A DNA stretch of 64,000 bases from an uncultured Clostridia bacterium (lineage in GTDB: Bacteria > Bacillota > Peptococcia > Peptococcales > Peptococcaceae). The stretch covers positions 1-64,000 of the forward strand of contig CALXSY010000002.1 of assembly GCA_944391285.1 (NCBI GenBank), in the 5' to 3' direction. How positions within the stretch are numbered: position 1 is the stretch's first letter; every line of letters starts with the position of its first letter. This document shows, piece after piece, positions 1 to 64,000 of this stretch. The position numbers and the translations under genes are program-made. The notes beneath the pieces are model-generated. The model did no database searches and had not been told where the DNA came from. It worked only from the letters and a program-made list of their open reading frames with translations.

Positions 1-34
1 CAGGAGGAATTCTTTTGCTAAAGCTTTTTCCCGT

Positions 35-59
35 CCACACGCATAGCGTGTGGTTTTTA
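35..59 (+). terminator. Rho-independent terminator of a gene left of the window
   Basis: An 8-bp GC-rich stem (35-42 with 46-53, three-base loop) is followed by a run of five T. It would end transcription of a plus-strand gene lying outside the window. Bases 1-34 hold nothing I can assign. Confidence 0.7.
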
Positions 60-70
60 TTGTGTTACAA

Positions 71-105
71 TAAAAAGGATAGGAGCATAACTCCTATCCT
101 AATTT
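71..105 (-). terminator. Terminator of the SPOCS/LysM gene
   Basis: A perfect 10-bp inverted repeat (76-85 with 91-100, 5-nt loop) lies just past the stop codon at 118. Read on the minus strand, it is followed by a T-run, so it is the natural 3' end of the gene to its right. Confidence 0.75.
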
Positions 106-117
106 TAAATATAAATT

Positions 118-1758
118 TTAACCTTTGCCGACTACGCAGGGGATACGCAGATCCTGCCCGATATTAAGGGTATAAGGAGCAGTCAAGTTGTTAAACTTAG
201 CGATATCCTGCCAGGTGATGCCGGGCACTTTAGCTTGATATAAAGCGGCAATCTTGGAAAGCGAATCGCCGGCTACAACAGTATATGGATAACCTTCAGC
301 AGGGCAAACCTCTTCTGTTGGGGGATTATTAGGTTCTTCCACCGGCGGAACCTCTTCTTCATATGGCGGCTCTTCGACCATAGCTTCCCGGGTGATGTCG
401 GTAACGACGATAAAGTCGCGTACCTGATATGCGCGGACACAGGCTTCGATGATGGCAATGGCACGTACGGTGGAGGTTTCGCAGCTGACACCGTCAATTT
501 TGGCGTCGGTGTATTCCACCCGATGGCGAACCTTAACGGAAGTATCCGGGGTTAAACCATCGAAATGCACAAAAGTGGTAAAGGGGATATCAGCGCTGGT
601 TTCTCTCAGCTCCTGCTCGCCGCCGCAGGCTACATAGTAAACCTGGACATGGGCGATACCTTTAACGATAACTTTATTGGGTATTTTTTCATACGTTACA
701 TTGCGCAGGCAAGCGGTAGTATTTTTGGCTTTTTTAACTTTGAGTCCGCAGACGTCTTCGGGAGTATTGACATCAATGGATTGGTTGATAGCTTCTTGAT
801 GACAGTTGCGTCCGATGATATCCTCCACTCTGATGCGGCAGCGGCAAGCCATGGCTCCTTGAACATCGGTGACGATGTACAGCTGGCAGTACTCGGTGAC
901 TTTGACGATGACTTGCAGGACACAGTTGACTCGAATTTGAGTGGTAGGAGCATCACAGGTGAGTTTGGCTTCGCAGAACTCGATATGGCATTTGGGATAA
1001 ACCTCCATATTGGGGCGAGCGCCGGGCACATCTACCACGACGGTGAACTCATTTTCAAAGGTTTGCTCTTGGACTGATTCGTCATCATAATCCACGTAGT
1101 AAACCTGCTTGTGCAGGGTACCGCGTACCAAAACTTTGTCAGGCAAGATCTCGTAGTCTAAATTTTTGCAGACACAGTCGATATCATAGACCTTTTTGGC
1201 GTTCATATCCAGCACATGCTCTACTGAATAATTAACCTGCTTTTCGGTCATGCCGATCAAGCTTTCGACGCTGAATAACTCCTTGGTAGCAGTGATACCT
1301 TCGCCGCAGACATCCGTTACGACATCTAAGGTTAAAATATCAACCACGGTGACATCAACAGCAACAACGGCAATTTGGAAGATGCTGTCGGTGGGGAAAC
1401 ATCCGTTAACAGGGTTGGTATCGACAAATAAAATATGGCCGTCTAAAATAGCGTCCATTTGGGGGGTAGCACCGGGCACATGGAGGAAGTCGGTAAACTC
1501 TTCCCGCATGATAGTATACTCCTTGACTACATAGTCCCCTTCCTCGACATAATAAATTTGTTTATGCAAGGTGCCTTTGATGATAACCTTATCCGGAATA
1601 ATCTCGTAATCTAAATCAACTATTTCGGCATGAACATCAACAATTTTACGAACAACAGAAGGCAGAGTCACATTACGGGTAACATTGACTTGGGTAGTAC
1701 CCTTGCCGATAATGTGCTGAACCTTGATTCGTCTTTTATTTTGGGTAATAGGCAGCAT
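118..1758 (-). CDS. SPOCS-domain and LysM protein (SipL/SpoVID-like)
   Basis: The 546-residue product has three SPOCS (DUF3794) repeats, each marked by a block of the type YE-I-PDKV-V-GTLHKQ-YYV starting near residues 51, 200 and 354. A Pro/Glu-rich linker (about 460-490) leads to one C-terminal LysM domain. This arrangement is that of SipL of clostridia and of the functional relative SpoVID, proteins that tie the spore coat to the forespore surface. No signal peptide is visible, which fits a mother-cell cytoplasmic protein. The start is well set by a GGAGGGAGG ribosome site upstream. It is transcribed alone, divergently from argS. A non-sporulation SPOCS protein is possible, but LysM favours a coat role. 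Confidence 0.85.
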   Translation of the reverse strand: MLPITQNKRRIKVQHIIGKGTTQVNVTRNVTLPSVVRKIVDVHAEIVDLDYEIIPDKVIIKGTLHKQIYYVEEGDYVVKEYTIMREEFTDFLHVPGATPQMDAILDGHILFVDTNPVNGCFPTDSIFQIAVVAVDVTVVDILTLDVVTDVCGEGITATKELFSVESLIGMTEKQVNYSVEHVLDMNAKKVYDIDCVCKNLDYEILPDKVLVRGTLHKQVYYVDYDDESVQEQTFENEFTVVVDVPGARPNMEVYPKCHIEFCEAKLTCDAPTTQIRVNCVLQVIVKVTEYCQLYIVTDVQGAMACRCRIRVEDIIGRNCHQEAINQSIDVNTPEDVCGLKVKKAKNTTACLRNVTYEKIPNKVIVKGIAHVQVYYVACGGEQELRETSADIPFTTFVHFDGLTPDTSVKVRHRVEYTDAKIDGVSCETSTVRAIAIIEACVRAYQVRDFIVVTDITREAMVEEPPYEEEVPPVEEPNNPPTEEVCPAEGYPYTVVAGDSLSKIAALYQAKVPGITWQDIAKFNNLTAPYTLNIGQDLRIPCVVGKG

Positions 1759-1894
1759 AAATGTATATTCCTCCCTCCAAGTGCAAATAGCACTTTATAA
1801 TACGATTACAATGAAGTATATGAAAAAATTTGCCAAATGGTGCTTGAAAAAAGATAAGCATGAGAAAAATTTTTAAGTAAAATGTTCAAGATAC

Positions 1895-1923
1895 TTGAGA
1901 AAATTTTTAAAGAGGTATATAAT
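1895..1923 (+). promoter_or_regulatory. Sigma-A-type promoter of argS
   Basis: TTGAGA (1895-1900), a 17-bp spacer and TATAAT (1918-1923) lie about 30 bp before the argS start. This is why I reject the longer ORF that begins at 1882: its first codons would be upstream of the transcript. Confidence 0.7.
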
Positions 1924-1953
1924 ATAAGCGATACTATCTTAGGAGGATATTAT

Positions 1954-3627
1954 ATGAACCTGGTTAATAACGTAACTGAAAATTTGCGAGCAGCTTTAGC
2001 CAATGCCGCAGAAAATGCTAAAGCTAAAGGAAAGATAAATTATGAAGAACTGCCATCTTTTGTTTTAGAGGTGCCCAAGGATAAAAGTCACGGTGATTTT
2101 GCCAGCAATATTGCCCTGGTTTTAGCCAAGCCGGCTAAAATGCGTCCGCGTGATATTGCCGCAGCCATCAGCGAAGAAATCGAAGAAAATGAATTAATCG
2201 CTAAAATAGAAATTGCCGGCGCCGGCTTTTTAAATTTTTTCTTGAGCAATAGCTGGTTATATGAGGTTTTGCCCGTCGTAGAAAGCCAAGACGAAAAATA
2301 CGGCTCCAGCGATTATGGCAAAGGCGAAAAGGTGCAGGTGGAGTTTGTCAGCGCTAATCCCACCGGCTTGCTCCATATGGGCAACGCCCGCGGCGGTGCT
2401 TTAGGGGAAACCTTGGCAAATGTTATGAATATGGCAGGCTTTGAGTGCCAAAAGGAATATTATATTAACGATGCGGGAAATCAAATCGTGAAATTAGGTT
2501 TATCTTTAGAAGCTCGCTACCGTCAGGTTTTGGGCGATGAAAAATACCCATTCCCGGAGGACGGCTACCATGGCGTAGATATTATTGACACTGCCAAACA
2601 TATTGTTGAGCAATACGGCGACAGCTATTTATCCTTGCCGGCAGAAGAGAGACAAGCCAAAATGGTGGAAATCGCTTTAAAAGAAAAACTGAGTGCTATC
2701 AAAAGCGGACTGGAAGCTTTCGGCGTTACTTATGACAATTGGTTCAGCGAGCAGAGCTTGCATGACAGCGGTGCGGTAAAAGCGGTAGTGGAGGAACTGC
2801 GCCAAAGAGGCTATGTTTACGAAAAAGACGGCGCTTTATGGCTGGAAACTACTAAGTTCGGCGATGAAAAAGACGAGGTCTTGATTCGCTCCAACGGCAT
2901 TCCGACATATTTTGCGGCGGATATTGCTTATCACAAAAACAAATTTGACCGGGGCTTTAACAGAGTTATCAATATTTGGGGTGCAGACCATCACGGACAT
3001 GTTGCCCGCATGAAAGGCGCCATGACTGCTTTGGGCTATAACGGCGATAACTTAATCGTTATTTTGATGCAGTTGGTGCGTCTATTTAAAAACGGCGAAA
3101 TCGTGCGCATGAGCAAGCGCACCGGTCAGTTTGTCACCTTGCAGGAATTAATCGAAGATGTCGGCAAAGACGCAGCCCGCTATTTCTTCATCATGCGCAA
3201 TCCGGACAGTCAGATGGATTTTGATTTGGATTTGGCAAAAAGTCAGTCCAATGACAACCCCGTTTATTATGTGCAGTATGCTCACGCCCGTATTTGCAGT
3301 ATTTTGAGTGTAGCCGGCATGGCAGTGCCTAAAGCAAGTGAGGTTAATTTAAATCGTTTGAGCACTGCAAGCGAATTGGCACTGATTAGAAAGATTGCCG
3401 ATTTGCCGGAGGAAATCGCTGCTGCTGCCAGAGATTTGGCGCCTTATCGCTTGGCAAGATATGCCACCGACTTGGCTACTTTGTTCCACAGCTTCTACAG
3501 CGAATGCCGGGTGCTGACCGACGATGAAGAGCTGAAAAAAGCCCGCTTGGTTTTGGTTAATGCGGCGCGCATTACCCTGCGCAATGTCTTAACTCTCTTA
3601 GGAGTAACCGCTCCGGAAAGAATGTAA
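1954..3627 (+). CDS. argS: Arginyl-tRNA synthetase
   Basis: This class I aminoacyl-tRNA synthetase charges tRNA-Arg with arginine. The 557-residue product has the HIGH-type motif HMGNARGG about 145 residues in, and the KMSKS-type motif RMSKRTG in the second half. An N-terminal Add1 domain and a C-terminal DALR anticodon-binding domain fit the usual family length (550-580). The start at 1954 follows AGGAGG (1941-1946) at 7 nt, and an in-frame ATG at 1882 precedes the promoter and is rejected. The AlkD-like gene follows after 5 nt and is probably co-transcribed. Confidence 0.97.
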   Translation: MNLVNNVTENLRAALANAAENAKAKGKINYEELPSFVLEVPKDKSHGDFASNIALVLAKPAKMRPRDIAAAISEEIEENELIAKIEIAGAGFLNFFLSNSWLYEVLPVVESQDEKYGSSDYGKGEKVQVEFVSANPTGLLHMGNARGGALGETLANVMNMAGFECQKEYYINDAGNQIVKLGLSLEARYRQVLGDEKYPFPEDGYHGVDIIDTAKHIVEQYGDSYLSLPAEERQAKMVEIALKEKLSAIKSGLEAFGVTYDNWFSEQSLHDSGAVKAVVEELRQRGYVYEKDGALWLETTKFGDEKDEVLIRSNGIPTYFAADIAYHKNKFDRGFNRVINIWGADHHGHVARMKGAMTALGYNGDNLIVILMQLVRLFKNGEIVRMSKRTGQFVTLQELIEDVGKDAARYFFIMRNPDSQMDFDLDLAKSQSNDNPVYYVQYAHARICSILSVAGMAVPKASEVNLNRLSTASELALIRKIADLPEEIAAAARDLAPYRLARYATDLATLFHSFYSECRVLTDDEELKKARLVLVNAARITLRNVLTLLGVTAPERM

Positions 3628-3632
3628 AGCAG

Positions 3633-4325
3633 ATGGAAAAAACAAGGGCTGAAATCAGAGAAAAATTGTTTGCTTTAAGTGAAGAAAAATATGCAGATTT
3701 TACTGCCAAGCTGACACCAACCATTCCCCGGGAGCGGGTAATCGGCGTAAGACTGCCGGTTATGCGCAAATTAGCCAAGGAATTGGCTAAAGATGAGCAA
3801 AGTCTGGCATTTTTAGAGGATTTGCCCCATTTTTATTTGGAGGAAAATACTCTGCACGGGCTTATGATCGGGCAAATAAAAGATTTTGCGCAGGTTATGG
3901 AATATACGGAAAAATTTTTGCCCTATGTGGATAATTGGGCAACGTGCGATACCTTTGCTCCGAAAATTTTTAAGAAACATCAGGCAGAAGTGTTGGTATA
4001 TATTCAAAGATGGCTCCAAAGCGACCATCCTTACACCGTGCGTTTTGCGGTGGTGACTTTGATGAGCAATTACTTGGATGAGTATTTTGAGGAAAAAATG
4101 CTGGATTGGCTGGTTAAATTAAAATGGGAAGATTACTATGTCAAGATGGCCATCGCCTGGTATTTCAGTACGGCGTTAGTCAAACAGTATGAGATAACTA
4201 TTAAGGTTTTGGAAGAAAAGCGCTTAGAAAAATGGGTGCACAATAAGTCTATTCAGAAGGCTTTGGAAAGTTACCGCATAGATGAGGAAAAAAAGGCATA
4301 TTTAAGGACACTGAAAATAAAATAG
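3633..4325 (+). CDS. AlkD-like DNA alkylation repair protein
   Basis: The 230-residue all-helical protein belongs to the DNA alkylation repair (AlkD/AlkC, HEAT-like repeat) family. Members are DNA glycosylases that remove bulky or positively charged alkylpurines without base flipping. Family features seen are the N-terminal RVIGVRLPVMRKLAKEL block, the central helix with DNWATCDTF, and a Trp/Tyr-rich stretch (KLKWEDYYVKMAIAWY) that would line the DNA-binding groove. It starts 5 nt after argS, and a strong terminator follows, so the two genes look like one transcript. The enzymatic activity is inferred from family only. Confidence 0.88.
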   Translation: MEKTRAEIREKLFALSEEKYADFTAKLTPTIPRERVIGVRLPVMRKLAKELAKDEQSLAFLEDLPHFYLEENTLHGLMIGQIKDFAQVMEYTEKFLPYVDNWATCDTFAPKIFKKHQAEVLVYIQRWLQSDHPYTVRFAVVTLMSNYLDEYFEEKMLDWLVKLKWEDYYVKMAIAWYFSTALVKQYEITIKVLEEKRLEKWVHNKSIQKALESYRIDEEKKAYLRTLKIK

Positions 4326-4337
4326 AGTATAAAAAAT

Positions 4338-4388
4338 ATTGCTCCTTGGGCTCAAAAGCTGATTTAGTCCAAGGGGCAATTTTATTTA
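4338..4388 (+). terminator. Terminator after the argS operon
   Basis: A 12-bp stem (4338-4349 with 4369-4380, one G-U pair) is followed by TTTTATTT. Confidence 0.85.
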
Positions 4389-4450
4389 AAAAAAACAAAA
4401 TATCTGTCAGAAAAAAGTTACATTTTTTAGCGAAAAAGGGCTTTATATGC

Positions 4451-4479
4451 TATACAAAAGAGGTAAATAGTGTTATAAT
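4451..4479 (+). promoter_or_regulatory. Promoter of the recJ-rel operon
   Basis: TATACA (4451-4456), a 17-bp spacer and TATAAT (4474-4479) preceded by an extended -10 TGT lie 35 bp before the start codon. The -35 is weak, so the extended -10 may carry the promoter. Confidence 0.55.
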
Positions 4480-4513
4480 AATAAATTAATAACTATTTTG
4501 AGGGGGTGAGATT

Positions 4514-7500
4514 ATGCAGGCAAAACGCTGGATTATCAATGCGTGCGATGAAAAACAAAGAGATATGCTGAGTCAAGAATTAGGAATATCGCCCTATATC
4601 GCCGAAATATTGATCAAGCGGGGAATAAGCACCTATCAGCAGGGGGTGGACTTTTTAAATCCCAAGCTGCAAAATCTCTCGCACCCGATGGAAATATTAA
4701 ATATGGCAGCGGCAGCGGAAAAAATCTGGCAAAGCATCGATAAAAAAGAGAAGATCACCGTTTACGGGGACTATGATGTGGACGGAATGTGTGCCGGCGC
4801 TATTTTATATGAAGGATTAAAGGATTTGGGAGCCGATGCCGAATGCTATGTGCCCGACAGAATCGAAGAAGGCTACGGCTTAAATCAAAAGGCTGTAGAA
4901 ACTATTGCTCAAAAGGGCAGCAAGCTTTTGGTAACGGTTGATTGCGGCATTTCCTCGGCTAAGGAAGTGGCGGCGGCGCAAAAGCTGGGCTTGGAAGTGG
5001 TAGTGACTGACCATCACCAACTGCCGGAAATTTTGCCTAAGTGTATTATTGTCAATCCGGCTTTGCAGGCGCAAAAAGGAGCGAAATGGGGCAGTTTATG
5101 CGGAGCAGGAGTTGCATTTAAGCTGGTGCAGGCGCTGTGGAAATGGAAGTTTGGCGCTAAAGAGGTTTGGCAGAAAACCTTTAAACTTTTGGATTTGGTA
5201 GCTTTGGCAACTATTGCCGATATTGTGCCGTTAAAAGGTGACAATCGGATTTTGGTGAAATTCGGTTTAGAGGTTATGCAAGGAGGCAAGCGGGTCGGCT
5301 TAAAGGAATTAGCTAAAGTGGCTGCCGGTAGTTATCAGGTGGAAGCAACTCCGATGTTTGCCAGCTTTGGCTTAGCACCCAGACTCAATGCCTGCGGACG
5401 TATTGGTGATGTAAAGAACGGTTTAGAGCTGCTTTTGACCAAGGATCAGAATAAGGCTTGGGCGATTGCCAAAAGACTGGATGATGAAAATCGGGACCGG
5501 CAGAATATTGAAAGGCAGATTTATGAGGAAGTGCTGGAGATTATCGCTCAAAATGAGCTTGATACCCACCGCGGGATAGTGGTTTTTGGAGAAAATTGGC
5601 ATCCCGGAGTTATCGGCATAGTAGCTTCCCGTATTGCAGAAAAATTTTATACACCGGCGATTATTTTCACCCGAATTAATGATACTTACAAAGGCTCGGG
5701 CAGAAGCATCGAGGGATTTCATTTGCAGCAGGCTTTGAGCAAATGCGCCGATATTTTGGAGAATTTCGGCGGGCATGCTCAAGCGGCAGGTTTAAGCATT
5801 AAGAAAGAAAACATGGCGGAATTTATCAAGCGTTTGGGCGATTTGATTGCCCAGAGCGATGAGCAGATTTTCCTGCCAAAGGTTAAAATTGATTGTGTGC
5901 TGAGTAAAGAAAGCGTGAATTTCAGTTTTTATAATGAGGTAAACAAATTGCAGCCCTTTGGCATGCAAAATCCGGCACCAATTTTTGTGCTCAGAGGCTT
6001 AAAAGCCAGTGAATGCCGGGAAGTAGGCACCAACGGCGACCATTTAAAGGCGAGATTTATCTCTTATAAAGGCGATTTAAACGCCATTGGCTTTAAAAAG
6101 GCTTATTTGGCAGAGATAGTCGGCAAAGACAAGGTTGATGTAGCCTTTAATCTGGAAAAAAATAATTTTAACGGTCATACTACCTTGCAGCTTAATATTT
6201 GCGATATTAAACCGCAGAAACGCAGCGATGAGCTCAGTATGCTGGATAAACTTTTTTTCTACAGTGAGGAATATTTAAAGGATGATCCTTATAAGCATTT
6301 AGCTGAAAAAAATGAGTTTTACACCAAAGTAGTGGGCGTGACCTTTGAGAATCGCCAAAGTCTGTTAAGCGATTTGAGCGAAGGACAGGAACTGGAGCTT
6401 AAAAGAGAAAAAGAAAATGAATATGACAGCAACGCTGTGGCTGTTTATGCTCAAGAAAAACATTTGGGTTATATAAAACGGGAGATAGCCCGGCATTTAG
6501 CCATGAATATGGACAGCGGCATCAGTTATAAAGCCATGGTCAGCCAGCTGACCGGTGCGGATAAAGAAATATTGGGAGTGAATATTTTTATCCGCCGTGT
6601 GCCGGAGGCTGTGGCTGTTGATGAGCAGGAAAATCTCAAACAAAGGGAGCAGCTGGAAAAATTGGCTCCGGAGGCTATCCGTTTGGAGATTCAAAGGGTG
6701 CTCTTGGGTTCGCATGATTACCGCCCCAAGCAAAAAGAAGCTTTGGAAGCTTTGGAAAAGGGCGAAAATGTTTTTGTAATCATGGGCACCGGCAGAGGAA
6801 AATCGGCTGTTTTTCAAAGCTACGGCGCTTATTTGGCATTAAAGGAAAGAAAGCGGACAGTGATCATCTATCCTTTGCGGGCGCTGGTCAATGACCAATA
6901 CTTGCGCTTAAAGGATAAAATGGCGCTTTTAGGTATAGATGTAGTTAAAGCTACCGGAGAAATGAATGCCGAGGAGCGAAGTGAGTTTTTCCATAAGCTG
7001 AGTGAGGAAGGTGCCGATATTATTTTAACTACACCGGAATTTTTCTATTGTAACCGCAGCCGGCTTTTGGAGAAAACCAATATTAGCTTTATGGTTTTGG
7101 ACGAAGCCCATCATTTGACCCAAAGACGCAATGGCTACCGGCAGCTGTTAAAATTTTTAGGCGGCTTCAAAGGGCAGATTTTGGCTTTAACGGCTACGGC
7201 TGCCGACGATGTTTGGCAGAAAATCAAAGAAAATGTGTCTTTTGACACTTTGGTGATTGATAAACACATCCGCGAGAATCTTATTTTAGATGATAAACGG
7301 GGAATTAAGGAAAAAATAGCCTGGCTGGCAGAATTAGCGGCTGGCGGAGAAAAAACCATTGTTTATGTCAACAGCCGCCGCAAGGCGGTGGAGATCGCGC
7401 AAAGTCTCCGGGAGCGTTTGCAAAACGAAGACTTGAAAAAGCAGATTTGCTATTATCATGGCGGCTTAGAAACTCGTGACAGAAAAATGATTGAAAACAG

Positions 7501-8131
7501 CTTCCGCGACGGCAAGCTTAAATTTATCGTTTCGACCAGCGCTTTTGGCGAAGGCATTGACATAAGCGACATAAGGCATGTTGTTTTGTATCATTTGAGC
7601 TTCTCCTGCGAAGAATATAATCAATTAGCCGGCAGAGCAGGAAGAGACGGCGAGAAAGCGTATATTCATCTTTTGTATAACGAAAAGGACAAACGGGTCA
7701 ATGAACTGCTTTTAATGGAAAGCTGTCCTCAAAGAGAAGTTTTAGCCGGTTTTTATAAAACTCTGCGAACCGTAGCTCGTCAAGGGGAAATTAAAATGAC
7801 CAATGAAGAGCTGGCACAGAGCACGAAAAATGTCAGGGGCTTAAGCGAAAGAGCGGTGAGCCATTGGCTGGGGATTTTTGAAGAACTGGGCTTTTTGGCG
7901 CGGGAGCTTAATGGCAGCAAACGCACGATCATCGTTAATGAGCGTCCCAATAGGTCTAATTTGGAGGACTCATTAAGATATGCCGAAGGCTTAGCTGAGC
8001 TGGAGGATTACGAAGAGTATGTGACGCTGGCTTTTAATCCCCGGGCAGAGGAATTATTAGAAGCTATAAATCGTCCTATTTACCCGAAAAATTGGCAAAA
8101 CACACAAGGCGGTGAGAAATATGAGATTTAA
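4514..8131 (+). CDS. recJ: RecJ exonuclease fused to HIRAN and RecQ-like helicase domains
   Basis: RecJ is a 5'-3' single-strand DNA exonuclease of recombination and repair. Bacterial RecJ usually has 550-800 residues, but this product has 1205. Residues 1-560 are RecJ: DYDVDG (86-91), the DHH motif near 166, and a DHHA1 half with GSGRSIEGFH and GGHAQAAG. Residues about 600-695 look like a HIRAN domain. Residues about 725-1080 form a superfamily 2 helicase of RecQ type: Walker A GTGRGKS near 757, DEAH near 862, TATAA, FGEGIDI and QLAGRAGRDG near 1035. A winged-helix-like tail follows. The reading frame is unbroken, so this is a true fusion that may couple unwinding to resection. The start follows GAGGGGGTGAG. 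The stop overlaps rel by 11 nt. Confidence 0.9.
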   Translation: MQAKRWIINACDEKQRDMLSQELGISPYIAEILIKRGISTYQQGVDFLNPKLQNLSHPMEILNMAAAAEKIWQSIDKKEKITVYGDYDVDGMCAGAILYEGLKDLGADAECYVPDRIEEGYGLNQKAVETIAQKGSKLLVTVDCGISSAKEVAAAQKLGLEVVVTDHHQLPEILPKCIIVNPALQAQKGAKWGSLCGAGVAFKLVQALWKWKFGAKEVWQKTFKLLDLVALATIADIVPLKGDNRILVKFGLEVMQGGKRVGLKELAKVAAGSYQVEATPMFASFGLAPRLNACGRIGDVKNGLELLLTKDQNKAWAIAKRLDDENRDRQNIERQIYEEVLEIIAQNELDTHRGIVVFGENWHPGVIGIVASRIAEKFYTPAIIFTRINDTYKGSGRSIEGFHLQQALSKCADILENFGGHAQAAGLSIKKENMAEFIKRLGDLIAQSDEQIFLPKVKIDCVLSKESVNFSFYNEVNKLQPFGMQNPAPIFVLRGLKASECREVGTNGDHLKARFISYKGDLNAIGFKKAYLAEIVGKDKVDVAFNLEKNNFNGHTTLQLNICDIKPQKRSDELSMLDKLFFYSEEYLKDDPYKHLAEKNEFYTKVVGVTFENRQSLLSDLSEGQELELKREKENEYDSNAVAVYAQEKHLGYIKREIARHLAMNMDSGISYKAMVSQLTGADKEILGVNIFIRRVPEAVAVDEQENLKQREQLEKLAPEAIRLEIQRVLLGSHDYRPKQKEALEALEKGENVFVIMGTGRGKSAVFQSYGAYLALKERKRTVIIYPLRALVNDQYLRLKDKMALLGIDVVKATGEMNAEERSEFFHKLSEEGADIILTTPEFFYCNRSRLLEKTNISFMVLDEAHHLTQRRNGYRQLLKFLGGFKGQILALTATAADDVWQKIKENVSFDTLVIDKHIRENLILDDKRGIKEKIAWLAELAAGGEKTIVYVNSRRKAVEIAQSLRERLQNEDLKKQICYYHGGLETRDRKMIENSFRDGKLKFIVSTSAFGEGIDISDIRHVVLYHLSFSCEEYNQLAGRAGRDGEKAYIHLLYNEKDKRVNELLLMESCPQREVLAGFYKTLRTVARQGEIKMTNEELAQSTKNVRGLSERAVSHWLGIFEELGFLARELNGSKRTIIVNERPNRSNLEDSLRYAEGLAELEDYEEYVTLAFNPRAEELLEAINRPIYPKNWQNTQGGEKYEI

Positions 8132-10301
8132 AGATTTGTTGGATGTTGTATATGAAAATAATCCCGAGGCAGATTTGTGTACTTTAGAAGAAGTCTATCG
8201 TTTTGCAGAGGATTTGCATAAAGGACAGTACCGCAAATCCGGTGAGCCTTATATTAATCATCCTTTGCATGTAGCGATGATTTTAGCAGAGTTGGGTTTA
8301 GATGAGCAAGCAGTGGCGGCAGGGCTTTTGCATGACATAGCGGAAGACACCAACTGCACTTTAGATGGCTTGATTGATCATTTTGGTTCGGAAATATCCT
8401 TTTTGGTCAATGGTGTAACTAAGCTGAGCAAACTGGAATGCACCAATAAAGAGGAGCGTCAGCTGGAAAGCTACCGCAAGATGTTTTTGTCGATGGCGAA
8501 GGATATTCGCGTTATTTTAATCAAGCTGGCTGACAGACTGCATAATATGCGTACTTTAAAATATCAACCGCCGGAAAAACAACGGGAGATTGCTCAAGAA
8601 ACTTTGGAAATTTACACTCCTATCGCTAACCGCTTAGGTATTTCCCGCTTGCAATGGGAATTGGAAGACCTATGTCTGCGCTATCTGGAGCCGGATCGTT
8701 ATTATGAATTAGTTAACAGCATCTCTATGAAGCGTCAGGAGCGGGAAGAATATATCAATGAGGTTATCGATATTTTGACCAAAGAATTGGCCAAAGAAAA
8801 TATCAAGATGGAGATAGTAGGCAGACCGAAGCATTTTTACAGCATTTATAAAAAAATGGTGCGGCAGCATAAGGATTTGAATGAAATTTACGATTTGATC
8901 GCAGTCAGGATTTTGGTAGACAGCATCAAGGATTGCTACGGAGCTTTGGGGGTAGTGCATGCTTTGTGGAAGCCTATTCCCGGGAGATTTAAAGATTATA
9001 TCGCCGTGCCTAAAGCCAATGGCTATCAGTCGCTGCATACGACTGTTATCGGTCCCCGCGGCGAGAGATTTGAAATTCAGATTCGCACCTATGAAATGCA
9101 TATGACAGCCGAATACGGTGTAGCGGCGCACTGGTTATATAAAGAAAGCGGGCATTCGAAAGGAGCAGACAATTCCGGACAGCTCAGCTGGATTAAGCAA
9201 TTGCAGGAGATTCAGCAGGAAAGCAGTGACAATAAGGAATTTGTCGAATCCATTAAGATGGATCTCTTTTCCGATACGGTTTTTGTTTTCTCGCCCAAGG
9301 GAGATGTCTACGAACTGCCGGTAGGCTCGACACCTATTGACTTTGCTTACAAGGTGCATACCAATGTCGGCAACCGTTGTATAGGCTGCAAGATCAATAA
9401 CCGCATTGTGCCGTTGGATTATCAGCTGCAAAACGGCGAGATTGTGGAAATATTGACTTCCAAGCAGATCAACGGTCCCGGGCAGAACTGGCTCAGTATC
9501 GCCAAAACTTCCATGGCGAAAAACAAAATCAAGCAATGGTACAAAAAAGACCGCCGGGAAGAAAATATTATTAAAGGCAAAGAGAGCTTAGAGCGGGAAT
9601 TAAAGAAACATAATATTGACAGCAGCAACTATATTAAAGGCGACGGACTCAACCAGGTAGCAGCAAAAATCGGCTATCACAATAAAGATGAAATATTTAT
9701 TGCCATCGGAGGCGGCTCTTTAAGCCCGGTGCAGGTAATCAATAAGCTTAAAGATGAGCTGCATACTGCCGATAAACAGCCGGAAAACCTGGAGGAGATG
9801 CTCAACAGCAAGAGCAATCGGGAAGTAAAAAACAAAAACCGCAAAAAAAGCAGCAGCGGTGTCGTTATTAACGGGTTGGAAGGTGTCAGCGTGCGCTTTG
9901 CCCATTGCTGCAAGCCGGTGCCGGGCGATCCTATAGTCGGCTTTGTCACCCGCGGCAGAGGGGTTACAGTTCACCATACAGCCTGTCCGAACTTAAGCAA
10001 TCTTTCGGAGGAAGAAAAGTCCAGGCTTTTATATGCTTATTGGGAGAATTACGAGGAAGAGGTATTTCAGGTTAAGCTGCATATCACTGGCTTAGACAGA
10101 CCGAAGATTACCGCTGATGTTATGACTTTGGTCAATGACACCAAGGTGCATATTACTTCCATCAATGCGGTCAGCCGCAATTTCCACGTCAATATTGAAA
10201 TGAGTTTGGAAGTAGCTAATTTGGATCAGCTCAATGTTTTGATTGACAAGATCCGCAGTATTAAAGATGTAGAAGACGTGAAACGTTCTTTAGCAGAATG
10301 A
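8121..10301 (+). CDS. rel: Bifunctional (p)ppGpp synthetase/hydrolase
   Basis: The 726-residue long-form RelA/SpoT homologue makes and degrades the stringent-response alarmone. In order it has an HD hydrolase domain (LLHDIAEDT near residue 70 and LADRLHNMRTL), a synthetase domain (NGYQSLHTT, EIQIRT), a TGS domain about 385-445 and a C-terminal ACT domain. The loop GRFKDY carries the RxKD signature of bifunctional enzymes, not the acidic form of synthetase-only RelA. I take the ATG at 8121 over an in-frame GTG at 8112, because the GTG lies inside the ribosome site AAGGCGGTGAG. It overlaps the recJ fusion by 11 nt and is followed by dtd. Confidence 0.96.
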   Translation: MRFKDLLDVVYENNPEADLCTLEEVYRFAEDLHKGQYRKSGEPYINHPLHVAMILAELGLDEQAVAAGLLHDIAEDTNCTLDGLIDHFGSEISFLVNGVTKLSKLECTNKEERQLESYRKMFLSMAKDIRVILIKLADRLHNMRTLKYQPPEKQREIAQETLEIYTPIANRLGISRLQWELEDLCLRYLEPDRYYELVNSISMKRQEREEYINEVIDILTKELAKENIKMEIVGRPKHFYSIYKKMVRQHKDLNEIYDLIAVRILVDSIKDCYGALGVVHALWKPIPGRFKDYIAVPKANGYQSLHTTVIGPRGERFEIQIRTYEMHMTAEYGVAAHWLYKESGHSKGADNSGQLSWIKQLQEIQQESSDNKEFVESIKMDLFSDTVFVFSPKGDVYELPVGSTPIDFAYKVHTNVGNRCIGCKINNRIVPLDYQLQNGEIVEILTSKQINGPGQNWLSIAKTSMAKNKIKQWYKKDRREENIIKGKESLERELKKHNIDSSNYIKGDGLNQVAAKIGYHNKDEIFIAIGGGSLSPVQVINKLKDELHTADKQPENLEEMLNSKSNREVKNKNRKKSSSGVVINGLEGVSVRFAHCCKPVPGDPIVGFVTRGRGVTVHHTACPNLSNLSEEEKSRLLYAYWENYEEEVFQVKLHITGLDRPKITADVMTLVNDTKVHITSINAVSRNFHVNIEMSLEVANLDQLNVLIDKIRSIKDVEDVKRSLAE

Positions 10302-10312
10302 GGTGAAAATTT

Positions 10313-10762
10313 TTGCGGGCAGTAGTGCAAAAGGTGAAAAAGGCTCAAGTGCTTTCCGAAGGCAAGCTTTCCGGTGAGATTGGGCAAGGGTTAGTCGTAT
10401 TTTTAGGGGTAACCCATGATGATACAGAAGTCGACGCTAAATATTTAGCAGAAAAAGTCGCTAATTTGCGCATTTTTGAGGACAGCGAGGATAAGCTCAA
10501 TCTTTCTGTGCAGGATGTAGGCGGAGAAATTATGAGTGTGTCCCAGTTTACGCTATATGGCGATTGCCGCAAAGGCCGCCGTCCCAGCTTTACGCAAGCG
10601 GCTAAGCCGGAGCGGGCGAATGAATTGTATGAGCAATTCAATGATTATTTGCGTAAAGAGGGATTAAATGTGGCTACCGGGGTGTTTCAGACGCAGATGG
10701 AGGTCTCCTTAGTCAATGACGGACCGGTAACCATGCTTTTGGACAGCAAAAGGCAATTTTAG
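10313..10762 (+). CDS. dtd: D-aminoacyl-tRNA deacylase
   Basis: The enzyme hydrolyses D-aminoacyl-tRNAs, such as D-Tyr-tRNA, as a chirality proofreader. At 149 residues it has standard family length. The two family signatures are present: [17 protein letters not shown] with the catalytic SQ-T block, and [11 protein letters not shown] containing the Gly-cisPro-type motif. Translation starts at TTG (10313) after AGGTGAA, a few bases past the rel stop. The rel-dtd order is common in Bacillota. Confidence 0.96.
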
Positions 10763-10771
10763 GAGGAAAAA

Positions 10772-11395
10772 ATGAAGATTAAAAAAATGTTGGTCAGCGA
10801 TTATGACACCAACTGCTTTATTTTAAGCGATGAAGAAACTAAAGAAGCCGTCATCATCGACCCCGGTGATGACGGAGTAGTCTTGATGGAGTATGTGGAA
10901 GGGGAAAATTTAAAGGTTAAATACATCTTAAATACCCACGGACACAACGACCATGTAGGCAATAATGACTATATGAAAGAAAAAACCGGAGCTTTAGTGG
11001 CAATTCATGCTGATGATGTTGATATTTTGACCAATCCTCAGCTTTATATGAAATATGACGGCATAAAAGGGCAGTCTGCGCCGGATATCATTTTGCATAA
11101 CGGCGATGAAATTCATTTCGGCAAATACACTTTGACCGTTATTTATACCCCGGGACATACCAAAGGCGGCGTCTGCTTTTGGGAGAAGAAGGAGAATGTC
11201 TGTTTCTGCGGCGATACTTTGTTTAGAGGCACAGTGGGCAGAGTGGATTTGTACGGCGGTGATTTAACAACAATCATTAACAGCGTGCAGCAAAGACTGG
11301 CAGTTTTAAAGGACGATACTCAGCTTTATCCGGGACACGGTCCGGCTACAACTATGGGCTATGAGCGAAAATTGAACAGGTACGTGCGCAAATGA
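10772..11395 (+). CDS. Metallo-beta-lactamase-fold hydrolase (glyoxalase II-like)
   Basis: The 207-residue protein has a full set of binuclear zinc ligands: THGHNDHVG, PGHTKGG, FCGDTLF and the late His of LYPGHGPATT. The short length and lack of the glyoxalase II C-terminal helical domain match the YcbL/YqgX group of small hydroxyacylglutathione-hydrolase-like proteins, whose natural substrate is generally uncertain. It sits between dtd and hemZ, starts after AGGAGG, and its stop overlaps the hemZ start by 4 nt. That gives translational coupling but no clear functional clue. Confidence 0.9.
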   Translation: MKIKKMLVSDYDTNCFILSDEETKEAVIIDPGDDGVVLMEYVEGENLKVKYILNTHGHNDHVGNNDYMKEKTGALVAIHADDVDILTNPQLYMKYDGIKGQSAPDIILHNGDEIHFGKYTLTVIYTPGHTKGGVCFWEKKENVCFCGDTLFRGTVGRVDLYGGDLTTIINSVQQRLAVLKDDTQLYPGHGPATTMGYERKLNRYVRK

Positions 11396-12822
11396 AATGG
11401 TATTTAAATGAGAATTCTAAAGAGTATTACCGTGAGCTTTTAGATGTTATCCGTGTCTTTTTACCCGACTTTAACTGGAGCGAAAGCGCTGAAGACGCCG
11501 AAATAGTTTATTTGGAAGTATTAGATGAGAATACGGAAAAGTTGCATATCAGTCATGATGTATTAGAGGTAGAACAAAAGGGCAGAGAAATCATTCAGGA
11601 GAAACGGCGGGCAAGGGCGAAGGTGCTTTATAATTATTTAAAGAAGCGCCTTAACCACGAAGGCAGCAGCTGGGGAACCTTGACCGGTATGCGCCCCAAT
11701 AAATTAGTGCATTTCCGCATGGATAAAGGAGCCAGTGCTCAAGAGGTTAAAGCATGGCTGATGGACGAATTTGTTTGCAGTGAGGAAAAGGCTGAGCTGT
11801 TAGTCGGCATTGCCGCAAGACAGAGAAAGTTTTTTGAATCCCGAGAAGAGGCGGTCAAAAGTGCCGGCTTGTATGTGGATATTCCCTTTTGTCCAACTCG
11901 CTGTTCCTACTGCACCTTTCCTTCCTTTAATTTGCCGAAGCCTAAGAAGATGGCGGAATATTTAGCCAACCTCAAGCGGGAGATAACGGCGGTAACTCAA
12001 GCTTCCCACGAAATGGGGCAGAAAATCAAGGAGATTTATATTGGTGGCGGTACGCCTACTACCTTAAATGAGGTAGAATTAGACGACTTATTGCAGCATT
12101 TGAGGGAATGTGCGGGCGATGATTTGCTGGAATTCACCGTTGAAGCCGGCAGACCGGATACGATTAATAAAGAAAAGCTGGAGATTATGAAAAAATGGGG
12201 CGTCAGCCGCATCAGCATCAATCCCCAAAGCATGTGCGAGGAAACCTTGAAACGCATCGGACGCTTGCACACGGTGGAAGATATCCGCAGGAAATTTTAT
12301 TTAGCCCGCAAGGTGGGTTTTAATAATATCAATATGGATTTAATCATCGGTTTGCCCGGAGAAACGACAGAGGATTTTGCTTATACTTTAGCGGAGATTG
12401 CCAAACTCAAGCCGGAGAATGTAACGATTCATTCGCTGGCACTCAAGCGTTCTTCACGCTTAAAAGAAGAGGAAGGCTATGAAAATGAAAGCCTGATTAT
12501 TAACCAAATGGCGCAGTTAGCGGCAGAATGGGTGAAAAAAGAGGGCTATGCGCCATACTATCTCTATCGCCAAAAGCATATGGTCAATAATTTGGAAAAT
12601 GTCGGCTATGCCTTAAAGGGCTATGAATCCATTTACAATATTTTGATGATGGAGGAACGCCAGAGCATTTATGGTTTAGGTGTTGGCTCTTCCAGCAAAT
12701 ATGTCTGCTCTGACGGCTGGTGTTTGGATGGGGATTTTAACCCCAGAGATTTGATTTTGTATAACGAAAGAATCGAGGAAATTATCCAAAGAAAAGTTGA
12801 CAAAATACACGCAATCAGTTAA
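11392..12822 (+). CDS. hemZ: HemZ-type radical SAM coproporphyrinogen dehydrogenase
   Basis: The 476-residue protein has an N-terminal domain specific to the HemZ group (about 1-155) followed by a radical SAM barrel. The cluster motif CPTRCSYC (CxxxCxxC) lies near residue 167, and GGGTPTT follows. The family is annotated as oxygen-independent coproporphyrinogen III dehydrogenase, but many HemW/HemZ-like members are not proven to carry out that reaction. I see no other haem biosynthesis gene nearby. It overlaps the MBL gene by 4 nt and ends just before the T-box leader. Confidence 0.88.
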   Translation: MKWYLNENSKEYYRELLDVIRVFLPDFNWSESAEDAEIVYLEVLDENTEKLHISHDVLEVEQKGREIIQEKRRARAKVLYNYLKKRLNHEGSSWGTLTGMRPNKLVHFRMDKGASAQEVKAWLMDEFVCSEEKAELLVGIAARQRKFFESREEAVKSAGLYVDIPFCPTRCSYCTFPSFNLPKPKKMAEYLANLKREITAVTQASHEMGQKIKEIYIGGGTPTTLNEVELDDLLQHLRECAGDDLLEFTVEAGRPDTINKEKLEIMKKWGVSRISINPQSMCEETLKRIGRLHTVEDIRRKFYLARKVGFNNINMDLIIGLPGETTEDFAYTLAEIAKLKPENVTIHSLALKRSSRLKEEEGYENESLIINQMAQLAAEWVKKEGYAPYYLYRQKHMVNNLENVGYALKGYESIYNILMMEERQSIYGLGVGSSSKYVCSDGWCLDGDFNPRDLILYNERIEEIIQRKVDKIHAIS

Positions 12823-12840
12823 AATAGAAAAAAATAGCTC

Positions 12841-13030
12841 GACCAAGAGCCAAAAAACCGTCCGCTTATTTCCCAGGGAGTCGGTCCTGACTGAAAGCCG
12901 ATAAATAATGACGGTCAATGACAGCTCCCAGTATTTGGTCAAACGATAAAAGTGGGATAAATATTTTTATCCAATTTGGGTGGCACCGCGGAAATGATTT
13001 TTCCGTCCCAATGAGATGGTGCTCTTTTTG
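12841..13030 (+). promoter_or_regulatory. T-box riboswitch of the hisS-aspS operon, aspartate type
   Basis: The T-box core GGGTGGCACCGCGG is at 12978-12991, and a terminator-like hairpin ends in GGTGC plus TCTTTTT at 13018-13029. Stem I can be drawn: 12841-12846 pairs with 12935-12940, 12847-12850 with 12924-12927, and 12857-12862 with 12910-12915. The bulge on the 3' side then reads CAATGACA, placing GAC (Asp) at 12920-12922 as specifier. The variable base after TGG is C, which pairs with a G discriminator as in tRNA-Asp, whereas bacterial tRNA-His has C73. Uncharged tRNA-Asp should therefore release the terminator. Confidence 0.92.
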
Positions 13031-13070
13031 TGTCAAAAAATATTTTAGATAAATTAACGAGGTGAAGAAA

Positions 13071-14342
13071 ATGCTGACTAATCGACCGAGAGGGACTAAT
13101 GATTTCCTGCCCGGGGAAACAGAAAAATGGCAGTATATCGAACAAGCCATGCGCAATATTTGCCGCACCTTTGGCTATAAAGAAATCAGAACGCCTATTT
13201 TTGAGCATACCGAATTATTTCTGCGCAGTGTGGGCGATACCAGCGATATTGTCGAAAAAGAAATGTATTCCTTTGAGGATAAGGCTTTTCGCCATTTGAC
13301 ATTGCGACCGGAAAATACCGCCGGAGTGGTGCGGGCGTTTTTGGAAAACCGCCTGTATGCCGACCCGCAGCCCACTAAGCTTTATTATATCGGACCGATG
13401 TTTCGTTATGATCAGCCGCAGGCAGGGCGTTACAGACAGTTTAATCAATTTGGCGTAGAAGTCATGGGCAGTAACGACCCATCGGTAGATGGTGAGGTTA
13501 TCGCCTTAGCGGCGGAATTATTTAAAGGCTTGGGGTTAAAAAATCTTACAGTGAAGATTAATACTGTCGGCTGTAAAGACTGCCGACCTAATCACAGCAA
13601 AAATTTAAAAGAGTACTTCAGCCAATATAAAGACGAGCTTTGCCCCACTTGTCAAAGCCGCTTGGAGCGCAATCCTTTGCGTATTTTGGACTGCAAAGAG
13701 GAGAAATGCAAGGAAATCGCTAAAGGAGCGCCGACTACTATCGAGGCGGCGTGCGATAATTGCAAGAGCCATTTTGCCAAGGTGCAGAAATATTTGGATA
13801 TGGCAGGCATCAGCTATCAGGTCGATACCAATTTGGTTAGAGGGTTAGACTACTATACTAATACCGCTTTTGAGATTGTAGTTAATACTATCGGTTCAGC
13901 GCAAAATGCCGTTTGCGGCGGCGGTCGCTACAATGGCTTGTTGGAGCAAATCGGCAGTACCGATATGCCGGGAATTGGCTTTGCGGTAGGTATGGAGCGT
14001 TTGTTGCTTACGATGAAGGAGCAGGGAATTGAGCTCTCTTTAGAAGAAAATCCTGCTGTGTATATTGCTTCCTTAGGCGAAAAAGCAGCAGAAGCCGCCT
14101 TCGGCATTACTCATGAGCTGAGAAAACGGGGCATTTATGCCGAAAAAGATTACCTAAGCCGCAGCTTAAAGGCGCAGATGAAAGGTGCCGACCGTTTAAA
14201 AGTCAAATATGTGGTGATAATCGGCGATGATGAGTTAGCCAAAAATGCTTTAGTAGTGCGCAATATGGCTGACGGTTCGCAAGAAGAAGTGGCGATAGAG
14301 GAGATTGTTAATTATCTCGAGGGGAGATTAAAAAATGTATAA
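13071..14342 (+). CDS. hisS: Histidyl-tRNA synthetase
   Basis: This class II synthetase for tRNA-His has 423 residues, a normal length. Motif 2 region FRYDQPQAGRYRQFNQFG, the histidine-binding LVRGLDYYTNTAFE segment and motif 3 GFAVGMERLLL are all present. A C-terminal anticodon-binding domain follows. The ATG at 13071 after CGAGGTGAAG is chosen over a GTG nine bases upstream that lies inside the ribosome site. It is expressed from the T-box leader and overlaps aspS by 8 nt. Confidence 0.97.
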   Translation: MLTNRPRGTNDFLPGETEKWQYIEQAMRNICRTFGYKEIRTPIFEHTELFLRSVGDTSDIVEKEMYSFEDKAFRHLTLRPENTAGVVRAFLENRLYADPQPTKLYYIGPMFRYDQPQAGRYRQFNQFGVEVMGSNDPSVDGEVIALAAELFKGLGLKNLTVKINTVGCKDCRPNHSKNLKEYFSQYKDELCPTCQSRLERNPLRILDCKEEKCKEIAKGAPTTIEAACDNCKSHFAKVQKYLDMAGISYQVDTNLVRGLDYYTNTAFEIVVNTIGSAQNAVCGGGRYNGLLEQIGSTDMPGIGFAVGMERLLLTMKEQGIELSLEENPAVYIASLGEKAAEAAFGITHELRKRGIYAEKDYLSRSLKAQMKGADRLKVKYVVIIGDDELAKNALVVRNMADGSQEEVAIEEIVNYLEGRLKNV

Positions 14343-16116
14343 GTATAAGAAAACCCATAACTGCGGGGATTTAAGAAAAAATAATGTCGGGGAAAAAGTC
14401 ACCTTGACCGGCTGGGTACAGCGCCAGAGAGATTTGGGCGGTGTGGTCTTTTTAACCTTGAGAGACCGCAGCGGCATCGTGCAGATCACCGTTGACGGCG
14501 ATAAAGCGCCGGCAGAAGCGCTGGCAAATGCGCAAAAGGTGCGCACGGAATTTGTCTTGGCAGTGCGCGGAACAGTTACTGCCCGTCCTGATGATATGAT
14601 AAATCCCAACATGGCAACCGGTGAGGTGGATATCGCCGCTGAGGAAGTAGTGATTATCAATAAAGCGAAAACTACGCCTTTTTACATCATTGACGGCTTA
14701 GATGCCGATGAAAATTTGCGTTTAAAATACCGCTATTTGGATTTGCGCCGTCCGGAAATGCAGAAATCCTTGATTCTGCGCCATCGGGTGGAGAAATCTA
14801 TGCGGGATTATTTGGATAATGAGGGATTTTTGGAGTTGGAAACTCCTATTTTGATGAAAAGCACGCCGGAAGGCGCTCGAGATTATTTGGTGCCCAGCCG
14901 GGTTTCCCCGGGCAATTTCTTTGCCTTGCCCCAGTCTCCTCAGCAGTTTAAGCAATTATTGATGGTGGCCGGTTTTGAAAAGTATTTTCAAATTGCCCGT
15001 TGCTTCCGTGATGAGGATTTGCGTGCCGACCGCCAGCCGGAATTCACCCAGTTAGATATGGAGATGAGCTTTGTCGACGAAGAGGATATCATGACCTTGG
15101 CAGAAAACATGATGGCTCATATCTTTAAAGAATCCTTGGGCGTAGAAATGCAATTGCCATTAGTTCGCATGACTTGGCAGGAAGCCATGGATAATTACGG
15201 TTCCGATAAGCCGGATACCCGTTTTGCGATGAAATTTATCGATTTAAGCGAAGTAGTCAAAGACTGCGGTTTTAAAGTATTTAAAGAGGCAGTGGCTAAC
15301 GGCGGTGTGGTTAAAGCCATCGTCGCTAAAGGCGCAAGCAAAATGAGCCGTCGGGAGTTGGACGATTTAACCAAATTTGTCAACACTTACGGCGCTAAAG
15401 GTTTGGCTTACTTTGTGGTAAACGAAGAAGAAATCAAATCACCGGTGAAAAAGTTTTTAAGCGAAGAAGAGCTGGCGAATATTTTAAGCACTTGCGGGGC
15501 AGAAGTAGGCGATACCGTCTTCTGCGTAGCCGATAAATATAAAGTTACTTGCGATAGCTTGGGACATTTGCGCTTGGAGTTAGGCAAGCGTTTGGGCTTG
15601 ATCGACGAAGATAAGCACAACTTCCTCTGGGTAACCGAATTCCCCTTATTGGAATGGGACGATGAAACCCAAAGATATTACGCTATGCATCACCCCTTCA
15701 CCGCGCCTTTGGAGTCGGATATTCCTTTGATGGCAAATGAGCCCGGCAAAGTCAGAGCCCGCGCCTATGACATGGTATTAAACGGTGTGGAAATCGGCGG
15801 CGGCAGTATCCGTATCCATGAGAGAGATTTGCAGGAGAAGATGTTTGCGCTTTTGAATATGAGCGAGGAAGAATATACCGAGCAGTTTAGCTGTCTTTTG
15901 GGCGCTTTTGAATATGGCGCTCCGCCTCACGGCGGTTTAGCCTTCGGCGTAGACCGTTTGGTGATGCTGATGGCGAAAAGAGATAGTATCCGTGATGTTA
16001 TTGCCTTCCCCAAAACTCAAAATGCTACTGATTTAATGGTAGAAGCTCCATCAAAGGTTTCTCAAGCTCAATTAGATGAGTTAGGGTTAATTTTAAATGT
16101 TAAAGAAAACGACTAG
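14335..16116 (+). CDS. aspS: Aspartyl-tRNA synthetase
   Basis: The 593-residue bacterial-type AspRS has an N-terminal OB-fold anticodon-binding domain (1-105), the class II core with motif 2 FRDEDLRADRQPEFTQLD, the bacterial GAD insertion (about 285-420) and motif 3 GGLAFGVDRLVMLM. Its start lies within the last codons of hisS, giving tight coupling. Since the upstream T-box reads as Asp-specific, this gene is the logical regulatory target and hisS is carried along. Whether it also charges tRNA-Asn cannot be told from the sequence alone. Confidence 0.97.
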   Translation: MYKYKKTHNCGDLRKNNVGEKVTLTGWVQRQRDLGGVVFLTLRDRSGIVQITVDGDKAPAEALANAQKVRTEFVLAVRGTVTARPDDMINPNMATGEVDIAAEEVVIINKAKTTPFYIIDGLDADENLRLKYRYLDLRRPEMQKSLILRHRVEKSMRDYLDNEGFLELETPILMKSTPEGARDYLVPSRVSPGNFFALPQSPQQFKQLLMVAGFEKYFQIARCFRDEDLRADRQPEFTQLDMEMSFVDEEDIMTLAENMMAHIFKESLGVEMQLPLVRMTWQEAMDNYGSDKPDTRFAMKFIDLSEVVKDCGFKVFKEAVANGGVVKAIVAKGASKMSRRELDDLTKFVNTYGAKGLAYFVVNEEEIKSPVKKFLSEEELANILSTCGAEVGDTVFCVADKYKVTCDSLGHLRLELGKRLGLIDEDKHNFLWVTEFPLLEWDDETQRYYAMHHPFTAPLESDIPLMANEPGKVRARAYDMVLNGVEIGGGSIRIHERDLQEKMFALLNMSEEEYTEQFSCLLGAFEYGAPPHGGLAFGVDRLVMLMAKRDSIRDVIAFPKTQNATDLMVEAPSKVSQAQLDELGLILNVKEND

Positions 16117-16127
16117 AGGTGAACAAT

Positions 16128-16355
16128 ATGCCATATATAGCAATCAAAGCTTATCCTAAAGACGAAGAGACCAAAAAGAAAATTGCCGAGCGGATTAACC
16201 AAGCATTTTTGGAAATTTGGGGCTGCTCACAAGAGGCTATTAATATTTCTATCGAAGAGGTAGCGCCGGAGAATTGGGACGAAAAAGTAATGCAAACAGA
16301 AGTAATCCCCCAAAAAGATAAGATGATGATTTTTGAAGGTCAAAAAAATTATTAA
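16128..16355 (+). CDS. 4-oxalocrotonate tautomerase-family protein
   Basis: The product has 75 residues, close to the 60-80 of the tautomerase superfamily. Choosing the ATG at 16128 (after GAGGTGAAC) makes Pro the second codon (MPYIAIKAYP), so the catalytic N-terminal proline is exposed once Met is removed. A GTG at 16119 would bury it and is rejected. The substrate is unknown, and small family members often have promiscuous tautomerase activity. It follows aspS by 11 nt and is probably co-transcribed. Confidence 0.85.
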   Translation: MPYIAIKAYPKDEETKKKIAERINQAFLEIWGCSQEAINISIEEVAPENWDEKVMQTEVIPQKDKMMIFEGQKNY

Positions 16356-16404
16356 AAAATGTCAAATTAAGCAAAAAAAAGCTTAGATTATTTTATCCCG
16401 AGGC

Positions 16405-16433
16405 TTGCAAAAGTAAATTATTTGTGATAGAAT
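16405..16433 (+). promoter_or_regulatory. Promoter of the 6S RNA gene
   Basis: TTGCAA (16405-16410), a 17-bp spacer and TAGAAT (16428-16433) predict a transcript starting near 16440. Confidence 0.7.
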
Positions 16434-16439
16434 AGAGCT

Positions 16440-16652
16440 TGTAGAAAAGTTGATCACCCTGCTATGTGCGTAATGCATGAGCCATTTTTGAACCAACGCA
16501 TCTTTATAGGGATCCGATTCTTGTATGAGGGATTTGAGACCTTCTTCCAGCTTTTTGCGTTAATTAGGGACAGTGAAATCATGCGGAGGAGCCCACCTGC
16601 TTAGGCAGGTTCAAATTTAGCCGGTATTACGGCAGTGCGGGGATAGTCAAAA
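16440..16652 (+). ncRNA. ssrS: 6S RNA
   Basis: This 353-base gap has no plausible gene but has its own promoter and terminator. The ends can close on each other (TTGATCACCCTGC near 16450 against GCGGGGATAGTCAA near 16637-16650), leaving a long, mostly paired rod with a central region. That is the shape of 6S RNA, which mimics an open promoter and binds RNA polymerase holoenzyme. From memory, B. subtilis bsrA also lies next to aspS, which supports the call by position. I rely on shape, length (about 200 nt) and context, and have not aligned it. A covariance search would settle it. Confidence 0.72.
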
Positions 16653-16656
16653 AATT

Positions 16657-16687
16657 AGCGATTGGCTTTAGCCAGTCGCTTTTTTTG
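16657..16687 (+). terminator. Terminator of the 6S RNA gene
   Basis: A 10-bp stem (16657-16666 with 16671-16680), a TTTA loop and a T-run. Confidence 0.9.
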
Positions 16688-16708
16688 TGTGATTTTCAGG
16701 AGGAGAAG

Positions 16709-17251
16709 ATGCAGGGGTTAGGAAAGCTGTTTTTCATATTTTTTAAAATCGGCGCTTTTACTTTTGGCGGCGGTTATGCCATGCTGCCGATAATTTACCG
16801 GGAATTGTGCGAGAAAAATCAATATTTCCCCGAAGACGAGATGGAAGAGATTGTTGTCTTAGCACAGGCTATGCCTGGAGCAATGGCTGTTAACTGTGCC
16901 ACGGAGGTAGGATATAAGCTATACGGCAAATTTGGAGCAGTCATCTGCGCTCTGGGAGTAGTTTTGCCTTCTTATTTGATAATCGTGCTTTTGGCAGGGC
17001 TTTTGTTGACCTATAGTGACAATAAATATGTTTTGGGCGCTTTTGCCGCCATCAGTGCGGTTGTTGCAGGGATGATTGCGGCGGCTGGCGTGAAAATGTT
17101 TAAGCCTATCGCCAAAGATAAGGTGCGCATCGCGATTATGGCATTGACGATAGTTTTGTATTTAATCACCGGCTTAAATCCCATATTTTTTATCGTTGCC
17201 GGTGGAATCATAGGCTATGTGCTCAGTAAAAAGAGGGAGGCAGGAAAATGA
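16709..17251 (+). CDS. Chromate transporter family protein, first half-subunit
   Basis: The 180-residue CHR-domain protein has the family hallmark FFKIGAFTFGGGYAMLP at its N-terminus and AQAMPGAMAVN further on, with four to five hydrophobic segments. It belongs to the short-chain CHR group, where two tandem genes encode the two halves of one transporter. Chromate efflux is known for some members, but the natural anion is usually unknown. The start at 16709 follows CAGGAGGAG, and an earlier in-frame ATG lies inside the T-run of the 6S terminator. The stop overlaps the second half-gene by 4 nt. Confidence 0.9.
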   Translation: MQGLGKLFFIFFKIGAFTFGGGYAMLPIIYRELCEKNQYFPEDEMEEIVVLAQAMPGAMAVNCATEVGYKLYGKFGAVICALGVVLPSYLIIVLLAGLLLTYSDNKYVLGAFAAISAVVAGMIAAAGVKMFKPIAKDKVRIAIMALTIVLYLITGLNPIFFIVAGGIIGYVLSKKREAGK

Positions 17252-17787
17252 TTTACTGGAAACTGTTTTCGACCTTCTTTTTAATCGGCGCCTTTTGCTT
17301 CGGCGGAGGATATGCGGCGATACCGTTAATTCAGGATACGGTTATCACCAATGGCTGGATGAGCATGAATGAATTTATGAATATGATTGCCGTAGCCGAA
17401 AGCACTCCCGGACCGGTAGCGGTCAATACAGCGACGTATGTCGGCTTTAAATTGGTGGGCTACAGCGGAGCGGCGGTGGCAACTATTGGGCTCTGCACTC
17501 CGGCATTTATCATTGTCGTGGCGCTGAGTGCCTTTTTAAAGACCCAGCGCGGCAAGGATTTGATACAGAAACTGATGGTAGGCGTCAAACCGGTGGTAGT
17601 AGGCTTGATTTTCTGTGCCGCCTGGAGTGTGGCTAAAGAGGTAATTTTCACCGATGGCTCAGTAAGCGCCGGCAGCCTTTTAGATGTGGTGATAATGGTT
17701 ATAGCTTTTCTGGCGATTCATAAATTTAAGGTTAATCCTATCTTGTTAATCGTTTTGGCAGCGGTTTTAGGAATAATTTTGGTATAA
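17248..17787 (+). CDS. Chromate transporter family protein, second half-subunit
   Basis: The 179-residue partner of the preceding gene shares the same hallmark (FFLIGAFCFGGGYAAIP) and a second motif, AVAESTPGPVAVN. It is coupled to its partner by an ATGA overlap, which fits a heterodimeric membrane complex with the two halves in opposite orientation. A strong terminator follows. The substrate is inferred from family only. Confidence 0.9.
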   Translation: MIYWKLFSTFFLIGAFCFGGGYAAIPLIQDTVITNGWMSMNEFMNMIAVAESTPGPVAVNTATYVGFKLVGYSGAAVATIGLCTPAFIIVVALSAFLKTQRGKDLIQKLMVGVKPVVVGLIFCAAWSVAKEVIFTDGSVSAGSLLDVVIMVIAFLAIHKFKVNPILLIVLAAVLGIILV

Positions 17788-17790
17788 AAA

Positions 17791-17825
17791 CAGCTCTTGC
17801 AGATAAGCAAGGGCTGATTTTTTTG
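17791..17825 (+). terminator. Terminator after the chromate transporter pair
   Basis: A 10-bp stem (17791-17800 with 17807-17816) is followed by a T-rich tract. Confidence 0.9.
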
Positions 17826-17835
17826 AAAAAAATGC

Positions 17836-17953
17836 TTGACAAAGAGGGAAATAAATGGTATAGTAAACTTAAGTTAGCAATAGCTAACCAAATTTTCTAC
17901 ATACTTTCGCCTTTTGGCGAATTTTTTAAAAACACAAGTTAGCCATAGCTAAC
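17836..17953 (+). promoter_or_regulatory. Promoter with two identical palindromes and a mini-terminator
   Basis: TTGACA (17836-17841), a 17-bp spacer and TATAGT (17859-17864) form the promoter. The palindrome GTTAGC-AATA-GCTAAC (17873-17888) covers the predicted start of transcription. A second copy, GTTAGC-CATA-GCTAAC, is at 17938-17953, just before the ribosome site. Between them TTCGCC-TTTT-GGCGAA (17906-17921) plus six T looks like a small intrinsic terminator. The arms resemble DtxR-family operators (TTAG/CTAA), which suggests a metal-responsive repressor. An RNA attenuator is the alternative. Confidence 0.7.
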
Positions 17954-17975
17954 AATAATTTAAAGGAGGAATATT

Positions 17976-18263
17976 ATGAGTATCGTGATCGTCGGCGGCA
18001 ATGAATGTATGGAGCGTCAATATAAAAATATTTGTCAGGAGTATCAGTGTTCCGGCAAGGTGTTTACCAAGATGGAGGATGGGCTGAAAAGCAAAATCGG
18101 TCGCCCCGATTTGCTGATTCTTTTTACCGGCACGATGTCCCACAAAATGCTTAAATGTGCCTTAAATGAGGTCAAAGGGCAAAAGGTGAAAATTGCCCGT
18201 TCGCACTCCAGCTCGGCTTCTGCCTTGAAACGCATCTTGGCAGAAAATACTTGTAAGGCTTAA
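17976..18263 (+). CDS. DUF2325 protein
   Basis: The 95-residue protein starts with the family block MSIVIVGGNECMERQYK and contains DLLILFTGTMSHKMLKCAL, both typical of DUF2325. Family function is not established. The fold prediction suggested by the alternating hydrophobic strands is a small Rossmann-like alpha/beta unit. It is transcribed alone from a strong promoter with paired palindromes, so expression seems tightly controlled. Two conserved Cys (residues 11 and 20) and His could bind a metal or thiol, which would agree with the metal-repressor-like operators, but this is inference. Confidence 0.85.
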   Translation: MSIVIVGGNECMERQYKNICQEYQCSGKVFTKMEDGLKSKIGRPDLLILFTGTMSHKMLKCALNEVKGQKVKIARSHSSSASALKRILAENTCKA

Positions 18264-18300
18264 AGAAATATGCTATCATGGTGTTGACATTAACACCATG
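18251..18300 (+). promoter_or_regulatory. Promoter and overlapping operator-like palindrome of the lipoprotein gene
   Basis: TTGTAA (18251-18256), a 17-bp spacer and extended TGC-TATCAT (18274-18279) form a promoter inside the end of the DUF2325 gene. The perfect 9-bp palindrome CATGGTGTT-N6-AACACCATG (18277-18300) overlaps the -10 and ends at the ribosome site GAGG. It could be a repressor site or a 5' hairpin limiting translation. There is no T-run, so it is not a terminator. Confidence 0.5.
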
Positions 18301-18311
18301 GAGGAAACGAT

Positions 18312-18932
18312 ATGAAAAAAATTATAGCTGTAATGCTGATGCTCATGCTTTTGGCTTTGGGCGGCTGTGGAGAAAAGCAAAATGTGCTGGAAGTGGCAGA
18401 ATTTTCTCAAGAAACGCAGAGAGTTTTAGATTTATTGCAAAATAAGATTTACTTTTTTGATTATACTATTGATGAAAGCATTAAAGCTAATTCTATCGAG
18501 CTTTGGAGTTGTACGGACGGAGTCTGGGAAAGCAGTGGCAAGAGTTATGGAAATATAGATGCGGGAAAACGGCAGATAGCTATTCAAATAGAAGATAATT
18601 ATGTTGAGTTTTTTGATATAGACGATAGCGGATATTCTTCTGCAAGGCTGAACCTATCAGAAGAGCAGATGAAAGATCCTAACATGGGTACTATGAGCAC
18701 TTATTGCACCAATTCGTCGAAGATAGAGCCGAACAAGGAAATTGCTCTTTGGGCAAGATGGAGCGATGAGGGTGAAAGTGCTGCGGGGTATTCGTTAAAT
18801 GATTTTCGTGAAGGCTACTGCGATAAAGGCTTGGCAGTTACTGTGATTTTTTACGATGAGCCTTTTGCCGACGACAGCGGAGAAGCTCAGCCTTTAGTTG
18901 AAACGCTAGAGATTGAAGCAGAAGTTGAGTGA
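18312..18932 (+). CDS. Lipoprotein of unknown function
   Basis: The 206-residue protein begins with a type II signal peptide: MKK, a Leu/Met-rich core and lipobox LGGC with the lipidated Cys at residue 19. The mature part is acidic, with few Cys and no family I recognise. It has Tyr/Ser-rich strands and the repeated pattern of a small beta-rich extracellular domain (SSGKSYGNIDAGKRQIAIQ). It should be anchored on the outer face of the cytoplasmic membrane. It is a single-gene transcription unit with its own palindrome-bearing promoter and a terminator shared with the convergent lysR. Confidence 0.75.
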   Translation: MKKIIAVMLMLMLLALGGCGEKQNVLEVAEFSQETQRVLDLLQNKIYFFDYTIDESIKANSIELWSCTDGVWESSGKSYGNIDAGKRQIAIQIEDNYVEFFDIDDSGYSSARLNLSEEQMKDPNMGTMSTYCTNSSKIEPNKEIALWARWSDEGESAAGYSLNDFREGYCDKGLAVTVIFYDEPFADDSGEAQPLVETLEIEAEVE

Positions 18933-18954
18933 AACATTTTAGTGTAGAATAAAT

Positions 18955-18987
18955 AAAAACCTTGGAGCGAATGTTCCAAGGTTTTTT
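18955..18987. terminator. Bidirectional terminator between lipoprotein and lysR genes
   Basis: A 12-bp stem (18955-18966 with 18975-18986) flanked by A and T runs serves both convergent genes. The lysR stop codon lies within it. Confidence 0.85.
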
Positions 18988-19936
18988 AAATGCGGTAAAA
19001 ATCGTAATGCTTAAGCATTTGCATGAAAATCTGGGCTTGCGGTGAGAGGGTATTTTCTAAGTTGGTTACTAAAGTAATATTAGAGCTGGAAGGAATTTTT
19101 ATAGGGATAACGGTGAGATTCTTGTATTTAAGATAAAGCTTGCGAAATTCAAAAGAAGTGATAACGGATACAGCTAAGCCTTTGAGAATCATATCTTTAT
19201 GAAATTGGATATTGTTGGAGAAAAAGCGTTTATATTGCTTTTCCGGAGTTTCGTTATATTTACCGGTCATTGCTGGATGAGAATCAAACAGAACCAATGA
19301 AGCGTTGTTAAAGTCTTGGTTGGTGATAATTTTTTTGCCGGCAAAAGGATGCTGCTTGCTGCAGCAAACGATAAAACTGTCAGAAAATAAAACCTGCAAA
19401 TGAATGTTGTCGAGGAAATGATAGTGTTTATCTTTTTGGCTAGAGGTTTGGGCATTTTCATTCAGCAAAAAATCAGGAGCAAATATAATTCCCAAGTCAC
19501 ATTCCTTTTTGCTGACTGCTTCAATAATATCAATATTTTCTTTTTCTTTTAGAATAATTTTGATATTGGGATAACGCTTGGTAAACTGCTCCAAAATATC
19601 TATTAAGAAAACGCCTAACACTCGAGTGTGACAAAAAATATGCAGTTCGCCCTCTTGCAAGACTTCGGGCGCTGCAATAGTTAAGTAGCTGAAATTGTCC
19701 TTTATTTTAGCATAGGTTTCCAAAATATTTTGCGCTTGCTCTAAGAAATATTCTCCTTCAGCTGTTAAAATAACTCCTTTGTTAGTGCGAACTAAAAAGA
19801 TGGAATTAAATTCTTCTTCCAGTTTTTTTATGGTAGAGCTTAATGCTTGCTGGCTGATAAAATAGCGCTGAGCTGTTTGGGTGATTGAATGGGTTTGGGC
19901 AATATCATTTAGATAAATGATTTGTTCAGTTTTCAA
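18986..19936 (-). CDS. LysR-family regulator of module A
   Basis: The 316-residue protein has an N-terminal winged helix-turn-helix (about 1-60; ITQTAQRYFISQQALSSTIKKLEEEF), a linker helix and a periplasmic-binding-like effector domain (about 90-300). LysR proteins normally activate a divergent operon when bound to a small metabolite. Here the divergent gene is the module A hydrolase, 214 bp away, with a palindrome in between. Module B has a similar regulator in the same position. The effector is unknown, but by context it should be the imported ester or its product. Confidence 0.93.
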   Translation of the reverse strand: MKTEQIIYLNDIAQTHSITQTAQRYFISQQALSSTIKKLEEEFNSIFLVRTNKGVILTAEGEYFLEQAQNILETYAKIKDNFSYLTIAAPEVLQEGELHIFCHTRVLGVFLIDILEQFTKRYPNIKIILKEKENIDIIEAVSKKECDLGIIFAPDFLLNENAQTSSQKDKHYHFLDNIHLQVLFSDSFIVCCSKQHPFAGKKIITNQDFNNASLVLFDSHPAMTGKYNETPEKQYKRFFSNNIQFHKDMILKGLAVSVITSFEFRKLYLKYKNLTVIPIKIPSSSNITLVTNLENTLSPQAQIFMQMLKHYDFYRI

Positions 19937-20021
19937 TAAAAAACACCTCTGGCAAACAAAAAATGTTATTAAATTATTATATAAGAAATTTTGATATAAT
20001 GCAATACTTTTTTAAAGGATC

Positions 20022-20100
20022 TGCGACATAAAAAAATTGTCGCAAAAAAACAATTTACTTGTTTTATATGTTGTACAAGCAAAAGAATACTATTTATAAT
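20022..20100 (+). promoter_or_regulatory. Module A promoter and LysR-type binding site
   Basis: The palindrome TGCGACA-N9-TGTCGCA (20022-20044) lies about 60-85 bp before the predicted transcription start. TTGTAC (20071-20076), an 18-bp spacer and TATAAT (20095-20100) form the promoter. A palindrome centred near -74 is the usual position of a LysR recognition site. Binding is inferred. Confidence 0.6.
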
Positions 20101-20150
20101 TAATATTGTAAAGAATAAATTATTTTCATAATAATAAAGGAGTGAATTTT

Positions 20151-22133
20151 ATGGGAGAACCAAACAAAGTAATTGTTTTAGGGATTGATGGTCTGGATCC
20201 GGGACTGGTCAATCGTTTTCGGGCTGAAGGAAAAATGCCCAATATGGATGCTTACATTAAAAGAGGCAGCACAGCCAAGGATCTGGTAATGCTGGGAGGA
20301 GTTCCGACTATTACGCCGCCGATGTGGACAACATTGGCTACCGGTGCTACACCGGCTACCCATGGTATTACCTGTTTTTGGGGTCAATCAAAGGACGAAA
20401 TGGACGGATTTGTTTACAATTTAAATTCCCATCGCTGCAAAGCGGAACTGTTGTGGAATGTTACCGCAGAGCAAGGTATAAAAACCTTAGTTTTCCATTG
20501 GCCGGGCAGTTCATGGCCTCCGACTTCAGATAATGCTAATTTGCATGTCGTTGACGGAACACAGCCTACATCCATTGGTACCGGTGACTGTATAGTCGAT
20601 GATGACAAACTGATTATTGCTTCTACTCAGGTAAAAGACTTAGTATATAAACCAAAAGTACGGGATACTTCCGGTGCCGGCTGCATTATTACGGATGTGC
20701 CGGAAGAGACAGAAGATTTTGACAGTGATATGGGCTCGTCGAAGAAAGCTAACCTTATTCTAAATGAACATGACGGCGATTTGGGTGCTGATATGATTCC
20801 GGTGGACTTGGTTAATTCACCTATAGTTGAGCCGAAAAAATGGGAAATAGATATCCCAAATGGTGCTAAGGAATTCAGCATAGTTATCGATAATGGTTTA
20901 ATGCGTTATCCTGCTTTAATTTTGTGCGATAAAGATGGGAAATATACGCAGGTAGCTATTTACCGCAATAAAAAGAGCGCAGAGCCTTTAGCTGTTTTAG
21001 GCGATGAATTTGTAGAAAATGTTGTTGATGAAATAATTAAGGATGATAAGCCAATAAAAGCTAATAGACACATGCGTTTAATTGAAATTGCTGAGGACGG
21101 GAGTTTTGTTAAACTTTGGTTTAGTTCGGCTTTAGACATAGCCAAAGATGATCTATGGCATCCTAAACATTTAAAAAGAGAGGTTATTGTTAATGTAGGA
21201 CCGGTTCCTCCGGTTTCGATGAGCGATGCCAGCAACGAATCTTTGGTAAAATCCGTTCTTTTGCCTTGCTGGGATATATATTGCAAATGGCAGGCTGATG
21301 CGATGCAGGAATTAATTGCTCAGGAAAACTATCAGGTAGTATTTTCTCATTTGCATGGAGTTGATACTTGCGGTCATTTATTCTGGTATTTGAGCAAGAA
21401 GCGCTCTAAGAGAGGCAATAACGAAAAAGTATACCAGGATGCAATTGAATGGGCTTATAAATTTACTGATATGTATGTAGGAGAGTTTTTGCATTACTTA
21501 GATGAAGGCTGGAATATATTGATTGTTTCCGACCATGGCTTGTTAGTTCCGCCGGAAGAAGATATTCCGTTATTAGGTGACGGCTTTGGCTGCAATGTTC
21601 GTCTAATGGAGAAATTAGGCTATACAGTGCTGAAGCAAGATGAAAAAGGCAATACTGTTATTGATTACAGCAAAACTAGAGCAGTTGCCAACCGGGGAAA
21701 TCATATTTATATCAATCTGAAAGGTCGTTATCCGGATGGTATTGTTGACCCGGCAGATAAATATGAATTAGAAGCTCAAATTATCAGCGATTTGTACAAC
21801 TACCGCCAAGACGGCAAACGGGTTGTTTCTATCGCTTTGCGTAACAAAGATGCAGCAATTTTGGGTTTGACCGGCGAAGAGTGCGGCGATATTCTTTATT
21901 GGCTGGAGGAAGGATACAACAGACTGCACGGTGATTCTTTGCCAACATTTAAAGGTGAGTATCAGAGCTCCGTTTCTCCGATATTTATCGCTGCCGGCAA
22001 GAACATTAAAGAAGATTACACGACCACACGGACAATTCGTATCGCTGATGTGGCTCCGACAGTGGCTACTATTTTAGGAGTACCGATGCCGAAGGATTGT
22101 GAAGGAGCACCAATTTATCAGATTTTACAATAG
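20151..22133 (+). CDS. Alkaline-phosphatase-superfamily hydrolase, module A
   Basis: The 660-residue protein is of the type I phosphodiesterase/nucleotide pyrophosphatase kind. All seven catalytic positions can be assigned: Asp13 (GIDG), candidate nucleophile Thr55 (TITPPMWT), the D-x3-H pair in HGVDTCGH, the DH pair in SDHG, and the late His of RGNHIY. There is no CxPxR motif, so it is not a formylglycine sulfatase. No signal peptide precedes the first core strand, so it should act in the cytosol. The middle (about 150-370) is a large insertion I do not recognise. The ATG at 20151 after AAGGAGTG is chosen over a GTG nine bases upstream. The substrate is unknown, and a phosphate ester, phosphodiester or phosphonate are all possible. 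It is paralogous to 39594-41618. Confidence 0.88.
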   Translation: MGEPNKVIVLGIDGLDPGLVNRFRAEGKMPNMDAYIKRGSTAKDLVMLGGVPTITPPMWTTLATGATPATHGITCFWGQSKDEMDGFVYNLNSHRCKAELLWNVTAEQGIKTLVFHWPGSSWPPTSDNANLHVVDGTQPTSIGTGDCIVDDDKLIIASTQVKDLVYKPKVRDTSGAGCIITDVPEETEDFDSDMGSSKKANLILNEHDGDLGADMIPVDLVNSPIVEPKKWEIDIPNGAKEFSIVIDNGLMRYPALILCDKDGKYTQVAIYRNKKSAEPLAVLGDEFVENVVDEIIKDDKPIKANRHMRLIEIAEDGSFVKLWFSSALDIAKDDLWHPKHLKREVIVNVGPVPPVSMSDASNESLVKSVLLPCWDIYCKWQADAMQELIAQENYQVVFSHLHGVDTCGHLFWYLSKKRSKRGNNEKVYQDAIEWAYKFTDMYVGEFLHYLDEGWNILIVSDHGLLVPPEEDIPLLGDGFGCNVRLMEKLGYTVLKQDEKGNTVIDYSKTRAVANRGNHIYINLKGRYPDGIVDPADKYELEAQIISDLYNYRQDGKRVVSIALRNKDAAILGLTGEECGDILYWLEEGYNRLHGDSLPTFKGEYQSSVSPIFIAAGKNIKEDYTTTRTIRIADVAPTVATILGVPMPKDCEGAPIYQILQ

Positions 22134-22145
22134 TTATGTCGATCA

Positions 22146-22175
22146 CTAAGCAGGCAGTAGGCACTGTCTGCTTAG
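22146..22175 (+). other. Intergenic 13-bp hairpin, module A
   Basis: CTAAGCAGGCAGT (22146-22158) pairs with 22163-22175 (one G-U pair) around a 4-nt loop. No T-run follows. Module B has a hairpin of identical geometry at the same place. It probably caps or stabilises the upstream mRNA, or sets the ratio of hydrolase to transporter. Confidence 0.75.
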
Positions 22176-22200
22176 CTTAATAAAAAAAGGAGGAGTTATC

Positions 22201-23547
22201 ATGTCTGTAGCCGGAGAGAAGAAATATTCTTGGGCAATACATTTAATTATTTCGCTGTTAATCATGTATGCTTTTCGTTTAATACCTGCACCGGAACCAA
22301 TCACTCCTTATGGCATGGAGGTTTTAGGTATCTTCATCGGTATGGTTTATGCTTTATGTTCACCGACCTCGACGGTAGCTTGGGGAGCTTTATTAGGTCT
22401 TATCATGCTTGGCACAACGGATTTTGGCAATGTTACAACGGTATTATCTGCAGCTTTCGGCAATTATGTTATTTTGATGATGATTGTAACTTTGCTGTTT
22501 ATCCCGGTAGTGGCTGACTCCGGATTGTGCAATTATTTATTTGCTAAAATTATGACTAGCAAACTGTGCAAAGGCAATCCCTGGAGAGCAGTTTATGCGA
22601 TTCAGATTTGCCTGCTTTTATTATGCTTTATTTTGCAGCCAATGGTTATATTATTTTTGACATATTCTCTTTTTGGCAACATCTATAAATTAGCCGGATA
22701 TACCAAAAAAGATTTATTTCCAATGTTTTTCAACATGGGCATATTATTATTTTGTTGCATTGTTCCTTTAAAATTTCCCTGGGCTGGCATGGCATTGCTT
22801 TCTCTAAATAATATAACGCAAGCAACCGGATTGACTTGTCCGCCGATGCCTTATATGGCTATGGTTATTCCCTATATTCTTTTAACTTGCGGCGGCTGGT
22901 GCTTGGTTATGCGCATTTTCCCCGGCTGCGATGCCTCTAAATTAGCTAATATTGATCTTGCTGAATTAGTTCCTGAAAGCGGTAAGCTGGATATTTTAGG
23001 TGTAATGGCATTAATTGTAGCAGCTTGTGCCTTGATTACGATTGATGGACAGCCGTTATTGGCAATGAACAGTGCCGCAAAATCCTTTTCTTGGCCGACG
23101 GTTTTTGTTTTTTCGGCAGCGACTACCTTGGGAGGAGCTTTGACCGCCGCTGATACCGGCATAAGTGCCTTTTTATTGCAAAAGCTTTCGCCGATCTTAT
23201 CTACCTTCAGTTCTACGCAGTTTTTGCTTATTTTGGCTGTCATTACAATTATTGCAACCAACTTATTGAGCAACGCAGCGGTAATCGTAGCTTTATCTGC
23301 ATTTACGGTATCAATGTTTACCGGAGGATTAATTGATGAGAGTACGATGTATGTTGGCTGTGTTATGGTTGGCGTCTTAGGTGATGTGGGGGTATTTCAT
23401 CCCGGAAGCAGTGCTATTTCAGCGGTATATCATTCGCAGGAAATGGCATCGCCAAAGACTGCCTATACGGTTTCCAGTTTAGCTTGCATTTACTGCATCT
23501 TAACCAGCTGGATTGTAATGGTTCCGTTGGGAGCAATTTTCTTCTAA
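22201..23547 (+). CDS. SLC13-type (DASS-like) anion permease, module A
   Basis: The 448-residue protein has about 11-12 hydrophobic segments and the general build of the divalent anion:sodium symporter and ion-transporter superfamily, with Asn-rich re-entrant stretches such as ATNLLSNAAVIVAL near the C-terminus. Such carriers import dicarboxylates, sulfate, phosphate or related anions. It follows the hydrolase by 67 nt and has its own AGGAGG. Co-expression with an intracellular hydrolase suggests that it imports the hydrolase's anionic substrate. Family assignment is fairly confident, the substrate unknown. Similarity to the module B carrier is weak by eye. Confidence 0.75.
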   Translation: MSVAGEKKYSWAIHLIISLLIMYAFRLIPAPEPITPYGMEVLGIFIGMVYALCSPTSTVAWGALLGLIMLGTTDFGNVTTVLSAAFGNYVILMMIVTLLFIPVVADSGLCNYLFAKIMTSKLCKGNPWRAVYAIQICLLLLCFILQPMVILFLTYSLFGNIYKLAGYTKKDLFPMFFNMGILLFCCIVPLKFPWAGMALLSLNNITQATGLTCPPMPYMAMVIPYILLTCGGWCLVMRIFPGCDASKLANIDLAELVPESGKLDILGVMALIVAACALITIDGQPLLAMNSAAKSFSWPTVFVFSAATTLGGALTAADTGISAFLLQKLSPILSTFSSTQFLLILAVITIIATNLLSNAAVIVALSAFTVSMFTGGLIDESTMYVGCVMVGVLGDVGVFHPGSSAISAVYHSQEMASPKTAYTVSSLACIYCILTSWIVMVPLGAIFF

Positions 23548-23569
23548 AAAAATATTAAAGAAAATATTC

Positions 23570-23604
23570 AAGGTATCCACTTTTTGCAGGTGGATACCTT
23601 TTTA
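23570..23604 (+). terminator. Terminator after module A
   Basis: An 11-bp stem (23570-23580 with 23590-23600) is followed by T4. Confidence 0.88.
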
Positions 23605-23798
23605 TATTGTTTAAGGGCGTATTAATTATATTATTTTTTACATAAAAAAGAATTTAAAAAGAAAAATCTGTAAGATTGTAAAATATTTAATACCTTTTAT
23701 TGAATTAATTAAAAAAATAGCATACAATAATTATTGATTTTTTGGCAAATATGTAGCATAATATAATAGTGAGATTATAAAAATTGCCGGAGGGGGTG

Positions 23799-24440
23799 GT
23801 GGTCATTAATTTAAATCAAAGGCAAAAGGATATCTTGAACATTGTGAAAGAAAGCGGACCGATTACCGGTGAGAGCATTGCAAACCGATTGAAATTGACC
23901 AGAGCATCATTAAGGCCGGACTTGGCGTTTTTAACTCAAGTAGGGCTTTTGGACGCTCGTCCCAGAGTGGGCTATTTTTTTAAAGGCGAGGATAATAATT
24001 ATGACGCCTATCGCAAAATAATTGATCTTAAGGTTAAAAACTATCAAAATGTCCCAGTCGTTGTCAGTGAAAATACCAGCGTGTATGATACCATTGTCAG
24101 TATGTTTGTGAATGATGTCGGCACTATTTATATTGTTAACGGTGACCGTGAGCTGATGGGAGTAGTTTCCCGCAAGGATATGCTGAAGATGGCTATTGGG
24201 CAAGCCAATATTACCGAACTTCCGGTTAGAATTGTGATGACGCGGATGCCTAATATTATCGTGGTGACTGAGGAAGAAAGCCTTTGGCAGGCTGCTCGCA
24301 AGATGATTGAGCATGAAGTTGACAGCTTGCCGGTAGTGCAGATGAATGAGCATGGCGGCTATGAAGTGTTGGGACGGCTGACCAAAACCAATATTACCCG
24401 AGCTTTTATGGATTTAAGCAGCGGTAATGTTTTGGATTAA
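23799..24440 (+). CDS. ccpN: CcpN/YqzB-like regulator with HTH and CBS pair
   Basis: The roughly 213-residue protein has an N-terminal winged helix (ILNIVKESGPITGESIANRL) and two CBS domains (about 75-135 and 145-205). CcpN of B. subtilis represses gluconeogenic genes and responds to nucleotides through its CBS pair. As there, the next gene encodes the PPDK/PEP-synthase regulator, so a role in the pyruvate-PEP node is likely. The start is uncertain: a GGAGGGGG site at 23789-23796 precedes GTG codons at 23796 and 23799 and ATT at 23805, while TTG at 23784 lies upstream of the site. The stop is 11 nt from ppsR. Confidence 0.85.
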   Translation: MVINLNQRQKDILNIVKESGPITGESIANRLKLTRASLRPDLAFLTQVGLLDARPRVGYFFKGEDNNYDAYRKIIDLKVKNYQNVPVVVSENTSVYDTIVSMFVNDVGTIYIVNGDRELMGVVSRKDMLKMAIGQANITELPVRIVMTRMPNIIVVTEEESLWQAARKMIEHEVDSLPVVQMNEHGGYEVLGRLTKTNITRAFMDLSSGNVLD

Positions 24441-24451
24441 GGAGGCGCTGG

Positions 24452-25264
24452 ATGAAACAGACTATATATATTCTTTCTGATTCGTTAGGAGAAACGGCGG
24501 AATATGTTTGCCGGGCGGCTGCTTGTCAGTTTGCTTGCCCGGAGATGGAGTACAAACGCATTCCCTATGTTAACGACACGAGCTATTTATTTGAGGTGCT
24601 GGATGGGATAGATCCTCAAAATAGCATTTTAGTGTATACTCTGGTTTTAGATGATGTGCGTTTGTCGTTGGAAAAGTATGCAAAGCAAAAAGGCATTATT
24701 ACAGTTGATGTTTTAGGACCAATGATGAATGCTTTGAAGAGAATAAGCGGGCAAGTGCCCAGTGCTACGCCCGGCAAATCCCACGTAATGGATGACAGTT
24801 ATTTTAAGAAGATTGAAGCGGTGGAGTTTGCGGTAAAATATGACGATGGGCAGGATACCCGCGGTATACTTTATGCGGATATTGTGGTTTTGGGCGTATC
24901 CCGCACTTCAAAAACTCCGCTGTGTATGTATTTGGCTCACAGGGGATTAAAGGTGGCAAATGTGCCGTTGGTGCCGGAGGTTAAGGCACCGGATGAATTG
25001 TTCTCTTTGCCGAAAGGCAAGGTAATAGGCTTAACTGTTAAGCCTCAGGTATTACATGAGATCCGTACCGAGCGTTTAAAGACGATCGGTATTGGCAATA
25101 AAGCTGACTATGCCAGCTTTGAGAGAATACTGATGGAATTGGATTATGCCGAAGGAATCATGAAGAAATTAGGCTGTCCGATTATCGATGTTTCTCACAA
25201 AGCGGTAGAAGAAACTGCCAGCAAGGTTTTGCAAATTTATTACAGAGGGGATAATATTTTATGA
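24452..25264 (+). CDS. ppsR: Pyruvate, phosphate dikinase regulatory protein
   Basis: The 270-residue DUF299 protein is a bifunctional Ser/Thr kinase and pyrophosphorylase. It inactivates PPDK by ADP-dependent phosphorylation of a Thr near the catalytic His, and reactivates it by phosphorolysis. The P-loop-like GVSRTSKTPLCMYLAHRG (about residues 149-166) and the C-terminal CPIIDVSHKAVEETA are the family signatures. The target gene ppdK overlaps by 4 nt (ATGA), which makes a PPDK-specific rather than PEP-synthase-specific role very likely. Confidence 0.95.
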   Translation: MKQTIYILSDSLGETAEYVCRAAACQFACPEMEYKRIPYVNDTSYLFEVLDGIDPQNSILVYTLVLDDVRLSLEKYAKQKGIITVDVLGPMMNALKRISGQVPSATPGKSHVMDDSYFKKIEAVEFAVKYDDGQDTRGILYADIVVLGVSRTSKTPLCMYLAHRGLKVANVPLVPEVKAPDELFSLPKGKVIGLTVKPQVLHEIRTERLKTIGIGNKADYASFERILMELDYAEGIMKKLGCPIIDVSHKAVEETASKVLQIYYRGDNIL

Positions 25265-27909
25265 GCAAGAAGTATGTTTACTTATTCAAAGAAGGCAACA
25301 AAGATATGCGCGGCCTCTTAGGCGGTAAAGGTGCCAACTTAGCGGAAATGACCAATATAGGCTTGCCGGTACCTCAAGGTTTGACTATCACGACTGAAGC
25401 TTGCAACAATTATTTTGCTGACGGCAATAAATTGTCTGATGAATTGTTAGAGCAAGTATGGGAAAAATTTGCTATTGTTGAAGAACAAATCGGCAAAAAA
25501 TTTGGCGATTCCCAGAATCCTTTAATGGTTTCTGTGCGTTCCGGTGCAGCTATTTCTATGCCCGGTATGATGGATACCATTTTAAACTTAGGTATGAATG
25601 ATGTCACCGTCCAGGCAGTTGCAAAATTAACTAACAATCCTCGTTTTGCATACGACTGCTATCGCCGTTTCATTCAAATGTTCAGCGATGTTGTTATGGA
25701 GATCGAACATTACAAATTTGATAATATTTTAGAGAATCATAAAAATAAAGAAGGCGTACAGCATGACCATCAATTAAGCCCCGAAGGTTTATTGGGAGTA
25801 ATTGAAGACTATAAAAAGTTAGTTAAACGGGAAAAAGGCGTAGATTTCCCGCAAGAGCCTAAAGAGCAATTATTGATGGCTATCGAAGCTGTATTCCGTT
25901 CCTGGGGCAACCCAAGAGCTATCGTTTACCGTCAGCTGAATAAAATTCCTGATGATTTAGGTACAGCCGTCAACGTGCAGTCCATGGTTTACGGCAATAT
26001 GGGCGATACCTCCGGCACCGGCGTTGCATTTACCCGTAACCCATCTACCGGTGAGAAAAAATTATACGGCGAATATTTGATCAACGCCCAGGGCGAGGAC
26101 GTTGTTGCCGGTATCCGCACTCCTCAGCCCATCAGCAAATTGGCTGAAGATATGCCGGAAGTTTACGAGCAATTTGTCAACGTGGCTAACTTATTGGAAA
26201 GCCACTATAAAGATATGCAGGATATCGAGTTTACTATTGAAAACAGCAAATTGTATATGCTGCAAACCAGAAACGGCAAACGCACCACGGCTGCTGCTAT
26301 GCGTGCTGCCGTAGAAATGGTTCAAGAAGGCTTGATTGATAAAGAAACTGCTTTAAATCGTATCGATGCTCAGCAGATCGACCAATTATTGCACCCCAGC
26401 ATTGATCCCAATGCTAAATTAGATGTAGTAGCTCAAGGTTTGCCGGCTTCTCCGGGCGCTGCCTGCGGTAAAATTTTATTTGACGCTAACGAAGCAGAAG
26501 AAAGAGGCAAAAAAGGCGAAAAAGTATTGATGGTTCGTACTGAAACCACTCCGGATGATATCCATGGCATCATCATGGCACAAGGTATTTTAACCAGCCG
26601 CGGCGGTATGACCAGCCATGCTGCTGTTGTTGCCAGAGGTATGGGTAAACCTTGCGTCTGCGGCTGCGACGCTTTAAAAATCGATTATGAGAATGAATGT
26701 GTCTATATCGGCGATTTGAAATTAAATAAAGGCGATGTACTTTCCGTTGACGGTTCGACCGGTAATGTTATGTTAGGCGAAGTTCCGCTCTTAGCTCCGG
26801 AATTAAGCGACAATTTCAAACAAATTCTCGCTTGGGCTGACGAAATGGGCGGCATGGAAGTTTGGGCTAATGCTGACAATCCCCGCGATGCTAAGAAAGC
26901 CCGTGAGTTTGGTGCTAAAGGTATCGGCTTGTGCCGTACTGAGCATATGTTTATGGAACAAGACCGTTTGCCGATCGTGCAAGAAATGATTTTGGCTGAA
27001 AATGTGGCTGACCGTGAAGTTGCTTTAGCTAAATTACTGCCTATTCAACAGCAGGATTTCTACGGCATTTTAGACGCTATGGTTGGTTTACCGGTAACTA
27101 TCCGCCTCTTAGACCCACCGCTTCATGAATTCTTGCCAAATGCTGAAGAGTTAGCCTTGGAAATCAACGATATGCGTCATGAAGGTGCCAGCGCTGAGGC
27201 TATTGCCGAAAAAGAAGCTTTATTGCGCAAAGTAAGAGGCTTGCACGAGATGAACCCGATGCTCGGTCACCGCGGCAGCCGTTTGGGTGTAACTTATCCG
27301 GAAATTTACCGTATGCAGGCTAGAGCCATTCTTCAGGCTGCTGCTCAGTTGATTAAAGAGGGCAAAGATGTTAAACCGGAAATCGAATTGCCGCTGGTAA
27401 TTGATCCGCAGGAAGTAAAAATGCTGCGTGAGGAAATCGAAGCTGTCGGCAAGAGCGTTATGGAAGAGATGGGCGTTGAGTTTGAATATCAAATCGGCTC
27501 CATGATCGAGCTGCCCCGCGCTTGCCTGTTAGCTGACGAATTGGCTCAATATGCCGATTACTTTACCTTTGGTACCAATGACTTGACCCAAACCACTTTG
27601 GGCTTCAGCCGCGACGATGCTGAAGGTAAATTTATGCCGGCATATCGTGAGAAGAAAATTTTGAAAGAAAACCCATTTGCTGTTTTGGATCGCAAAGGTG
27701 TAGGTCAATTAATCGAGCTTGCTGTTCAAAAAGGCAGAAGCGTCAAAGCTGGCATGAGCTTTGGTATCTGCGGTGAGCATGGCGGCGAACCCAGCTCCAT
27801 TGAGTTCTGCCATGGTGCCGGCTTAAGCTTTGTCAGCTGCTCTCCTTATCGTGTACCGATTGCCAGAGTCGCTGCTGCTCAGGCACAAATCAAAAATCCC
27901 AGAAAATAA
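25261..27909 (+). CDS. ppdK: Pyruvate, phosphate dikinase
   Basis: The 882-residue enzyme interconverts pyruvate + ATP + Pi and PEP + AMP + PPi. In order it has an N-terminal ATP-grasp nucleotide domain (GGKGANLAEM at the start), the swivelling phosphohistidine domain with TSRGGMTSHAAVVARG (catalytic His near 455) and a C-terminal PEP/pyruvate TIM barrel with the catalytic Cys in GICGEHGGEP near 836. The TSRGGMT block also holds the Thr that PpsR modifies. The length matches bacterial PPDK. Codon use looks more biased than its neighbours, suggesting high expression. It is the last gene of the ccpN-ppsR-ppdK cluster. Confidence 0.98.
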   Translation: MSKKYVYLFKEGNKDMRGLLGGKGANLAEMTNIGLPVPQGLTITTEACNNYFADGNKLSDELLEQVWEKFAIVEEQIGKKFGDSQNPLMVSVRSGAAISMPGMMDTILNLGMNDVTVQAVAKLTNNPRFAYDCYRRFIQMFSDVVMEIEHYKFDNILENHKNKEGVQHDHQLSPEGLLGVIEDYKKLVKREKGVDFPQEPKEQLLMAIEAVFRSWGNPRAIVYRQLNKIPDDLGTAVNVQSMVYGNMGDTSGTGVAFTRNPSTGEKKLYGEYLINAQGEDVVAGIRTPQPISKLAEDMPEVYEQFVNVANLLESHYKDMQDIEFTIENSKLYMLQTRNGKRTTAAAMRAAVEMVQEGLIDKETALNRIDAQQIDQLLHPSIDPNAKLDVVAQGLPASPGAACGKILFDANEAEERGKKGEKVLMVRTETTPDDIHGIIMAQGILTSRGGMTSHAAVVARGMGKPCVCGCDALKIDYENECVYIGDLKLNKGDVLSVDGSTGNVMLGEVPLLAPELSDNFKQILAWADEMGGMEVWANADNPRDAKKAREFGAKGIGLCRTEHMFMEQDRLPIVQEMILAENVADREVALAKLLPIQQQDFYGILDAMVGLPVTIRLLDPPLHEFLPNAEELALEINDMRHEGASAEAIAEKEALLRKVRGLHEMNPMLGHRGSRLGVTYPEIYRMQARAILQAAAQLIKEGKDVKPEIELPLVIDPQEVKMLREEIEAVGKSVMEEMGVEFEYQIGSMIELPRACLLADELAQYADYFTFGTNDLTQTTLGFSRDDAEGKFMPAYREKKILKENPFAVLDRKGVGQLIELAVQKGRSVKAGMSFGICGEHGGEPSSIEFCHGAGLSFVSCSPYRVPIARVAAAQAQIKNPRK

Positions 27910-27914
27910 CTTTT

Positions 27915-27946
27915 AAACCCTTTTGCTTGTAAGCAAAAGGGTTTTT
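27915..27946 (+). terminator. Terminator after ppdK
   Basis: A perfect 14-bp stem with a 2-nt loop (27915-27928 with 27931-27944) is followed by T. Confidence 0.92.
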
Positions 27947-27973
27947 GTCTGTCAAAAATTATTATACAATTCA

Positions 27974-28008
27974 TAGCTGATTGACAATCAGCTAATTTGT
28001 GCTATGAT
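27974..28008 (+). promoter_or_regulatory. Promoter of the formate channel gene with palindrome over the -35
   Basis: TTGACA (27981-27986), a 16-bp spacer and extended TGC-TATGAT (28003-28008) form the promoter. A perfect palindrome TAGCTGATTG-A-CAATCAGCTA (27974-27994) covers the -35 box, a typical place for a repressor. The core TGAT-N5-ATCA is close to, but not the same as, an FNR/CRP-family site (N4 by that count), so the regulator is open. Confidence 0.6.
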
Positions 28009-28066
28009 ATAATCATATAGTTAGTTACGATAAACACTTTGAGATACAGAAGAAAAGGAGAGAGCC

Positions 28067-28846
28067 ATGAATTCACCCGCTGAAATTGCTAAAAATTATC
28101 TAAACACCGGCACTGCCAAAACCCAGCTGCCTATAGCTAAAATGTTTGTTTTGAGCATTTTTGCCGGTATGTTTATCGCTATTGCGGGAGTAGGCGCTAC
28201 GACGGCGGCAGTCAGCATCGCCAGTCCTTCGGTAGCAAAGTTGGTGGGAGCCTGCATTTTCCCCGCCGGTTTAGCGCTGAGTTTGATTGCTGGCAGTGAA
28301 TTATTTACGGGAAATTGTTTGATTATTATGCCGGTTTTATCCAAAAAGGCTACGGTCGGGGCAATGCTGAAAAATTGGCTGGTAGTTTATGCAGGCAATT
28401 TTGTCGGGGCGTTGATAGTGAGCTCCTTGGTGGTTTACAGCCATACCTTTAATTTATTTGACGGCAATTTGGCGGCATCGGCGGTAGCAACGGCTGACGC
28501 TAAGTGTGCTTTGAGCTTTTTTGATGCTTTTTTAAGGGGAATAATGTGCAACTTATTAGTTTGCTTAGGCGTTTGGATGGCTTTTGCCGCTACTGATGTG
28601 GCGGGAAAAATCATTGGCTTGTACTTCCCGGTGATGATCTTTGTGCTCTGCGGCTTTGAGCACAGTGTGGCAAATATGTATTATATTTCATCCGGTCTTA
28701 TGGCAAGCGATCTCTACCAGATTGCGGCAGCAAATTTAAGTATCGGTAATTTCATCGGCAATTTAATTCCGGTGACTTTAGGCAATATTGTGGGCGGTTT
28801 TATTGTAGGCATCGGTTATTGGTATGCATATATTAAACACAATTAA
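28067..28846 (+). CDS. Formate/nitrite transporter family channel
   Basis: The 259-residue FNT-family membrane protein has six predicted transmembrane helices, the early GMFIAIAGVGATTAA segment, and the family block LIAGSELFTGNCLI. FNT proteins form pentameric channels for formate, nitrite or hydrosulfide in the cytoplasmic membrane. Given the PPDK and fermentative context, formate is the likeliest substrate, but no pyruvate-formate lyase is in the window. It is transcribed from its own promoter with an operator-like palindrome, and the start follows AAGGAGAG. Confidence 0.9.
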   Translation: MNSPAEIAKNYLNTGTAKTQLPIAKMFVLSIFAGMFIAIAGVGATTAAVSIASPSVAKLVGACIFPAGLALSLIAGSELFTGNCLIIMPVLSKKATVGAMLKNWLVVYAGNFVGALIVSSLVVYSHTFNLFDGNLAASAVATADAKCALSFFDAFLRGIMCNLLVCLGVWMAFAATDVAGKIIGLYFPVMIFVLCGFEHSVANMYYISSGLMASDLYQIAAANLSIGNFIGNLIPVTLGNIVGGFIVGIGYWYAYIKHN

Positions 28847-28889
28847 GCTACAATAATCGATAGACTTTATATAAAAAGGAGGAGTTTGT

Positions 28890-29633
28890 ATGTTAAAGGG
28901 AAAAGTAGCTATTGTAACCGGCGGCAGCCGAGGTATTGGTTATGCGGTGGTCGAGAAATTCTTGGCTAACGGGGCGAGTGTTGTGCTCTGCGCTTCCAGA
29001 GAAGAAACTGCTAAAAAGGCAGTCGATCAGCTTAAAAAAATCAATGCCGACTATCAGGTCGAGGGTATTTGCCCTAACTTGAGCAATTATGACGAAGTAG
29101 AAGCGGCATTTGCCAAAGTCAAAGAAAAGTACGGCAAAATCGATATTTTAGTTAATAATGCCGGCATCTCCGCCGACAAAAAGCTGGAAAACTATCCGGC
29201 TGAAGAATTCAAGAAAATCATGGATTTAAACGTCACTGCTATCTTTAACTGCACCAAAGCAGTAGTGCCTTACATGAAGGAAGCCAAAAGCGGAGTTGTC
29301 TTAAACACCAGCTCCATGGTCAGCAAATTCGGTCAGCCTTCCGGCTGCGGTTATCCGGCATCGAAATTTGCCGTTAACGGCTTAACTATTTCCTTGGCCC
29401 GTGAATTGGGTGCAGATGGAATTCGTGTTAATGCCGTAGCTCCCGGTGTCATCAACACTGATATGATGAAGGCTGTACCGGAGGAATACATTGCTCCTAT
29501 CGTCAGAAATATTCCTTTAGGACGTATCGGCGAACCGGAGGATATCGCCAACGCTTTCTTGTTCTTAGCCAGCGATTTGGCAAGCTATGTCTCCGGCGCA
29601 GTTTTAAGCGTAGACGGCGCAACTTTAACCTAA
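28890..29633 (+). CDS. FabG-like short-chain dehydrogenase/reductase
   Basis: The 247-residue classical SDR has the cofactor motif TGGSRGIG near the N-terminus, NNAG in the middle, and the catalytic Ser plus YPASK (Tyr-x3-Lys). A C-terminal LASDLASYVSGAVLSVDG block is typical of 3-oxoacyl-ACP reductases. It stands alone, away from other fatty acid genes, so it may instead act on another 3-keto substrate. The start follows AAGGAGGAG, and a terminator follows the stop. Confidence 0.88.
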   Translation: MLKGKVAIVTGGSRGIGYAVVEKFLANGASVVLCASREETAKKAVDQLKKINADYQVEGICPNLSNYDEVEAAFAKVKEKYGKIDILVNNAGISADKKLENYPAEEFKKIMDLNVTAIFNCTKAVVPYMKEAKSGVVLNTSSMVSKFGQPSGCGYPASKFAVNGLTISLARELGADGIRVNAVAPGVINTDMMKAVPEEYIAPIVRNIPLGRIGEPEDIANAFLFLASDLASYVSGAVLSVDGATLT

Positions 29634-29662
29634 AAAAAGCAGCAGATTATCTGCTGCTTTTT
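29634..29662 (+). terminator. Terminator after the SDR gene
   Basis: A GCAGCAG stem (29639-29645 with 29651-29657) is extended by A-T pairs and followed by T. Confidence 0.85.
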
Positions 29663-29693
29663 AACTGTCAGACATTTGAGGAGGACGAAAATA

Positions 29694-30770
29694 ATGGGCT
29701 TTTTTAAGCTGGGGAGTGCTTTGGATTATCTGGATCCTTTAAAAATTAACTCAAGCAAATGCCTGCGCAATCTCAGCCCGCTTAGCAGCTGCCAAAAATG
29801 CGCCGAGATTTGTCCTGCCGGCGGCTTGTCCTTCAGCGATGGTCAATGGCGCTATGATGAATGTCATAACTGCGGCTTGTGCGCTTATGTTTGCCCGCAA
29901 AAGGTATTCAGCTTGGACAGAGACAAGCTGGCAAAGCTAAAAGGGCAAAAGGTGCTTGTAAAATGCGTCCAAAATGCAGAGAAAATTGAGGGTGCAGTGG
30001 AAGTTTACTGTTTGCAGCAGTTCACCTTGGAGGAATTTGTTTCCTTTGTCAAGGAAAATGAGAAAGTAACGCTCTATCTGCCGGCGGATAAATGCCAAAG
30101 CTGCGCCGAAAATTTTTATTTGGAGGGCTTGCTTTTGCGTTTAGCGCGGCTGAAAATCGATTTGCCCAATTTGGTAATTTTGGACTCAGCGCCAAAGCTG
30201 GCTGAATGGCAAAATGCCAAAAAGGAGCCGGCGGAGCCTTTAAGCCGGCGTGAATTTTTCAGCACGCTTTCCGGCAAAGGGCAAAACGAGCTGAAAAGCC
30301 TGGCTGTAAAGGCGGCAGAGGCGGCGGAAAAAGCTGTAGATGAAACATTGGCTAAATTGAACGAAGAGGAAAAAACTTTTGAAGCTTTGCATCTTTCTTC
30401 CGAGCGGCAAAAATTCAGCCAATATTTGACCGAAGCGGTGGAATATCTGCCATATCATCGTTTGAAAAGCGAAAAGTGCAATTTTTGCACTGCCTGTGTG
30501 CGGCTTTGCCCTACCGCTGCCTTGCAAATAGCGGAAGAAGGCGAGAAAAAAAGCCTGGTCTTTGAGCCCAAGCTTTGCAATGAATGTGATTTGTGCCGGG
30601 AGGTTTGTCTGGAAAAGGGGCTTTACTGGGACGAATTGACATGGGAAGAGTTTCAGAGCGAAAATCCTCTGCCCTTAGCCGAAGCCCAGGGGCAGAAATG
30701 CCGTAAATGCCAGCGGGAGTTTTGGCAGTATCCCTCCGACGGCGAGCTTTGCCGGTTCTGCAAGGACTAA
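29694..30770 (+). CDS. Multi-cluster 4Fe-4S ferredoxin-like protein
   Basis: The 358-residue protein has iron-sulfur motifs at both ends: CQKCAEICP and CHNCGLCAYVCP near residues 31-70, then CNFCTACVRLCP and CNECDLCREVC near 260-305. A final CRKC...CRFC pair (about 335-357) looks like a zinc ribbon. Between them lies a charged helical region containing SRREFF, which resembles a twin-arginine motif but is internal and has no hydrophobic stretch, so it is unlikely to direct export. It is probably an electron carrier or maturation factor, with partner unknown. The ATG at 29694 follows GAGGAGG. It overlaps the convergent CinA-C gene by 4 nt. Confidence 0.8.
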   Translation: MGFFKLGSALDYLDPLKINSSKCLRNLSPLSSCQKCAEICPAGGLSFSDGQWRYDECHNCGLCAYVCPQKVFSLDRDKLAKLKGQKVLVKCVQNAEKIEGAVEVYCLQQFTLEEFVSFVKENEKVTLYLPADKCQSCAENFYLEGLLLRLARLKIDLPNLVILDSAPKLAEWQNAKKEPAEPLSRREFFSTLSGKGQNELKSLAVKAAEAAEKAVDETLAKLNEEEKTFEALHLSSERQKFSQYLTEAVEYLPYHRLKSEKCNFCTACVRLCPTAALQIAEEGEKKSLVFEPKLCNECDLCREVCLEKGLYWDELTWEEFQSENPLPLAEAQGQKCRKCQREFWQYPSDGELCRFCKD

Positions 30771-31273
30771 AGCACAGCCAAAAGCCACTCTAAAGCGAAG
30801 CGCACAGTTTCTTCCCGCACTTCCCGGCGGGAATGATTTTTGAAGCAAAATTGGCGCACAAAAGTTTCATTGGGCGTGCTTAAAGCGATAAAGACCGTGC
30901 CTACCGGATTAATGCCGTCACCGTCAGGACCGGCTAAACCGGTGGTGGCGAGGGAGTAATCGCTCTTTAAGATTCGCCGCACATTCTCCGCCATAGCCTG
31001 AGCACATTCCAAGGAAACGGCGGAATATTTCTCAAGCACTTCGGCGGGAATATTTAAAAGGGTCATCTTAGCTTGATTGGTATAGGTAATAACGCCGCCT
31101 TGGTAGACCTTTGAAGCGCCGGGGACGGCGGTTAAGCTTTGGCCCAAAAATCCGCCGGTTAAGCTTTCGGCGGTAGCCAGCGCCAGATTCATTTGCTGCA
31201 GGCGTTCGATAACTTTTAAAGGCAAAGCGGGATCAAGGGGAGTAAAATGCTCAATAATTTGCGGATTATTCAT
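30767..31273 (-). CDS. pncC: CinA C-terminal-domain nicotinamide-nucleotide amidase
   Basis: The 168-residue protein corresponds to the stand-alone CinA C-terminal (PncC) domain, which deamidates NMN to nicotinic acid mononucleotide in the pyridine nucleotide cycle. Family motifs are LATAESLTGGFLGQ, the GVITYTNQAK strand and the TGLAGPDGDG loop. I choose the ATG at 31273 because GGAGGTG lies just upstream and covers the GTG alternative at 31282. It is convergent with the iron-sulfur gene with no terminator between them. Confidence 0.92.
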   Translation of the reverse strand: MNNPQIIEHFTPLDPALPLKVIERLQQMNLALATAESLTGGFLGQSLTAVPGASKVYQGGVITYTNQAKMTLLNIPAEVLEKYSAVSLECAQAMAENVRRILKSDYSLATTGLAGPDGDGINPVGTVFIALSTPNETFVRQFCFKNHSRREVREETVRFALEWLLAVL

Positions 31274-31383
31274 AATTAACACCTCCGCTTATATTATAGC
31301 AAAGCAAGGAGAAAAAACCAAGAGCACAGAGGGTTTTACATAATATTGATAGAAAAAACTTAGGGAAATTTAAGGAAAAACTA

Positions 31384-31415
31384 TTGCATAATTATACATA
31401 AAGTTGTATAATTAT
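31384..31415 (+). promoter_or_regulatory. Promoter of argCJBD with tandem ArgR-box-like repeats
   Basis: TTGCAT (31384-31389), a 17-bp spacer and TATAAT (31407-31412) form the promoter. The 12-mer TTG(C/T)ATAATTAT occurs twice, at 31384 and 31404, exactly 20 bp apart, covering both promoter boxes. Paired AT-rich sites two helical turns apart are what the arginine repressor ArgR/AhrC binds. The operator role is inferred from this and from the genes downstream. Confidence 0.65.
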
Positions 31416-31445
31416 CTAAAAAATAAGGGCTTGGAGGCGATATTA

Positions 31446-32486
31446 ATGATTAAAGCAGGTATAATAGGTGCAACAGGATACACCGGAGGCGAGCTGTTAA
31501 AAATTTTAGCCTCTCATCCGAACGCTCAAGTAGTGCGGGCGGCTTCCCGCAGCAATGCAGGCAAGCAAGTGTCCAATGTGCATAAATATTTGTATAAAGC
31601 GTTAGATTTAGAGGAATGTGCCATCGACAGCGCCAATTTCCGCGACTGCGATGTGGTATTTTTGGCTTTGCCCCACGGGGCATCGTCGCAAATGGCTAAG
31701 GAATTGGTCGGTATGGGCGTTAAAGTTATCGATTTGGGCGCTGATTTTCGCTTGAGAAGCATCGACAGCTACAACGAATGGTACGGTGCCGAGCATAAAT
31801 GGCCGGAGGTTTTGCCCGAGACAGTTTATGGCTTGCCGGAGATTTATCGAGAGAGAATTAAAGATGCCGATTTGGTGGCTAATCCGGGCTGTTATCCTAC
31901 CAGTATTATCTTGGGGCTCATGCCTTTAATCAAAAATGATTTGGTTGATGTGCATACTATCGTGGCAGACAGCAAATCCGGCGTCAGCGGTGCCGGCAAA
32001 ACTCCTGCTGCCAATACCCATTATCCCGATATGAACGAGGGCATCAGCGCTTATAAAATAGCCGGTACCCATCGGCACACGGCGGAAATTGAGCAGGAGC
32101 TGGGATTATTGGCTCAGGAAGAGATGTATATCACCTTTACTCCTCATTTAACGCCGATGAACCGCGGCATTTTATCCAGCATTACCGTGACGGCGAAAAA
32201 GGAATTGACTCAGGATATTATCGACCAATGCTATTATGAAGCGTATAAAGATGAATATTTCATCCGCCTGCGCTCTTTGGCTGATCTGCCCAACACCAAA
32301 TGGGTTGCCGGCAGCAATTTCTGTGATATTGCTGCGGTGTGGGACAAACGCACCAAAAGAGTGAATGTTATCTCCGCTATCGACAATCTGGTCAAAGGTG
32401 CCAGCGGGCAGGCGGTGCAAAATATGAATATTATGTTCGGCTTAGAGGAAAACGCCGGTTTGAAATTTGGGTTTGTTTACCCATAA
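31446..32486 (+). CDS. argC: N-acetyl-gamma-glutamyl-phosphate reductase
   Basis: The 346-residue enzyme carries out the NADPH-dependent third step of arginine biosynthesis. It has the N-terminal Rossmann motif GATGYTGGEL, and the catalytic Cys in NPGCYPT. The ATG at 31446 follows TTGGAGGCG, and an in-frame start 42 bp upstream lies within the promoter. It is the first gene of argCJBD. Confidence 0.97.
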   Translation: MIKAGIIGATGYTGGELLKILASHPNAQVVRAASRSNAGKQVSNVHKYLYKALDLEECAIDSANFRDCDVVFLALPHGASSQMAKELVGMGVKVIDLGADFRLRSIDSYNEWYGAEHKWPEVLPETVYGLPEIYRERIKDADLVANPGCYPTSIILGLMPLIKNDLVDVHTIVADSKSGVSGAGKTPAANTHYPDMNEGISAYKIAGTHRHTAEIEQELGLLAQEEMYITFTPHLTPMNRGILSSITVTAKKELTQDIIDQCYYEAYKDEYFIRLRSLADLPNTKWVAGSNFCDIAAVWDKRTKRVNVISAIDNLVKGASGQAVQNMNIMFGLEENAGLKFGFVYP

Positions 32487-32498
32487 GGAGTGAGAAAA

Positions 32499-33713
32499 AT
32501 GATATTTGAAATAAAGCATTTGCAAAATGCCGTAACAGCACCCAAAGGATTTAAGGCGGCAGCTGCAGCCTGCGGGATTCGCTATAACGGCAGAACAGAC
32601 TTGGCATTAATCGTCTCCGACGTGCCGGCTCAGTGTGCGGCGGTGTACACGCAGAATAAATTTAAAGCCGCTCCCTTGGTTATTACCGAGGAAAATTTGG
32701 CTAATGGTCAGTGTCAAGCCTTTGTCTGCAACAGCGGCATTGCCAATGCCGGCATGGGTAAGGTAGGCTTGGAGTGTGCCAGACTGATGAGCGATATGAC
32801 CGCTAATGCGTTAAATATCGCTAAAGATGATGTCGTAGTGGCTTCCACCGGTGTTATCGGCATGCCTTTGCCGATGGATAAACTGGCAAAGGGCATTGAG
32901 GAAGGCGCCAAAAATTTGAGCTATGACAAAGGGCTGGAAGCGGCATTTGCCATTATGACTACCGACTTGGTAGTGAAAGAATGTTCCTTAGCTTATGAAT
33001 ATCAGGGCAAAACTATCACCATCGGCGGTATCGCCAAAGGCAGCGGCATGATCATGCCCAATATGGCAACCATGCTGGGTTTTATCACCACCGATGCCAA
33101 TATTTCCGCTAAAGCTTTGAAAAAAATTATCAAACAAGAGGTCGATAAAACTTTCAATATGATTTCCGTAGACGGCGATACCTCTACCAATGATATGGTA
33201 GCGGTTATGGCTAACGGTCTTGCGGGCGGTGCTTTATTGGACGATGATGAGGAAGGCTTGGCTTTGTTTGCGCAAGCCTTGGGCGAAGTATTTTTGTATT
33301 TGGCAAAAAGCATCGCCAAAGACGGCGAAGGTGCTAATAAATTGATTATCGCCACGGTTAAAGGCGCGAAAGACGAGCAAGACGCTAAATTAGCCGCTAA
33401 AGCTATTATTAATTCCAGCTTGGTGAAAACAGCCGTCTTCGGCTGTGATGCCAACTGGGGCAGAATTGCCTGCGCGGTCGGCTACAGCGGAGCGGAGTTT
33501 AAGCAGGAAAATGTCGATATCTATATCGGCAAGATTCAAGTAGCCAAAGACGGCATGGGCTTGGATTTCGATGAAGAGGTAGCAAAGCTTTATTTGGAGC
33601 AGCCGGAAGTGGAGATTTTGGTGGATTTGGCAAACGGCGGGGCAGAGGCTACCGCGTACGGCTGTGATTTAAGCTATGAATACGTCAAGATTAACGGCAG
33701 CTACAGAAGCTAG
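32499..33713 (+). CDS. argJ: Glutamate N-acetyltransferase/amino-acid acetyltransferase
   Basis: The 404-residue enzyme transfers acetyl from N-acetylornithine to glutamate, recycling the acetyl group (and, in bifunctional forms, making it from acetyl-CoA). The precursor self-cleaves at the Thr of NMATMLGFITTD (near residue 190) into alpha and beta chains. The N- and C-terminal regions are complete. The ATG at 32499 after AAGGAGTG is preferred to a GTG that lies inside the ribosome site. Having argJ implies the cyclic pathway, so no argE is needed. Confidence 0.96.
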   Translation: MIFEIKHLQNAVTAPKGFKAAAAACGIRYNGRTDLALIVSDVPAQCAAVYTQNKFKAAPLVITEENLANGQCQAFVCNSGIANAGMGKVGLECARLMSDMTANALNIAKDDVVVASTGVIGMPLPMDKLAKGIEEGAKNLSYDKGLEAAFAIMTTDLVVKECSLAYEYQGKTITIGGIAKGSGMIMPNMATMLGFITTDANISAKALKKIIKQEVDKTFNMISVDGDTSTNDMVAVMANGLAGGALLDDDEEGLALFAQALGEVFLYLAKSIAKDGEGANKLIIATVKGAKDEQDAKLAAKAIINSSLVKTAVFGCDANWGRIACAVGYSGAEFKQENVDIYIGKIQVAKDGMGLDFDEEVAKLYLEQPEVEILVDLANGGAEATAYGCDLSYEYVKINGSYRS

Positions 33714-33725
33714 GAGGAAAAAGCG

Positions 33726-34586
33726 ATGACTTCAAATACAGCAGAGATATTGGTGGAAGCTTTGCCTTATATCCGCAAGCTTTACGGCAAAACTATCGTT
33801 ATCAAATACGGCGGTCATGCGATGACCGATCCGGTGATTAAAGAAAAGGTTATTTCCGACATTATCCTCATGCGCTATATCGGCATCAATCCGGTAATCG
33901 TCCACGGCGGCGGACCGGATATCAGCAGTCAGCTGGCGAAAAATGGCATCGAAAGCCAGTTTGTTGACGGGCTGAGAGTTACCGACAAAGCAACTATGGA
34001 TGTAGCGCAGATGGTCTTGGTCGGCAAGATCAATCAGGAATTGGTAGGCTTGATTGAAAAATTAGGCGGCAAAGCAGTAGGCTACAGCGGTGTTGACGGG
34101 CAAATGATTAAAGCCAAAAAGCTCTACCGGCAGAAGGACGGCGTAAATATTGATTTAGGCTATGTCGGCGAGGTAGAGGAAGTAAAAACGGAGCTGATTG
34201 CGCAGACCGTAGCCTTGGGGTATATCCCGGTTATTGCGCCGATTGGCTGTGATGATGAGGGCGAGGTTTATAATATCAATGCCGACTATGCGGCAGGCAG
34301 TATCGCTGCCGGCATCGGCGCTGATAAATTATTCATGCTTACCGACATTGACGGAGTGCTGGACAAGGAGAAAAAACGCATTTCCCATTTGACCTTGGCG
34401 GAAATTAAAGAAAGAATTGATGACGGCACTATTCAAGGCGGCATGATTCCTAAAGTGGAATGCTGCAAATCAGCTATTGAAAAAGGCGTCAGAAGGGTGC
34501 ATATCGTTAACGGTACTACCGAGCACAGCATTTTGTTAGAATTATTTACCGATAAAGGTATCGGCACCATGGTAGTGAAGGAGTGA
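33726..34586 (+). CDS. argB: Acetylglutamate kinase
   Basis: The 286-residue amino-acid-kinase-fold enzyme phosphorylates N-acetylglutamate. It has IVIKYGGHAM for the phosphate site, IVHGGGPDIS and the C-terminal GGMIPKVECC block. The length fits the hexameric arginine-inhibited type with an N-terminal helix (about residues 1-20), so feedback inhibition by arginine is likely. It follows argJ by 12 nt. Confidence 0.97.
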   Translation: MTSNTAEILVEALPYIRKLYGKTIVIKYGGHAMTDPVIKEKVISDIILMRYIGINPVIVHGGGPDISSQLAKNGIESQFVDGLRVTDKATMDVAQMVLVGKINQELVGLIEKLGGKAVGYSGVDGQMIKAKKLYRQKDGVNIDLGYVGEVEEVKTELIAQTVALGYIPVIAPIGCDDEGEVYNINADYAAGSIAAGIGADKLFMLTDIDGVLDKEKKRISHLTLAEIKERIDDGTIQGGMIPKVECCKSAIEKGVRRVHIVNGTTEHSILLELFTDKGIGTMVVKE

Positions 34587-34591
34587 ATAAA

Positions 34592-35776
34592 ATGAATATG
34601 CAGGAGTGTATCGCTCAAGGTGAGCAATACGTGATGAATACCTATAAACGGCTGCCTATCGTTTTGGAAAAAGGCGAAGGTGTTTATGTCTGGGATATGA
34701 ACGGCAAGAAATATTTGGATATGGTGGCAGGCATTGCGGTCAATAGTTTGGGTCATGCTCCCCAAGCGGTGACGGAGGCTATCGCTAAACAGGCGAAAAT
34801 TATGATGCATTGCTCCAATTTGTATTGGAATAAAGAGCAGAATGCTTTGGCAGAGGTGCTGGTGAAAAAAAGCGGCTTAGGCAAAGCGTTCTTTTGCAAC
34901 AGCGGCGCCGAAGCCAATGAAGCAGCCTTAAAATTGGCTCGCAAGTGGGGCAAGGATCAGGGCAGATATGAGATTATCACCCTCTTGAAATCTTTCCACG
35001 GCAGAACCATGGGTTCATTGGCAGCAACCGGTCAGGAGAAATATCAAAAAGCTTTCCGCCCTTTGCCGGAGGGATTTAAGTATGTGCCGGCCGGCGATTT
35101 GAAGGCGATGGAGGAGGCTATCACCCCTCAGACAGCGGCAATAATGATTGAGGTTATTCAAGGCGAAGGCGGTGTTTATGCCCAAAGCCAGGAATATTAT
35201 GACGGCGTGCAGGCATTGTGCGCTAAATACGGCGTGCTTTTAATCGTGGACGAAGTGCAGACCGGCATGGGACGTACTGGCAGAGCCTTTGGCTTCCAAA
35301 ATTTCGGCTTAAAACCTCATATCATTACTTTAGCTAAAGCTTTAGGCGGCGGATTCCCTATAGGAGCAATGGTGGCTAAAGATGAGATTGCCCAATATTT
35401 TGCCCCCGGCGACCATGCGTCCACCTTTGGCGGCACACCGCTGGCTTGCGCAGCCGGCTTGGCAGCATGCAAAATTTTACTGGATGATGACTTTTTGGCA
35501 CAAGTACGCCAAAAGGGTGAATATTTGCGCACGAGTGCTAAAAATTTAAGCGAAAAACTCCCGGGCAAGATAACTGATGTTCGGGGCTTGGGCTTGATTG
35601 ATGCTATTGAGTTAAGCGTTGATGCTCCGGCAGTTGCCGCAAAAATGCTGGAAAAAGGCATTTTGGTTAATACTATCGGTGAGCACATCTTGCGTTTAGT
35701 GCCACCTTTAATCATTGAAAAAGAGGAAATTAATTTCTTTATGAATACTTTAGAGGAAATTTTAAAAGGAATGTAA
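34592..35776 (+). CDS. argD: Acetylornithine aminotransferase
   Basis: The 394-residue class III PLP enzyme converts N-acetylglutamate semialdehyde to N-acetylornithine. The PLP region CNSGAEANEAALKLAR, the DEVQTGMGRTG strand and the Schiff-base lysine in TLAKALGGGFPIGA are present. The ATG at 34592 follows AAGGAGTG, and a GTG start at 34583 overlaps that site. It is the last gene of the operon. argF, argG and argH are not in the window, so ornithine-to-arginine steps must be encoded elsewhere. Confidence 0.96.
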   Translation: MNMQECIAQGEQYVMNTYKRLPIVLEKGEGVYVWDMNGKKYLDMVAGIAVNSLGHAPQAVTEAIAKQAKIMMHCSNLYWNKEQNALAEVLVKKSGLGKAFFCNSGAEANEAALKLARKWGKDQGRYEIITLLKSFHGRTMGSLAATGQEKYQKAFRPLPEGFKYVPAGDLKAMEEAITPQTAAIMIEVIQGEGGVYAQSQEYYDGVQALCAKYGVLLIVDEVQTGMGRTGRAFGFQNFGLKPHIITLAKALGGGFPIGAMVAKDEIAQYFAPGDHASTFGGTPLACAAGLAACKILLDDDFLAQVRQKGEYLRTSAKNLSEKLPGKITDVRGLGLIDAIELSVDAPAVAAKMLEKGILVNTIGEHILRLVPPLIIEKEEINFFMNTLEEILKGM

Positions 35777-35777
35777 A

Positions 35778-35810
35778 TGAGCTTGCTGCTTTGGCAGCAA
35801 GCTTTTTTCT
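35778..35810 (+). terminator. Terminator after argCJBD
   Basis: A 9-bp GC-rich stem (35781-35789 with 35794-35802) and TTTTTT. Confidence 0.92.
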
Positions 35811-35828
35811 TTGCCGGGGGAAAAATGC

Positions 35829-35857
35829 TTGACGAATAATAAAAAAAATAATATGAT
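35829..35857 (+). promoter_or_regulatory. Promoter of the nucleoside salvage operon
   Basis: TTGACG (35829-35834), a 17-bp spacer and TATGAT (35852-35857) lie about 32 bp before the start codon, leaving no room for a riboswitch. Confidence 0.7.
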
Positions 35858-35889
35858 GTAGATAATAAGCAACTAAGGAGGAAGGAAAA

Positions 35890-36720
35890 ATGAGTAATTT
35901 AGATGAAAAAGTAAAAGAAAGTTTGGCTTATATTGCTACGATTACCCCCCTGCGCCCCGAGATAGCTTTGGTCTTAGGCTCGGGCTTAGGCAAACTGGCA
36001 AGTGTGATAACTGAGAAGACGGAAATAAATTATCAGGATATTCCTCACTTTTGTTCGTCCACAGCGCCGGGACACGTCGGAAAATTGATTTTCGGCAAAT
36101 TGGGCGCTGTAGAGGTAGTTTGCATGCAGGGGCGGATTCATTATTATGAAGGCTACGGCATGGAGCAGACGGTGTATCCGGTGAGAGTATTGGCGAAAAT
36201 GGGTATCAAATATTTGCTTTTGTCCAACGCTTCCGGCGGGATAAACTTGAGCTTTAAGCCCGGAGATTTGATGCTTTTGACAGACCATATCAACTTTATG
36301 GGCATAAATCCTTTGGTTGGAGCTAATGAAGCAAGCTTTGGAGTGCGTTTCAGCGATATGAGCTATGCTTACAATCCCGCTTTGCGCCAGATAGCTTTAG
36401 AGGCGGCGGCGGAATTGGGCGAGGATTTAAAGCAGGGAGTATACCTGGCTTGCAGCGGTCCCAGCTACGAAACTCCGGCGGAAATCCGCATGTTCCGTCA
36501 ATGGGGCGCCGATGCGGTAGGCATGTCCACTGTGCCGGAGGTTATTGTGGCTAATCACTCAGGGATAAAAACTATAGCAATTTCCTGCGTCAGCAATATG
36601 GCAGCGGGCATTTTGGATCAGCCGTTGACGGAAGAAGAAGTATTGGAAACAGGAGAAAAGAGCAGTCAAAGATTTTGTGCATTGATGACGAGAATTGTCG
36701 AAAAAATTGACGGGAGATGA
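35890..36720 (+). CDS. punA: Purine-nucleoside phosphorylase (trimeric type)
   Basis: The 276-residue enzyme of the PNP/MTAP family phosphorolyses purine nucleosides to base plus (deoxy)ribose-1-phosphate. Motifs are VLGSGLGKL (phosphate loop), QGRIHYYEGY, LSNASGGIN and the base-site block ISCVSNMAAG. In this operon the next genes handle a 5-substituted ribose-1-phosphate, so the true substrate may be a 5'-modified nucleoside such as methylthioadenosine or 5'-deoxyadenosine rather than guanosine. The residues that separate PNP from MTAP cannot be judged safely by eye. The start follows AAGGAGGAAGG. Confidence 0.88.
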   Translation: MSNLDEKVKESLAYIATITPLRPEIALVLGSGLGKLASVITEKTEINYQDIPHFCSSTAPGHVGKLIFGKLGAVEVVCMQGRIHYYEGYGMEQTVYPVRVLAKMGIKYLLLSNASGGINLSFKPGDLMLLTDHINFMGINPLVGANEASFGVRFSDMSYAYNPALRQIALEAAAELGEDLKQGVYLACSGPSYETPAEIRMFRQWGADAVGMSTVPEVIVANHSGIKTIAISCVSNMAAGILDQPLTEEEVLETGEKSSQRFCALMTRIVEKIDGR

Positions 36721-36721
36721 G

Positions 36722-37792
36722 ATGATGGAGGAAAAATTTACCCTGCCGGATACCGTGGGCTTTGATAAAGAGAAAAATGCCTTGGTCATCATCGACCAAA
36801 GCCAGCTGCCCAATAAAACCGAAATGCTTTATCTGAATACTATTGAGCAGGTACATCGGGCTATTTATTTATTAAAGGTGAGAGGAGCACCGGCTATCGG
36901 CGTAGCGGCAGGCTATGGGCTGTATATAGCGGCTTTAGACATCGAAACAGAGGACAGAGAGGAGTTCGACCGGAAATTGGCTTTGGCGCGGGATTATCTT
37001 GCCGGCGCCCGCCCGACAGCGGTTAATCTTGGCTGGGCGGTAAAGCGGATGTATGCGGTGGTCAAGAACAATCCTGCTTTAAGCGTGGAAGAGTTGAAAA
37101 AGAAATTGTATCAGGAAGCGGTCAATATTCACGAGGAAGATATTGCAATGTGCCTGAAAATCGGCGAATACGGCTTAAGTTTGCTTAAAGACGAAATGGG
37201 TATATTAACCCATTGCAACGCCGGCTGGCTGGCAACCAGCAAATACGGCACTGCTTTAGCTCCCCTTCATTTGGGTAAGGAGAGGGGCATGAATTTTCAT
37301 GTCTATGCCGATGAAACCAGACCCATTTTGCAGGGCGGTCGCTTGACAGCCTATGAATTGGCAAAGCACGGCATCGATGTGACGGTGATCTGCGACAATA
37401 TGGCATCGCAGGTCATGAAAAACGGCTGGGTGCAGGCGGTTTTGGTCGGGGCTGACCGCATCGCCGCCAATGGTGATACTGCCAATAAAATCGGCACTAA
37501 TGGAGTGGCGATTTTGGCTAAATATTATGGCATACCTTTTTATGTTTTGGCACCTTATTCGACGGTTGATTTAGAGTGCGCCGACGGCAGTCAGATTAAA
37601 ATTGAGCAAAGACCGGGCAGCGAGGTGCGGGAAATGTGGTATCGGGAGAGTATGATTACCGAAGAGGCAAAGATTTTTAATCCTGCCTTTGATGTTACAC
37701 CGCAGGAATTGATTACTGCCATTATAACTGACAAGGGCATCGTCTATCCGCCCTTTAAAGAGGGTATTGCCGCTTTAAAGGGGGATGAATGA
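36722..37792 (+). CDS. mtnA: Methylthioribose-1-phosphate isomerase
   Basis: The 356-residue member of the aIF2B/MtnA family opens 5-methylthioribose-1-phosphate (or 5-deoxyribose-1-phosphate) to the ribulose form. Family features are the N-terminal VRGAPAIGVAAGYG block, LTHCNAGWLAT with the catalytic Cys, and GADRIAANGDTANKIGT with the catalytic Asp. The start is one of two adjacent ATGs at 36722 and 36725, one base after the punA stop, with GGGAG in the end of punA. It overlaps the aldolase gene by 4 nt. Confidence 0.94.
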   Translation: MMEEKFTLPDTVGFDKEKNALVIIDQSQLPNKTEMLYLNTIEQVHRAIYLLKVRGAPAIGVAAGYGLYIAALDIETEDREEFDRKLALARDYLAGARPTAVNLGWAVKRMYAVVKNNPALSVEELKKKLYQEAVNIHEEDIAMCLKIGEYGLSLLKDEMGILTHCNAGWLATSKYGTALAPLHLGKERGMNFHVYADETRPILQGGRLTAYELAKHGIDVTVICDNMASQVMKNGWVQAVLVGADRIAANGDTANKIGTNGVAILAKYYGIPFYVLAPYSTVDLECADGSQIKIEQRPGSEVREMWYRESMITEEAKIFNPAFDVTPQELITAIITDKGIVYPPFKEGIAALKGDE

Positions 37793-38415
37793 TGTTTCCG
37801 ACAGATGAAGAAGCCAAAAAAACCATTACTGCCATTTGTCACAGAATGTACGAAAAAAACTATGTGGTGTCAAACGACGGCAATGTTTCGCTGAAGGTAG
37901 GAGAAACTGCCCTTTGGACTACGCCTACCAATGTTTGCAAGGGCGATATTTCCGAGGAAATGTTGGTTAAGGTGGATTTAGAGGGAAATATTTTATCAGG
38001 CAGGCTGAAACCCTCCTCGGAATTAAAAATGCATCTGCGCGTTTATCGGGATAATCGAAAGGCTGGTGCCGCAGTGCACGCTCATCCGCCTATTGCTACA
38101 GCCTTTGCCTGCGCGGGGCTGGAATTGGCTGAACCGATATTGGCAGAAGCTATATTGAAGATGGGCAAGGTGCCGTTGGCGCCTTATGCTTCGTTGGGCA
38201 CCGCAAAAGTTGCGGAGGCAGTTGCTCCCTTTTTGGCGGACCACAACGCCCTTTTGCTGGCTAATCACGGCGTGCTCACTTGGAGTGAGGATGCTTGGCA
38301 GAGCTATTATTTATTGGAGTCGGTGGAGCAATATGCTAAAATATTGCTTTACACTCACCTTTTGGGTAAGAGAGTGCCTTTGAGTGAGGAAGAGATAAAA
38401 TTTTTAAGAAAATAG
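37789..38415 (+). CDS. Class II aldolase/adducin-family protein
   Basis: The 208-residue zinc aldolase-fold protein has VSNDGNVSLKV near the start, the metal ligands HAHPP (about 84-88), and ANHGVL late in the chain. The family covers fuculose-1-phosphate aldolase, ribulose-phosphate epimerase and the MtnB dehydratase. Directly after mtnA, and with no other mtn gene here, it fits the aldolase of the DHAP shunt. There it would split 5-methylthio- or 5-deoxyribulose-1-phosphate to dihydroxyacetone phosphate and an aldehyde. MtnB activity is the main alternative. Confidence 0.85.
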   Translation: MMFPTDEEAKKTITAICHRMYEKNYVVSNDGNVSLKVGETALWTTPTNVCKGDISEEMLVKVDLEGNILSGRLKPSSELKMHLRVYRDNRKAGAAVHAHPPIATAFACAGLELAEPILAEAILKMGKVPLAPYASLGTAKVAEAVAPFLADHNALLLANHGVLTWSEDAWQSYYLLESVEQYAKILLYTHLLGKRVPLSEEEIKFLRK

Positions 38416-38424
38416 AAGCAATAA

Positions 38425-38452
38425 AAAAGTCCAGGTTAACCTGGACTTTTTG
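38425..38452. terminator. Bidirectional terminator after the aldolase gene
   Basis: A perfect palindrome centred on AAGTCCAGGTT/AACCTGGACTT has A and T runs at its ends. It can serve both the aldolase gene and the convergent lysR. Confidence 0.85.
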
Positions 38453-38475
38453 GCGTTTTTAGGTAAATAAGCAGC

Positions 38476-39384
38476 TTATGATTTTTTATTGTTGTTGGCG
38501 AGGTTTGCAACTACATTGTAAATATCGTCTCCGATACTTTTTTTATAAATCGTGATCAAGCTTAATTTTAAATCTGTCGGACGAATAACTACATCACGGT
38601 TTGCAAAAATTTTGGAGAAAGCAAACGCATTATTGGCAAAAGGAACATCAGCGGCAATATAGCCTAACTTTTCGACATAATCAATAAAGACACCTTCAAG
38701 TTTGATTGATAAAGTTTTAGGTGCGAGCTCTTTATTTTTGAAGAACAGATAGCCACGGGAAAAATCTAAAGTTTCTTTAAGCGTGCAAAAGGAATAATCA
38801 TAGAGCATATCAAAACTCAAGGTTTTTTCTTTAGCTAACGGAGAGCGTTTACTGCACCAGATATAGCAAATATAGGTATTGATAATTTTGATTAAAAAGC
38901 TATCATTAGGATCATTTATTTTTTGTTTTAAATTTAAAATGGTTGCATCTCCGCTTAAAGTAATAATAAAATCAAAATCATGGATATCACTTTGATTTAA
39001 AACGCCAAAATCAAAAAAAAAGTTAGGGAACACTTTTTTTAAAGAATTGTATAAAAATTCACCATATGTGGACATTACATAGGTGCTTAGCCCAACTTTG
39101 TAGGTTATATTTTTTTGAGAATTATTTTGACATTCAAGAAGTTTTTGCTTAATCTGCACATTTGCTTGAAAAAAATTTTTAGCATACTCAAAGAACAACT
39201 CGCCTTCTTTAGTAGTTTCGATTCCATTTTGTTTTCGGATAAAGAAGCAGCTTTGCAGTTCATCTTCTAAACGTTTTATGGAAAAAGAAAGCGATTGGCG
39301 GGAAACCATAAGATTATTTGCCGCTTTTGAAAAGGATTTCTGGCGGTAAACTTCTAAAAAATAATAGATTTGTTCAAAAGTCAT
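38476..39384 (-). CDS. LysR-family regulator of module B
   Basis: The 302-residue protein has an N-terminal winged HTH (FSKAANNLMVSRQSLSFSIKRLEDEL, about 16-41) and a C-terminal effector-binding domain. It is divergent from the module B hydrolase with 209 bp between starts, as in module A. The effector domain is visibly different from that of the module A regulator (19 residues shorter at the C-terminus region and little identity by eye), so the two modules probably answer to different ligands. The start follows an AGGAGGCGC site. Confidence 0.92.
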   Translation of the reverse strand: MTFEQIYYFLEVYRQKSFSKAANNLMVSRQSLSFSIKRLEDELQSCFFIRKQNGIETTKEGELFFEYAKNFFQANVQIKQKLLECQNNSQKNITYKVGLSTYVMSTYGEFLYNSLKKVFPNFFFDFGVLNQSDIHDFDFIITLSGDATILNLKQKINDPNDSFLIKIINTYICYIWCSKRSPLAKEKTLSFDMLYDYSFCTLKETLDFSRGYLFFKNKELAPKTLSIKLEGVFIDYVEKLGYIAADVPFANNAFAFSKIFANRDVVIRPTDLKLSLITIYKKSIGDDIYNVVANLANNNKKS

Positions 39385-39466
39385 AACTGCGCCTCCTTTT
39401 GGAATATATAATTATAAAATAATTATACACCAAAGGGCAAGCGATAGCAAGATAGAAAAAGAAGCA

Positions 39467-39496
39467 ACATAAATGTTGACAATAAATAATTTATGT
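39467..39496 (+). promoter_or_regulatory. Inverted repeat in the module B control region
   Basis: ACATAAAT (39467-39474) and ATTTATGT (39489-39496) form an 8-bp inverted repeat with 14 bp between the arms. TTGACA lies inside, and several TATAAT-like boxes follow (39515-39520, 39535-39540). It is a candidate LysR site. The exact promoter cannot be fixed by eye in this AT-rich stretch. Confidence 0.4.
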
Positions 39497-39593
39497 AAAC
39501 AATATAAGTTCTTTTATAATATATATTCTTAGTATATAATATAGTTGCGCGCAGGAGATATATATCTAATATATTTTATATGGAGGGTTTATA

Positions 39594-41618
39594 ATGTTAA
39601 AAAGAACTGCCTTAACAAACAAAATACTCTTATTAGGTTGTGATGGGATGGATCCGCGCCTAACTAAAAAATATGTAGATATGGGACTGATGCCTAATGT
39701 CAAGAAATATATTGAGCGTGGAGCAGCAAGAGAAGACTTAATGATGCTGGGCGGACATCCAACAGTTACTCCGCCAATGTGGACTACCTTAGCCTGTGGC
39801 TGCTATGCTAATGTTCATGGTATAACCGGATATTATCGCATGGGAAATGACATCGATCAGATAGATTATAATTTTGATTCTCGTGATTGCAAAGCTGAGC
39901 CTTTGTGGAATGCCTTTGCTGAAGCAGGCAAAAAAACTCTTGTTTGGCATTGGCCCGGATCTTCTTGGCCGCCAACCAGTGATAATCCTAATTTGCTGGT
40001 AGTTGACGGCACTTCTCCCGGTTCGGTCGGCATGGCTACCTCGCAGGTAGAAGGGGAGTTTTTAGTTGGAGCCTCTGAATTGATAAAAGAATTGGTTTAT
40101 ATACCTAAAGCTCCGATGGAGGCAAGCGCTGCTTGTGTCGTGAATGATTTGAATTTGGAAAAAAGAGAAACTGCTAGAATGTTAAGTATCGTTGGCAAGG
40201 TAAAAGATGATGATACTAAGCGGAAAATGATAACTGGTTGGGATAAACATACAACTTCCACTACAGAAGCCTTGGTAGATATGATTCAATCACCGATTAA
40301 AGAAGCAACAGGCTGGGCAAATGCACCGGCAGGGGCTAAGGAATTTGCTATTTTATTTTCTGCCGGCTTGATTCGCCGTCCGGCTTTAATTTTAAAAAAC
40401 GAAGAAGGCATTTACGATAAAGTAGCTATTTATAAAAGCAAGAAATCGGAAACGCCCTTGGCTGTTTGCCCCATAGGCAAAATGGTGGTTGAAGTAAAGG
40501 ATGAAGCTATTCGCGGAGATAAAACCTATAAGGTTAACAGAAATATGAAGCTATTGAAACTGGACCCGGAAGGAAAAACTTTAACCATGTATATTTCCGG
40601 TGCGATGGATATGGAAAATGACAGCTGCTATCATCCAAAAAGTTTATTTAAAGAAATTACGGAAAATGCAGGTTATCCCACCCCGACATCTATACTTGGC
40701 AGACAGGATCCTATGCTGATAACAGATTGCATGTTGGACAACTGGTATGCTACGGCAGACTGGCAGGCAAGAGCAATGCATTATGTTATTGAGCATGAAA
40801 ATATTGATGTTGTTTTTTCTCATTATCACGCTATTGATTTGGAGGAACATCAATTTATTAAACACATGTCGGAACATGAATTTAACCGCAATCCTGTTGA
40901 AGTAGCGCAAAAATGGATGCAGGATCTCTATGTGCAGACGGATTACTATTTAGGAAAATTTTTACACTATCTTGATGAAGGCTGGACTGTTATAATTATG
41001 TCAGACCATGCTCAGGTTTCTCCAAAACATGATTTATCTCTTTTGATGCCGCTGACAGGAGTAGCTACCACTGTTTTTGAACAAATGGGCTTCACCAAAA
41101 GTTATGTTGATGAAAATGGCAAGACTCGTATTGACTGGACTCAAACTAAAGCGGTGTGCCAGCGCGAAGGTCACGTATATATTAATCTTAAAGGCAAATA
41201 CGATCATGGCATAGTTGATCCCGCAGATCAATACGAACTTGAGGAAGAAATTATAACAAAATTGTACCAACTGACAGATGAAAAAACCGGACACAGAATC
41301 GTTTCGGTAGCTTTGCGCAACAGAGATGCCGTCTTACTCGGACAAGGTGGACCGGAAGCAGGCGATATTATTTTCTGGATGGCAGAAGGGTACAACTATG
41401 ATCATGCCGATTGTTTATCTACGACACAAGGTGAAAGTGATACTTCTATTTCTCCGATATTTATCGCAGCAGGTCAAGGAATTAAGAGTGGATTCACTAC
41501 TGACAGGATAATCAGGCAGATCGATTTTGCGCCAACCGTTGCTGTTTTGGGCGGTGTACGCATGCCGGCAAACTGCGAAGGTGCTCCTGTTTATCAAATT
41601 TTAACTGAAGAATTCTAA
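39594..41618 (+). CDS. Alkaline-phosphatase-superfamily hydrolase, module B
   Basis: The 674-residue paralog of the module A enzyme has long shared blocks (TPPMWTTLA, WHWPGSSWPPTSDNPNL, GRYPDGIVDPADxYELE-like). The catalytic set is complete: Asp17 (GCDG), candidate nucleophile Thr59 (TVTPPMWT), D-x3-H in HAIDLEEH, SDHA, and the late His of EGHVYI. No signal peptide is seen, so it should be cytosolic. Differences cluster in the middle insertion (about 165-385), which may set substrate choice. The start follows TGGAGGG at good spacing. The substrate is not known. Confidence 0.88.
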   Translation: MLKRTALTNKILLLGCDGMDPRLTKKYVDMGLMPNVKKYIERGAAREDLMMLGGHPTVTPPMWTTLACGCYANVHGITGYYRMGNDIDQIDYNFDSRDCKAEPLWNAFAEAGKKTLVWHWPGSSWPPTSDNPNLLVVDGTSPGSVGMATSQVEGEFLVGASELIKELVYIPKAPMEASAACVVNDLNLEKRETARMLSIVGKVKDDDTKRKMITGWDKHTTSTTEALVDMIQSPIKEATGWANAPAGAKEFAILFSAGLIRRPALILKNEEGIYDKVAIYKSKKSETPLAVCPIGKMVVEVKDEAIRGDKTYKVNRNMKLLKLDPEGKTLTMYISGAMDMENDSCYHPKSLFKEITENAGYPTPTSILGRQDPMLITDCMLDNWYATADWQARAMHYVIEHENIDVVFSHYHAIDLEEHQFIKHMSEHEFNRNPVEVAQKWMQDLYVQTDYYLGKFLHYLDEGWTVIIMSDHAQVSPKHDLSLLMPLTGVATTVFEQMGFTKSYVDENGKTRIDWTQTKAVCQREGHVYINLKGKYDHGIVDPADQYELEEEIITKLYQLTDEKTGHRIVSVALRNRDAVLLGQGGPEAGDIIFWMAEGYNYDHADCLSTTQGESDTSISPIFIAAGQGIKSGFTTDRIIRQIDFAPTVAVLGGVRMPANCEGAPVYQILTEEF

Positions 41619-41626
41619 AAAAATAT

Positions 41627-41656
41627 GCGTCAAAATACTAAAAAGTATTTTGACGC
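41627..41656 (+). other. Intergenic 13-bp hairpin, module B
   Basis: GCGTCAAAATACT (41627-41639) pairs perfectly with 41644-41656 around an AAAA loop, just after the hydrolase stop. No T-run follows. The geometry matches the module A hairpin although the sequence differs. Confidence 0.8.
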
Positions 41657-41683
41657 AGAAAATAATTAATAGGAGGTCTTATT

Positions 41684-43075
41684 ATGTCTGTTGAAAGAAT
41701 GTCAAAATCTGCAGCTATAGGTTGGTTGATTACCATTGCATTAGCAATAATTTGTTTGCTTATTCCTGAACAAGGCTTTTATACCAATGCTGTGAAAATA
41801 TTTTTAGCCATTACCGTTTTCTTTTTATCTGCAGCAGCATTTGAAATATTGCCAACATTACTGATAGGGCTTTGCTTACCTTCTTTCTATCTATTCTTTA
41901 ATATTGCTCCTGCCGCAACGGTTATGTCACCATGGGTTGGCTCAACAATGTTGATGATTATTGGCATATATGTTTTGGCCATGGCGCTTGAGGATTGCGG
42001 TTTTTTAAAAAGGGTGACCATGATACTGATGTACAGGATTAAGTCAAATTACATGGCATTAATCATAAGCATCATGTTTATAGGTATTTTGCTTAATTTA
42101 GTAACATCAGGACGGGCATACATGATTTTGCCGCCTTTGTGTGCAGGTCTATGCATCTCCTTGAATTGCATGGGGAAAAGAATGGGAGCCGGAATTGCAA
42201 TGGCATGTATGGTTGGTTCTTGCACCTCACATTCATTTACTTATCAGTCAACAATGTGGGGAATAATTTATAAAATGATGGAAGGCTACATCAGTCCGAC
42301 TGCTATTACACCATTGAATATGATAGTGTATACATGGCCATTGTTAATAGTTTCATTATTAATAGTTTTCGTTATTGGCAAAATATATAAACCAGATCAA
42401 AAAATTGGTAATATTGATTATTTTAAGAATGAATTAGACAGTTTAGGAAAAGTAACCCGCGAAGAAAAGATTAATGCAGGTGTACTTTTAGTATTATTAA
42501 TCTATATATTTACTGTAAACTGGCATAAGCTGGACTTAAATTTGGGTTTTGCAATTATTCCATTTATGATCTTTCTGCCGTTTTTGAATGGCGCTGATCC
42601 GGTCAAAGTTGCTCATAAAGTTAATTGGTCAGCCATTTTCTTTTGTGCAGGATGCGTTTCGATCGGAAGTGTGGCAGGAGGTTTGGGCTTAGGAGAAGTT
42701 ATCAGTAGCTTAGTTTTAGAGATTTCTGCAATCAGCGGCAATAGTGTGATCAGCGTATTTGCTTTAGTATTTGCGGTAGTATTTATTTTGAATTTCTTAA
42801 TGACACCGATGGCTATCTTATCATTAATTGCTCAGCCAATGTGCTTGGTTGCCTCTTCTTTAGGTTATTCAGCTGTACCTTTTGCTTTAGCTATCAATGC
42901 TTGCACAGAAGCTATCATTTTACCATATGAATATATCCCGTATTTGTTGGTGTACAGCTTTGGGATGATGTCGATGAAAGATTTTATTAAAACAAATATT
43001 ATTAGATCAGTGATATTCTTTTTAGGATTTTTGTTTGTTTTGGTACCATATTGGATGCTCATTGGTTTACTGTAG
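41684..43075 (+). CDS. SLC13-type (DASS-like) anion permease, module B
   Basis: The 463-residue protein has about 12 hydrophobic segments. The first half has AFEILPTLLIGLCLPSFYLF and the paired GSCTSHSFTYQSTMWG region. The second half contains a mirrored motif region, ending NACTEAIILPYEYIPYLL, typical of the two inverted repeats of DASS carriers. It follows its hydrolase by 65 nt and has AGGAGG. It should import an anion for the hydrolase. It looks only distantly related to the module A carrier, so the transported compounds may differ. Confidence 0.8.
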   Translation: MSVERMSKSAAIGWLITIALAIICLLIPEQGFYTNAVKIFLAITVFFLSAAAFEILPTLLIGLCLPSFYLFFNIAPAATVMSPWVGSTMLMIIGIYVLAMALEDCGFLKRVTMILMYRIKSNYMALIISIMFIGILLNLVTSGRAYMILPPLCAGLCISLNCMGKRMGAGIAMACMVGSCTSHSFTYQSTMWGIIYKMMEGYISPTAITPLNMIVYTWPLLIVSLLIVFVIGKIYKPDQKIGNIDYFKNELDSLGKVTREEKINAGVLLVLLIYIFTVNWHKLDLNLGFAIIPFMIFLPFLNGADPVKVAHKVNWSAIFFCAGCVSIGSVAGGLGLGEVISSLVLEISAISGNSVISVFALVFAVVFILNFLMTPMAILSLIAQPMCLVASSLGYSAVPFALAINACTEAIILPYEYIPYLLVYSFGMMSMKDFIKTNIIRSVIFFLGFLFVLVPYWMLIGLL

Positions 43076-43092
43076 AGACAAACCTAAATAAT

Positions 43093-43135
43093 AAAAACCT
43101 AAACATGGTTTCAATAACCATGTTTAGGTTTTTTT
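43093..43135 (+). terminator. Terminator after module B
   Basis: A perfect 18-bp stem (43093-43110 with 43116-43133) plus T-run, the strongest terminator in the window. Confidence 0.95.
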
Positions 43136-43184
43136 GTTTACTGGGGAGAAAATTGGGCATAATAGCCTTTGGGAGGAATGTGGA

Positions 43185-43268
43185 ATGATGACAGTTTGGC
43201 TTGATTTAATTGCCATCGGTCTGGTGGTCTATTATGTTCTGAAACGCTTGAATGAGGAGGCAGAATAA
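43185..43268 (+). CDS. 27-residue membrane micro-protein
   Basis: A short frame with a strong ribosome site (GGGAGG, 43171-43176) encodes MMTVWLDLIAIGLVVYY... ending LNEEAE. One hydrophobic segment (about residues 4-18) is followed by a charged tail, so it is a single-span membrane peptide. Its stop codon shares one base with the start of the DUF421 gene (TAATG), so the two are translationally coupled. Function unknown. It could assist the DUF421 membrane protein or act only as a leader that drives its translation. Confidence 0.6.
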   Translation: MMTVWLDLIAIGLVVYYVLKRLNEEAE

Positions 43269-43981
43269 TGCTGATATTTTTGCAGGCAACGATATCTTTT
43301 TTTATCTTGTTGGCTTTAACTCGCTGGATAGGCAAACAGCAGGTGGCGCAGTTAACTTATTATGAATACATCAACGGCATTACCTTTGGCTCCATCGCTG
43401 CCAATATGGCGACGGACAGCTTTGATAAATTCGGCGATCATCTGATAGGCTTATTGGCTTACGGCGTGCTGACATTTTTAGCAGCTTATGTAGCGCTGAA
43501 AAGCCGGGGACTGCGCAAGATCATCAACGGCGAGCCGGTGGTGGTGATTCAGGACGGTAAAATTTTAGAAGGTAATTTGCGCAAAACTCGGCTTAACTTA
43601 GATGAATTTATGATGATGCTGCGTTTAAAGGATATATTTGATTTTACCGAGGTAAAATTGGCTGTTTTGGAGGAGTCGGGCGGTTTAAGCGTCATCAAAA
43701 AAGCGGAATACGAAACAGTGCAGCGCAAGGATTTAAAGCTGAATGAGCAGGGCGAAGCGCTGGCGGTAGAAATAGTGCAGGAAGGCAAATTTATCGGCAA
43801 TAATTTAGAGCGCTTAGGCTTAACCGAGGACTGGTTTCTCAGAGAACTGAAAAAGAGGGGCGTTAAAAATTTAGAGGCGGTAGAATATGCAGCTATCAGC
43901 GCCGGTGAGAGGATATTGCTGGATTTAAAGGAGGACAATATCGCAGACACCGTAACCTTAATTGACAAACCGAAGAAATAA
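43268..43981 (+). CDS. DUF421 membrane protein (YetF/YdfR-like)
   Basis: The 237-residue protein has two to three N-terminal membrane segments (about 3-75) and the conserved TRWIGKQQVAQLTYYEYINGITFGSIAANMA block. A soluble domain follows with GEPVVVIQDGKILEGNLRKTRL and LRLKDIFDFTEVKLAVLEESG. This is the YetF/DUF421 family, found in spore formers, where some members are linked to spore germination or envelope properties. Its biochemical role is not established. Translation is coupled to the upstream micro-protein. Confidence 0.9.
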   Translation: MLIFLQATISFFILLALTRWIGKQQVAQLTYYEYINGITFGSIAANMATDSFDKFGDHLIGLLAYGVLTFLAAYVALKSRGLRKIINGEPVVVIQDGKILEGNLRKTRLNLDEFMMMLRLKDIFDFTEVKLAVLEESGGLSVIKKAEYETVQRKDLKLNEQGEALAVEIVQEGKFIGNNLERLGLTEDWFLRELKKRGVKNLEAVEYAAISAGERILLDLKEDNIADTVTLIDKPKK

Positions 43982-44046
43982 GAAGCGTTAGTAAAGGTAT
44001 AATCCCTATGCTTGGGCATATATTGGAGGTAAAGGGGTGAAAGTGT

Positions 44047-44301
44047 ATGCACAAGGGGGATTTACAAACGCTGGTGAGAAATTGGGCAGAACAAACTAGC
44101 AAGATAACTATTGACACAGCAGGTAAAATTTATATAGAAAATCAGGGGCTAATCAAAAAATACTCTGACAGAGAGATAATATTTCAGACCAAAGAGCTGG
44201 AAATCGGCATTTTAGGGCAAAATTTATACTTGGAGTTTATCGCAGGCGATTGTGCAGAGGTAAGAGGAAAAGTTAATAATGTGGCCTTAAAGGAGCTATA
44301 G
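44047..44301 (+). CDS. yqfC: Sporulation protein YqfC
   Basis: The 84-residue protein has the YabP/YqfC fold pattern: short beta-strands with IYIENQGLIKKYSDREIIFQT and a C-terminal hydrophobic strand ending in AEVRGKVNNVALKEL. In Bacillus and Clostridium yqfC is a sporulation gene controlled by sigma-E in the mother cell. It lies 3 nt before yqfD and heads the conserved yqfC-yqfD-phoH-yqfF-ybeY cluster. Confidence 0.9.
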   Translation: MHKGDLQTLVRNWAEQTSKITIDTAGKIYIENQGLIKKYSDREIIFQTKELEIGILGQNLYLEFIAGDCAEVRGKVNNVALKEL

Positions 44302-44303
44302 GG

Positions 44304-45488
44304 ATGGAGAAATTTTGGGATAATTATGTGGTGATCAAGGTTGAAAATCTCTCTGAAGCAGAGCTGATCAACTGCTGTTTAAGAGAAAATATAGTTTTGC
44401 GCCAAGTAAAGTCAGCGGACAATGCTCTGTTAATCAGCGTTTGTTCTTATGACGGCAGAAGATTATTAAATATACTCCGCAGCAAACGGGCGAAAGCCAA
44501 AATTATAAAAAAAAGCGGCTTAGTTTTCGCTTGGCTGGCATTAATGCGGCGGCAGGGGTTGATTTTAGGGCTGGCAGTATGTTTTGCTGTTCTTTATGTA
44601 GCCTTGTCATATATTTGGAGCTTTGACATTTCCGGCAATGAAAAATACACTGAGGAAGATATCATTGCTATTGTGGAAAAATACGGAATTCAAAAGGGCA
44701 TAAGCAAAAATAATCTGGATTTTGAGGAGATTACCAAGGAGATCTTGAAAGAGTATAACGGCGAATTGTCCTGGTTTTGGATGCAGCCTAAAGGGACAGT
44801 ATTGGAAATACGCTTAAAAGAGCGGGACAATACTTTTTTGGATTATGATAAAAGGGCGGATTTGGTAGCAGCTAAAGATGGCATTGTCGAAGATATTTTA
44901 GTGTTAGAGGGCACAGCCCGGGCAGAGAAAGGCGAGAAAGTGCAAAAGGGTCAGGTTTTAATCGAAGGAGTCGAGTATGATGAATGGGAGAAAGACGAAA
45001 TGGGCATTTATCAGCCTGCCGACGAAGGACGCGGAATCAGGGCACAGGGCAGAGTAAGCGGATTGGTAGAGTATGAGGCTATCGGCATTTGCAGCTTAAA
45101 CGAAGGTCATTTAGAAGCGACCGGCGAAAAAGAAAAAGGCTATCGGATATTGAAAAACAATGAAGAGGTTTATGCTTCTAAAGCCATAGCGGGCATTGGC
45201 TTGGAAAAAATATTGTGGCAAAAGGAAATTAAGCTTGGAGAGGATATTTGGCGCCTGGAATCCTGGGAAAGCAGCGGACAGCAGCTGGCATTTCAAAGCT
45301 ATGATTTAGCAGAGGCTTATCAGGAATGCTTAAAACGGGGACAGCAAACACTGGTAGAAAAGGGAGTTAAAGCGGAGGATGTTTTAAACACCGAAAGCCT
45401 GCTGATGCCTACTATGGACAGCCGTTTGGTCAAGGTCAAAAGCTTGGTTACCGTGAAGGAAGATTTGGTGGAAGTGAGGTATCGTTAA
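44304..45488 (+). CDS. yqfD: Sporulation protein YqfD
   Basis: The 394-residue protein has an N-terminal cytoplasmic domain (about 1-85), one clear membrane segment (about 89-112; GLILGLAVCFAVLYVALSYIWSF region) and a long C-terminal domain on the far side. That domain begins with a POTRA-like unit (FDISGNEKYTEEDIIAIVEKYGI) as in other YqfD proteins. YqfD is needed for efficient sporulation in Bacillus. It is co-transcribed with yqfC (2-nt gap). A terminator follows, separating the pair from phoH. Confidence 0.92.
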   Translation: MEKFWDNYVVIKVENLSEAELINCCLRENIVLRQVKSADNALLISVCSYDGRRLLNILRSKRAKAKIIKKSGLVFAWLALMRRQGLILGLAVCFAVLYVALSYIWSFDISGNEKYTEEDIIAIVEKYGIQKGISKNNLDFEEITKEILKEYNGELSWFWMQPKGTVLEIRLKERDNTFLDYDKRADLVAAKDGIVEDILVLEGTARAEKGEKVQKGQVLIEGVEYDEWEKDEMGIYQPADEGRGIRAQGRVSGLVEYEAIGICSLNEGHLEATGEKEKGYRILKNNEEVYASKAIAGIGLEKILWQKEIKLGEDIWRLESWESSGQQLAFQSYDLAEAYQECLKRGQQTLVEKGVKAEDVLNTESLLMPTMDSRLVKVKSLVTVKEDLVEVRYR

Positions 45489-45495
45489 CAAAGAG

Positions 45496-45527
45496 AAGCT
45501 CATTTGCGGAAAAATGAGCTTTATTTT
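45496..45527 (+). terminator. Terminator after yqfD
   Basis: A 10-bp stem (45496-45505 with 45512-45521) is followed by TATTTTA. Confidence 0.75.
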
Positions 45528-45568
45528 ACATAAATGATAAAATAGATGATGGCTGAGAGGTAAAGAAA

Positions 45569-45649
45569 ATGCTAAAATTAGGGCTAAGGCGACCATTGTC
45601 AAATTTTATTTTGGAAATACGCAGATATTTTAGGGAAAAAGTGTTATAA
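45569..45649 (+). CDS. Possible 26-residue ORF
   Basis: An ATG after GAGAGGTAAAG opens a basic 26-residue frame (MLKLGLRRPLSNFI...). It lies in the 254-bp gap before phoH. There is no homology that I recognise. The frame could be chance, and I list it only because of the fair ribosome site. Confidence 0.15.
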   Translation: MLKLGLRRPLSNFILEIRRYFREKVL

Positions 45650-45742
45650 ATAAGAAAAAAGTGAAAAAAATTAGTATCTTTTTTGGTGTTTTTAGTGTAT
45701 AATATATGCCAAATAGGTATTTTAAAATGGGGAGGCATCTCT

Positions 45743-46693
45743 TTGGGAGAACAGGAAAAAATATGTTTTGCTGATATCACACAAGCCGGCAGGGTAGCGG
45801 GAGCGATGGACGAAAATTTTCATTTGATTGAAAAAAGTCTCGGTGTTGCTATTGCTGCCCGGGGGCAGGAAATATATATAAGCGGAGAAGCAGAAGCAAT
45901 TAAAAAAGCTAAGGAAATCTTGAATTATTTGATTTTATTAGCGCAAAAGCAAGAGATCACTTTAGCCGATGTCAGCTGTGCTTTGGGACAAAAAGAGTCT
46001 ATGGACAGCCAAAGACTGGCTGAATGTCTGGCGGAGGTTTTTTTAACAACTTCCCGCGGCAAGCAAGTGCGGGCAAAGACTATCGGGCAGTATAATTATT
46101 TGAAGACTATTGAAAAGAAGGATATCACCTTTGGCATAGGACCGGCAGGCACCGGCAAAACTTATCTGGCAGTGGTGATGGCAGTTAAAATGCTGAAAAA
46201 CCGCAAAGTGGAGCGCATTATTCTCACTCGCCCCGCAGTGGAAGCCGGAGAAAAGCTGGGCTTTTTGCCGGGGGATTTGCAGGATAAGGTTGATCCATAT
46301 TTGCGACCGCTTTATGACGGGTTATATGATGTCTTGGGCTTAGAGGTGGCGCAGAAATATTTGGAGCGGCAAATTATTGAGATTGCGCCGCTGGCGTATA
46401 TGCGCGGACGTACTTTAGATGATGCTTTTATCATCTTAGATGAGGCGCAAAATACGACTAATGAGCAGATGAAGATGTTTTTAACCAGAATAGGCTTTGG
46501 CTCCAAAGCGGTTATTACCGGCGATGTTACGCAGGTGGATTTGCCGAAGAATACATCTTCCGGCTTGGTGCAGGTAGAGAAGATTTTGCAAGGCATAGAT
46601 GAAATAGGCTTCAATTATTTAACAGCGCAGGATGTAGTGCGCCATCCGGTGGTAGCTAAGATTATTAACGCTTACGAAAGGTTTAGCGGATGA
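45743..46693 (+). CDS. phoH: PhoH-family ATPase
   Basis: The 316-residue protein has an N-terminal KH-like region (about 10-75) followed by a PhoH P-loop domain: Walker A GPAGTGKTYLAV (near 133) and Walker B FIILDEAQNTT (near 230). The family is RNA-related, often next to ybeY, but its exact role is unsettled. Translation starts at TTG (45743) after GGGGAGG. The longer frame from 45683 would begin in the -35/-10 region and is rejected. It starts the phoH-yqfF-ybeY segment. Confidence 0.93.
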   Translation: MGEQEKICFADITQAGRVAGAMDENFHLIEKSLGVAIAARGQEIYISGEAEAIKKAKEILNYLILLAQKQEITLADVSCALGQKESMDSQRLAECLAEVFLTTSRGKQVRAKTIGQYNYLKTIEKKDITFGIGPAGTGKTYLAVVMAVKMLKNRKVERIILTRPAVEAGEKLGFLPGDLQDKVDPYLRPLYDGLYDVLGLEVAQKYLERQIIEIAPLAYMRGRTLDDAFIILDEAQNTTNEQMKMFLTRIGFGSKAVITGDVTQVDLPKNTSSGLVQVEKILQGIDEIGFNYLTAQDVVRHPVVAKIINAYERFSG

Positions 46694-46709
46694 GGAGAGA
46701 AGTTTTTAA

Positions 46710-48842
46710 ATGAGCCAAAATATCGTGAAGAAAAAGTCAAAAAAACTTAATAAGCAATTAATTTTGTGGACTGTGCTCTTCTTTTTTATTTTGCTGGGGG
46801 TTTTTTCTGCCTATTTTATAGCTTCTCGAGAAGAGGTCATAGTTGGACAAGTAGCCAATGCTGATGTGCAAGCAAATCGTTATATGACGGTGGAAGATAA
46901 AGTTGCTACTAAGGCAAAAGAGGATTTGGCATTGGAAGGCTTTCAGGATATCTATGCCTTAAATCTGGACGATTACAATAATTTAACTATCGCCGAAATA
47001 AGCGATTTCTTTAATATAGTGGAAGAGATAGTTTTAGGCGAAGTGCCGGAAGAGATAGAAGATGAGCATATCAGCACGTATAAAGTGAGCGAGCTGAAGC
47101 AAAAAAGCCCTATCGAATTAACTGACGGCGATTGGTATAGTTTAACGGCTTATACCAGCGAGGATTTTAATCAGCTGCACCAAGAGTGTTTGCAGATTCT
47201 TTCCAAGGTAATGATAGATTCTGGCGGTGTGGTAGAGGAAGATTTAACAGCGGCTAAAGAAGAAGTTTTGGCTGAGGTGCAGGATAATTATGATGGAGTA
47301 AGATATAATGTTTTGACGGCGCTTTTGAATAATGTGCCTTATTATGCCACCTTAAAGGTGGATACCGAAGCCACAGAAACGGCTAAAGCCAAGATTTTGG
47401 CTACTGTAACGCCTGTTTACCGCACTATCTTAAAGGGCGAGATGATAGTTTCCAAAGGTGAGGTTATCACCGAAGAGCAATATGATATCCTTTATCTGAT
47501 GGGCTATACTGACAATGTAAGCGTAGTTAATATTATAGGCGGCTTAGCTTGCTTGATTTTGGTAATGCTGATTTTATCAATAGTTTATCTGCGCTGGCTG
47601 TTTAAAGATTTGTATGAGAGATTGGAATACATGCAGATTTTGATGCTGATTATTTTAGCTCAAGTTTTGCTAGATGAATTGATTTTGTCAGTAACAGTCA
47701 GTCCATCCAGTGAAATAGCGGCACAGATCGGCTTTTTATTGCCGACAGCTATGGGCACGATGCTGATAGCGACATTATTTAATGCCAATCTGGCCATTTT
47801 CTTTGACGGAATATTTGCTGTTATGGTAGGTGTTTTAACCGGCGAAGTAGAATTTGGCATTTTAGCGGCTACAAGCGGTTTGGTCGGAGCAGTTGTCATT
47901 GCCCGTCTGACGCAGAGAAACGATTTGTACAAAGCGGCGTTATATGTCGCAATAATTAACGCGCTGGTAGTAGCATCTTTAGGATTTTTAAACAAGACAA
48001 CGACAGAGGTTATTTTATACGGCATGGCATTTGGTTTTTTGGGCGGAGTATTTTCGGCTATTTTAACCTTGGGACTTTTGCCTTTTATCGAAAGTGTTTT
48101 TGGGGTAACGACTTCCATTAAACTTTTGGAATTGTCCAATCCCAATCAGCCATTGCTGAAAAAGCTGATGTTAGAGGCGCCGGGCACATATCACCACAGC
48201 ATTATGGTGGGCAATTTGGGCGAATCGGCGGCTGAGGCTGTCGGCGCCAATGGTTTAATTGTACGGGTCGGGGCTTATTATCACGACATCGGCAAGATCA
48301 AGCGTCCTTACTTTTTCAGTGAAAACCAGTTAAACGGCGAGAATCCCCATGATAAAATCAGTCCGACTTTAAGTGCCTTAATTATCAGCTCCCATGTCAA
48401 AGATGGTGTGGAAATGGCAAAAGAAGCTAAATTGCCGCCGATGATTATCGATATGATAGCCCAGCATCATGGCAATTCGCTGATTTCCTTTTTCTATCAG
48501 GAGGCAAAAGAGGGCGATGAGGAAGTAAGGGAAGAAGATTACCGCTATGGTCAGCCTAAGCCGCAAACTAAAGAAGCAGCAATTTTGATGATGGCTGACA
48601 CTATCGAAGCGGCAGTGCGCAGCAAAAAAGATGCAACTCCGGGACAGATCGAGGGTTTTATTCATAATTTGCTTAAAAACAAGCTTAATGATGGGCAATT
48701 TGATGAGTGCGATCTGACCTTTAAGGATGTCAATAAGGTAGCAGCTGCCTTTACGCGGGTAGTTAACGGCATGTATCATAAGCGGGTGGAATATCCGGCA
48801 GAGAAAAATATGCTGGCGCAGGCAAAAAAGAAAGCAGAGTAA
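46710..48842 (+). CDS. pgpH: YqfF/PgpH-type 7TM HD phosphohydrolase
   Basis: The 710-residue protein has an N-terminal membrane anchor (about 16-40), a large extracytoplasmic 7TMR-HDED sensor domain (about 45-265), seven membrane helices (about 270-460) and a C-terminal HD domain. The HD domain shows YHHSIMVGNLGESA and GAYYHDIGKIKRP and a later IDMIAQHHG. PgpH proteins hydrolyse cyclic di-AMP to pApA. The conserved position between phoH and ybeY supports the call. Confidence 0.94.
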   Translation: MSQNIVKKKSKKLNKQLILWTVLFFFILLGVFSAYFIASREEVIVGQVANADVQANRYMTVEDKVATKAKEDLALEGFQDIYALNLDDYNNLTIAEISDFFNIVEEIVLGEVPEEIEDEHISTYKVSELKQKSPIELTDGDWYSLTAYTSEDFNQLHQECLQILSKVMIDSGGVVEEDLTAAKEEVLAEVQDNYDGVRYNVLTALLNNVPYYATLKVDTEATETAKAKILATVTPVYRTILKGEMIVSKGEVITEEQYDILYLMGYTDNVSVVNIIGGLACLILVMLILSIVYLRWLFKDLYERLEYMQILMLIILAQVLLDELILSVTVSPSSEIAAQIGFLLPTAMGTMLIATLFNANLAIFFDGIFAVMVGVLTGEVEFGILAATSGLVGAVVIARLTQRNDLYKAALYVAIINALVVASLGFLNKTTTEVILYGMAFGFLGGVFSAILTLGLLPFIESVFGVTTSIKLLELSNPNQPLLKKLMLEAPGTYHHSIMVGNLGESAAEAVGANGLIVRVGAYYHDIGKIKRPYFFSENQLNGENPHDKISPTLSALIISSHVKDGVEMAKEAKLPPMIIDMIAQHHGNSLISFFYQEAKEGDEEVREEDYRYGQPKPQTKEAAILMMADTIEAAVRSKKDATPGQIEGFIHNLLKNKLNDGQFDECDLTFKDVNKVAAAFTRVVNGMYHKRVEYPAEKNMLAQAKKKAE

Positions 48843-48849
48843 AGAGGGT

Positions 48850-49314
48850 GTGGCTGTGGCAATAATATTTAACAATGAACAGGACAAGTATCAAATCAAA
48901 GAAGAGTGGCAAAATTTAATGAATAAAGCGGCAGATATTTGCTTAAAGGCTGAAAATCTGCCTACAGATGTACAAATAGGAGTAACTTTTGTCGACAATG
49001 AAGGTATTCGCCAAATAAACAACGAATATAGAAACAAAGATACAGCCACCGATGTTTTGTCTTTTCCGATGTATGAGCCAGACGAGGAACTGGATGATTT
49101 TGACTTGGTGCTTTTAGGAGATATCGTAATTTCTTTGGAACGCACCGAGGAGCAGAAAGTTGAGTATAATCATTCTTTTGCAAGAGAGTTATTATATCTT
49201 TTCTGCCATGGCATGCTTCATCTATGCGGCTATGATCATTTGGAAGATGAGGAAAAGCAACTTATGCGTCAAAAAGAAGAAGCAATTTTAACGCAAATTG
49301 GGCAAAGTCGCTGA
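48850..49314 (+). CDS. ybeY: rRNA maturation endoribonuclease YbeY
   Basis: The 154-residue metal-dependent endoribonuclease takes part in 16S rRNA 3'-end maturation and ribosome quality control. The zinc motif HGMLHLCGYDH (H-x3-H-x5-H) near residue 120 is intact. The start is GTG at 48850 or GTG at 48856. The first gives the listed frame. It ends at the promoter of the next gene. Confidence 0.96.
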   Translation: MAVAIIFNNEQDKYQIKEEWQNLMNKAADICLKAENLPTDVQIGVTFVDNEGIRQINNEYRNKDTATDVLSFPMYEPDEELDDFDLVLLGDIVISLERTEEQKVEYNHSFARELLYLFCHGMLHLCGYDHLEDEEKQLMRQKEEAILTQIGQSR

Positions 49315-49343
49315 TTGCAATTTGCCCGCAAATATGCTATAAT
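49315..49343 (+). promoter_or_regulatory. Promoter of the CNNM/HlyC gene
   Basis: TTGCAA (49315-49320), a 17-bp spacer and TATAAT (49338-49343) preceded by TGC (extended -10), starting immediately after the ybeY stop. Confidence 0.75.
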
Positions 49344-49404
49344 AAAATGTGCTGTATCATAAACAAAGAAAAAATAAAAACAAAGAAAGCGAGAGGATTT
49401 TTTT

Positions 49405-50727
49405 ATGGGTGATGGTATAGGTGGTCTTATGATTTTGCTGGTGATTTTAGTGTGCTTATCGGCATTCTTTTCATCTGCCGAATCAGCATTATTGTCAGCA
49501 AACAAAGTGCGACTTATGAATTTACAGGACGAGGGAAACAGAAAAGCCAAATTGGTCTTAAACCTTTTGGAGGAGCAGAGCAAGGTTATTTCCACGATTT
49601 TGGTAGGCAATAACGTAGTAAATATTGCAGCCTCTTCTTTGGCAACCAAAGTTGCTTTAGATATGTGGGGCGATGCAGGCTTAGGCTTGGCAACCGGTGC
49701 AATGACCTTGATCATCTTAATTTTTGGTGAAGTTGTGCCGAAAAATATCGGTGCCATCAGTGCTAACACTTGGTCAATGGTTGTAGCGCCGCCGTTAAAG
49801 CTTTTGGCAATCATACTTACTCCGATAGTTTGGGTTTTAAGTGAGATTTCCCGCCTGGCAGGCAAATTAAGCCGCAGTGAAGATGGCGACCCATTCATTA
49901 CAGAAGATGAACTGAAAATCTTGGTTAATGCCGGTCAGGAAGAGGGGATCTTGGATGAGAGCGAAACTGAGATGATCAATAGTATTTTTGAGTTTGACGA
50001 AACTACTGTTAAAGAGATCATGGTGCCTCGTATTGATATGACGGCAATCAATGGTGAAGAGACTATTGAGAATATATTGCCAAAAATTATTGCTGCCGGA
50101 CATTCCCGGATACCGGTTTTTGAAAACAGTATTGACAATATCACCGGTATTCTTTATGTGAAGGATTTGCTGAAAAACTTGGATGAAGATTTTTCAACTC
50201 TGAAAGTGAAAGAATTGTTGCGCAGTGTATATTATATTCCGGAAAATAAAAATGTCAGCGATCTTTTAGCAGAAATGCGGCAAAAGAGAGTGCACATGGC
50301 GATTATTTTGGATGAATACGGCGGAACTGCCGGGCTTATTACTATTGAAGATTTAATTGAGGAGATCGTCGGCGATATTCAAGACGAGTACGACTTGGAG
50401 GAAGAACTGATTAAACCTCTTCCGGACAGCAATGCCGTAATGGCTGACGCCAGAGCGCTGGTTTATGATGTAGCGGCAGCTTTGGATGTTGACTTGGAAG
50501 AAGAAACCGATTCAGAAACTATCGGCGGTTTGGTCTTTAATAATATCGGCGGTATTCCTGCTGTCGGTGATGAAGCAACCTACGAAAGACTGCATATGAA
50601 GGTTGCCGAGGTCAAAGGACGCCGGGTTTCTAAGGTAGAGGTTGAAGCTTTGCCCAAAGAGGAAGTCAAGGAGAAAAGCGATTGGTTTTCTCGCAGACTT
50701 GGTCATAAGGATGAAAATAATGACTGA
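49405..50727 (+). CDS. CNNM/HlyC-CorC-family membrane protein with CBS domains
   Basis: The 440-residue protein has an N-terminal DUF21/CNNM transmembrane domain (about 1-190; FFSSAESALLSANKVRLM), a CBS pair (about 205-325) and a C-terminal CorC_HlyC domain (about 345-430). Proteins of this type are often annotated as hemolysins but are thought to be magnesium or other divalent-cation transporters. mgtE lies 1.4 kb downstream in the same direction. It has its own promoter and overlaps cdd by 8 nt. Confidence 0.92.
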   Translation: MGDGIGGLMILLVILVCLSAFFSSAESALLSANKVRLMNLQDEGNRKAKLVLNLLEEQSKVISTILVGNNVVNIAASSLATKVALDMWGDAGLGLATGAMTLIILIFGEVVPKNIGAISANTWSMVVAPPLKLLAIILTPIVWVLSEISRLAGKLSRSEDGDPFITEDELKILVNAGQEEGILDESETEMINSIFEFDETTVKEIMVPRIDMTAINGEETIENILPKIIAAGHSRIPVFENSIDNITGILYVKDLLKNLDEDFSTLKVKELLRSVYYIPENKNVSDLLAEMRQKRVHMAIILDEYGGTAGLITIEDLIEEIVGDIQDEYDLEEELIKPLPDSNAVMADARALVYDVAAALDVDLEEETDSETIGGLVFNNIGGIPAVGDEATYERLHMKVAEVKGRRVSKVEVEALPKEEVKEKSDWFSRRLGHKDENND

Positions 50728-51145
50728 TATTGGTTGGGATAAATTAATTGATGAGGCGCAGAAAGCGCGGGAAAGGGCTTATGCGCCTTATTCCCATTTT
50801 AAAGTGGGAGCGGCACTTTTGTGCGGCGATGGCAGTATTGTCGCTGGGTGTAATATTGAAAATGTCAGCTTTGGCTTGACTAACTGTGCTGAGAGAACAG
50901 CTATTTTTAGTGCTGTTGCTCAAGGCAAAGAGGATTTCAAGGCGCTGGCGGTCTGGGCTGACACAAAAAAGCCTATTGCGCCTTGCGGTGCCTGCCGGCA
51001 GGTGCTGGCGGAATTAGCGCCGGAGATGCCCATTTTGCTGTTAGGGCAGGGCGGGGAAAGAATTTTGACCAGTGTGAAAAAATTATTGCCGCAGGCTTTT
51101 GACGAAAGCTTTTTGCCGGCTGAAACGGGGGAGGAAAAAGAATGA
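50720..51145 (+). CDS. cdd: Cytidine deaminase
   Basis: The 141-residue zinc enzyme deaminates cytidine and deoxycytidine. The motifs CAERTAIF and PCGACRQVL give the catalytic Glu and three Cys ligands of the homotetrameric type. I choose the ATG at 50720 (AAGGATG ribosome site), although the ATG at 50711 is possible. The long upstream extension of the frame lies inside the previous gene and is not coding. It overlaps era by 4 nt. Confidence 0.95.
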   Translation: MTDIGWDKLIDEAQKARERAYAPYSHFKVGAALLCGDGSIVAGCNIENVSFGLTNCAERTAIFSAVAQGKEDFKALAVWADTKKPIAPCGACRQVLAELAPEMPILLLGQGGERILTSVKKLLPQAFDESFLPAETGEEKE

Positions 51146-52026
51146 AAAGCGGTTTTGTTGCTATGCTGGGCAGACCAAATGCCGGTAAATCGACATTGCT
51201 CAATCAAATATTGGACCGCAAAATTGCTATCGTTTCGGACAAGCCTCAAACGACCCGCAATCGCATCACCGGCATTTATACCGATGATGAGGTGCAGATC
51301 GTTTTTGTTGATACCCCGGGGATTCATAAGCCCAAGCATAAGCTGGGCGAATACATGGTAGATACGGCTGAAAAAACAGCCGATGATGTTGATGTGATTT
51401 ATTATCTGGTTGACGCTTCCGTGCCCTTTGGCAAAGGTGAGCAATATGTGCTGGATCAGTTAAAGACAAGTGCGGCGCCAATCTTTTTATTGCTCAATAA
51501 GGTGGACAAGCTTTCACCGGAGGAAATAGGTAAAGTAATTCTCTCTTGGCAAGAGCGGGGAGAATTTGCGGAGATTTTTCCTTTGTCGGCGTTAAAGGGC
51601 GACAATGTCAGTGAATTAGTTAAAGTGACGGAAAAATATCTGGAAGAAGGACCGATGTACTATCCGCCTGATGCTGTAACCGATCAGCCGGTGGAGATTG
51701 TTATTTCCGAATTAATCAGAGAAAAAATATTGGAGCTCACTCATGATGAGGTGCCTCACAGCATAGCGGTCTTTGTGGAAAATATGGAGCGCAGTGAAAC
51801 GGGCAAAATGCAGATTGATGCCTGCATTTATGTGGAGAGGTCTTCACAGAAAGGTATCATCATCGGCAAAAACGGAGCAATGCTGAAAAAGATAGGCACC
51901 TTTGCCCGCAAGGACATAGAATATTTAATAGGTGAGAAAGTAAATTTGAAATTATGGGTTAAAGTCAGAGAGGACTGGCGCAATAAACAGCAGATTCTCG
52001 CTAACTTAGGCTATAATGAATTATAA
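51142..52026 (+). CDS. era: GTPase Era
   Basis: The 294-residue protein binds 16S rRNA during 30S assembly. The GTPase domain shows GRPNAGKST (G1), DTPG (G3) and NKVD (G4), and a C-terminal KH domain carries GIIIGKNGAMLKKIG. The cdd-era order is conserved in Bacillota. Length and termini are normal. Confidence 0.98.
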   Translation: MKSGFVAMLGRPNAGKSTLLNQILDRKIAIVSDKPQTTRNRITGIYTDDEVQIVFVDTPGIHKPKHKLGEYMVDTAEKTADDVDVIYYLVDASVPFGKGEQYVLDQLKTSAAPIFLLLNKVDKLSPEEIGKVILSWQERGEFAEIFPLSALKGDNVSELVKVTEKYLEEGPMYYPPDAVTDQPVEIVISELIREKILELTHDEVPHSIAVFVENMERSETGKMQIDACIYVERSSQKGIIIGKNGAMLKKIGTFARKDIEYLIGEKVNLKLWVKVREDWRNKQQILANLGYNEL

Positions 52027-52057
52027 AAGGCGATAATTCTCTTTTGGGGGTGATAGT

Positions 52058-52186
52058 ATGGATAATATTCCTCGATGTAATAAAAAATATTGGCAACAAA
52101 AGAATAAACGGGCGAATAGTATCTTATGCTATTTCCCAGGGGAGGTATTGCCGTGGCAGAAAATGAAAAAGATGATGAACGCTTAA
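52058..52186 (+). CDS. Upstream ORF overlapping the mgtE start
   Basis: This 42-codon frame (MDNIPRCNKKYWQQ...) has its own strong site GGGGGTGATAG at 52046. It ends 34 nt inside mgtE in another frame, so the mgtE ribosome site (GGGGAGG, 52139-52145) is inside it. No homology is recognised. It could be a leader peptide whose translation controls access to mgtE, as known in principle for magnesium transporter leaders, or it may be fortuitous. Confidence 0.4.
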   Translation: MDNIPRCNKKYWQQKNKRANSILCYFPGEVLPWQKMKKMMNA

Positions 52187-53508
52187 AAAGAGCACAGAAA
52201 AATACCAAAGAACTGCGGGAATATTTATATCGCCAGCAGCCGGCGGATATTGCGGAAATCGTGCAGCAGATGGACGACCGCGAGGATCAAAAGCGTTTAA
52301 TTAAGATTTTGGAGCCGGAAGATGCGGCGTTAGTTTTAAATGAATTGGAAGACTCGGAGCTGGCAGCGGAAATATTGACAGAGCTGCCGGAAAATCGAGC
52401 TATAGATATTGTTAGCGAGATGTCTTCAGACGATGCTGCCGACTTGATTTTTGAGCTGGATGAAGACGACCGCGAAGCGATTTTGGATTTGTTTGAGGAA
52501 GAGGATGCCAACGAAGTTCAAAGATTGATGAATTATCCTCCCGATACTGCCGGTGGTTTGATGACGACCGAATATGTAGCAGTACCGGCTCATGTTACTG
52601 CTGCTGCTGCTATTGAAATGATTAGAGAGCAGGCGCCTGATGCGGAAACCATTTATTATTTGTATGTGATTGATTCCAAAGGGCATTTGGTTGGAGTTTT
52701 GTCGCTGAGAGAGCTGATTGTGGCGAAACCGCTGACTAATATTTCCGAGATTATGTGGCGCGATGTGCGCTATGTTAATGTTAATGACGACCAGGAAGAT
52801 GTTGCTAAAATCGTCAGTAAATATAACTTTTTAGCGATTCCGGTCGTAGATGATGAAAATATTTTGCGGGGCATAGTCACGGTTGACGACGTTATCGACG
52901 TTATCCATGATGAAGCCGCCGAGGACTTTTTAAGAATGGCCGGTACCAGTCTGGCGGAGGAAGATGAGGACAGTGCTATAGGTAAATTTTCTACCGCTGT
53001 CCGCTCGCGTTTGCCCTGGCTTTTAATTACGATTATGGGCGGACTGTGCTCCGGGCAGGTTTTGAGTCATTATGAGAGTCAATGGTCGCAGGTAATAGCT
53101 TTATCCTTTTTTGTGCCGTTAGTTATCGGCATGGGTGGTAATGTAGGAACTCAATCCTCAACAGTTACCGTGCGGGGTATTGCTACCGGCAGTATAAGCG
53201 GCAAGCGGGTAATATTCACGGTTTTAAGAGAAGCAAGCATTGGTATTTCGTTGGGGGTAACGGTAGGTTCATTGGTTGCCTGTGCGGCGTATTTGTGGCA
53301 GGGAAGCATCACTATAGGAATTATCATCGGCATGGCTTTGGTATGCAATATGCTTACGGCGGCTACTTTAGGAACACTGGTGCCTATAGTTTTAAAGAAG
53401 CTGAAAATTGATCCGGCGGTAGCCTCGGCACCCTTTATCAGCACCACCAGTGACATAGTGGGACTTCTGATTTACGCAAATCTTGCGATAAAAATTTTAG
53501 GATTATGA
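52153..53508 (+). CDS. mgtE: Magnesium transporter MgtE
   Basis: The 451-residue protein has the three parts of MgtE: an N-terminal superhelical domain (about 25-125), a CBS pair (about 130-250) that senses cytosolic magnesium, and a five-helix C-terminal pore domain (about 275-451) with the conserved GNVGTQSSTVTVRG segment. GTG at 52153 after GGGGAGG is the start. The in-frame start at 52126 lies upstream of that site. The leader is only about 125 nt, too short for an M-box, but it carries an overlapping upstream ORF. Confidence 0.95.
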   Translation: MAENEKDDERLKRAQKNTKELREYLYRQQPADIAEIVQQMDDREDQKRLIKILEPEDAALVLNELEDSELAAEILTELPENRAIDIVSEMSSDDAADLIFELDEDDREAILDLFEEEDANEVQRLMNYPPDTAGGLMTTEYVAVPAHVTAAAAIEMIREQAPDAETIYYLYVIDSKGHLVGVLSLRELIVAKPLTNISEIMWRDVRYVNVNDDQEDVAKIVSKYNFLAIPVVDDENILRGIVTVDDVIDVIHDEAAEDFLRMAGTSLAEEDEDSAIGKFSTAVRSRLPWLLITIMGGLCSGQVLSHYESQWSQVIALSFFVPLVIGMGGNVGTQSSTVTVRGIATGSISGKRVIFTVLREASIGISLGVTVGSLVACAAYLWQGSITIGIIIGMALVCNMLTAATLGTLVPIVLKKLKIDPAVASAPFISTTSDIVGLLIYANLAIKILGL

Positions 53509-53510
53509 AC

Positions 53511-53537
53511 AAATGCCGATTTTTATCGGCATTTCTC
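53511..53537 (+). terminator. Terminator after mgtE
   Basis: A perfect 10-bp stem with TTTT loop (53511-53520 with 53525-53534). The tail CTCT is weak. Confidence 0.6.
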
Positions 53538-53589
53538 TGTACATATAAAGATTGGGCTTCATGGATATACTATTCATGAGGTGAGAATA

Positions 53590-53754
53590 ATGGATAAAAC
53601 ATATCATGGCAAAGATATTTTAAAAAGAGAAATAGCTGAAAGTCTGGGCTACGGCGCCAAAATCAAAGACTACGGTTGGGGAGAATTAACCAGCGTCGAA
53701 GCTGGAAAAATCGGCGGTTTAGTTACCAGCTATATGAAGAAGCATCAGTGGTGA
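53590..53754 (+). CDS. SspF-like small acid-soluble spore protein
   Basis: The 54-residue basic protein after GAGGTGAG has the pattern EIAESLGY...KDYGWGELTSVEAGKIGGLV, close to SspF-type minor small acid-soluble proteins (IAKELGFYD...GWGxIxxxxAGxMV). Such proteins coat DNA in the forespore and are used up on germination. Upstream, TATACTA (53566-53572) resembles a sigma-G -10 (CATACTA), with a poor -35 near 53542, so forespore expression is plausible. It is too short for routine ORF calling. A diverged paralog of another spore protein family is the alternative. Confidence 0.72.
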   Translation: MDKTYHGKDILKREIAESLGYGAKIKDYGWGELTSVEAGKIGGLVTSYMKKHQW

Positions 53755-53768
53755 AAGGAAAGATAGGC

Positions 53769-56700
53769 ATGCAGGCATTTGTACATTTACACACCCATAC
53801 AGCGTATAGTTTATTGGACGGAGCGGGGAAAATTGATTTGTTGGTCAAGCGGGCAAAAGAGCTGGACATGCCCGCTTTGGCGATTACCGACCACGGGGTA
53901 ATGTATGGAATGGTGGATTTTTATAAAGCTTGCAAAAAGGCGGGAATCAAGCCTATTATCGGCTGTGAAGTGTATGTAGCGCCTAAAAGCCGTTTTGAGA
54001 AAATCGGCAGAGATGATTCGCCTTATCATCTGGTTTTGCTGGTTAAAAATGAAGAGGGCTATCATAATCTGACGCATTTAGTCAGCAAGGCTTATTTGGA
54101 GGGCTTTTACTATAAGCCTCGAGTGGACCGGGAATTATTGGAGCAGTATCACGAAGGCTTAATCGCTTTAAGCGCTTGCTTAGCCGGCGAAATCCCTCAG
54201 GATATTTTGAATAACGATTTGGCTAAGGCTAAGGAGGATATCCTCTGGTATAAAAATTTATTCGGCGAAGGCAACTATTATTTAGAGGTGCAGAACCATG
54301 GATTGCCGGAGCAAATGGTGGTTAATCAGGCATTGGCAAAGCTGAGCGCGGAAACCGGCGTGCCTTTGGTGGCGACTAACGATAATCATTATGTTTATCG
54401 GGAAGACGCCCAAATGCAGGACGTCATGCTCTGTATCCAAACGGGCAAAACTCTCTCTGATGCTAATCGTATGCGTTTTGAAGGCAGCGAGTTTTATCTG
54501 AAAAGCTATGAGGAAATGCAAAAAGCCGTAGGTGAATATCCTAACGCCTTAGATATTACCGTGGAAATCAGCGAAAAATGCAACTTTGATTTTACCTTTG
54601 GCGAAAATCACATGCCGATTTTTAATGTGCCGGACGGGTTCACTTTGGAAAGCTATTTGGAGAAGCTTTGTCAGGACGGCTTGAAGGAACGCTACCAAAA
54701 TCTGAGCCCTGAGCATTATGAGCGGCTGGAATATGAATTAAACGTCATCAAACAAATGGGCTATACGGGTTATTTTTTAATCGTTTGGGATTTTATCAAT
54801 TTTGCCCGCAAAAACAATATTTATGTCGGACCGGGCAGAGGTTCGGCGGCAGGAAGTATAGTCAGCTACGTTTTATATATTACCGATATCGATCCGCTGA
54901 AATACGATTTGCTTTTTGAGCGCTTTTTAAATCCGGAGCGGGTCAGTATGCCGGATATTGACATTGACTTTTGCTATGAGCGCCGGGGAGAGGTTATTGA
55001 TTATGTAATCGAGCGCTACGGCATTGACCATGTGGCGCAGATTATCACCTTTGGTACTCTGGCAGCCAAAGGTGCGGTGCGGGATGTAGGCAGGGTGATG
55101 AATATTCCCTTAACTACGGTCAATAAAGTAGCCAAGCTGATACCCAATGAATTAAATATCACCTTGCAGAAGGCTATGGATAATTCGGCAGAATTAAGAG
55201 CTTTGATGGCGGAAGATGAGTCCATCAATCAGTTAATCTTAACGGCGCAGAAACTGGAAGGCATGCCGCGCCATGCCGGCACCCATGCTGCCGGAGTGGT
55301 TATCTCCGAAAAGCCCTTAGAGTATTATCTGCCGTTACAGATAACCAATGACAACAGCATCATCACCCAGCTGGCTAAGGAAAATGTGGAGGAAATGGGA
55401 CTTTTAAAGATGGACTTTTTGGGGCTCAGAACCCTGACAGTTATCAATAAAGCCATTGATGCCATTTATCTGAATCACGGGGTGAAGGTGGATTTCAGCA
55501 AGATTGATTTGGACGATGCGCCGACCTATGAGCTTCTGCGCAAAGGCGATGCTATCGGCGTTTTTCAAATGGAGGGCAATGGCTTAAGGGCAGTTTTGAA
55601 AGATTTGGCGCCTACTAATTTGGAGGATATCATCGTTTTGGAAGCCTTGTACCGTCCTGGACCTTTAGCCAGCGGCATGGTGGCAGATTTTATCGACCGC
55701 CGACACGGCAAAAAGGAGATTGAATATTTACATCCGCTGTTAGAGCCGATTTTAAAGCCGACTTACGGTGTCATAGTTTATCAGGAGCAGGTCATGCGTA
55801 TAGCCAGCTCATTGGCAGGTTTCACCTTGGGCGAAGCGGATTTGCTCCGAAGAGCGATGGGCAAGAAAAAGCCGGAAATCATCGCCGGTTTGAAACAGCA
55901 ATTTGTCGAGGGAGCGCAAAAGAAAAATATTGAAAAAACTACAGCAGAGAAAATCTTCGAGTTGATCGAATATTTCGCCGGCTACGGCTTTAATAAGAGC
56001 CACAGCGCCGCCTATGCCGTGGTGAGCTTCCAGACAGCTTATTTAAAAGCCCACTATCCTGCCGAATTTATGGCCGCTCTTTTAACCAGTGTCATGGATA
56101 ATATTGACCGAGTGACCTTTTATGTCGGCGAATGCCGGCGAATGGGCATCGAGGTCATGGAGCCGGATATTAATATCAGCGGTGAAGATTTTACCAGCGA
56201 CGGCAAGAATATTCGCTTTGGCTTAGGGGCGATTAAAGGTGTCGGCAAAAATCCCATTGCCGCTATCATTGCCGAGCGGCAAAAGGGCGGCAATTTTGCT
56301 TCCTTGCAGGATTTTTGCATGCGGGTGGATTTGCAGAGTTTTAACCGCAAGGTCATGGAATCCCTGATTAAAGGGGGAGCATTCAGCAATCTGCCGGGAA
56401 CAAGAGCACAGCAGCTGGCAATTTTGGAGCCTTGCTTAGCGCAAGGTTTGGAAGTGGAAAAACGGCGAAAAAGCAAGCAGATTTCCCTCTTTGATTTAGG
56501 CGAAGAAACAGATCCGACACAGGGTTTTGCACCCATTGAGCTGCCTAAATGCGGGGAATTTTCCAACCGGGAAATTCTCGCGATGGAAAAGGAAATGCTG
56601 GGGATGTACTTAAGCGGGCATCCTTTGAATGAATACAGCGCCCGCCTGGCAGAAGTGACAACTATGCCTATCGGCAGTATAAGCCCTGACGACGACCAAA

Positions 56701-57236
56701 AACAAGCCGTTTTAGGCGGAATCTTATCGGAAGTTAAATTTTCCACCACCAAAAAAGGCGAAAGCATGGCTTATGTGACTTTGGAGGATTTATCGGGCAG
56801 TATTGAAACTTTGATTTTTCCCCGCAATCTGGCGGCTAATCGACCGTTTTTGGAAGATGACAAGATTGTGCTTATAAAAGGGCGGATCAATTATCAGGAG
56901 GAGGCTCCCAAATTTTTTGCCGAAGAAGTGCAGCCTTTAAGCAAAGAAAATGCGGCAGAAAACAGCCAAAAAAATCAGGATATTAAACAGCAAGCCCAGA
57001 ATAATGCCGTGAAGATTTATTTGCAGCTTTTAGGCGAAAAGGCGCAGAAAAGCTTTTTAGGGCAGATTTTGGCAGTATTGGGCGATTATCCCGGAGAATA
57101 TCCGGTTTATCTGTATTATAAAGAGCATAAGCGCATGACCTTGGCGCCCAAAGAATATTGGGTGGCAGATGATGAGGAATTGTATATGCGCTTAGCACAG
57201 CTTTTGGGCAGTGAAAATATTTCCATCAAGGATTAA
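53769..57236 (+). CDS. dnaE: DNA polymerase III alpha subunit DnaE
   Basis: The 1155-residue replicative polymerase subunit starts with a PHP domain (HLHTHTAYSLLDG, residues 5-17), then palm and fingers with the catalytic PDIDIDF near 394-400. A helix-hairpin-helix region follows, then an OB fold (about 975-1060) and a short C-terminal tail. It is of DnaE rather than PolC type. The ATG at 53769 gives the family N-terminus. The in-frame start at 53676 lies inside the spore-protein gene and is rejected. A single DnaE beside a separate PolC would be usual in this group, but polC is not in the window. Confidence 0.97.
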   Translation: MQAFVHLHTHTAYSLLDGAGKIDLLVKRAKELDMPALAITDHGVMYGMVDFYKACKKAGIKPIIGCEVYVAPKSRFEKIGRDDSPYHLVLLVKNEEGYHNLTHLVSKAYLEGFYYKPRVDRELLEQYHEGLIALSACLAGEIPQDILNNDLAKAKEDILWYKNLFGEGNYYLEVQNHGLPEQMVVNQALAKLSAETGVPLVATNDNHYVYREDAQMQDVMLCIQTGKTLSDANRMRFEGSEFYLKSYEEMQKAVGEYPNALDITVEISEKCNFDFTFGENHMPIFNVPDGFTLESYLEKLCQDGLKERYQNLSPEHYERLEYELNVIKQMGYTGYFLIVWDFINFARKNNIYVGPGRGSAAGSIVSYVLYITDIDPLKYDLLFERFLNPERVSMPDIDIDFCYERRGEVIDYVIERYGIDHVAQIITFGTLAAKGAVRDVGRVMNIPLTTVNKVAKLIPNELNITLQKAMDNSAELRALMAEDESINQLILTAQKLEGMPRHAGTHAAGVVISEKPLEYYLPLQITNDNSIITQLAKENVEEMGLLKMDFLGLRTLTVINKAIDAIYLNHGVKVDFSKIDLDDAPTYELLRKGDAIGVFQMEGNGLRAVLKDLAPTNLEDIIVLEALYRPGPLASGMVADFIDRRHGKKEIEYLHPLLEPILKPTYGVIVYQEQVMRIASSLAGFTLGEADLLRRAMGKKKPEIIAGLKQQFVEGAQKKNIEKTTAEKIFELIEYFAGYGFNKSHSAAYAVVSFQTAYLKAHYPAEFMAALLTSVMDNIDRVTFYVGECRRMGIEVMEPDINISGEDFTSDGKNIRFGLGAIKGVGKNPIAAIIAERQKGGNFASLQDFCMRVDLQSFNRKVMESLIKGGAFSNLPGTRAQQLAILEPCLAQGLEVEKRRKSKQISLFDLGEETDPTQGFAPIELPKCGEFSNREILAMEKEMLGMYLSGHPLNEYSARLAEVTTMPIGSISPDDDQKQAVLGGILSEVKFSTTKKGESMAYVTLEDLSGSIETLIFPRNLAANRPFLEDDKIVLIKGRINYQEEAPKFFAEEVQPLSKENAAENSQKNQDIKQQAQNNAVKIYLQLLGEKAQKSFLGQILAVLGDYPGEYPVYLYYKEHKRMTLAPKEYWVADDEELYMRLAQLLGSENISIKD

Positions 57237-57320
57237 ATGCATAATGAGCACGATATTTGCGACAATAGCATATATAAGGATAATCAACTCATATGTACAA
57301 CGGAAATAAGGAGTGTTAAC

Positions 57321-57824
57321 ATGAAAAAAGCTGTGTTGGAATTGATGAAAGAAAGAAAAATAACCATCGAAAAAATAGCTGAGCTGGTGTTTATCCTGCA
57401 AAAAAGCTATTATGAAAATTTGAGCATGGAGCTTTGTTTAGATGCGGTGGATACAGTATTGGACAAAAGAGACGTGCAGCATGCTATCTTGACCGGCTTG
57501 GCGTTAGATATAGCGGCAGAAGAAGGACATTTGCCCAAGGTTTTGGAAGATATCATCAGCCGTGATGAAGCTTTATACGGCATAGATGAAGTTTTGGGCA
57601 TGGCTATCACTAATATTTACGGGACAATAGGCGTTACAGGCTTTGGCTACTTAGACAAAACAAAGATTGGCTTGGTCGGTGAGCTGGACGAATCCAGAGA
57701 GCAGGTTAATACCTTTGCCGATGATTTGGTAGCAGCTATTGCGGCAGCGGCGGCGGCTAAGCTGGCTCACAGTGCCAAAAGGGAGGAAGAAGATGAAAAA
57801 GGGAGTTTATTCCGGGACATTTGA
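57321..57824 (+). CDS. YutG-type phosphatidylglycerophosphatase A-like protein
   Basis: The 167-residue protein matches YutG of Bacillus closely in layout: ITIEKIAELVFILQK at the start, CLDAVDTVLDKRDVQHAILTG, then the conserved DEALYGIDEVLGMAITNIYGTIG. The PgpA/YutG family dephosphorylates phosphatidylglycerophosphate or related lipids, but this soluble short branch is not firmly assigned. The ATG at 57321 after AAGGAGTG is used, as the frame upstream lacks a site. It overlaps coaD by 32 nt. Confidence 0.85.
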   Translation: MKKAVLELMKERKITIEKIAELVFILQKSYYENLSMELCLDAVDTVLDKRDVQHAILTGLALDIAAEEGHLPKVLEDIISRDEALYGIDEVLGMAITNIYGTIGVTGFGYLDKTKIGLVGELDESREQVNTFADDLVAAIAAAAAAKLAHSAKREEEDEKGSLFRDI

Positions 57825-58275
57825 TCCGGTGACTAACGGACATATCAGCGTTTTAAAAAAAGCTACGATGATTTTTGACGAAATCATCGTAGCAGTAGCT
57901 TATGACAATTACAAATCAACGCTTTTTAGCTACGAGGAACGCATCGAGCTTTTAAAAGAAAGCTCTAAAGATTTGCCTAATGTGCATGTGGAAGGCTTTG
58001 AGGGCTTGCTGGTTGAGTATGCCAAGAAATCTAATGCCAATGCGATCATTAGAGGTTTAAGAATGGTCAGTGACTTTGACTATGAAATGCAGATGGCCGC
58101 TTTTAACAAAGCTTTGGCAGCAGATATTGAAACGGTCTTTTTTGCTGCCAGCAATGATTATACCTATCTAAGTTCCAGCATGATTCGCAGTATCGCCAGT
58201 TTGCAGGGTGATGTGAGCTTGTTTGTGCCGGAGGTAGTAAATGAGGCATTAAAGAAAAAATATGCGCAAAAATAG
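57793..58275 (+). CDS. coaD: Phosphopantetheine adenylyltransferase
   Basis: The 160-residue nucleotidyltransferase makes dephospho-CoA from 4'-phosphopantetheine and ATP. The TxGH motif is in GTFDPVTNGHISV, and the C-terminal TYLSSSMIRSI is the second signature. The ATG at 57793 follows GGGAGGAAG inside the end of the yutG-type gene, so the genes overlap by 32 nt and are likely coupled. Confidence 0.97.
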   Translation: MKKGVYSGTFDPVTNGHISVLKKATMIFDEIIVAVAYDNYKSTLFSYEERIELLKESSKDLPNVHVEGFEGLLVEYAKKSNANAIIRGLRMVSDFDYEMQMAAFNKALAADIETVFFAASNDYTYLSSSMIRSIASLQGDVSLFVPEVVNEALKKKYAQK

Positions 58276-58396
58276 AAAAATACCTTTGCATATGGGTATG
58301 TATATTATGTATAAATAATAGCTGAAAATAATAGATATCATTAAAACAAAAAAAGGAAAATTGGCTGCAAATCAGGCAAAAAGTGCCGTCATTATC

Positions 58397-58425
58397 TTGA
58401 CAAGGGCGATAAAATGTGATATATT
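58397..58425 (+). promoter_or_regulatory. Promoter of the gdhA leader
   Basis: TTGACA (58397-58402), a 17-bp spacer and TATATT (58420-58425) give a start near 58432 and a long leader of about 250 nt before gdhA. Confidence 0.75.
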
Positions 58426-58431
58426 AAAAAA

Positions 58432-58622
58432 ATCCAAAGGAAAGATATTTTCACATACACGTATACAAGTATGTGAGGATATTTTGCTAATGAAAAAAAT
58501 ATGGATAATTATACATTTTCATGCGGAAATATTCAAAAATTTCATCATTAAGCGATGCAGTAGCTCGCTTGCTTGCCATTTGTAGGCCTGATAGTGGATA
58601 CTGCACTATCGGGTCTTTTTTT
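58432..58622 (+). promoter_or_regulatory. Attenuator-like leader of gdhA with a small ORF
   Basis: The 407-bp gap between coaD and gdhA holds this leader. An 8-bp hairpin (58451-58458 with 58469-58476) is followed by a 31-codon ORF (58490-58585, MKKIWIIIHFHAEIF...). A terminator follows with a 10-bp stem (58587-58596 with 58604-58613) and T-rich tail, 60 nt before gdhA. TGCAGTA (58556-58562) can pair with TACTGCA (58599-58605) in the terminator loop and arm, a possible antiterminator. It matches no riboswitch class I recognise. An independent small RNA is the alternative. Confidence 0.55.
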
Positions 58623-58679
58623 GGTATTTTGGCTAAAGATGTATAAAGCATATTTTAAATATTTTAAATGGAGGAATGA

Positions 58680-60029
<1,350 letters not shown>

Positions 60030-60040
60030 TTTAAAAATAC

Positions 60041-60074
60041 AAAAGCGCTTGAGATATTCTCAAGCGCTTTTTTT
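60041..60074 (+). terminator. Terminator after gdhA
   Basis: A 14-bp perfect stem (60041-60054 with 60057-60070) plus T-run. It may also serve the convergent degV gene. Confidence 0.93.
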
Positions 60075-60083
60075 ATGGATTGC

Positions 60084-60926
60084 TTATTTATGAAAGAAGG
60101 CGACCGCAATACCGCCGGGTCCCACATGGGTGCCGATGGTGCAGCCGATAATGTCGATTGGCAGATGGTCGATATATTCCTGCCAGTCATCTGCATGATC
60201 GGCAATATATTTTTGCAATAGCGTATCATCCAAACCACTGTAGCCTAAGGCAACAGGGAGAGAGAAATCAATGCCGCCGTGCTTAGAAATCTGCTCCGTC
60301 AAAAGATTATTGCCTTTGCGGGAACCGCGGGCTTTGCCGAGGACGACTACGGTGCCGTCTTCGACGCTTACTACCGGTTTAATGGCTAATACTTCGCCCA
60401 CCATTCCGCTTAGATTGGAGATGCGTCCGCCGCGGCGAAGATACTCTAAAGTGTTGAGCAAAGCGATAACGCAAATTTGCGATTTTTTCTCTTCCACCTT
60501 TTGAACAATTGCTGGTGCCTCGCAGCCTTGTTCAATTAACCTTAAAGCGTACTGCACCAATATTTTCTGCCCTAAGCAAACGTTTAAGCTGTCAATCAGA
60601 TAAACCTTTTCGCCATATTCGGCGCAAGCTATTTGAGCGCAATTGTAAGTGCCGCTGAGCTTAGAGGACATAGTTATAACAATAGGTGTTTCTTTGGCAT
60701 CTAAGGATTCTTTAATGGTTTGACTGAAAGCAAAAGGGGTTACTTGGCTGGTGGTCGGCAATTCGTCGCTTTCGATAAGCTTTTCATAAAACTCCCGCTT
60801 AGTCAAATTAACGCCGTCTTGATATTCTGTTTCGCCAAAGGTAACGCTGATGGGCAAGACGGTCAAATTTTTGCTTTCTTCATTGGTTAACTCGGAAGCT
60901 GAATCGGTGATAATTCTAATGGTCAT
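60084..60926 (-). CDS. DegV-family fatty-acid-binding protein
   Basis: The 280-residue protein has the DegV start MTIRIITDSASELTNEE, the TSQVTP segment and ITMSSKLSGTYNCAQ, with a C-terminal GxHVGPGGIAVAF block. DegV/FakB proteins bind a fatty acid and present it to the FakA kinase for phosphorylation. No fakA is nearby. AAGGAG precedes the ATG at good spacing, and it is a single-gene unit convergent with gdhA. Confidence 0.92.
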   Translation of the reverse strand: MTIRIITDSASELTNEESKNLTVLPISVTFGETEYQDGVNLTKREFYEKLIESDELPTTSQVTPFAFSQTIKESLDAKETPIVITMSSKLSGTYNCAQIACAEYGEKVYLIDSLNVCLGQKILVQYALRLIEQGCEAPAIVQKVEEKKSQICVIALLNTLEYLRRGGRISNLSGMVGEVLAIKPVVSVEDGTVVVLGKARGSRKGNNLLTEQISKHGGIDFSLPVALGYSGLDDTLLQKYIADHADDWQEYIDHLPIDIIGCTIGTHVGPGGIAVAFFHK

Positions 60927-61000
60927 ACAAAATCTCCTTAAAACTTAAAAATTAATGATGTAAAAATATTCGCTATCACTAGGGAAAAATCCTTTTCGCA

Positions 61001-61033
61001 AGAAAAACTCTGCTTCATGAGCAGAGTTTTTCT
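61001..61033 (-). terminator. Terminator of the leuA-ligase operon
   Basis: A 14-bp stem with 5-nt loop (61001-61014 with 61020-61033) lies directly past the stop of the ligase fusion, with T-runs on both sides. Confidence 0.85.
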
Positions 61034-61037
61034 ATCT

Positions 61038-63536
61038 TTAGGCAGTAACGATTTTGGCTGCTTTTTGCAAGCCCAATTTTTCTACCGCCTGTTCGCGCAT
61101 TTTGTATTTCAAGATTTTGCCGGCATCGTTCATGGGGAAACTGTCCACAAATTCAATATAGCGAGGTACTTTGTGTTTAGCCATATTAGCCAGGCAGAAA
61201 TCTCTCAATTCATTCTCAGTCATGGTTTCGCCTTTCTTTAAGATAACGCAAGCCATGACTTCCTCACCGGCTGATTCATCAGGCACACCGATAACTTGAA
61301 CATCTTGAACTTTGGGATTGGTGTAGATGAATTCCTCGATTTCCTTAGGATAAATATTTTCACCGCCGCGGATGATCATATCTTTCAAGCGGCCGGTGAT
61401 GCGGAAATTGCCTTCCGGTGTGCGGCAAGCCAAATCACCGGTATGCAGCCAGCCGTCTTTATCGATGGCAGAAGCAGTAGCTTTCGGCATTTTGTAGTAG
61501 CCTTTCATGATATTGTAGCCGCGGGCGACAAACTCGCCAATGACTTCATCGGGGCAGTCTTCACCGGTTTCGGGGTTGATGATTTTGCACTCGATTTCCG
61601 GCAGAGGACCACCGACGGTGCCTACACGAACCTCTAAAGAATCATCAACACTGCTCATAGTGCAGCCCGGGGAAGCTTCTGTTTGACCGAAAACGATGGT
61701 GATGTCTGTCATGTGCATTTTTTCTACAACCTCACGCATAACGGCGATAGGGCAAGGGCTGCCTGCCATAATACCGGTACGCATATGGGAAAAGTCCGTT
61801 TTGGGGAAATCCTTATGCTGCAAAAGGGCGATAAACATAGTCGGAACGCCGTGGAAGCAGGTGATTTTCTCCATATTGATACAAGCCAATGCCGGACGCG
61901 GTGAGAAGTACGGCAAGGGATAAATGCTGGCGCCATGGGTCATAGCTGCGGTCATGGACAAAACCATGCCGAAGCAGTGGAACATCGGCACTTGAATCAT
62001 CATGCGCTCGGCGGTGGATAAATCCATGCGGTCGCCGATGCATTTGCCGTTGTTAACGATATTGTGATGGGTCAGCATTACGCCTTTGGGGAAACCGGTA
62101 GTGCCGGAGGTATATTGCATGTTGCAGACATCATTGACATCAACCTGAGCTGCCATATGCAGGATTTCCTCTTGGGAAACTTGATTAGCCCGCTCAATAA
62201 ACTCATTCCATTCCAAAGCGCCGGGCATTTCAAAGCCTACAGTGATAACATTGCGCAAGAAAGGAAGGCGTTTGGCATGCAAACTGTGACCTTTTTTGGT
62301 CTGAGCCAACTCAGGGCAGAGCTCTTTGATGATTTCTTTATAATTGGAGTCTTTAAAGCCGTCAATCAAAATAACAGTGTGGGTATCGGATTGCCGCAGG
62401 AGGTATTCTGCTTCGTGAATTTTGTACGCAGTATTCATGGAAACAAACACAGCGCCGATTTTAGTGGTTGCCCAAAAGGCGATGTACCACTGGGGAATAT
62501 TGGTTGCCCAGACAGCTACATGGGTGCCGGCTTTAACACCGACTGCGACCAAGGCACGCGCCATTTCGTCCACATCATCTCTGAATTGGCTGTAAGTACG
62601 GGTATAATCCAAGGTAGTATATTTAAAGGCAATCTGGTCGGGGAATTCTTCAACCATGCGGTCCAACACTTGGGAGAAGGTTTGCTCAATGATGCTCTCT
62701 TTTTCCCAGATGAAATTACCGGTATGGGCTTTGTTGGAATAAAGGTGTTTCTTGCGCTTGGAAGGATTGTCGTACTGCTTCATTTTGTTGCTGACATAGG
62801 TGAGAATGATTTCTAAATCATCCAAGCCTTCGGGCCAAGCAGGATTCCAGACGGTAGTGATGAAGCCGTCATAGTTAATGGATTTCAGAGCGTTCATCAT
62901 ATCTACCAAGGGCAGATTTCCTTCGCCCAAAAGGGTGAAATTGCCTTTGCTGTCGCAGTCCATCAAATGCACTAATTTAACATAAGCGCCTAAGTTTTGA
63001 ATAGTTTTTTCGCTCTCTTCACCCTGTAAAAAAGTAGCGTGCATTTGCCAGTCAGAGGCGACATAATCGCTGGCCATAGTGTTGAGCAAATCTCTCAAAA
63101 GAGAGGTATCGGCAAAAATACCGGTAGTTTCAATCAAGATTACTATTTTTGCTTCGCCGGCAGCAGTGACAGCTTTTTCTAAAAAGCTGACAGCAGCGGC
63201 AAAATCCTCCGCACTGCCTTCTGCTCTGACGGTGATATAAGGAATATTGGCTCCTTTAGCAGTTTGGGCGGCTGCTTTAAAGGCAGCTATATTGGCTTCC
63301 TCATTTTCTTTGGAAGCGATGTTGATGTCCATACTCAAGGAGGAGAGAGTTAAATCCATGTCTTTCAGCTGGCGTTTGCTTTTGCCGACTAAATCATTTT
63401 GCAAAGGATTCATGCGTCCGCTGAATGCCTTGCTTGCCAAATCTATTTCGATACCGCCAAAGGCAGTATTTTTAGCCATATTTAAAAAGTTGTCCCAGGA
63501 ATAATCCCAGTGTTTGGTGGAAAATGCTAAATTCAT
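61038..63536 (-). CDS. Sugar-isomerase-like TIM barrel fused to acyl-CoA synthetase
   Basis: The 832-residue fusion has residues about 1-265 that resemble the xylose-isomerase-like TIM barrel family (sugar phosphate isomerase/epimerase), with GGIEIDLASKAF, LIETTGIF and the late LGEGNLPL. Residues about 280-832 form an AMP-dependent acyl-CoA synthetase: YTSGTTGFPKG near 474, GQTEASPGC, TGDLACRTPEGNFRITGRLKDMIIRGGENIYP and the catalytic Lys in DAGKILKYKMR. The closest kin of the ligase half are medium-chain/aryl acid ligases. The start overlaps the leuA-type stop (ATGA) with GAGGAGG in front. The fusion suggests a pathway making and activating a branched or hydroxy acid. Substrate unknown. Confidence 0.88.
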   Translation of the reverse strand: MNLAFSTKHWDYSWDNFLNMAKNTAFGGIEIDLASKAFSGRMNPLQNDLVGKSKRQLKDMDLTLSSLSMDINIASKENEEANIAAFKAAAQTAKGANIPYITVRAEGSAEDFAAAVSFLEKAVTAAGEAKIVILIETTGIFADTSLLRDLLNTMASDYVASDWQMHATFLQGEESEKTIQNLGAYVKLVHLMDCDSKGNFTLLGEGNLPLVDMMNALKSINYDGFITTVWNPAWPEGLDDLEIILTYVSNKMKQYDNPSKRKKHLYSNKAHTGNFIWEKESIIEQTFSQVLDRMVEEFPDQIAFKYTTLDYTRTYSQFRDDVDEMARALVAVGVKAGTHVAVWATNIPQWYIAFWATTKIGAVFVSMNTAYKIHEAEYLLRQSDTHTVILIDGFKDSNYKEIIKELCPELAQTKKGHSLHAKRLPFLRNVITVGFEMPGALEWNEFIERANQVSQEEILHMAAQVDVNDVCNMQYTSGTTGFPKGVMLTHHNIVNNGKCIGDRMDLSTAERMMIQVPMFHCFGMVLSMTAAMTHGASIYPLPYFSPRPALACINMEKITCFHGVPTMFIALLQHKDFPKTDFSHMRTGIMAGSPCPIAVMREVVEKMHMTDITIVFGQTEASPGCTMSSVDDSLEVRVGTVGGPLPEIECKIINPETGEDCPDEVIGEFVARGYNIMKGYYKMPKATASAIDKDGWLHTGDLACRTPEGNFRITGRLKDMIIRGGENIYPKEIEEFIYTNPKVQDVQVIGVPDESAGEEVMACVILKKGETMTENELRDFCLANMAKHKVPRYIEFVDSFPMNDAGKILKYKMREQAVEKLGLQKAAKIVTA

Positions 63537-64000
63537 CTGTTATCCTCCTCGTAAGCAATTTTGTTGAGTGCGCTGACATAAGCACGGATGCTGGAACCGA
63601 TGATATCGGTAGAAATACCGGTGCCGGCATAGATTTTGCCGTTGTAGCGCAGTTTAACCAAAGCAGAGCCCATAGCTTCACGGCCTTCGGTGACGGATTG
63701 GATTTGGAAATCCTCCAGCTCATAATGATGACCGGTAATTTTTTCGATAGCTAAGAACGAAGCATCGATAGGACCGTCGCCTAAGCTGATGCCTTGCAAT
63801 AATTCACCGTTTTTCTGCAAGCAAACAGTAGCAGTAGAGGTGATTAAATTGCCGCTGTTGATGACATAGTTGTCAATCTTATAAGTAGCCGGCACTTGCA
63901 AAGCGGTGCTGGCGATGATGGCTTCCAATTCACGGCTGCTGACAAAATCTTTCTTTGAGGCGATATTGGCAAAGGCTTCGTAAACCCGAGCATTGTCTTC
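63533..64000 (-). CDS. leuA: 2-isopropylmalate synthase-type protein, C-terminal part
   Basis: Only the last 155 codons are inside the window. They cover a LeuA allosteric dimer domain: the typical sequence ATVCLQKNGELLQGISLGDGPIDASFLAIEKITG and the C-terminal GTGISTDIIGSSIRAYVSALNKI. This domain binds leucine (or isoleucine in citramalate synthases) for feedback inhibition. The catalytic barrel lies to the right of the window, so isopropylmalate and citramalate synthase cannot be told apart. It is upstream of, and coupled to, the ligase fusion. Confidence 0.88.
   Translation of the reverse strand, partial: EDNARVYEAFANIASKKDFVSSRELEAIIASTALQVPATYKIDNYVINSGNLITSTATVCLQKNGELLQGISLGDGPIDASFLAIEKITGHHYELEDFQIQSVTEGREAMGSALVKLRYNGKIYAGTGISTDIIGSSIRAYVSALNKIAYEEDNR

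Follow-up and report, generated by a model that had tools for sequence, protein, structure and literature searches.

The fusion gene lies at positions 4514-8131 of the forward strand in the window, which is the whole analysed stretch of 64,000 nucleotides, and its open reading frame starts with ATG, runs for 1205 codons with no internal stop and translates into a protein of 1205 residues, identified as a recJ-HIRAN-helicase fusion by the frame itself and by Pfam and TIGRFAM evidence. The gene order around it is argS, an AlkD-like gene, the recJ fusion, relA, dtd, a metallo-hydrolase gene, a radical SAM gene, hisS and aspS. The relA/spoT gene (8112-10301, forward strand) overlaps the recJ stop by 20 bases, in a conserved recJ-relA neighbourhood. 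This housekeeping neighbourhood and the overlap into relA place the fusion gene on an ordinary chromosome and not on a mobile element, so that it is a housekeeping chromosomal recJ beside relA. A phage or mobile origin was rejected because of the same neighbourhood and because phage records match the helicase part only, and that partially, the best at about 32% identity and none covering 80% of the query. The source genome encodes a single copy of RecJ in the genome search, which is the fusion, and it also encodes AddA; a search of it for standalone RecQ returned nothing besides the fusion and one DEAD-box protein.

Directly upstream of the fusion gene is a gene for a DNA_alkylation (AlkD-like) repair protein of 230 residues (3633-4325, forward strand), which has no NCBIfam match and may form a repair gene cluster with the adjoining fusion gene. 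Other genes of the window also drew attention. The reverse strand at 61041-63536 encodes an 832-residue protein with an unusual pairing of an AP_endonuc_2/xylose-isomerase-like TIM barrel and an AMP-binding enzyme of the acyl-CoA synthetase type. Two phosphodiesterase-superfamily proteins of 663 and 674 residues are encoded on the forward strand at 20142-22133 and 39594-41618 and are possible paralogues.

The first 565 residues of the chain are RecJ, with 545.8 bits to the recJ model TIGR00644 (cut-off 396.9). This part has a DHH nuclease domain at residues 80-233 (4751-5212; this and all following features of the chain are on the forward strand), in which YGDYDVDG, TVDCGI and TDHH are intact, a DHHA1 domain at residues 355-446 (5576-5851), which has GSGRSI and GGHAQAAG, and a RecJ_OB domain at residues 459-564 (5888-6205; 96.8 bits). 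The RecJ catalytic motifs DYDVDG, TDHH and GGH are therefore all present in the fusion. A HIRAN domain follows at residues 601-681 (6314-6556; 3.6e-15), and then a helicase formed by RecA1, which matches DEAD at residues 737-899 (6722-7210; 1.7e-27) and has TGRGKS at 6788-6805, DEAH at 7100-7111 and TAT, and by RecA2, which matches Helicase_C at residues 934-1046 (7313-7651; 3.8e-29) and has motif V and the motif VI sequence GRAGRD at 7631-7648. DHH, DHHA1, RecJ_OB, HIRAN, DEAD and Helicase_C each score above their own Pfam cut-off. The chain ends with a winged helix at residues 1066-1164 (7709-8005), which matches PF10141, the ssDNA-exonuc_C domain of Bacillus-type RecJ, at a borderline score of 24.0 bits in one search and 27.2 in another against a gathering cut-off of 26.4.

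An earlier note, made from the sequence alone, had described this locus as one unbroken RecJ-HIRAN-helicase frame, and the stop-free frame, the Pfam domains and the TIGR00644 score bear that description out; its HIRAN assignment is confirmed by the profile search (56 bits, cut-off 24.7). The note had also raised the case of two genes joined by a frameshift or an assembly error, whose probability is negligible, as dozens of named contigs, each sequenced independently, have the same single frame and the architecture of about 1200 residues persists in relatives down to 37% identity. The note does not mention the C-terminal PF10141 match, the ordinary chromosomal setting of this recJ, the presence of AddA or the repeated decay of the helicase part in related bacteria.

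The helicase has a complete set of motifs, motif 0 and motifs I-VI, represented by YRPKQ, TGRGKS, DEAH, TAT and GRAGRD. In an alignment of 21 fused homologues, the residues T759, G760, R761, G762, K763, D863, E864, H866, T893, A894, T895, R1041 and R1044 are invariant. The best-scoring family models of the motor are those of RecQ, and AlphaFold2 models of residues 567-1205 (pLDDT 89.9) and 912-1205 (pLDDT 91.8) both gave RecQ-family proteins as all 50 of the PDB matches listed in a fold search. The motor scores below both RecQ cut-offs, with 179.4 bits to the family model TIGR00614 (cut-off 219.8) and 178.8 bits to the equivalog TIGR01389 (cut-off 640.2), and no RecQ zinc-binding, RQC or HRDC domain was matched by Pfam in the fusion at E<=1. 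In the tree, the fused helicases and two standalone relatives stand apart from 19 RecQ-type helicases with a support of 100, the trees being quick and unrooted, with weak support at many forks. Thus the earlier proposal of a RecQ-like SF2 helicase stands for the motifs and for the nearest relatives by profile and fold, but the motor is not RecQ itself and belongs to a sister clade; a plain fusion with RecQ was ruled out by the cut-offs and the tree.

RecQ search matches were also found inside two very long frames of other genomes, of 1638 residues (L246, genome G021) and 1609 residues (L247, G035). The first of these, read by eye, looks like a single chain that combines a DnaQ-type exonuclease, RecQ and a UvrD-type helicase, in this order.

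The HIRAN domain of human HLTF binds 3' single-strand ends, and HLTF HIRAN domains are the best solved relatives of the domain in the fusion (5e-11), which is the only HIRAN over the cut-off in the source genome. The HLTF pocket for two nucleotides of single-stranded DNA is bordered by Y72 and Y93 (PMC4666394). In a comparison of this pocket (Y72, N90/N91, Y93), in which the Y72 region is unaligned, the window protein keeps NxYD; N and D are invariant, and Y is replaced by H, F or E in some members. Several fusions with an intact helicase have no HIRAN (L025-L029, L120 and the Collinsella loci L077, L078, L087, L093, L105, L112 and L119), which means that the domain is dispensable in fusions and that end recognition by HIRAN, which the earlier note had placed between nuclease and motor, cannot be central to the mechanism.

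The layout recurs well outside the source genome, and the fusion is a housekeeping form of RecJ with a wide distribution. All 40 relatives searched match the query, and in about two dozen of them the fusion is complete or almost complete in length, with identities of 37-54%. A pattern scan of genome contigs gave 80 named loci in Peptococcaceae, in many Coriobacteriia (Collinsella, Olsenella, Atopobiaceae), in Negativicutes (Anaerospora, Massilibacillus), in Orenia and in Thermincola, and the helicase is joined to RecJ in nearly all of those whose contig extends far enough upstream, survey loci having been partly chosen because they match. Surveys that sampled genomes evenly gave matches at E<=1e-60 in 36 of 399 from the window's phylum, a few of these being RecQ-type or partial, and matches in 25 of 199 from the phylum of Collinsella, 21 of them with frames of fused length.

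A dead RecJ half in Coriobacteriia was considered for 46 fused proteins flagged by a pattern search and was rejected, as the alignment shows a conservative GDFDxDG and intact DHH and GGH. Loci of Coriobacteriales (L077, L087, L092, L093, L096, L119 and others) have TVSDMM in place of TIADIVPL at RecJ motif IV, with GDFDxDG as motif I, and keep the acidic residues. In an Eremiobacterota assembly (G480), a standalone HIRAN-helicase lies directly after a secF-like frame (L127, 601-2622), and no RecJ was found in this metagenome bin; it may represent the reverse loss, with the helicase kept and RecJ gone, and is a lead only.

The fused helicases form one clade that diverged together with the RecJ half, which makes the architecture an old one as judged from these comparisons. 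Pairwise identities of the RecJ core and of the helicase are correlated over 43 genes (r=0.89; the highest value under permutation is 0.19), and a single fused clade with parallel divergence of both halves agrees with one original fusion that was then inherited by common descent. Separate fusions of RecJ with RecQ-family helicases, arising independently in different lineages, would agree with the patchy distribution across Firmicutes and Actinobacteria, but are very improbable given that the fused helicases group apart from all RecQs sampled and that the two halves diverge in parallel.

RecJ proteins of the same phylum appear to preserve a graded decay of the helicase, from full-length motif-dead forms, through forms without RecA1, to forms with an eroded RecA2 and a winged helix. 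Two fusions of 1091 (L182) and 1116 residues (L183) have a motif-dead helicase, and a third of 1188 residues (L184) keeps a weak HIRAN and both motor domains while it lacks Walker A, DExH, TAT and the arginine finger; the helicase of L205, the sister of L184 with a support of 100, is intact. In four genomes of the window's taxonomic order (G014, G018, G020 and G015; L021-L024), RecJ has 827-913 residues and is followed directly by RecA2 and the winged helix, RecA1 and HIRAN being gone, and GRAGRD of motif VI is broken to GWAQS, GWAGN, QKTCT and SFLAK. A link between helicase loss and standalone RecQ was sought and is not clear in these four, as RecQ is present in G015 and G020 and absent from G014 and G018. 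The genome G244 has the motif-dead fusion L182, a second RecJ and an intact HIRAN-helicase as a separate frame of 657 residues (L181), which makes it a natural test of a motor acting in trans.

A profile of the intact helicase found 70 of 85 RecJ tails at its first pass and 85 after one iteration, with just two very short tails left out, and reversed-tail decoys gave E values of at least 1.8. Among the 95 genomes of the phylum that match RecJ, the commonest class of frame is that of 740-1060 codons, which is the size range of the relics. The nuclease motifs are kept in all 135 dereplicated RecJ cores. On the RecJ tree, the intact or not intact status of the helicase changes 13 times in the simplest account, and at least five changes are forced by strongly supported branches; most of them are probably losses, since a return from relic to intact motor is implausible, and some may reflect horizontal transfer of recJ.

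The last stage of this series appears to be the PF10141 tail, which the control genomes of B. subtilis and Lactococcus both have, as do 59 of the 61 genomes searched in one order and the solved RecJ 8y30 (3.4e-17); this structure is not among the 50 PDB fold matches listed for the window models, all of which are of the RecQ family. Comparison of profiles gives strong evidence that the winged helix of the Bacilli tail is homologous to that of the fused helicase (hhalign, 98.1%, 7.6e-14, score 82 against a shuffled maximum of 18.6). The part of the Bacilli tail before the winged helix aligns with RecA2 at the right place, at a level that is not significant in the direct comparison (2.8%). Bridging profiles strongly indicate that this part is a relic of RecA2, as RecA2 matches the clostridial tails (98.9%, 3.5e-17) and these match the Bacilli part (82.8%, 9.4e-6, score 37.0 against a shuffled maximum of 10.5).

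The tail may instead have been acquired on its own, with the winged helix alone related to the fused helicase, which would be domain sharing and not decay. The winged helix is indeed the only part in which the Bacilli tail matches significantly by direct profile, but domain sharing is improbable in view of the collinear RecA2 remnants of the clostridial tails and their link to the Bacilli part, of the full-length motif-dead helicases L182-L184, and of the position of the tail, which always follows the RecJ OB domain directly. The best reading of the RecJ tails is that they are what remains of an ancient fusion of RecJ with a helicase. We hold with considerable confidence that nuclease and helicase were already fused in the ancestral RecJ shared by many Firmicutes, and possibly also by Coriobacteriia, that the motor was repeatedly lost, that PF10141 in the RecJ of B. 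subtilis, of the S. aureus type and of most clostridia is the relic, and that a surviving motor makes RecJ a self-sufficient resection enzyme.

RecJ degrades DNA in the 5'->3' direction. RecQ-type motors use the other strand as their track and follow it 3'->5', and with these polarities the fused motor would feed RecJ the strand that it degrades. The most economical mechanism is plausibly a one-chain resection enzyme, for which the protein families predict how the two activities are coupled, in which direction they run and how ends are recognised. The RecQ-like motor would load on single-stranded DNA, travel 3'->5' and unwind the duplex, and the displaced 5'-ended strand would be handed to the RecJ active site for 5'->3' degradation. 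HIRAN, where present, may aid docking on a 3' single-strand end or gap, and the winged helix may hold the duplex at the junction. In many related bacteria the motor would have been lost stepwise with the nuclease retained, and the leftover RecA2 and winged helix (PF10141) were probably kept as a module that binds DNA or partners.

As AddA is present, the fusion need not be the main enzyme of double-strand-break resection, and processing of gaps or forks by it is equally possible. The motor could also be a short-range remodeller, or a translocase that clears proteins, at gaps and stalled forks, where RecJ would trim the exposed 5' ends while AddAB resects double-strand breaks. This is unlikely, because the closest relatives of the motor by profile and fold are the unwinding helicases of the RecQ family, although AddA in the same genome, the similarity of HIRAN to that of HLTF, a fork remodeller (PMC4666394), and the lack of a Pfam match to RecQ zinc, RQC or HRDC domains in the fusion all speak for it. 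It is likely, on the whole, that the only RecJ of this cell is a nuclease with its own motor, coupled as proposed above, and that it derives from an old fusion whose motor was lost stepwise elsewhere, leaving PF10141 as its remnant.

The decay series would account for an unexplained domain in the RecJ of well-studied species and points to how this domain may bind DNA or partners, and it makes directly testable why a built-in motor is needed in some bacteria and not in others. The relic explanation of PF10141 would surprise a specialist and is checkable against a deposited structure. No description of the fusion or of the relic was found in the open-access literature searched, where RecJ with HIRAN, RecJ fusions and PF10141 returned nothing on topic, which is weak evidence of absence.

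RecJ is the standard nuclease of resection and repair, and in the textbook picture its unwinding is borrowed from RecQ. The fusion has the same pair of activities as the separate RecQ and RecJ of the RecF pathway, but joins them covalently in a genome without a separate RecQ, and since this partnership is in one gene across large bacterial groups, the coupling can be tested by point mutants in one protein. In comparison with RecQ helicases (E. coli RecQ, BLM, WRN, RECQL5), the fused motor shares motif 0, motifs I-VI and the best profile and fold matches, whereas it falls below the RecQ cut-offs, lacks the zinc, RQC and HRDC domains and the canonical W-G-H-D-F aromatic-rich loop, forms a separate clade and has a nuclease attached. 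The HIRAN domain resembles PF08797 and human HLTF in its profile score over the cut-off and in the invariant N and D of the NPYD signature, and differs in its place, between a nuclease and a RecQ-like motor instead of before a SNF2 motor, and in its loss in some lineages. The PF10141 domain of B. subtilis, Lactococcus and Staphylococcus-type RecJ shares a homologous winged helix with the fusion, in the same place after OB, while RecA1 is gone, the ATPase motifs are absent and RecA2 appears eroded. RecJ itself (TIGR00644; solved relatives 8y30, 5f54 and 2zxo) has the whole DHH-DHHA1-OB core, all catalytic motifs and the recJ-relA neighbourhood in common with the fusion, which differs from it by about 640 extra residues that form HIRAN, a two-domain SF2 motor and a winged helix.
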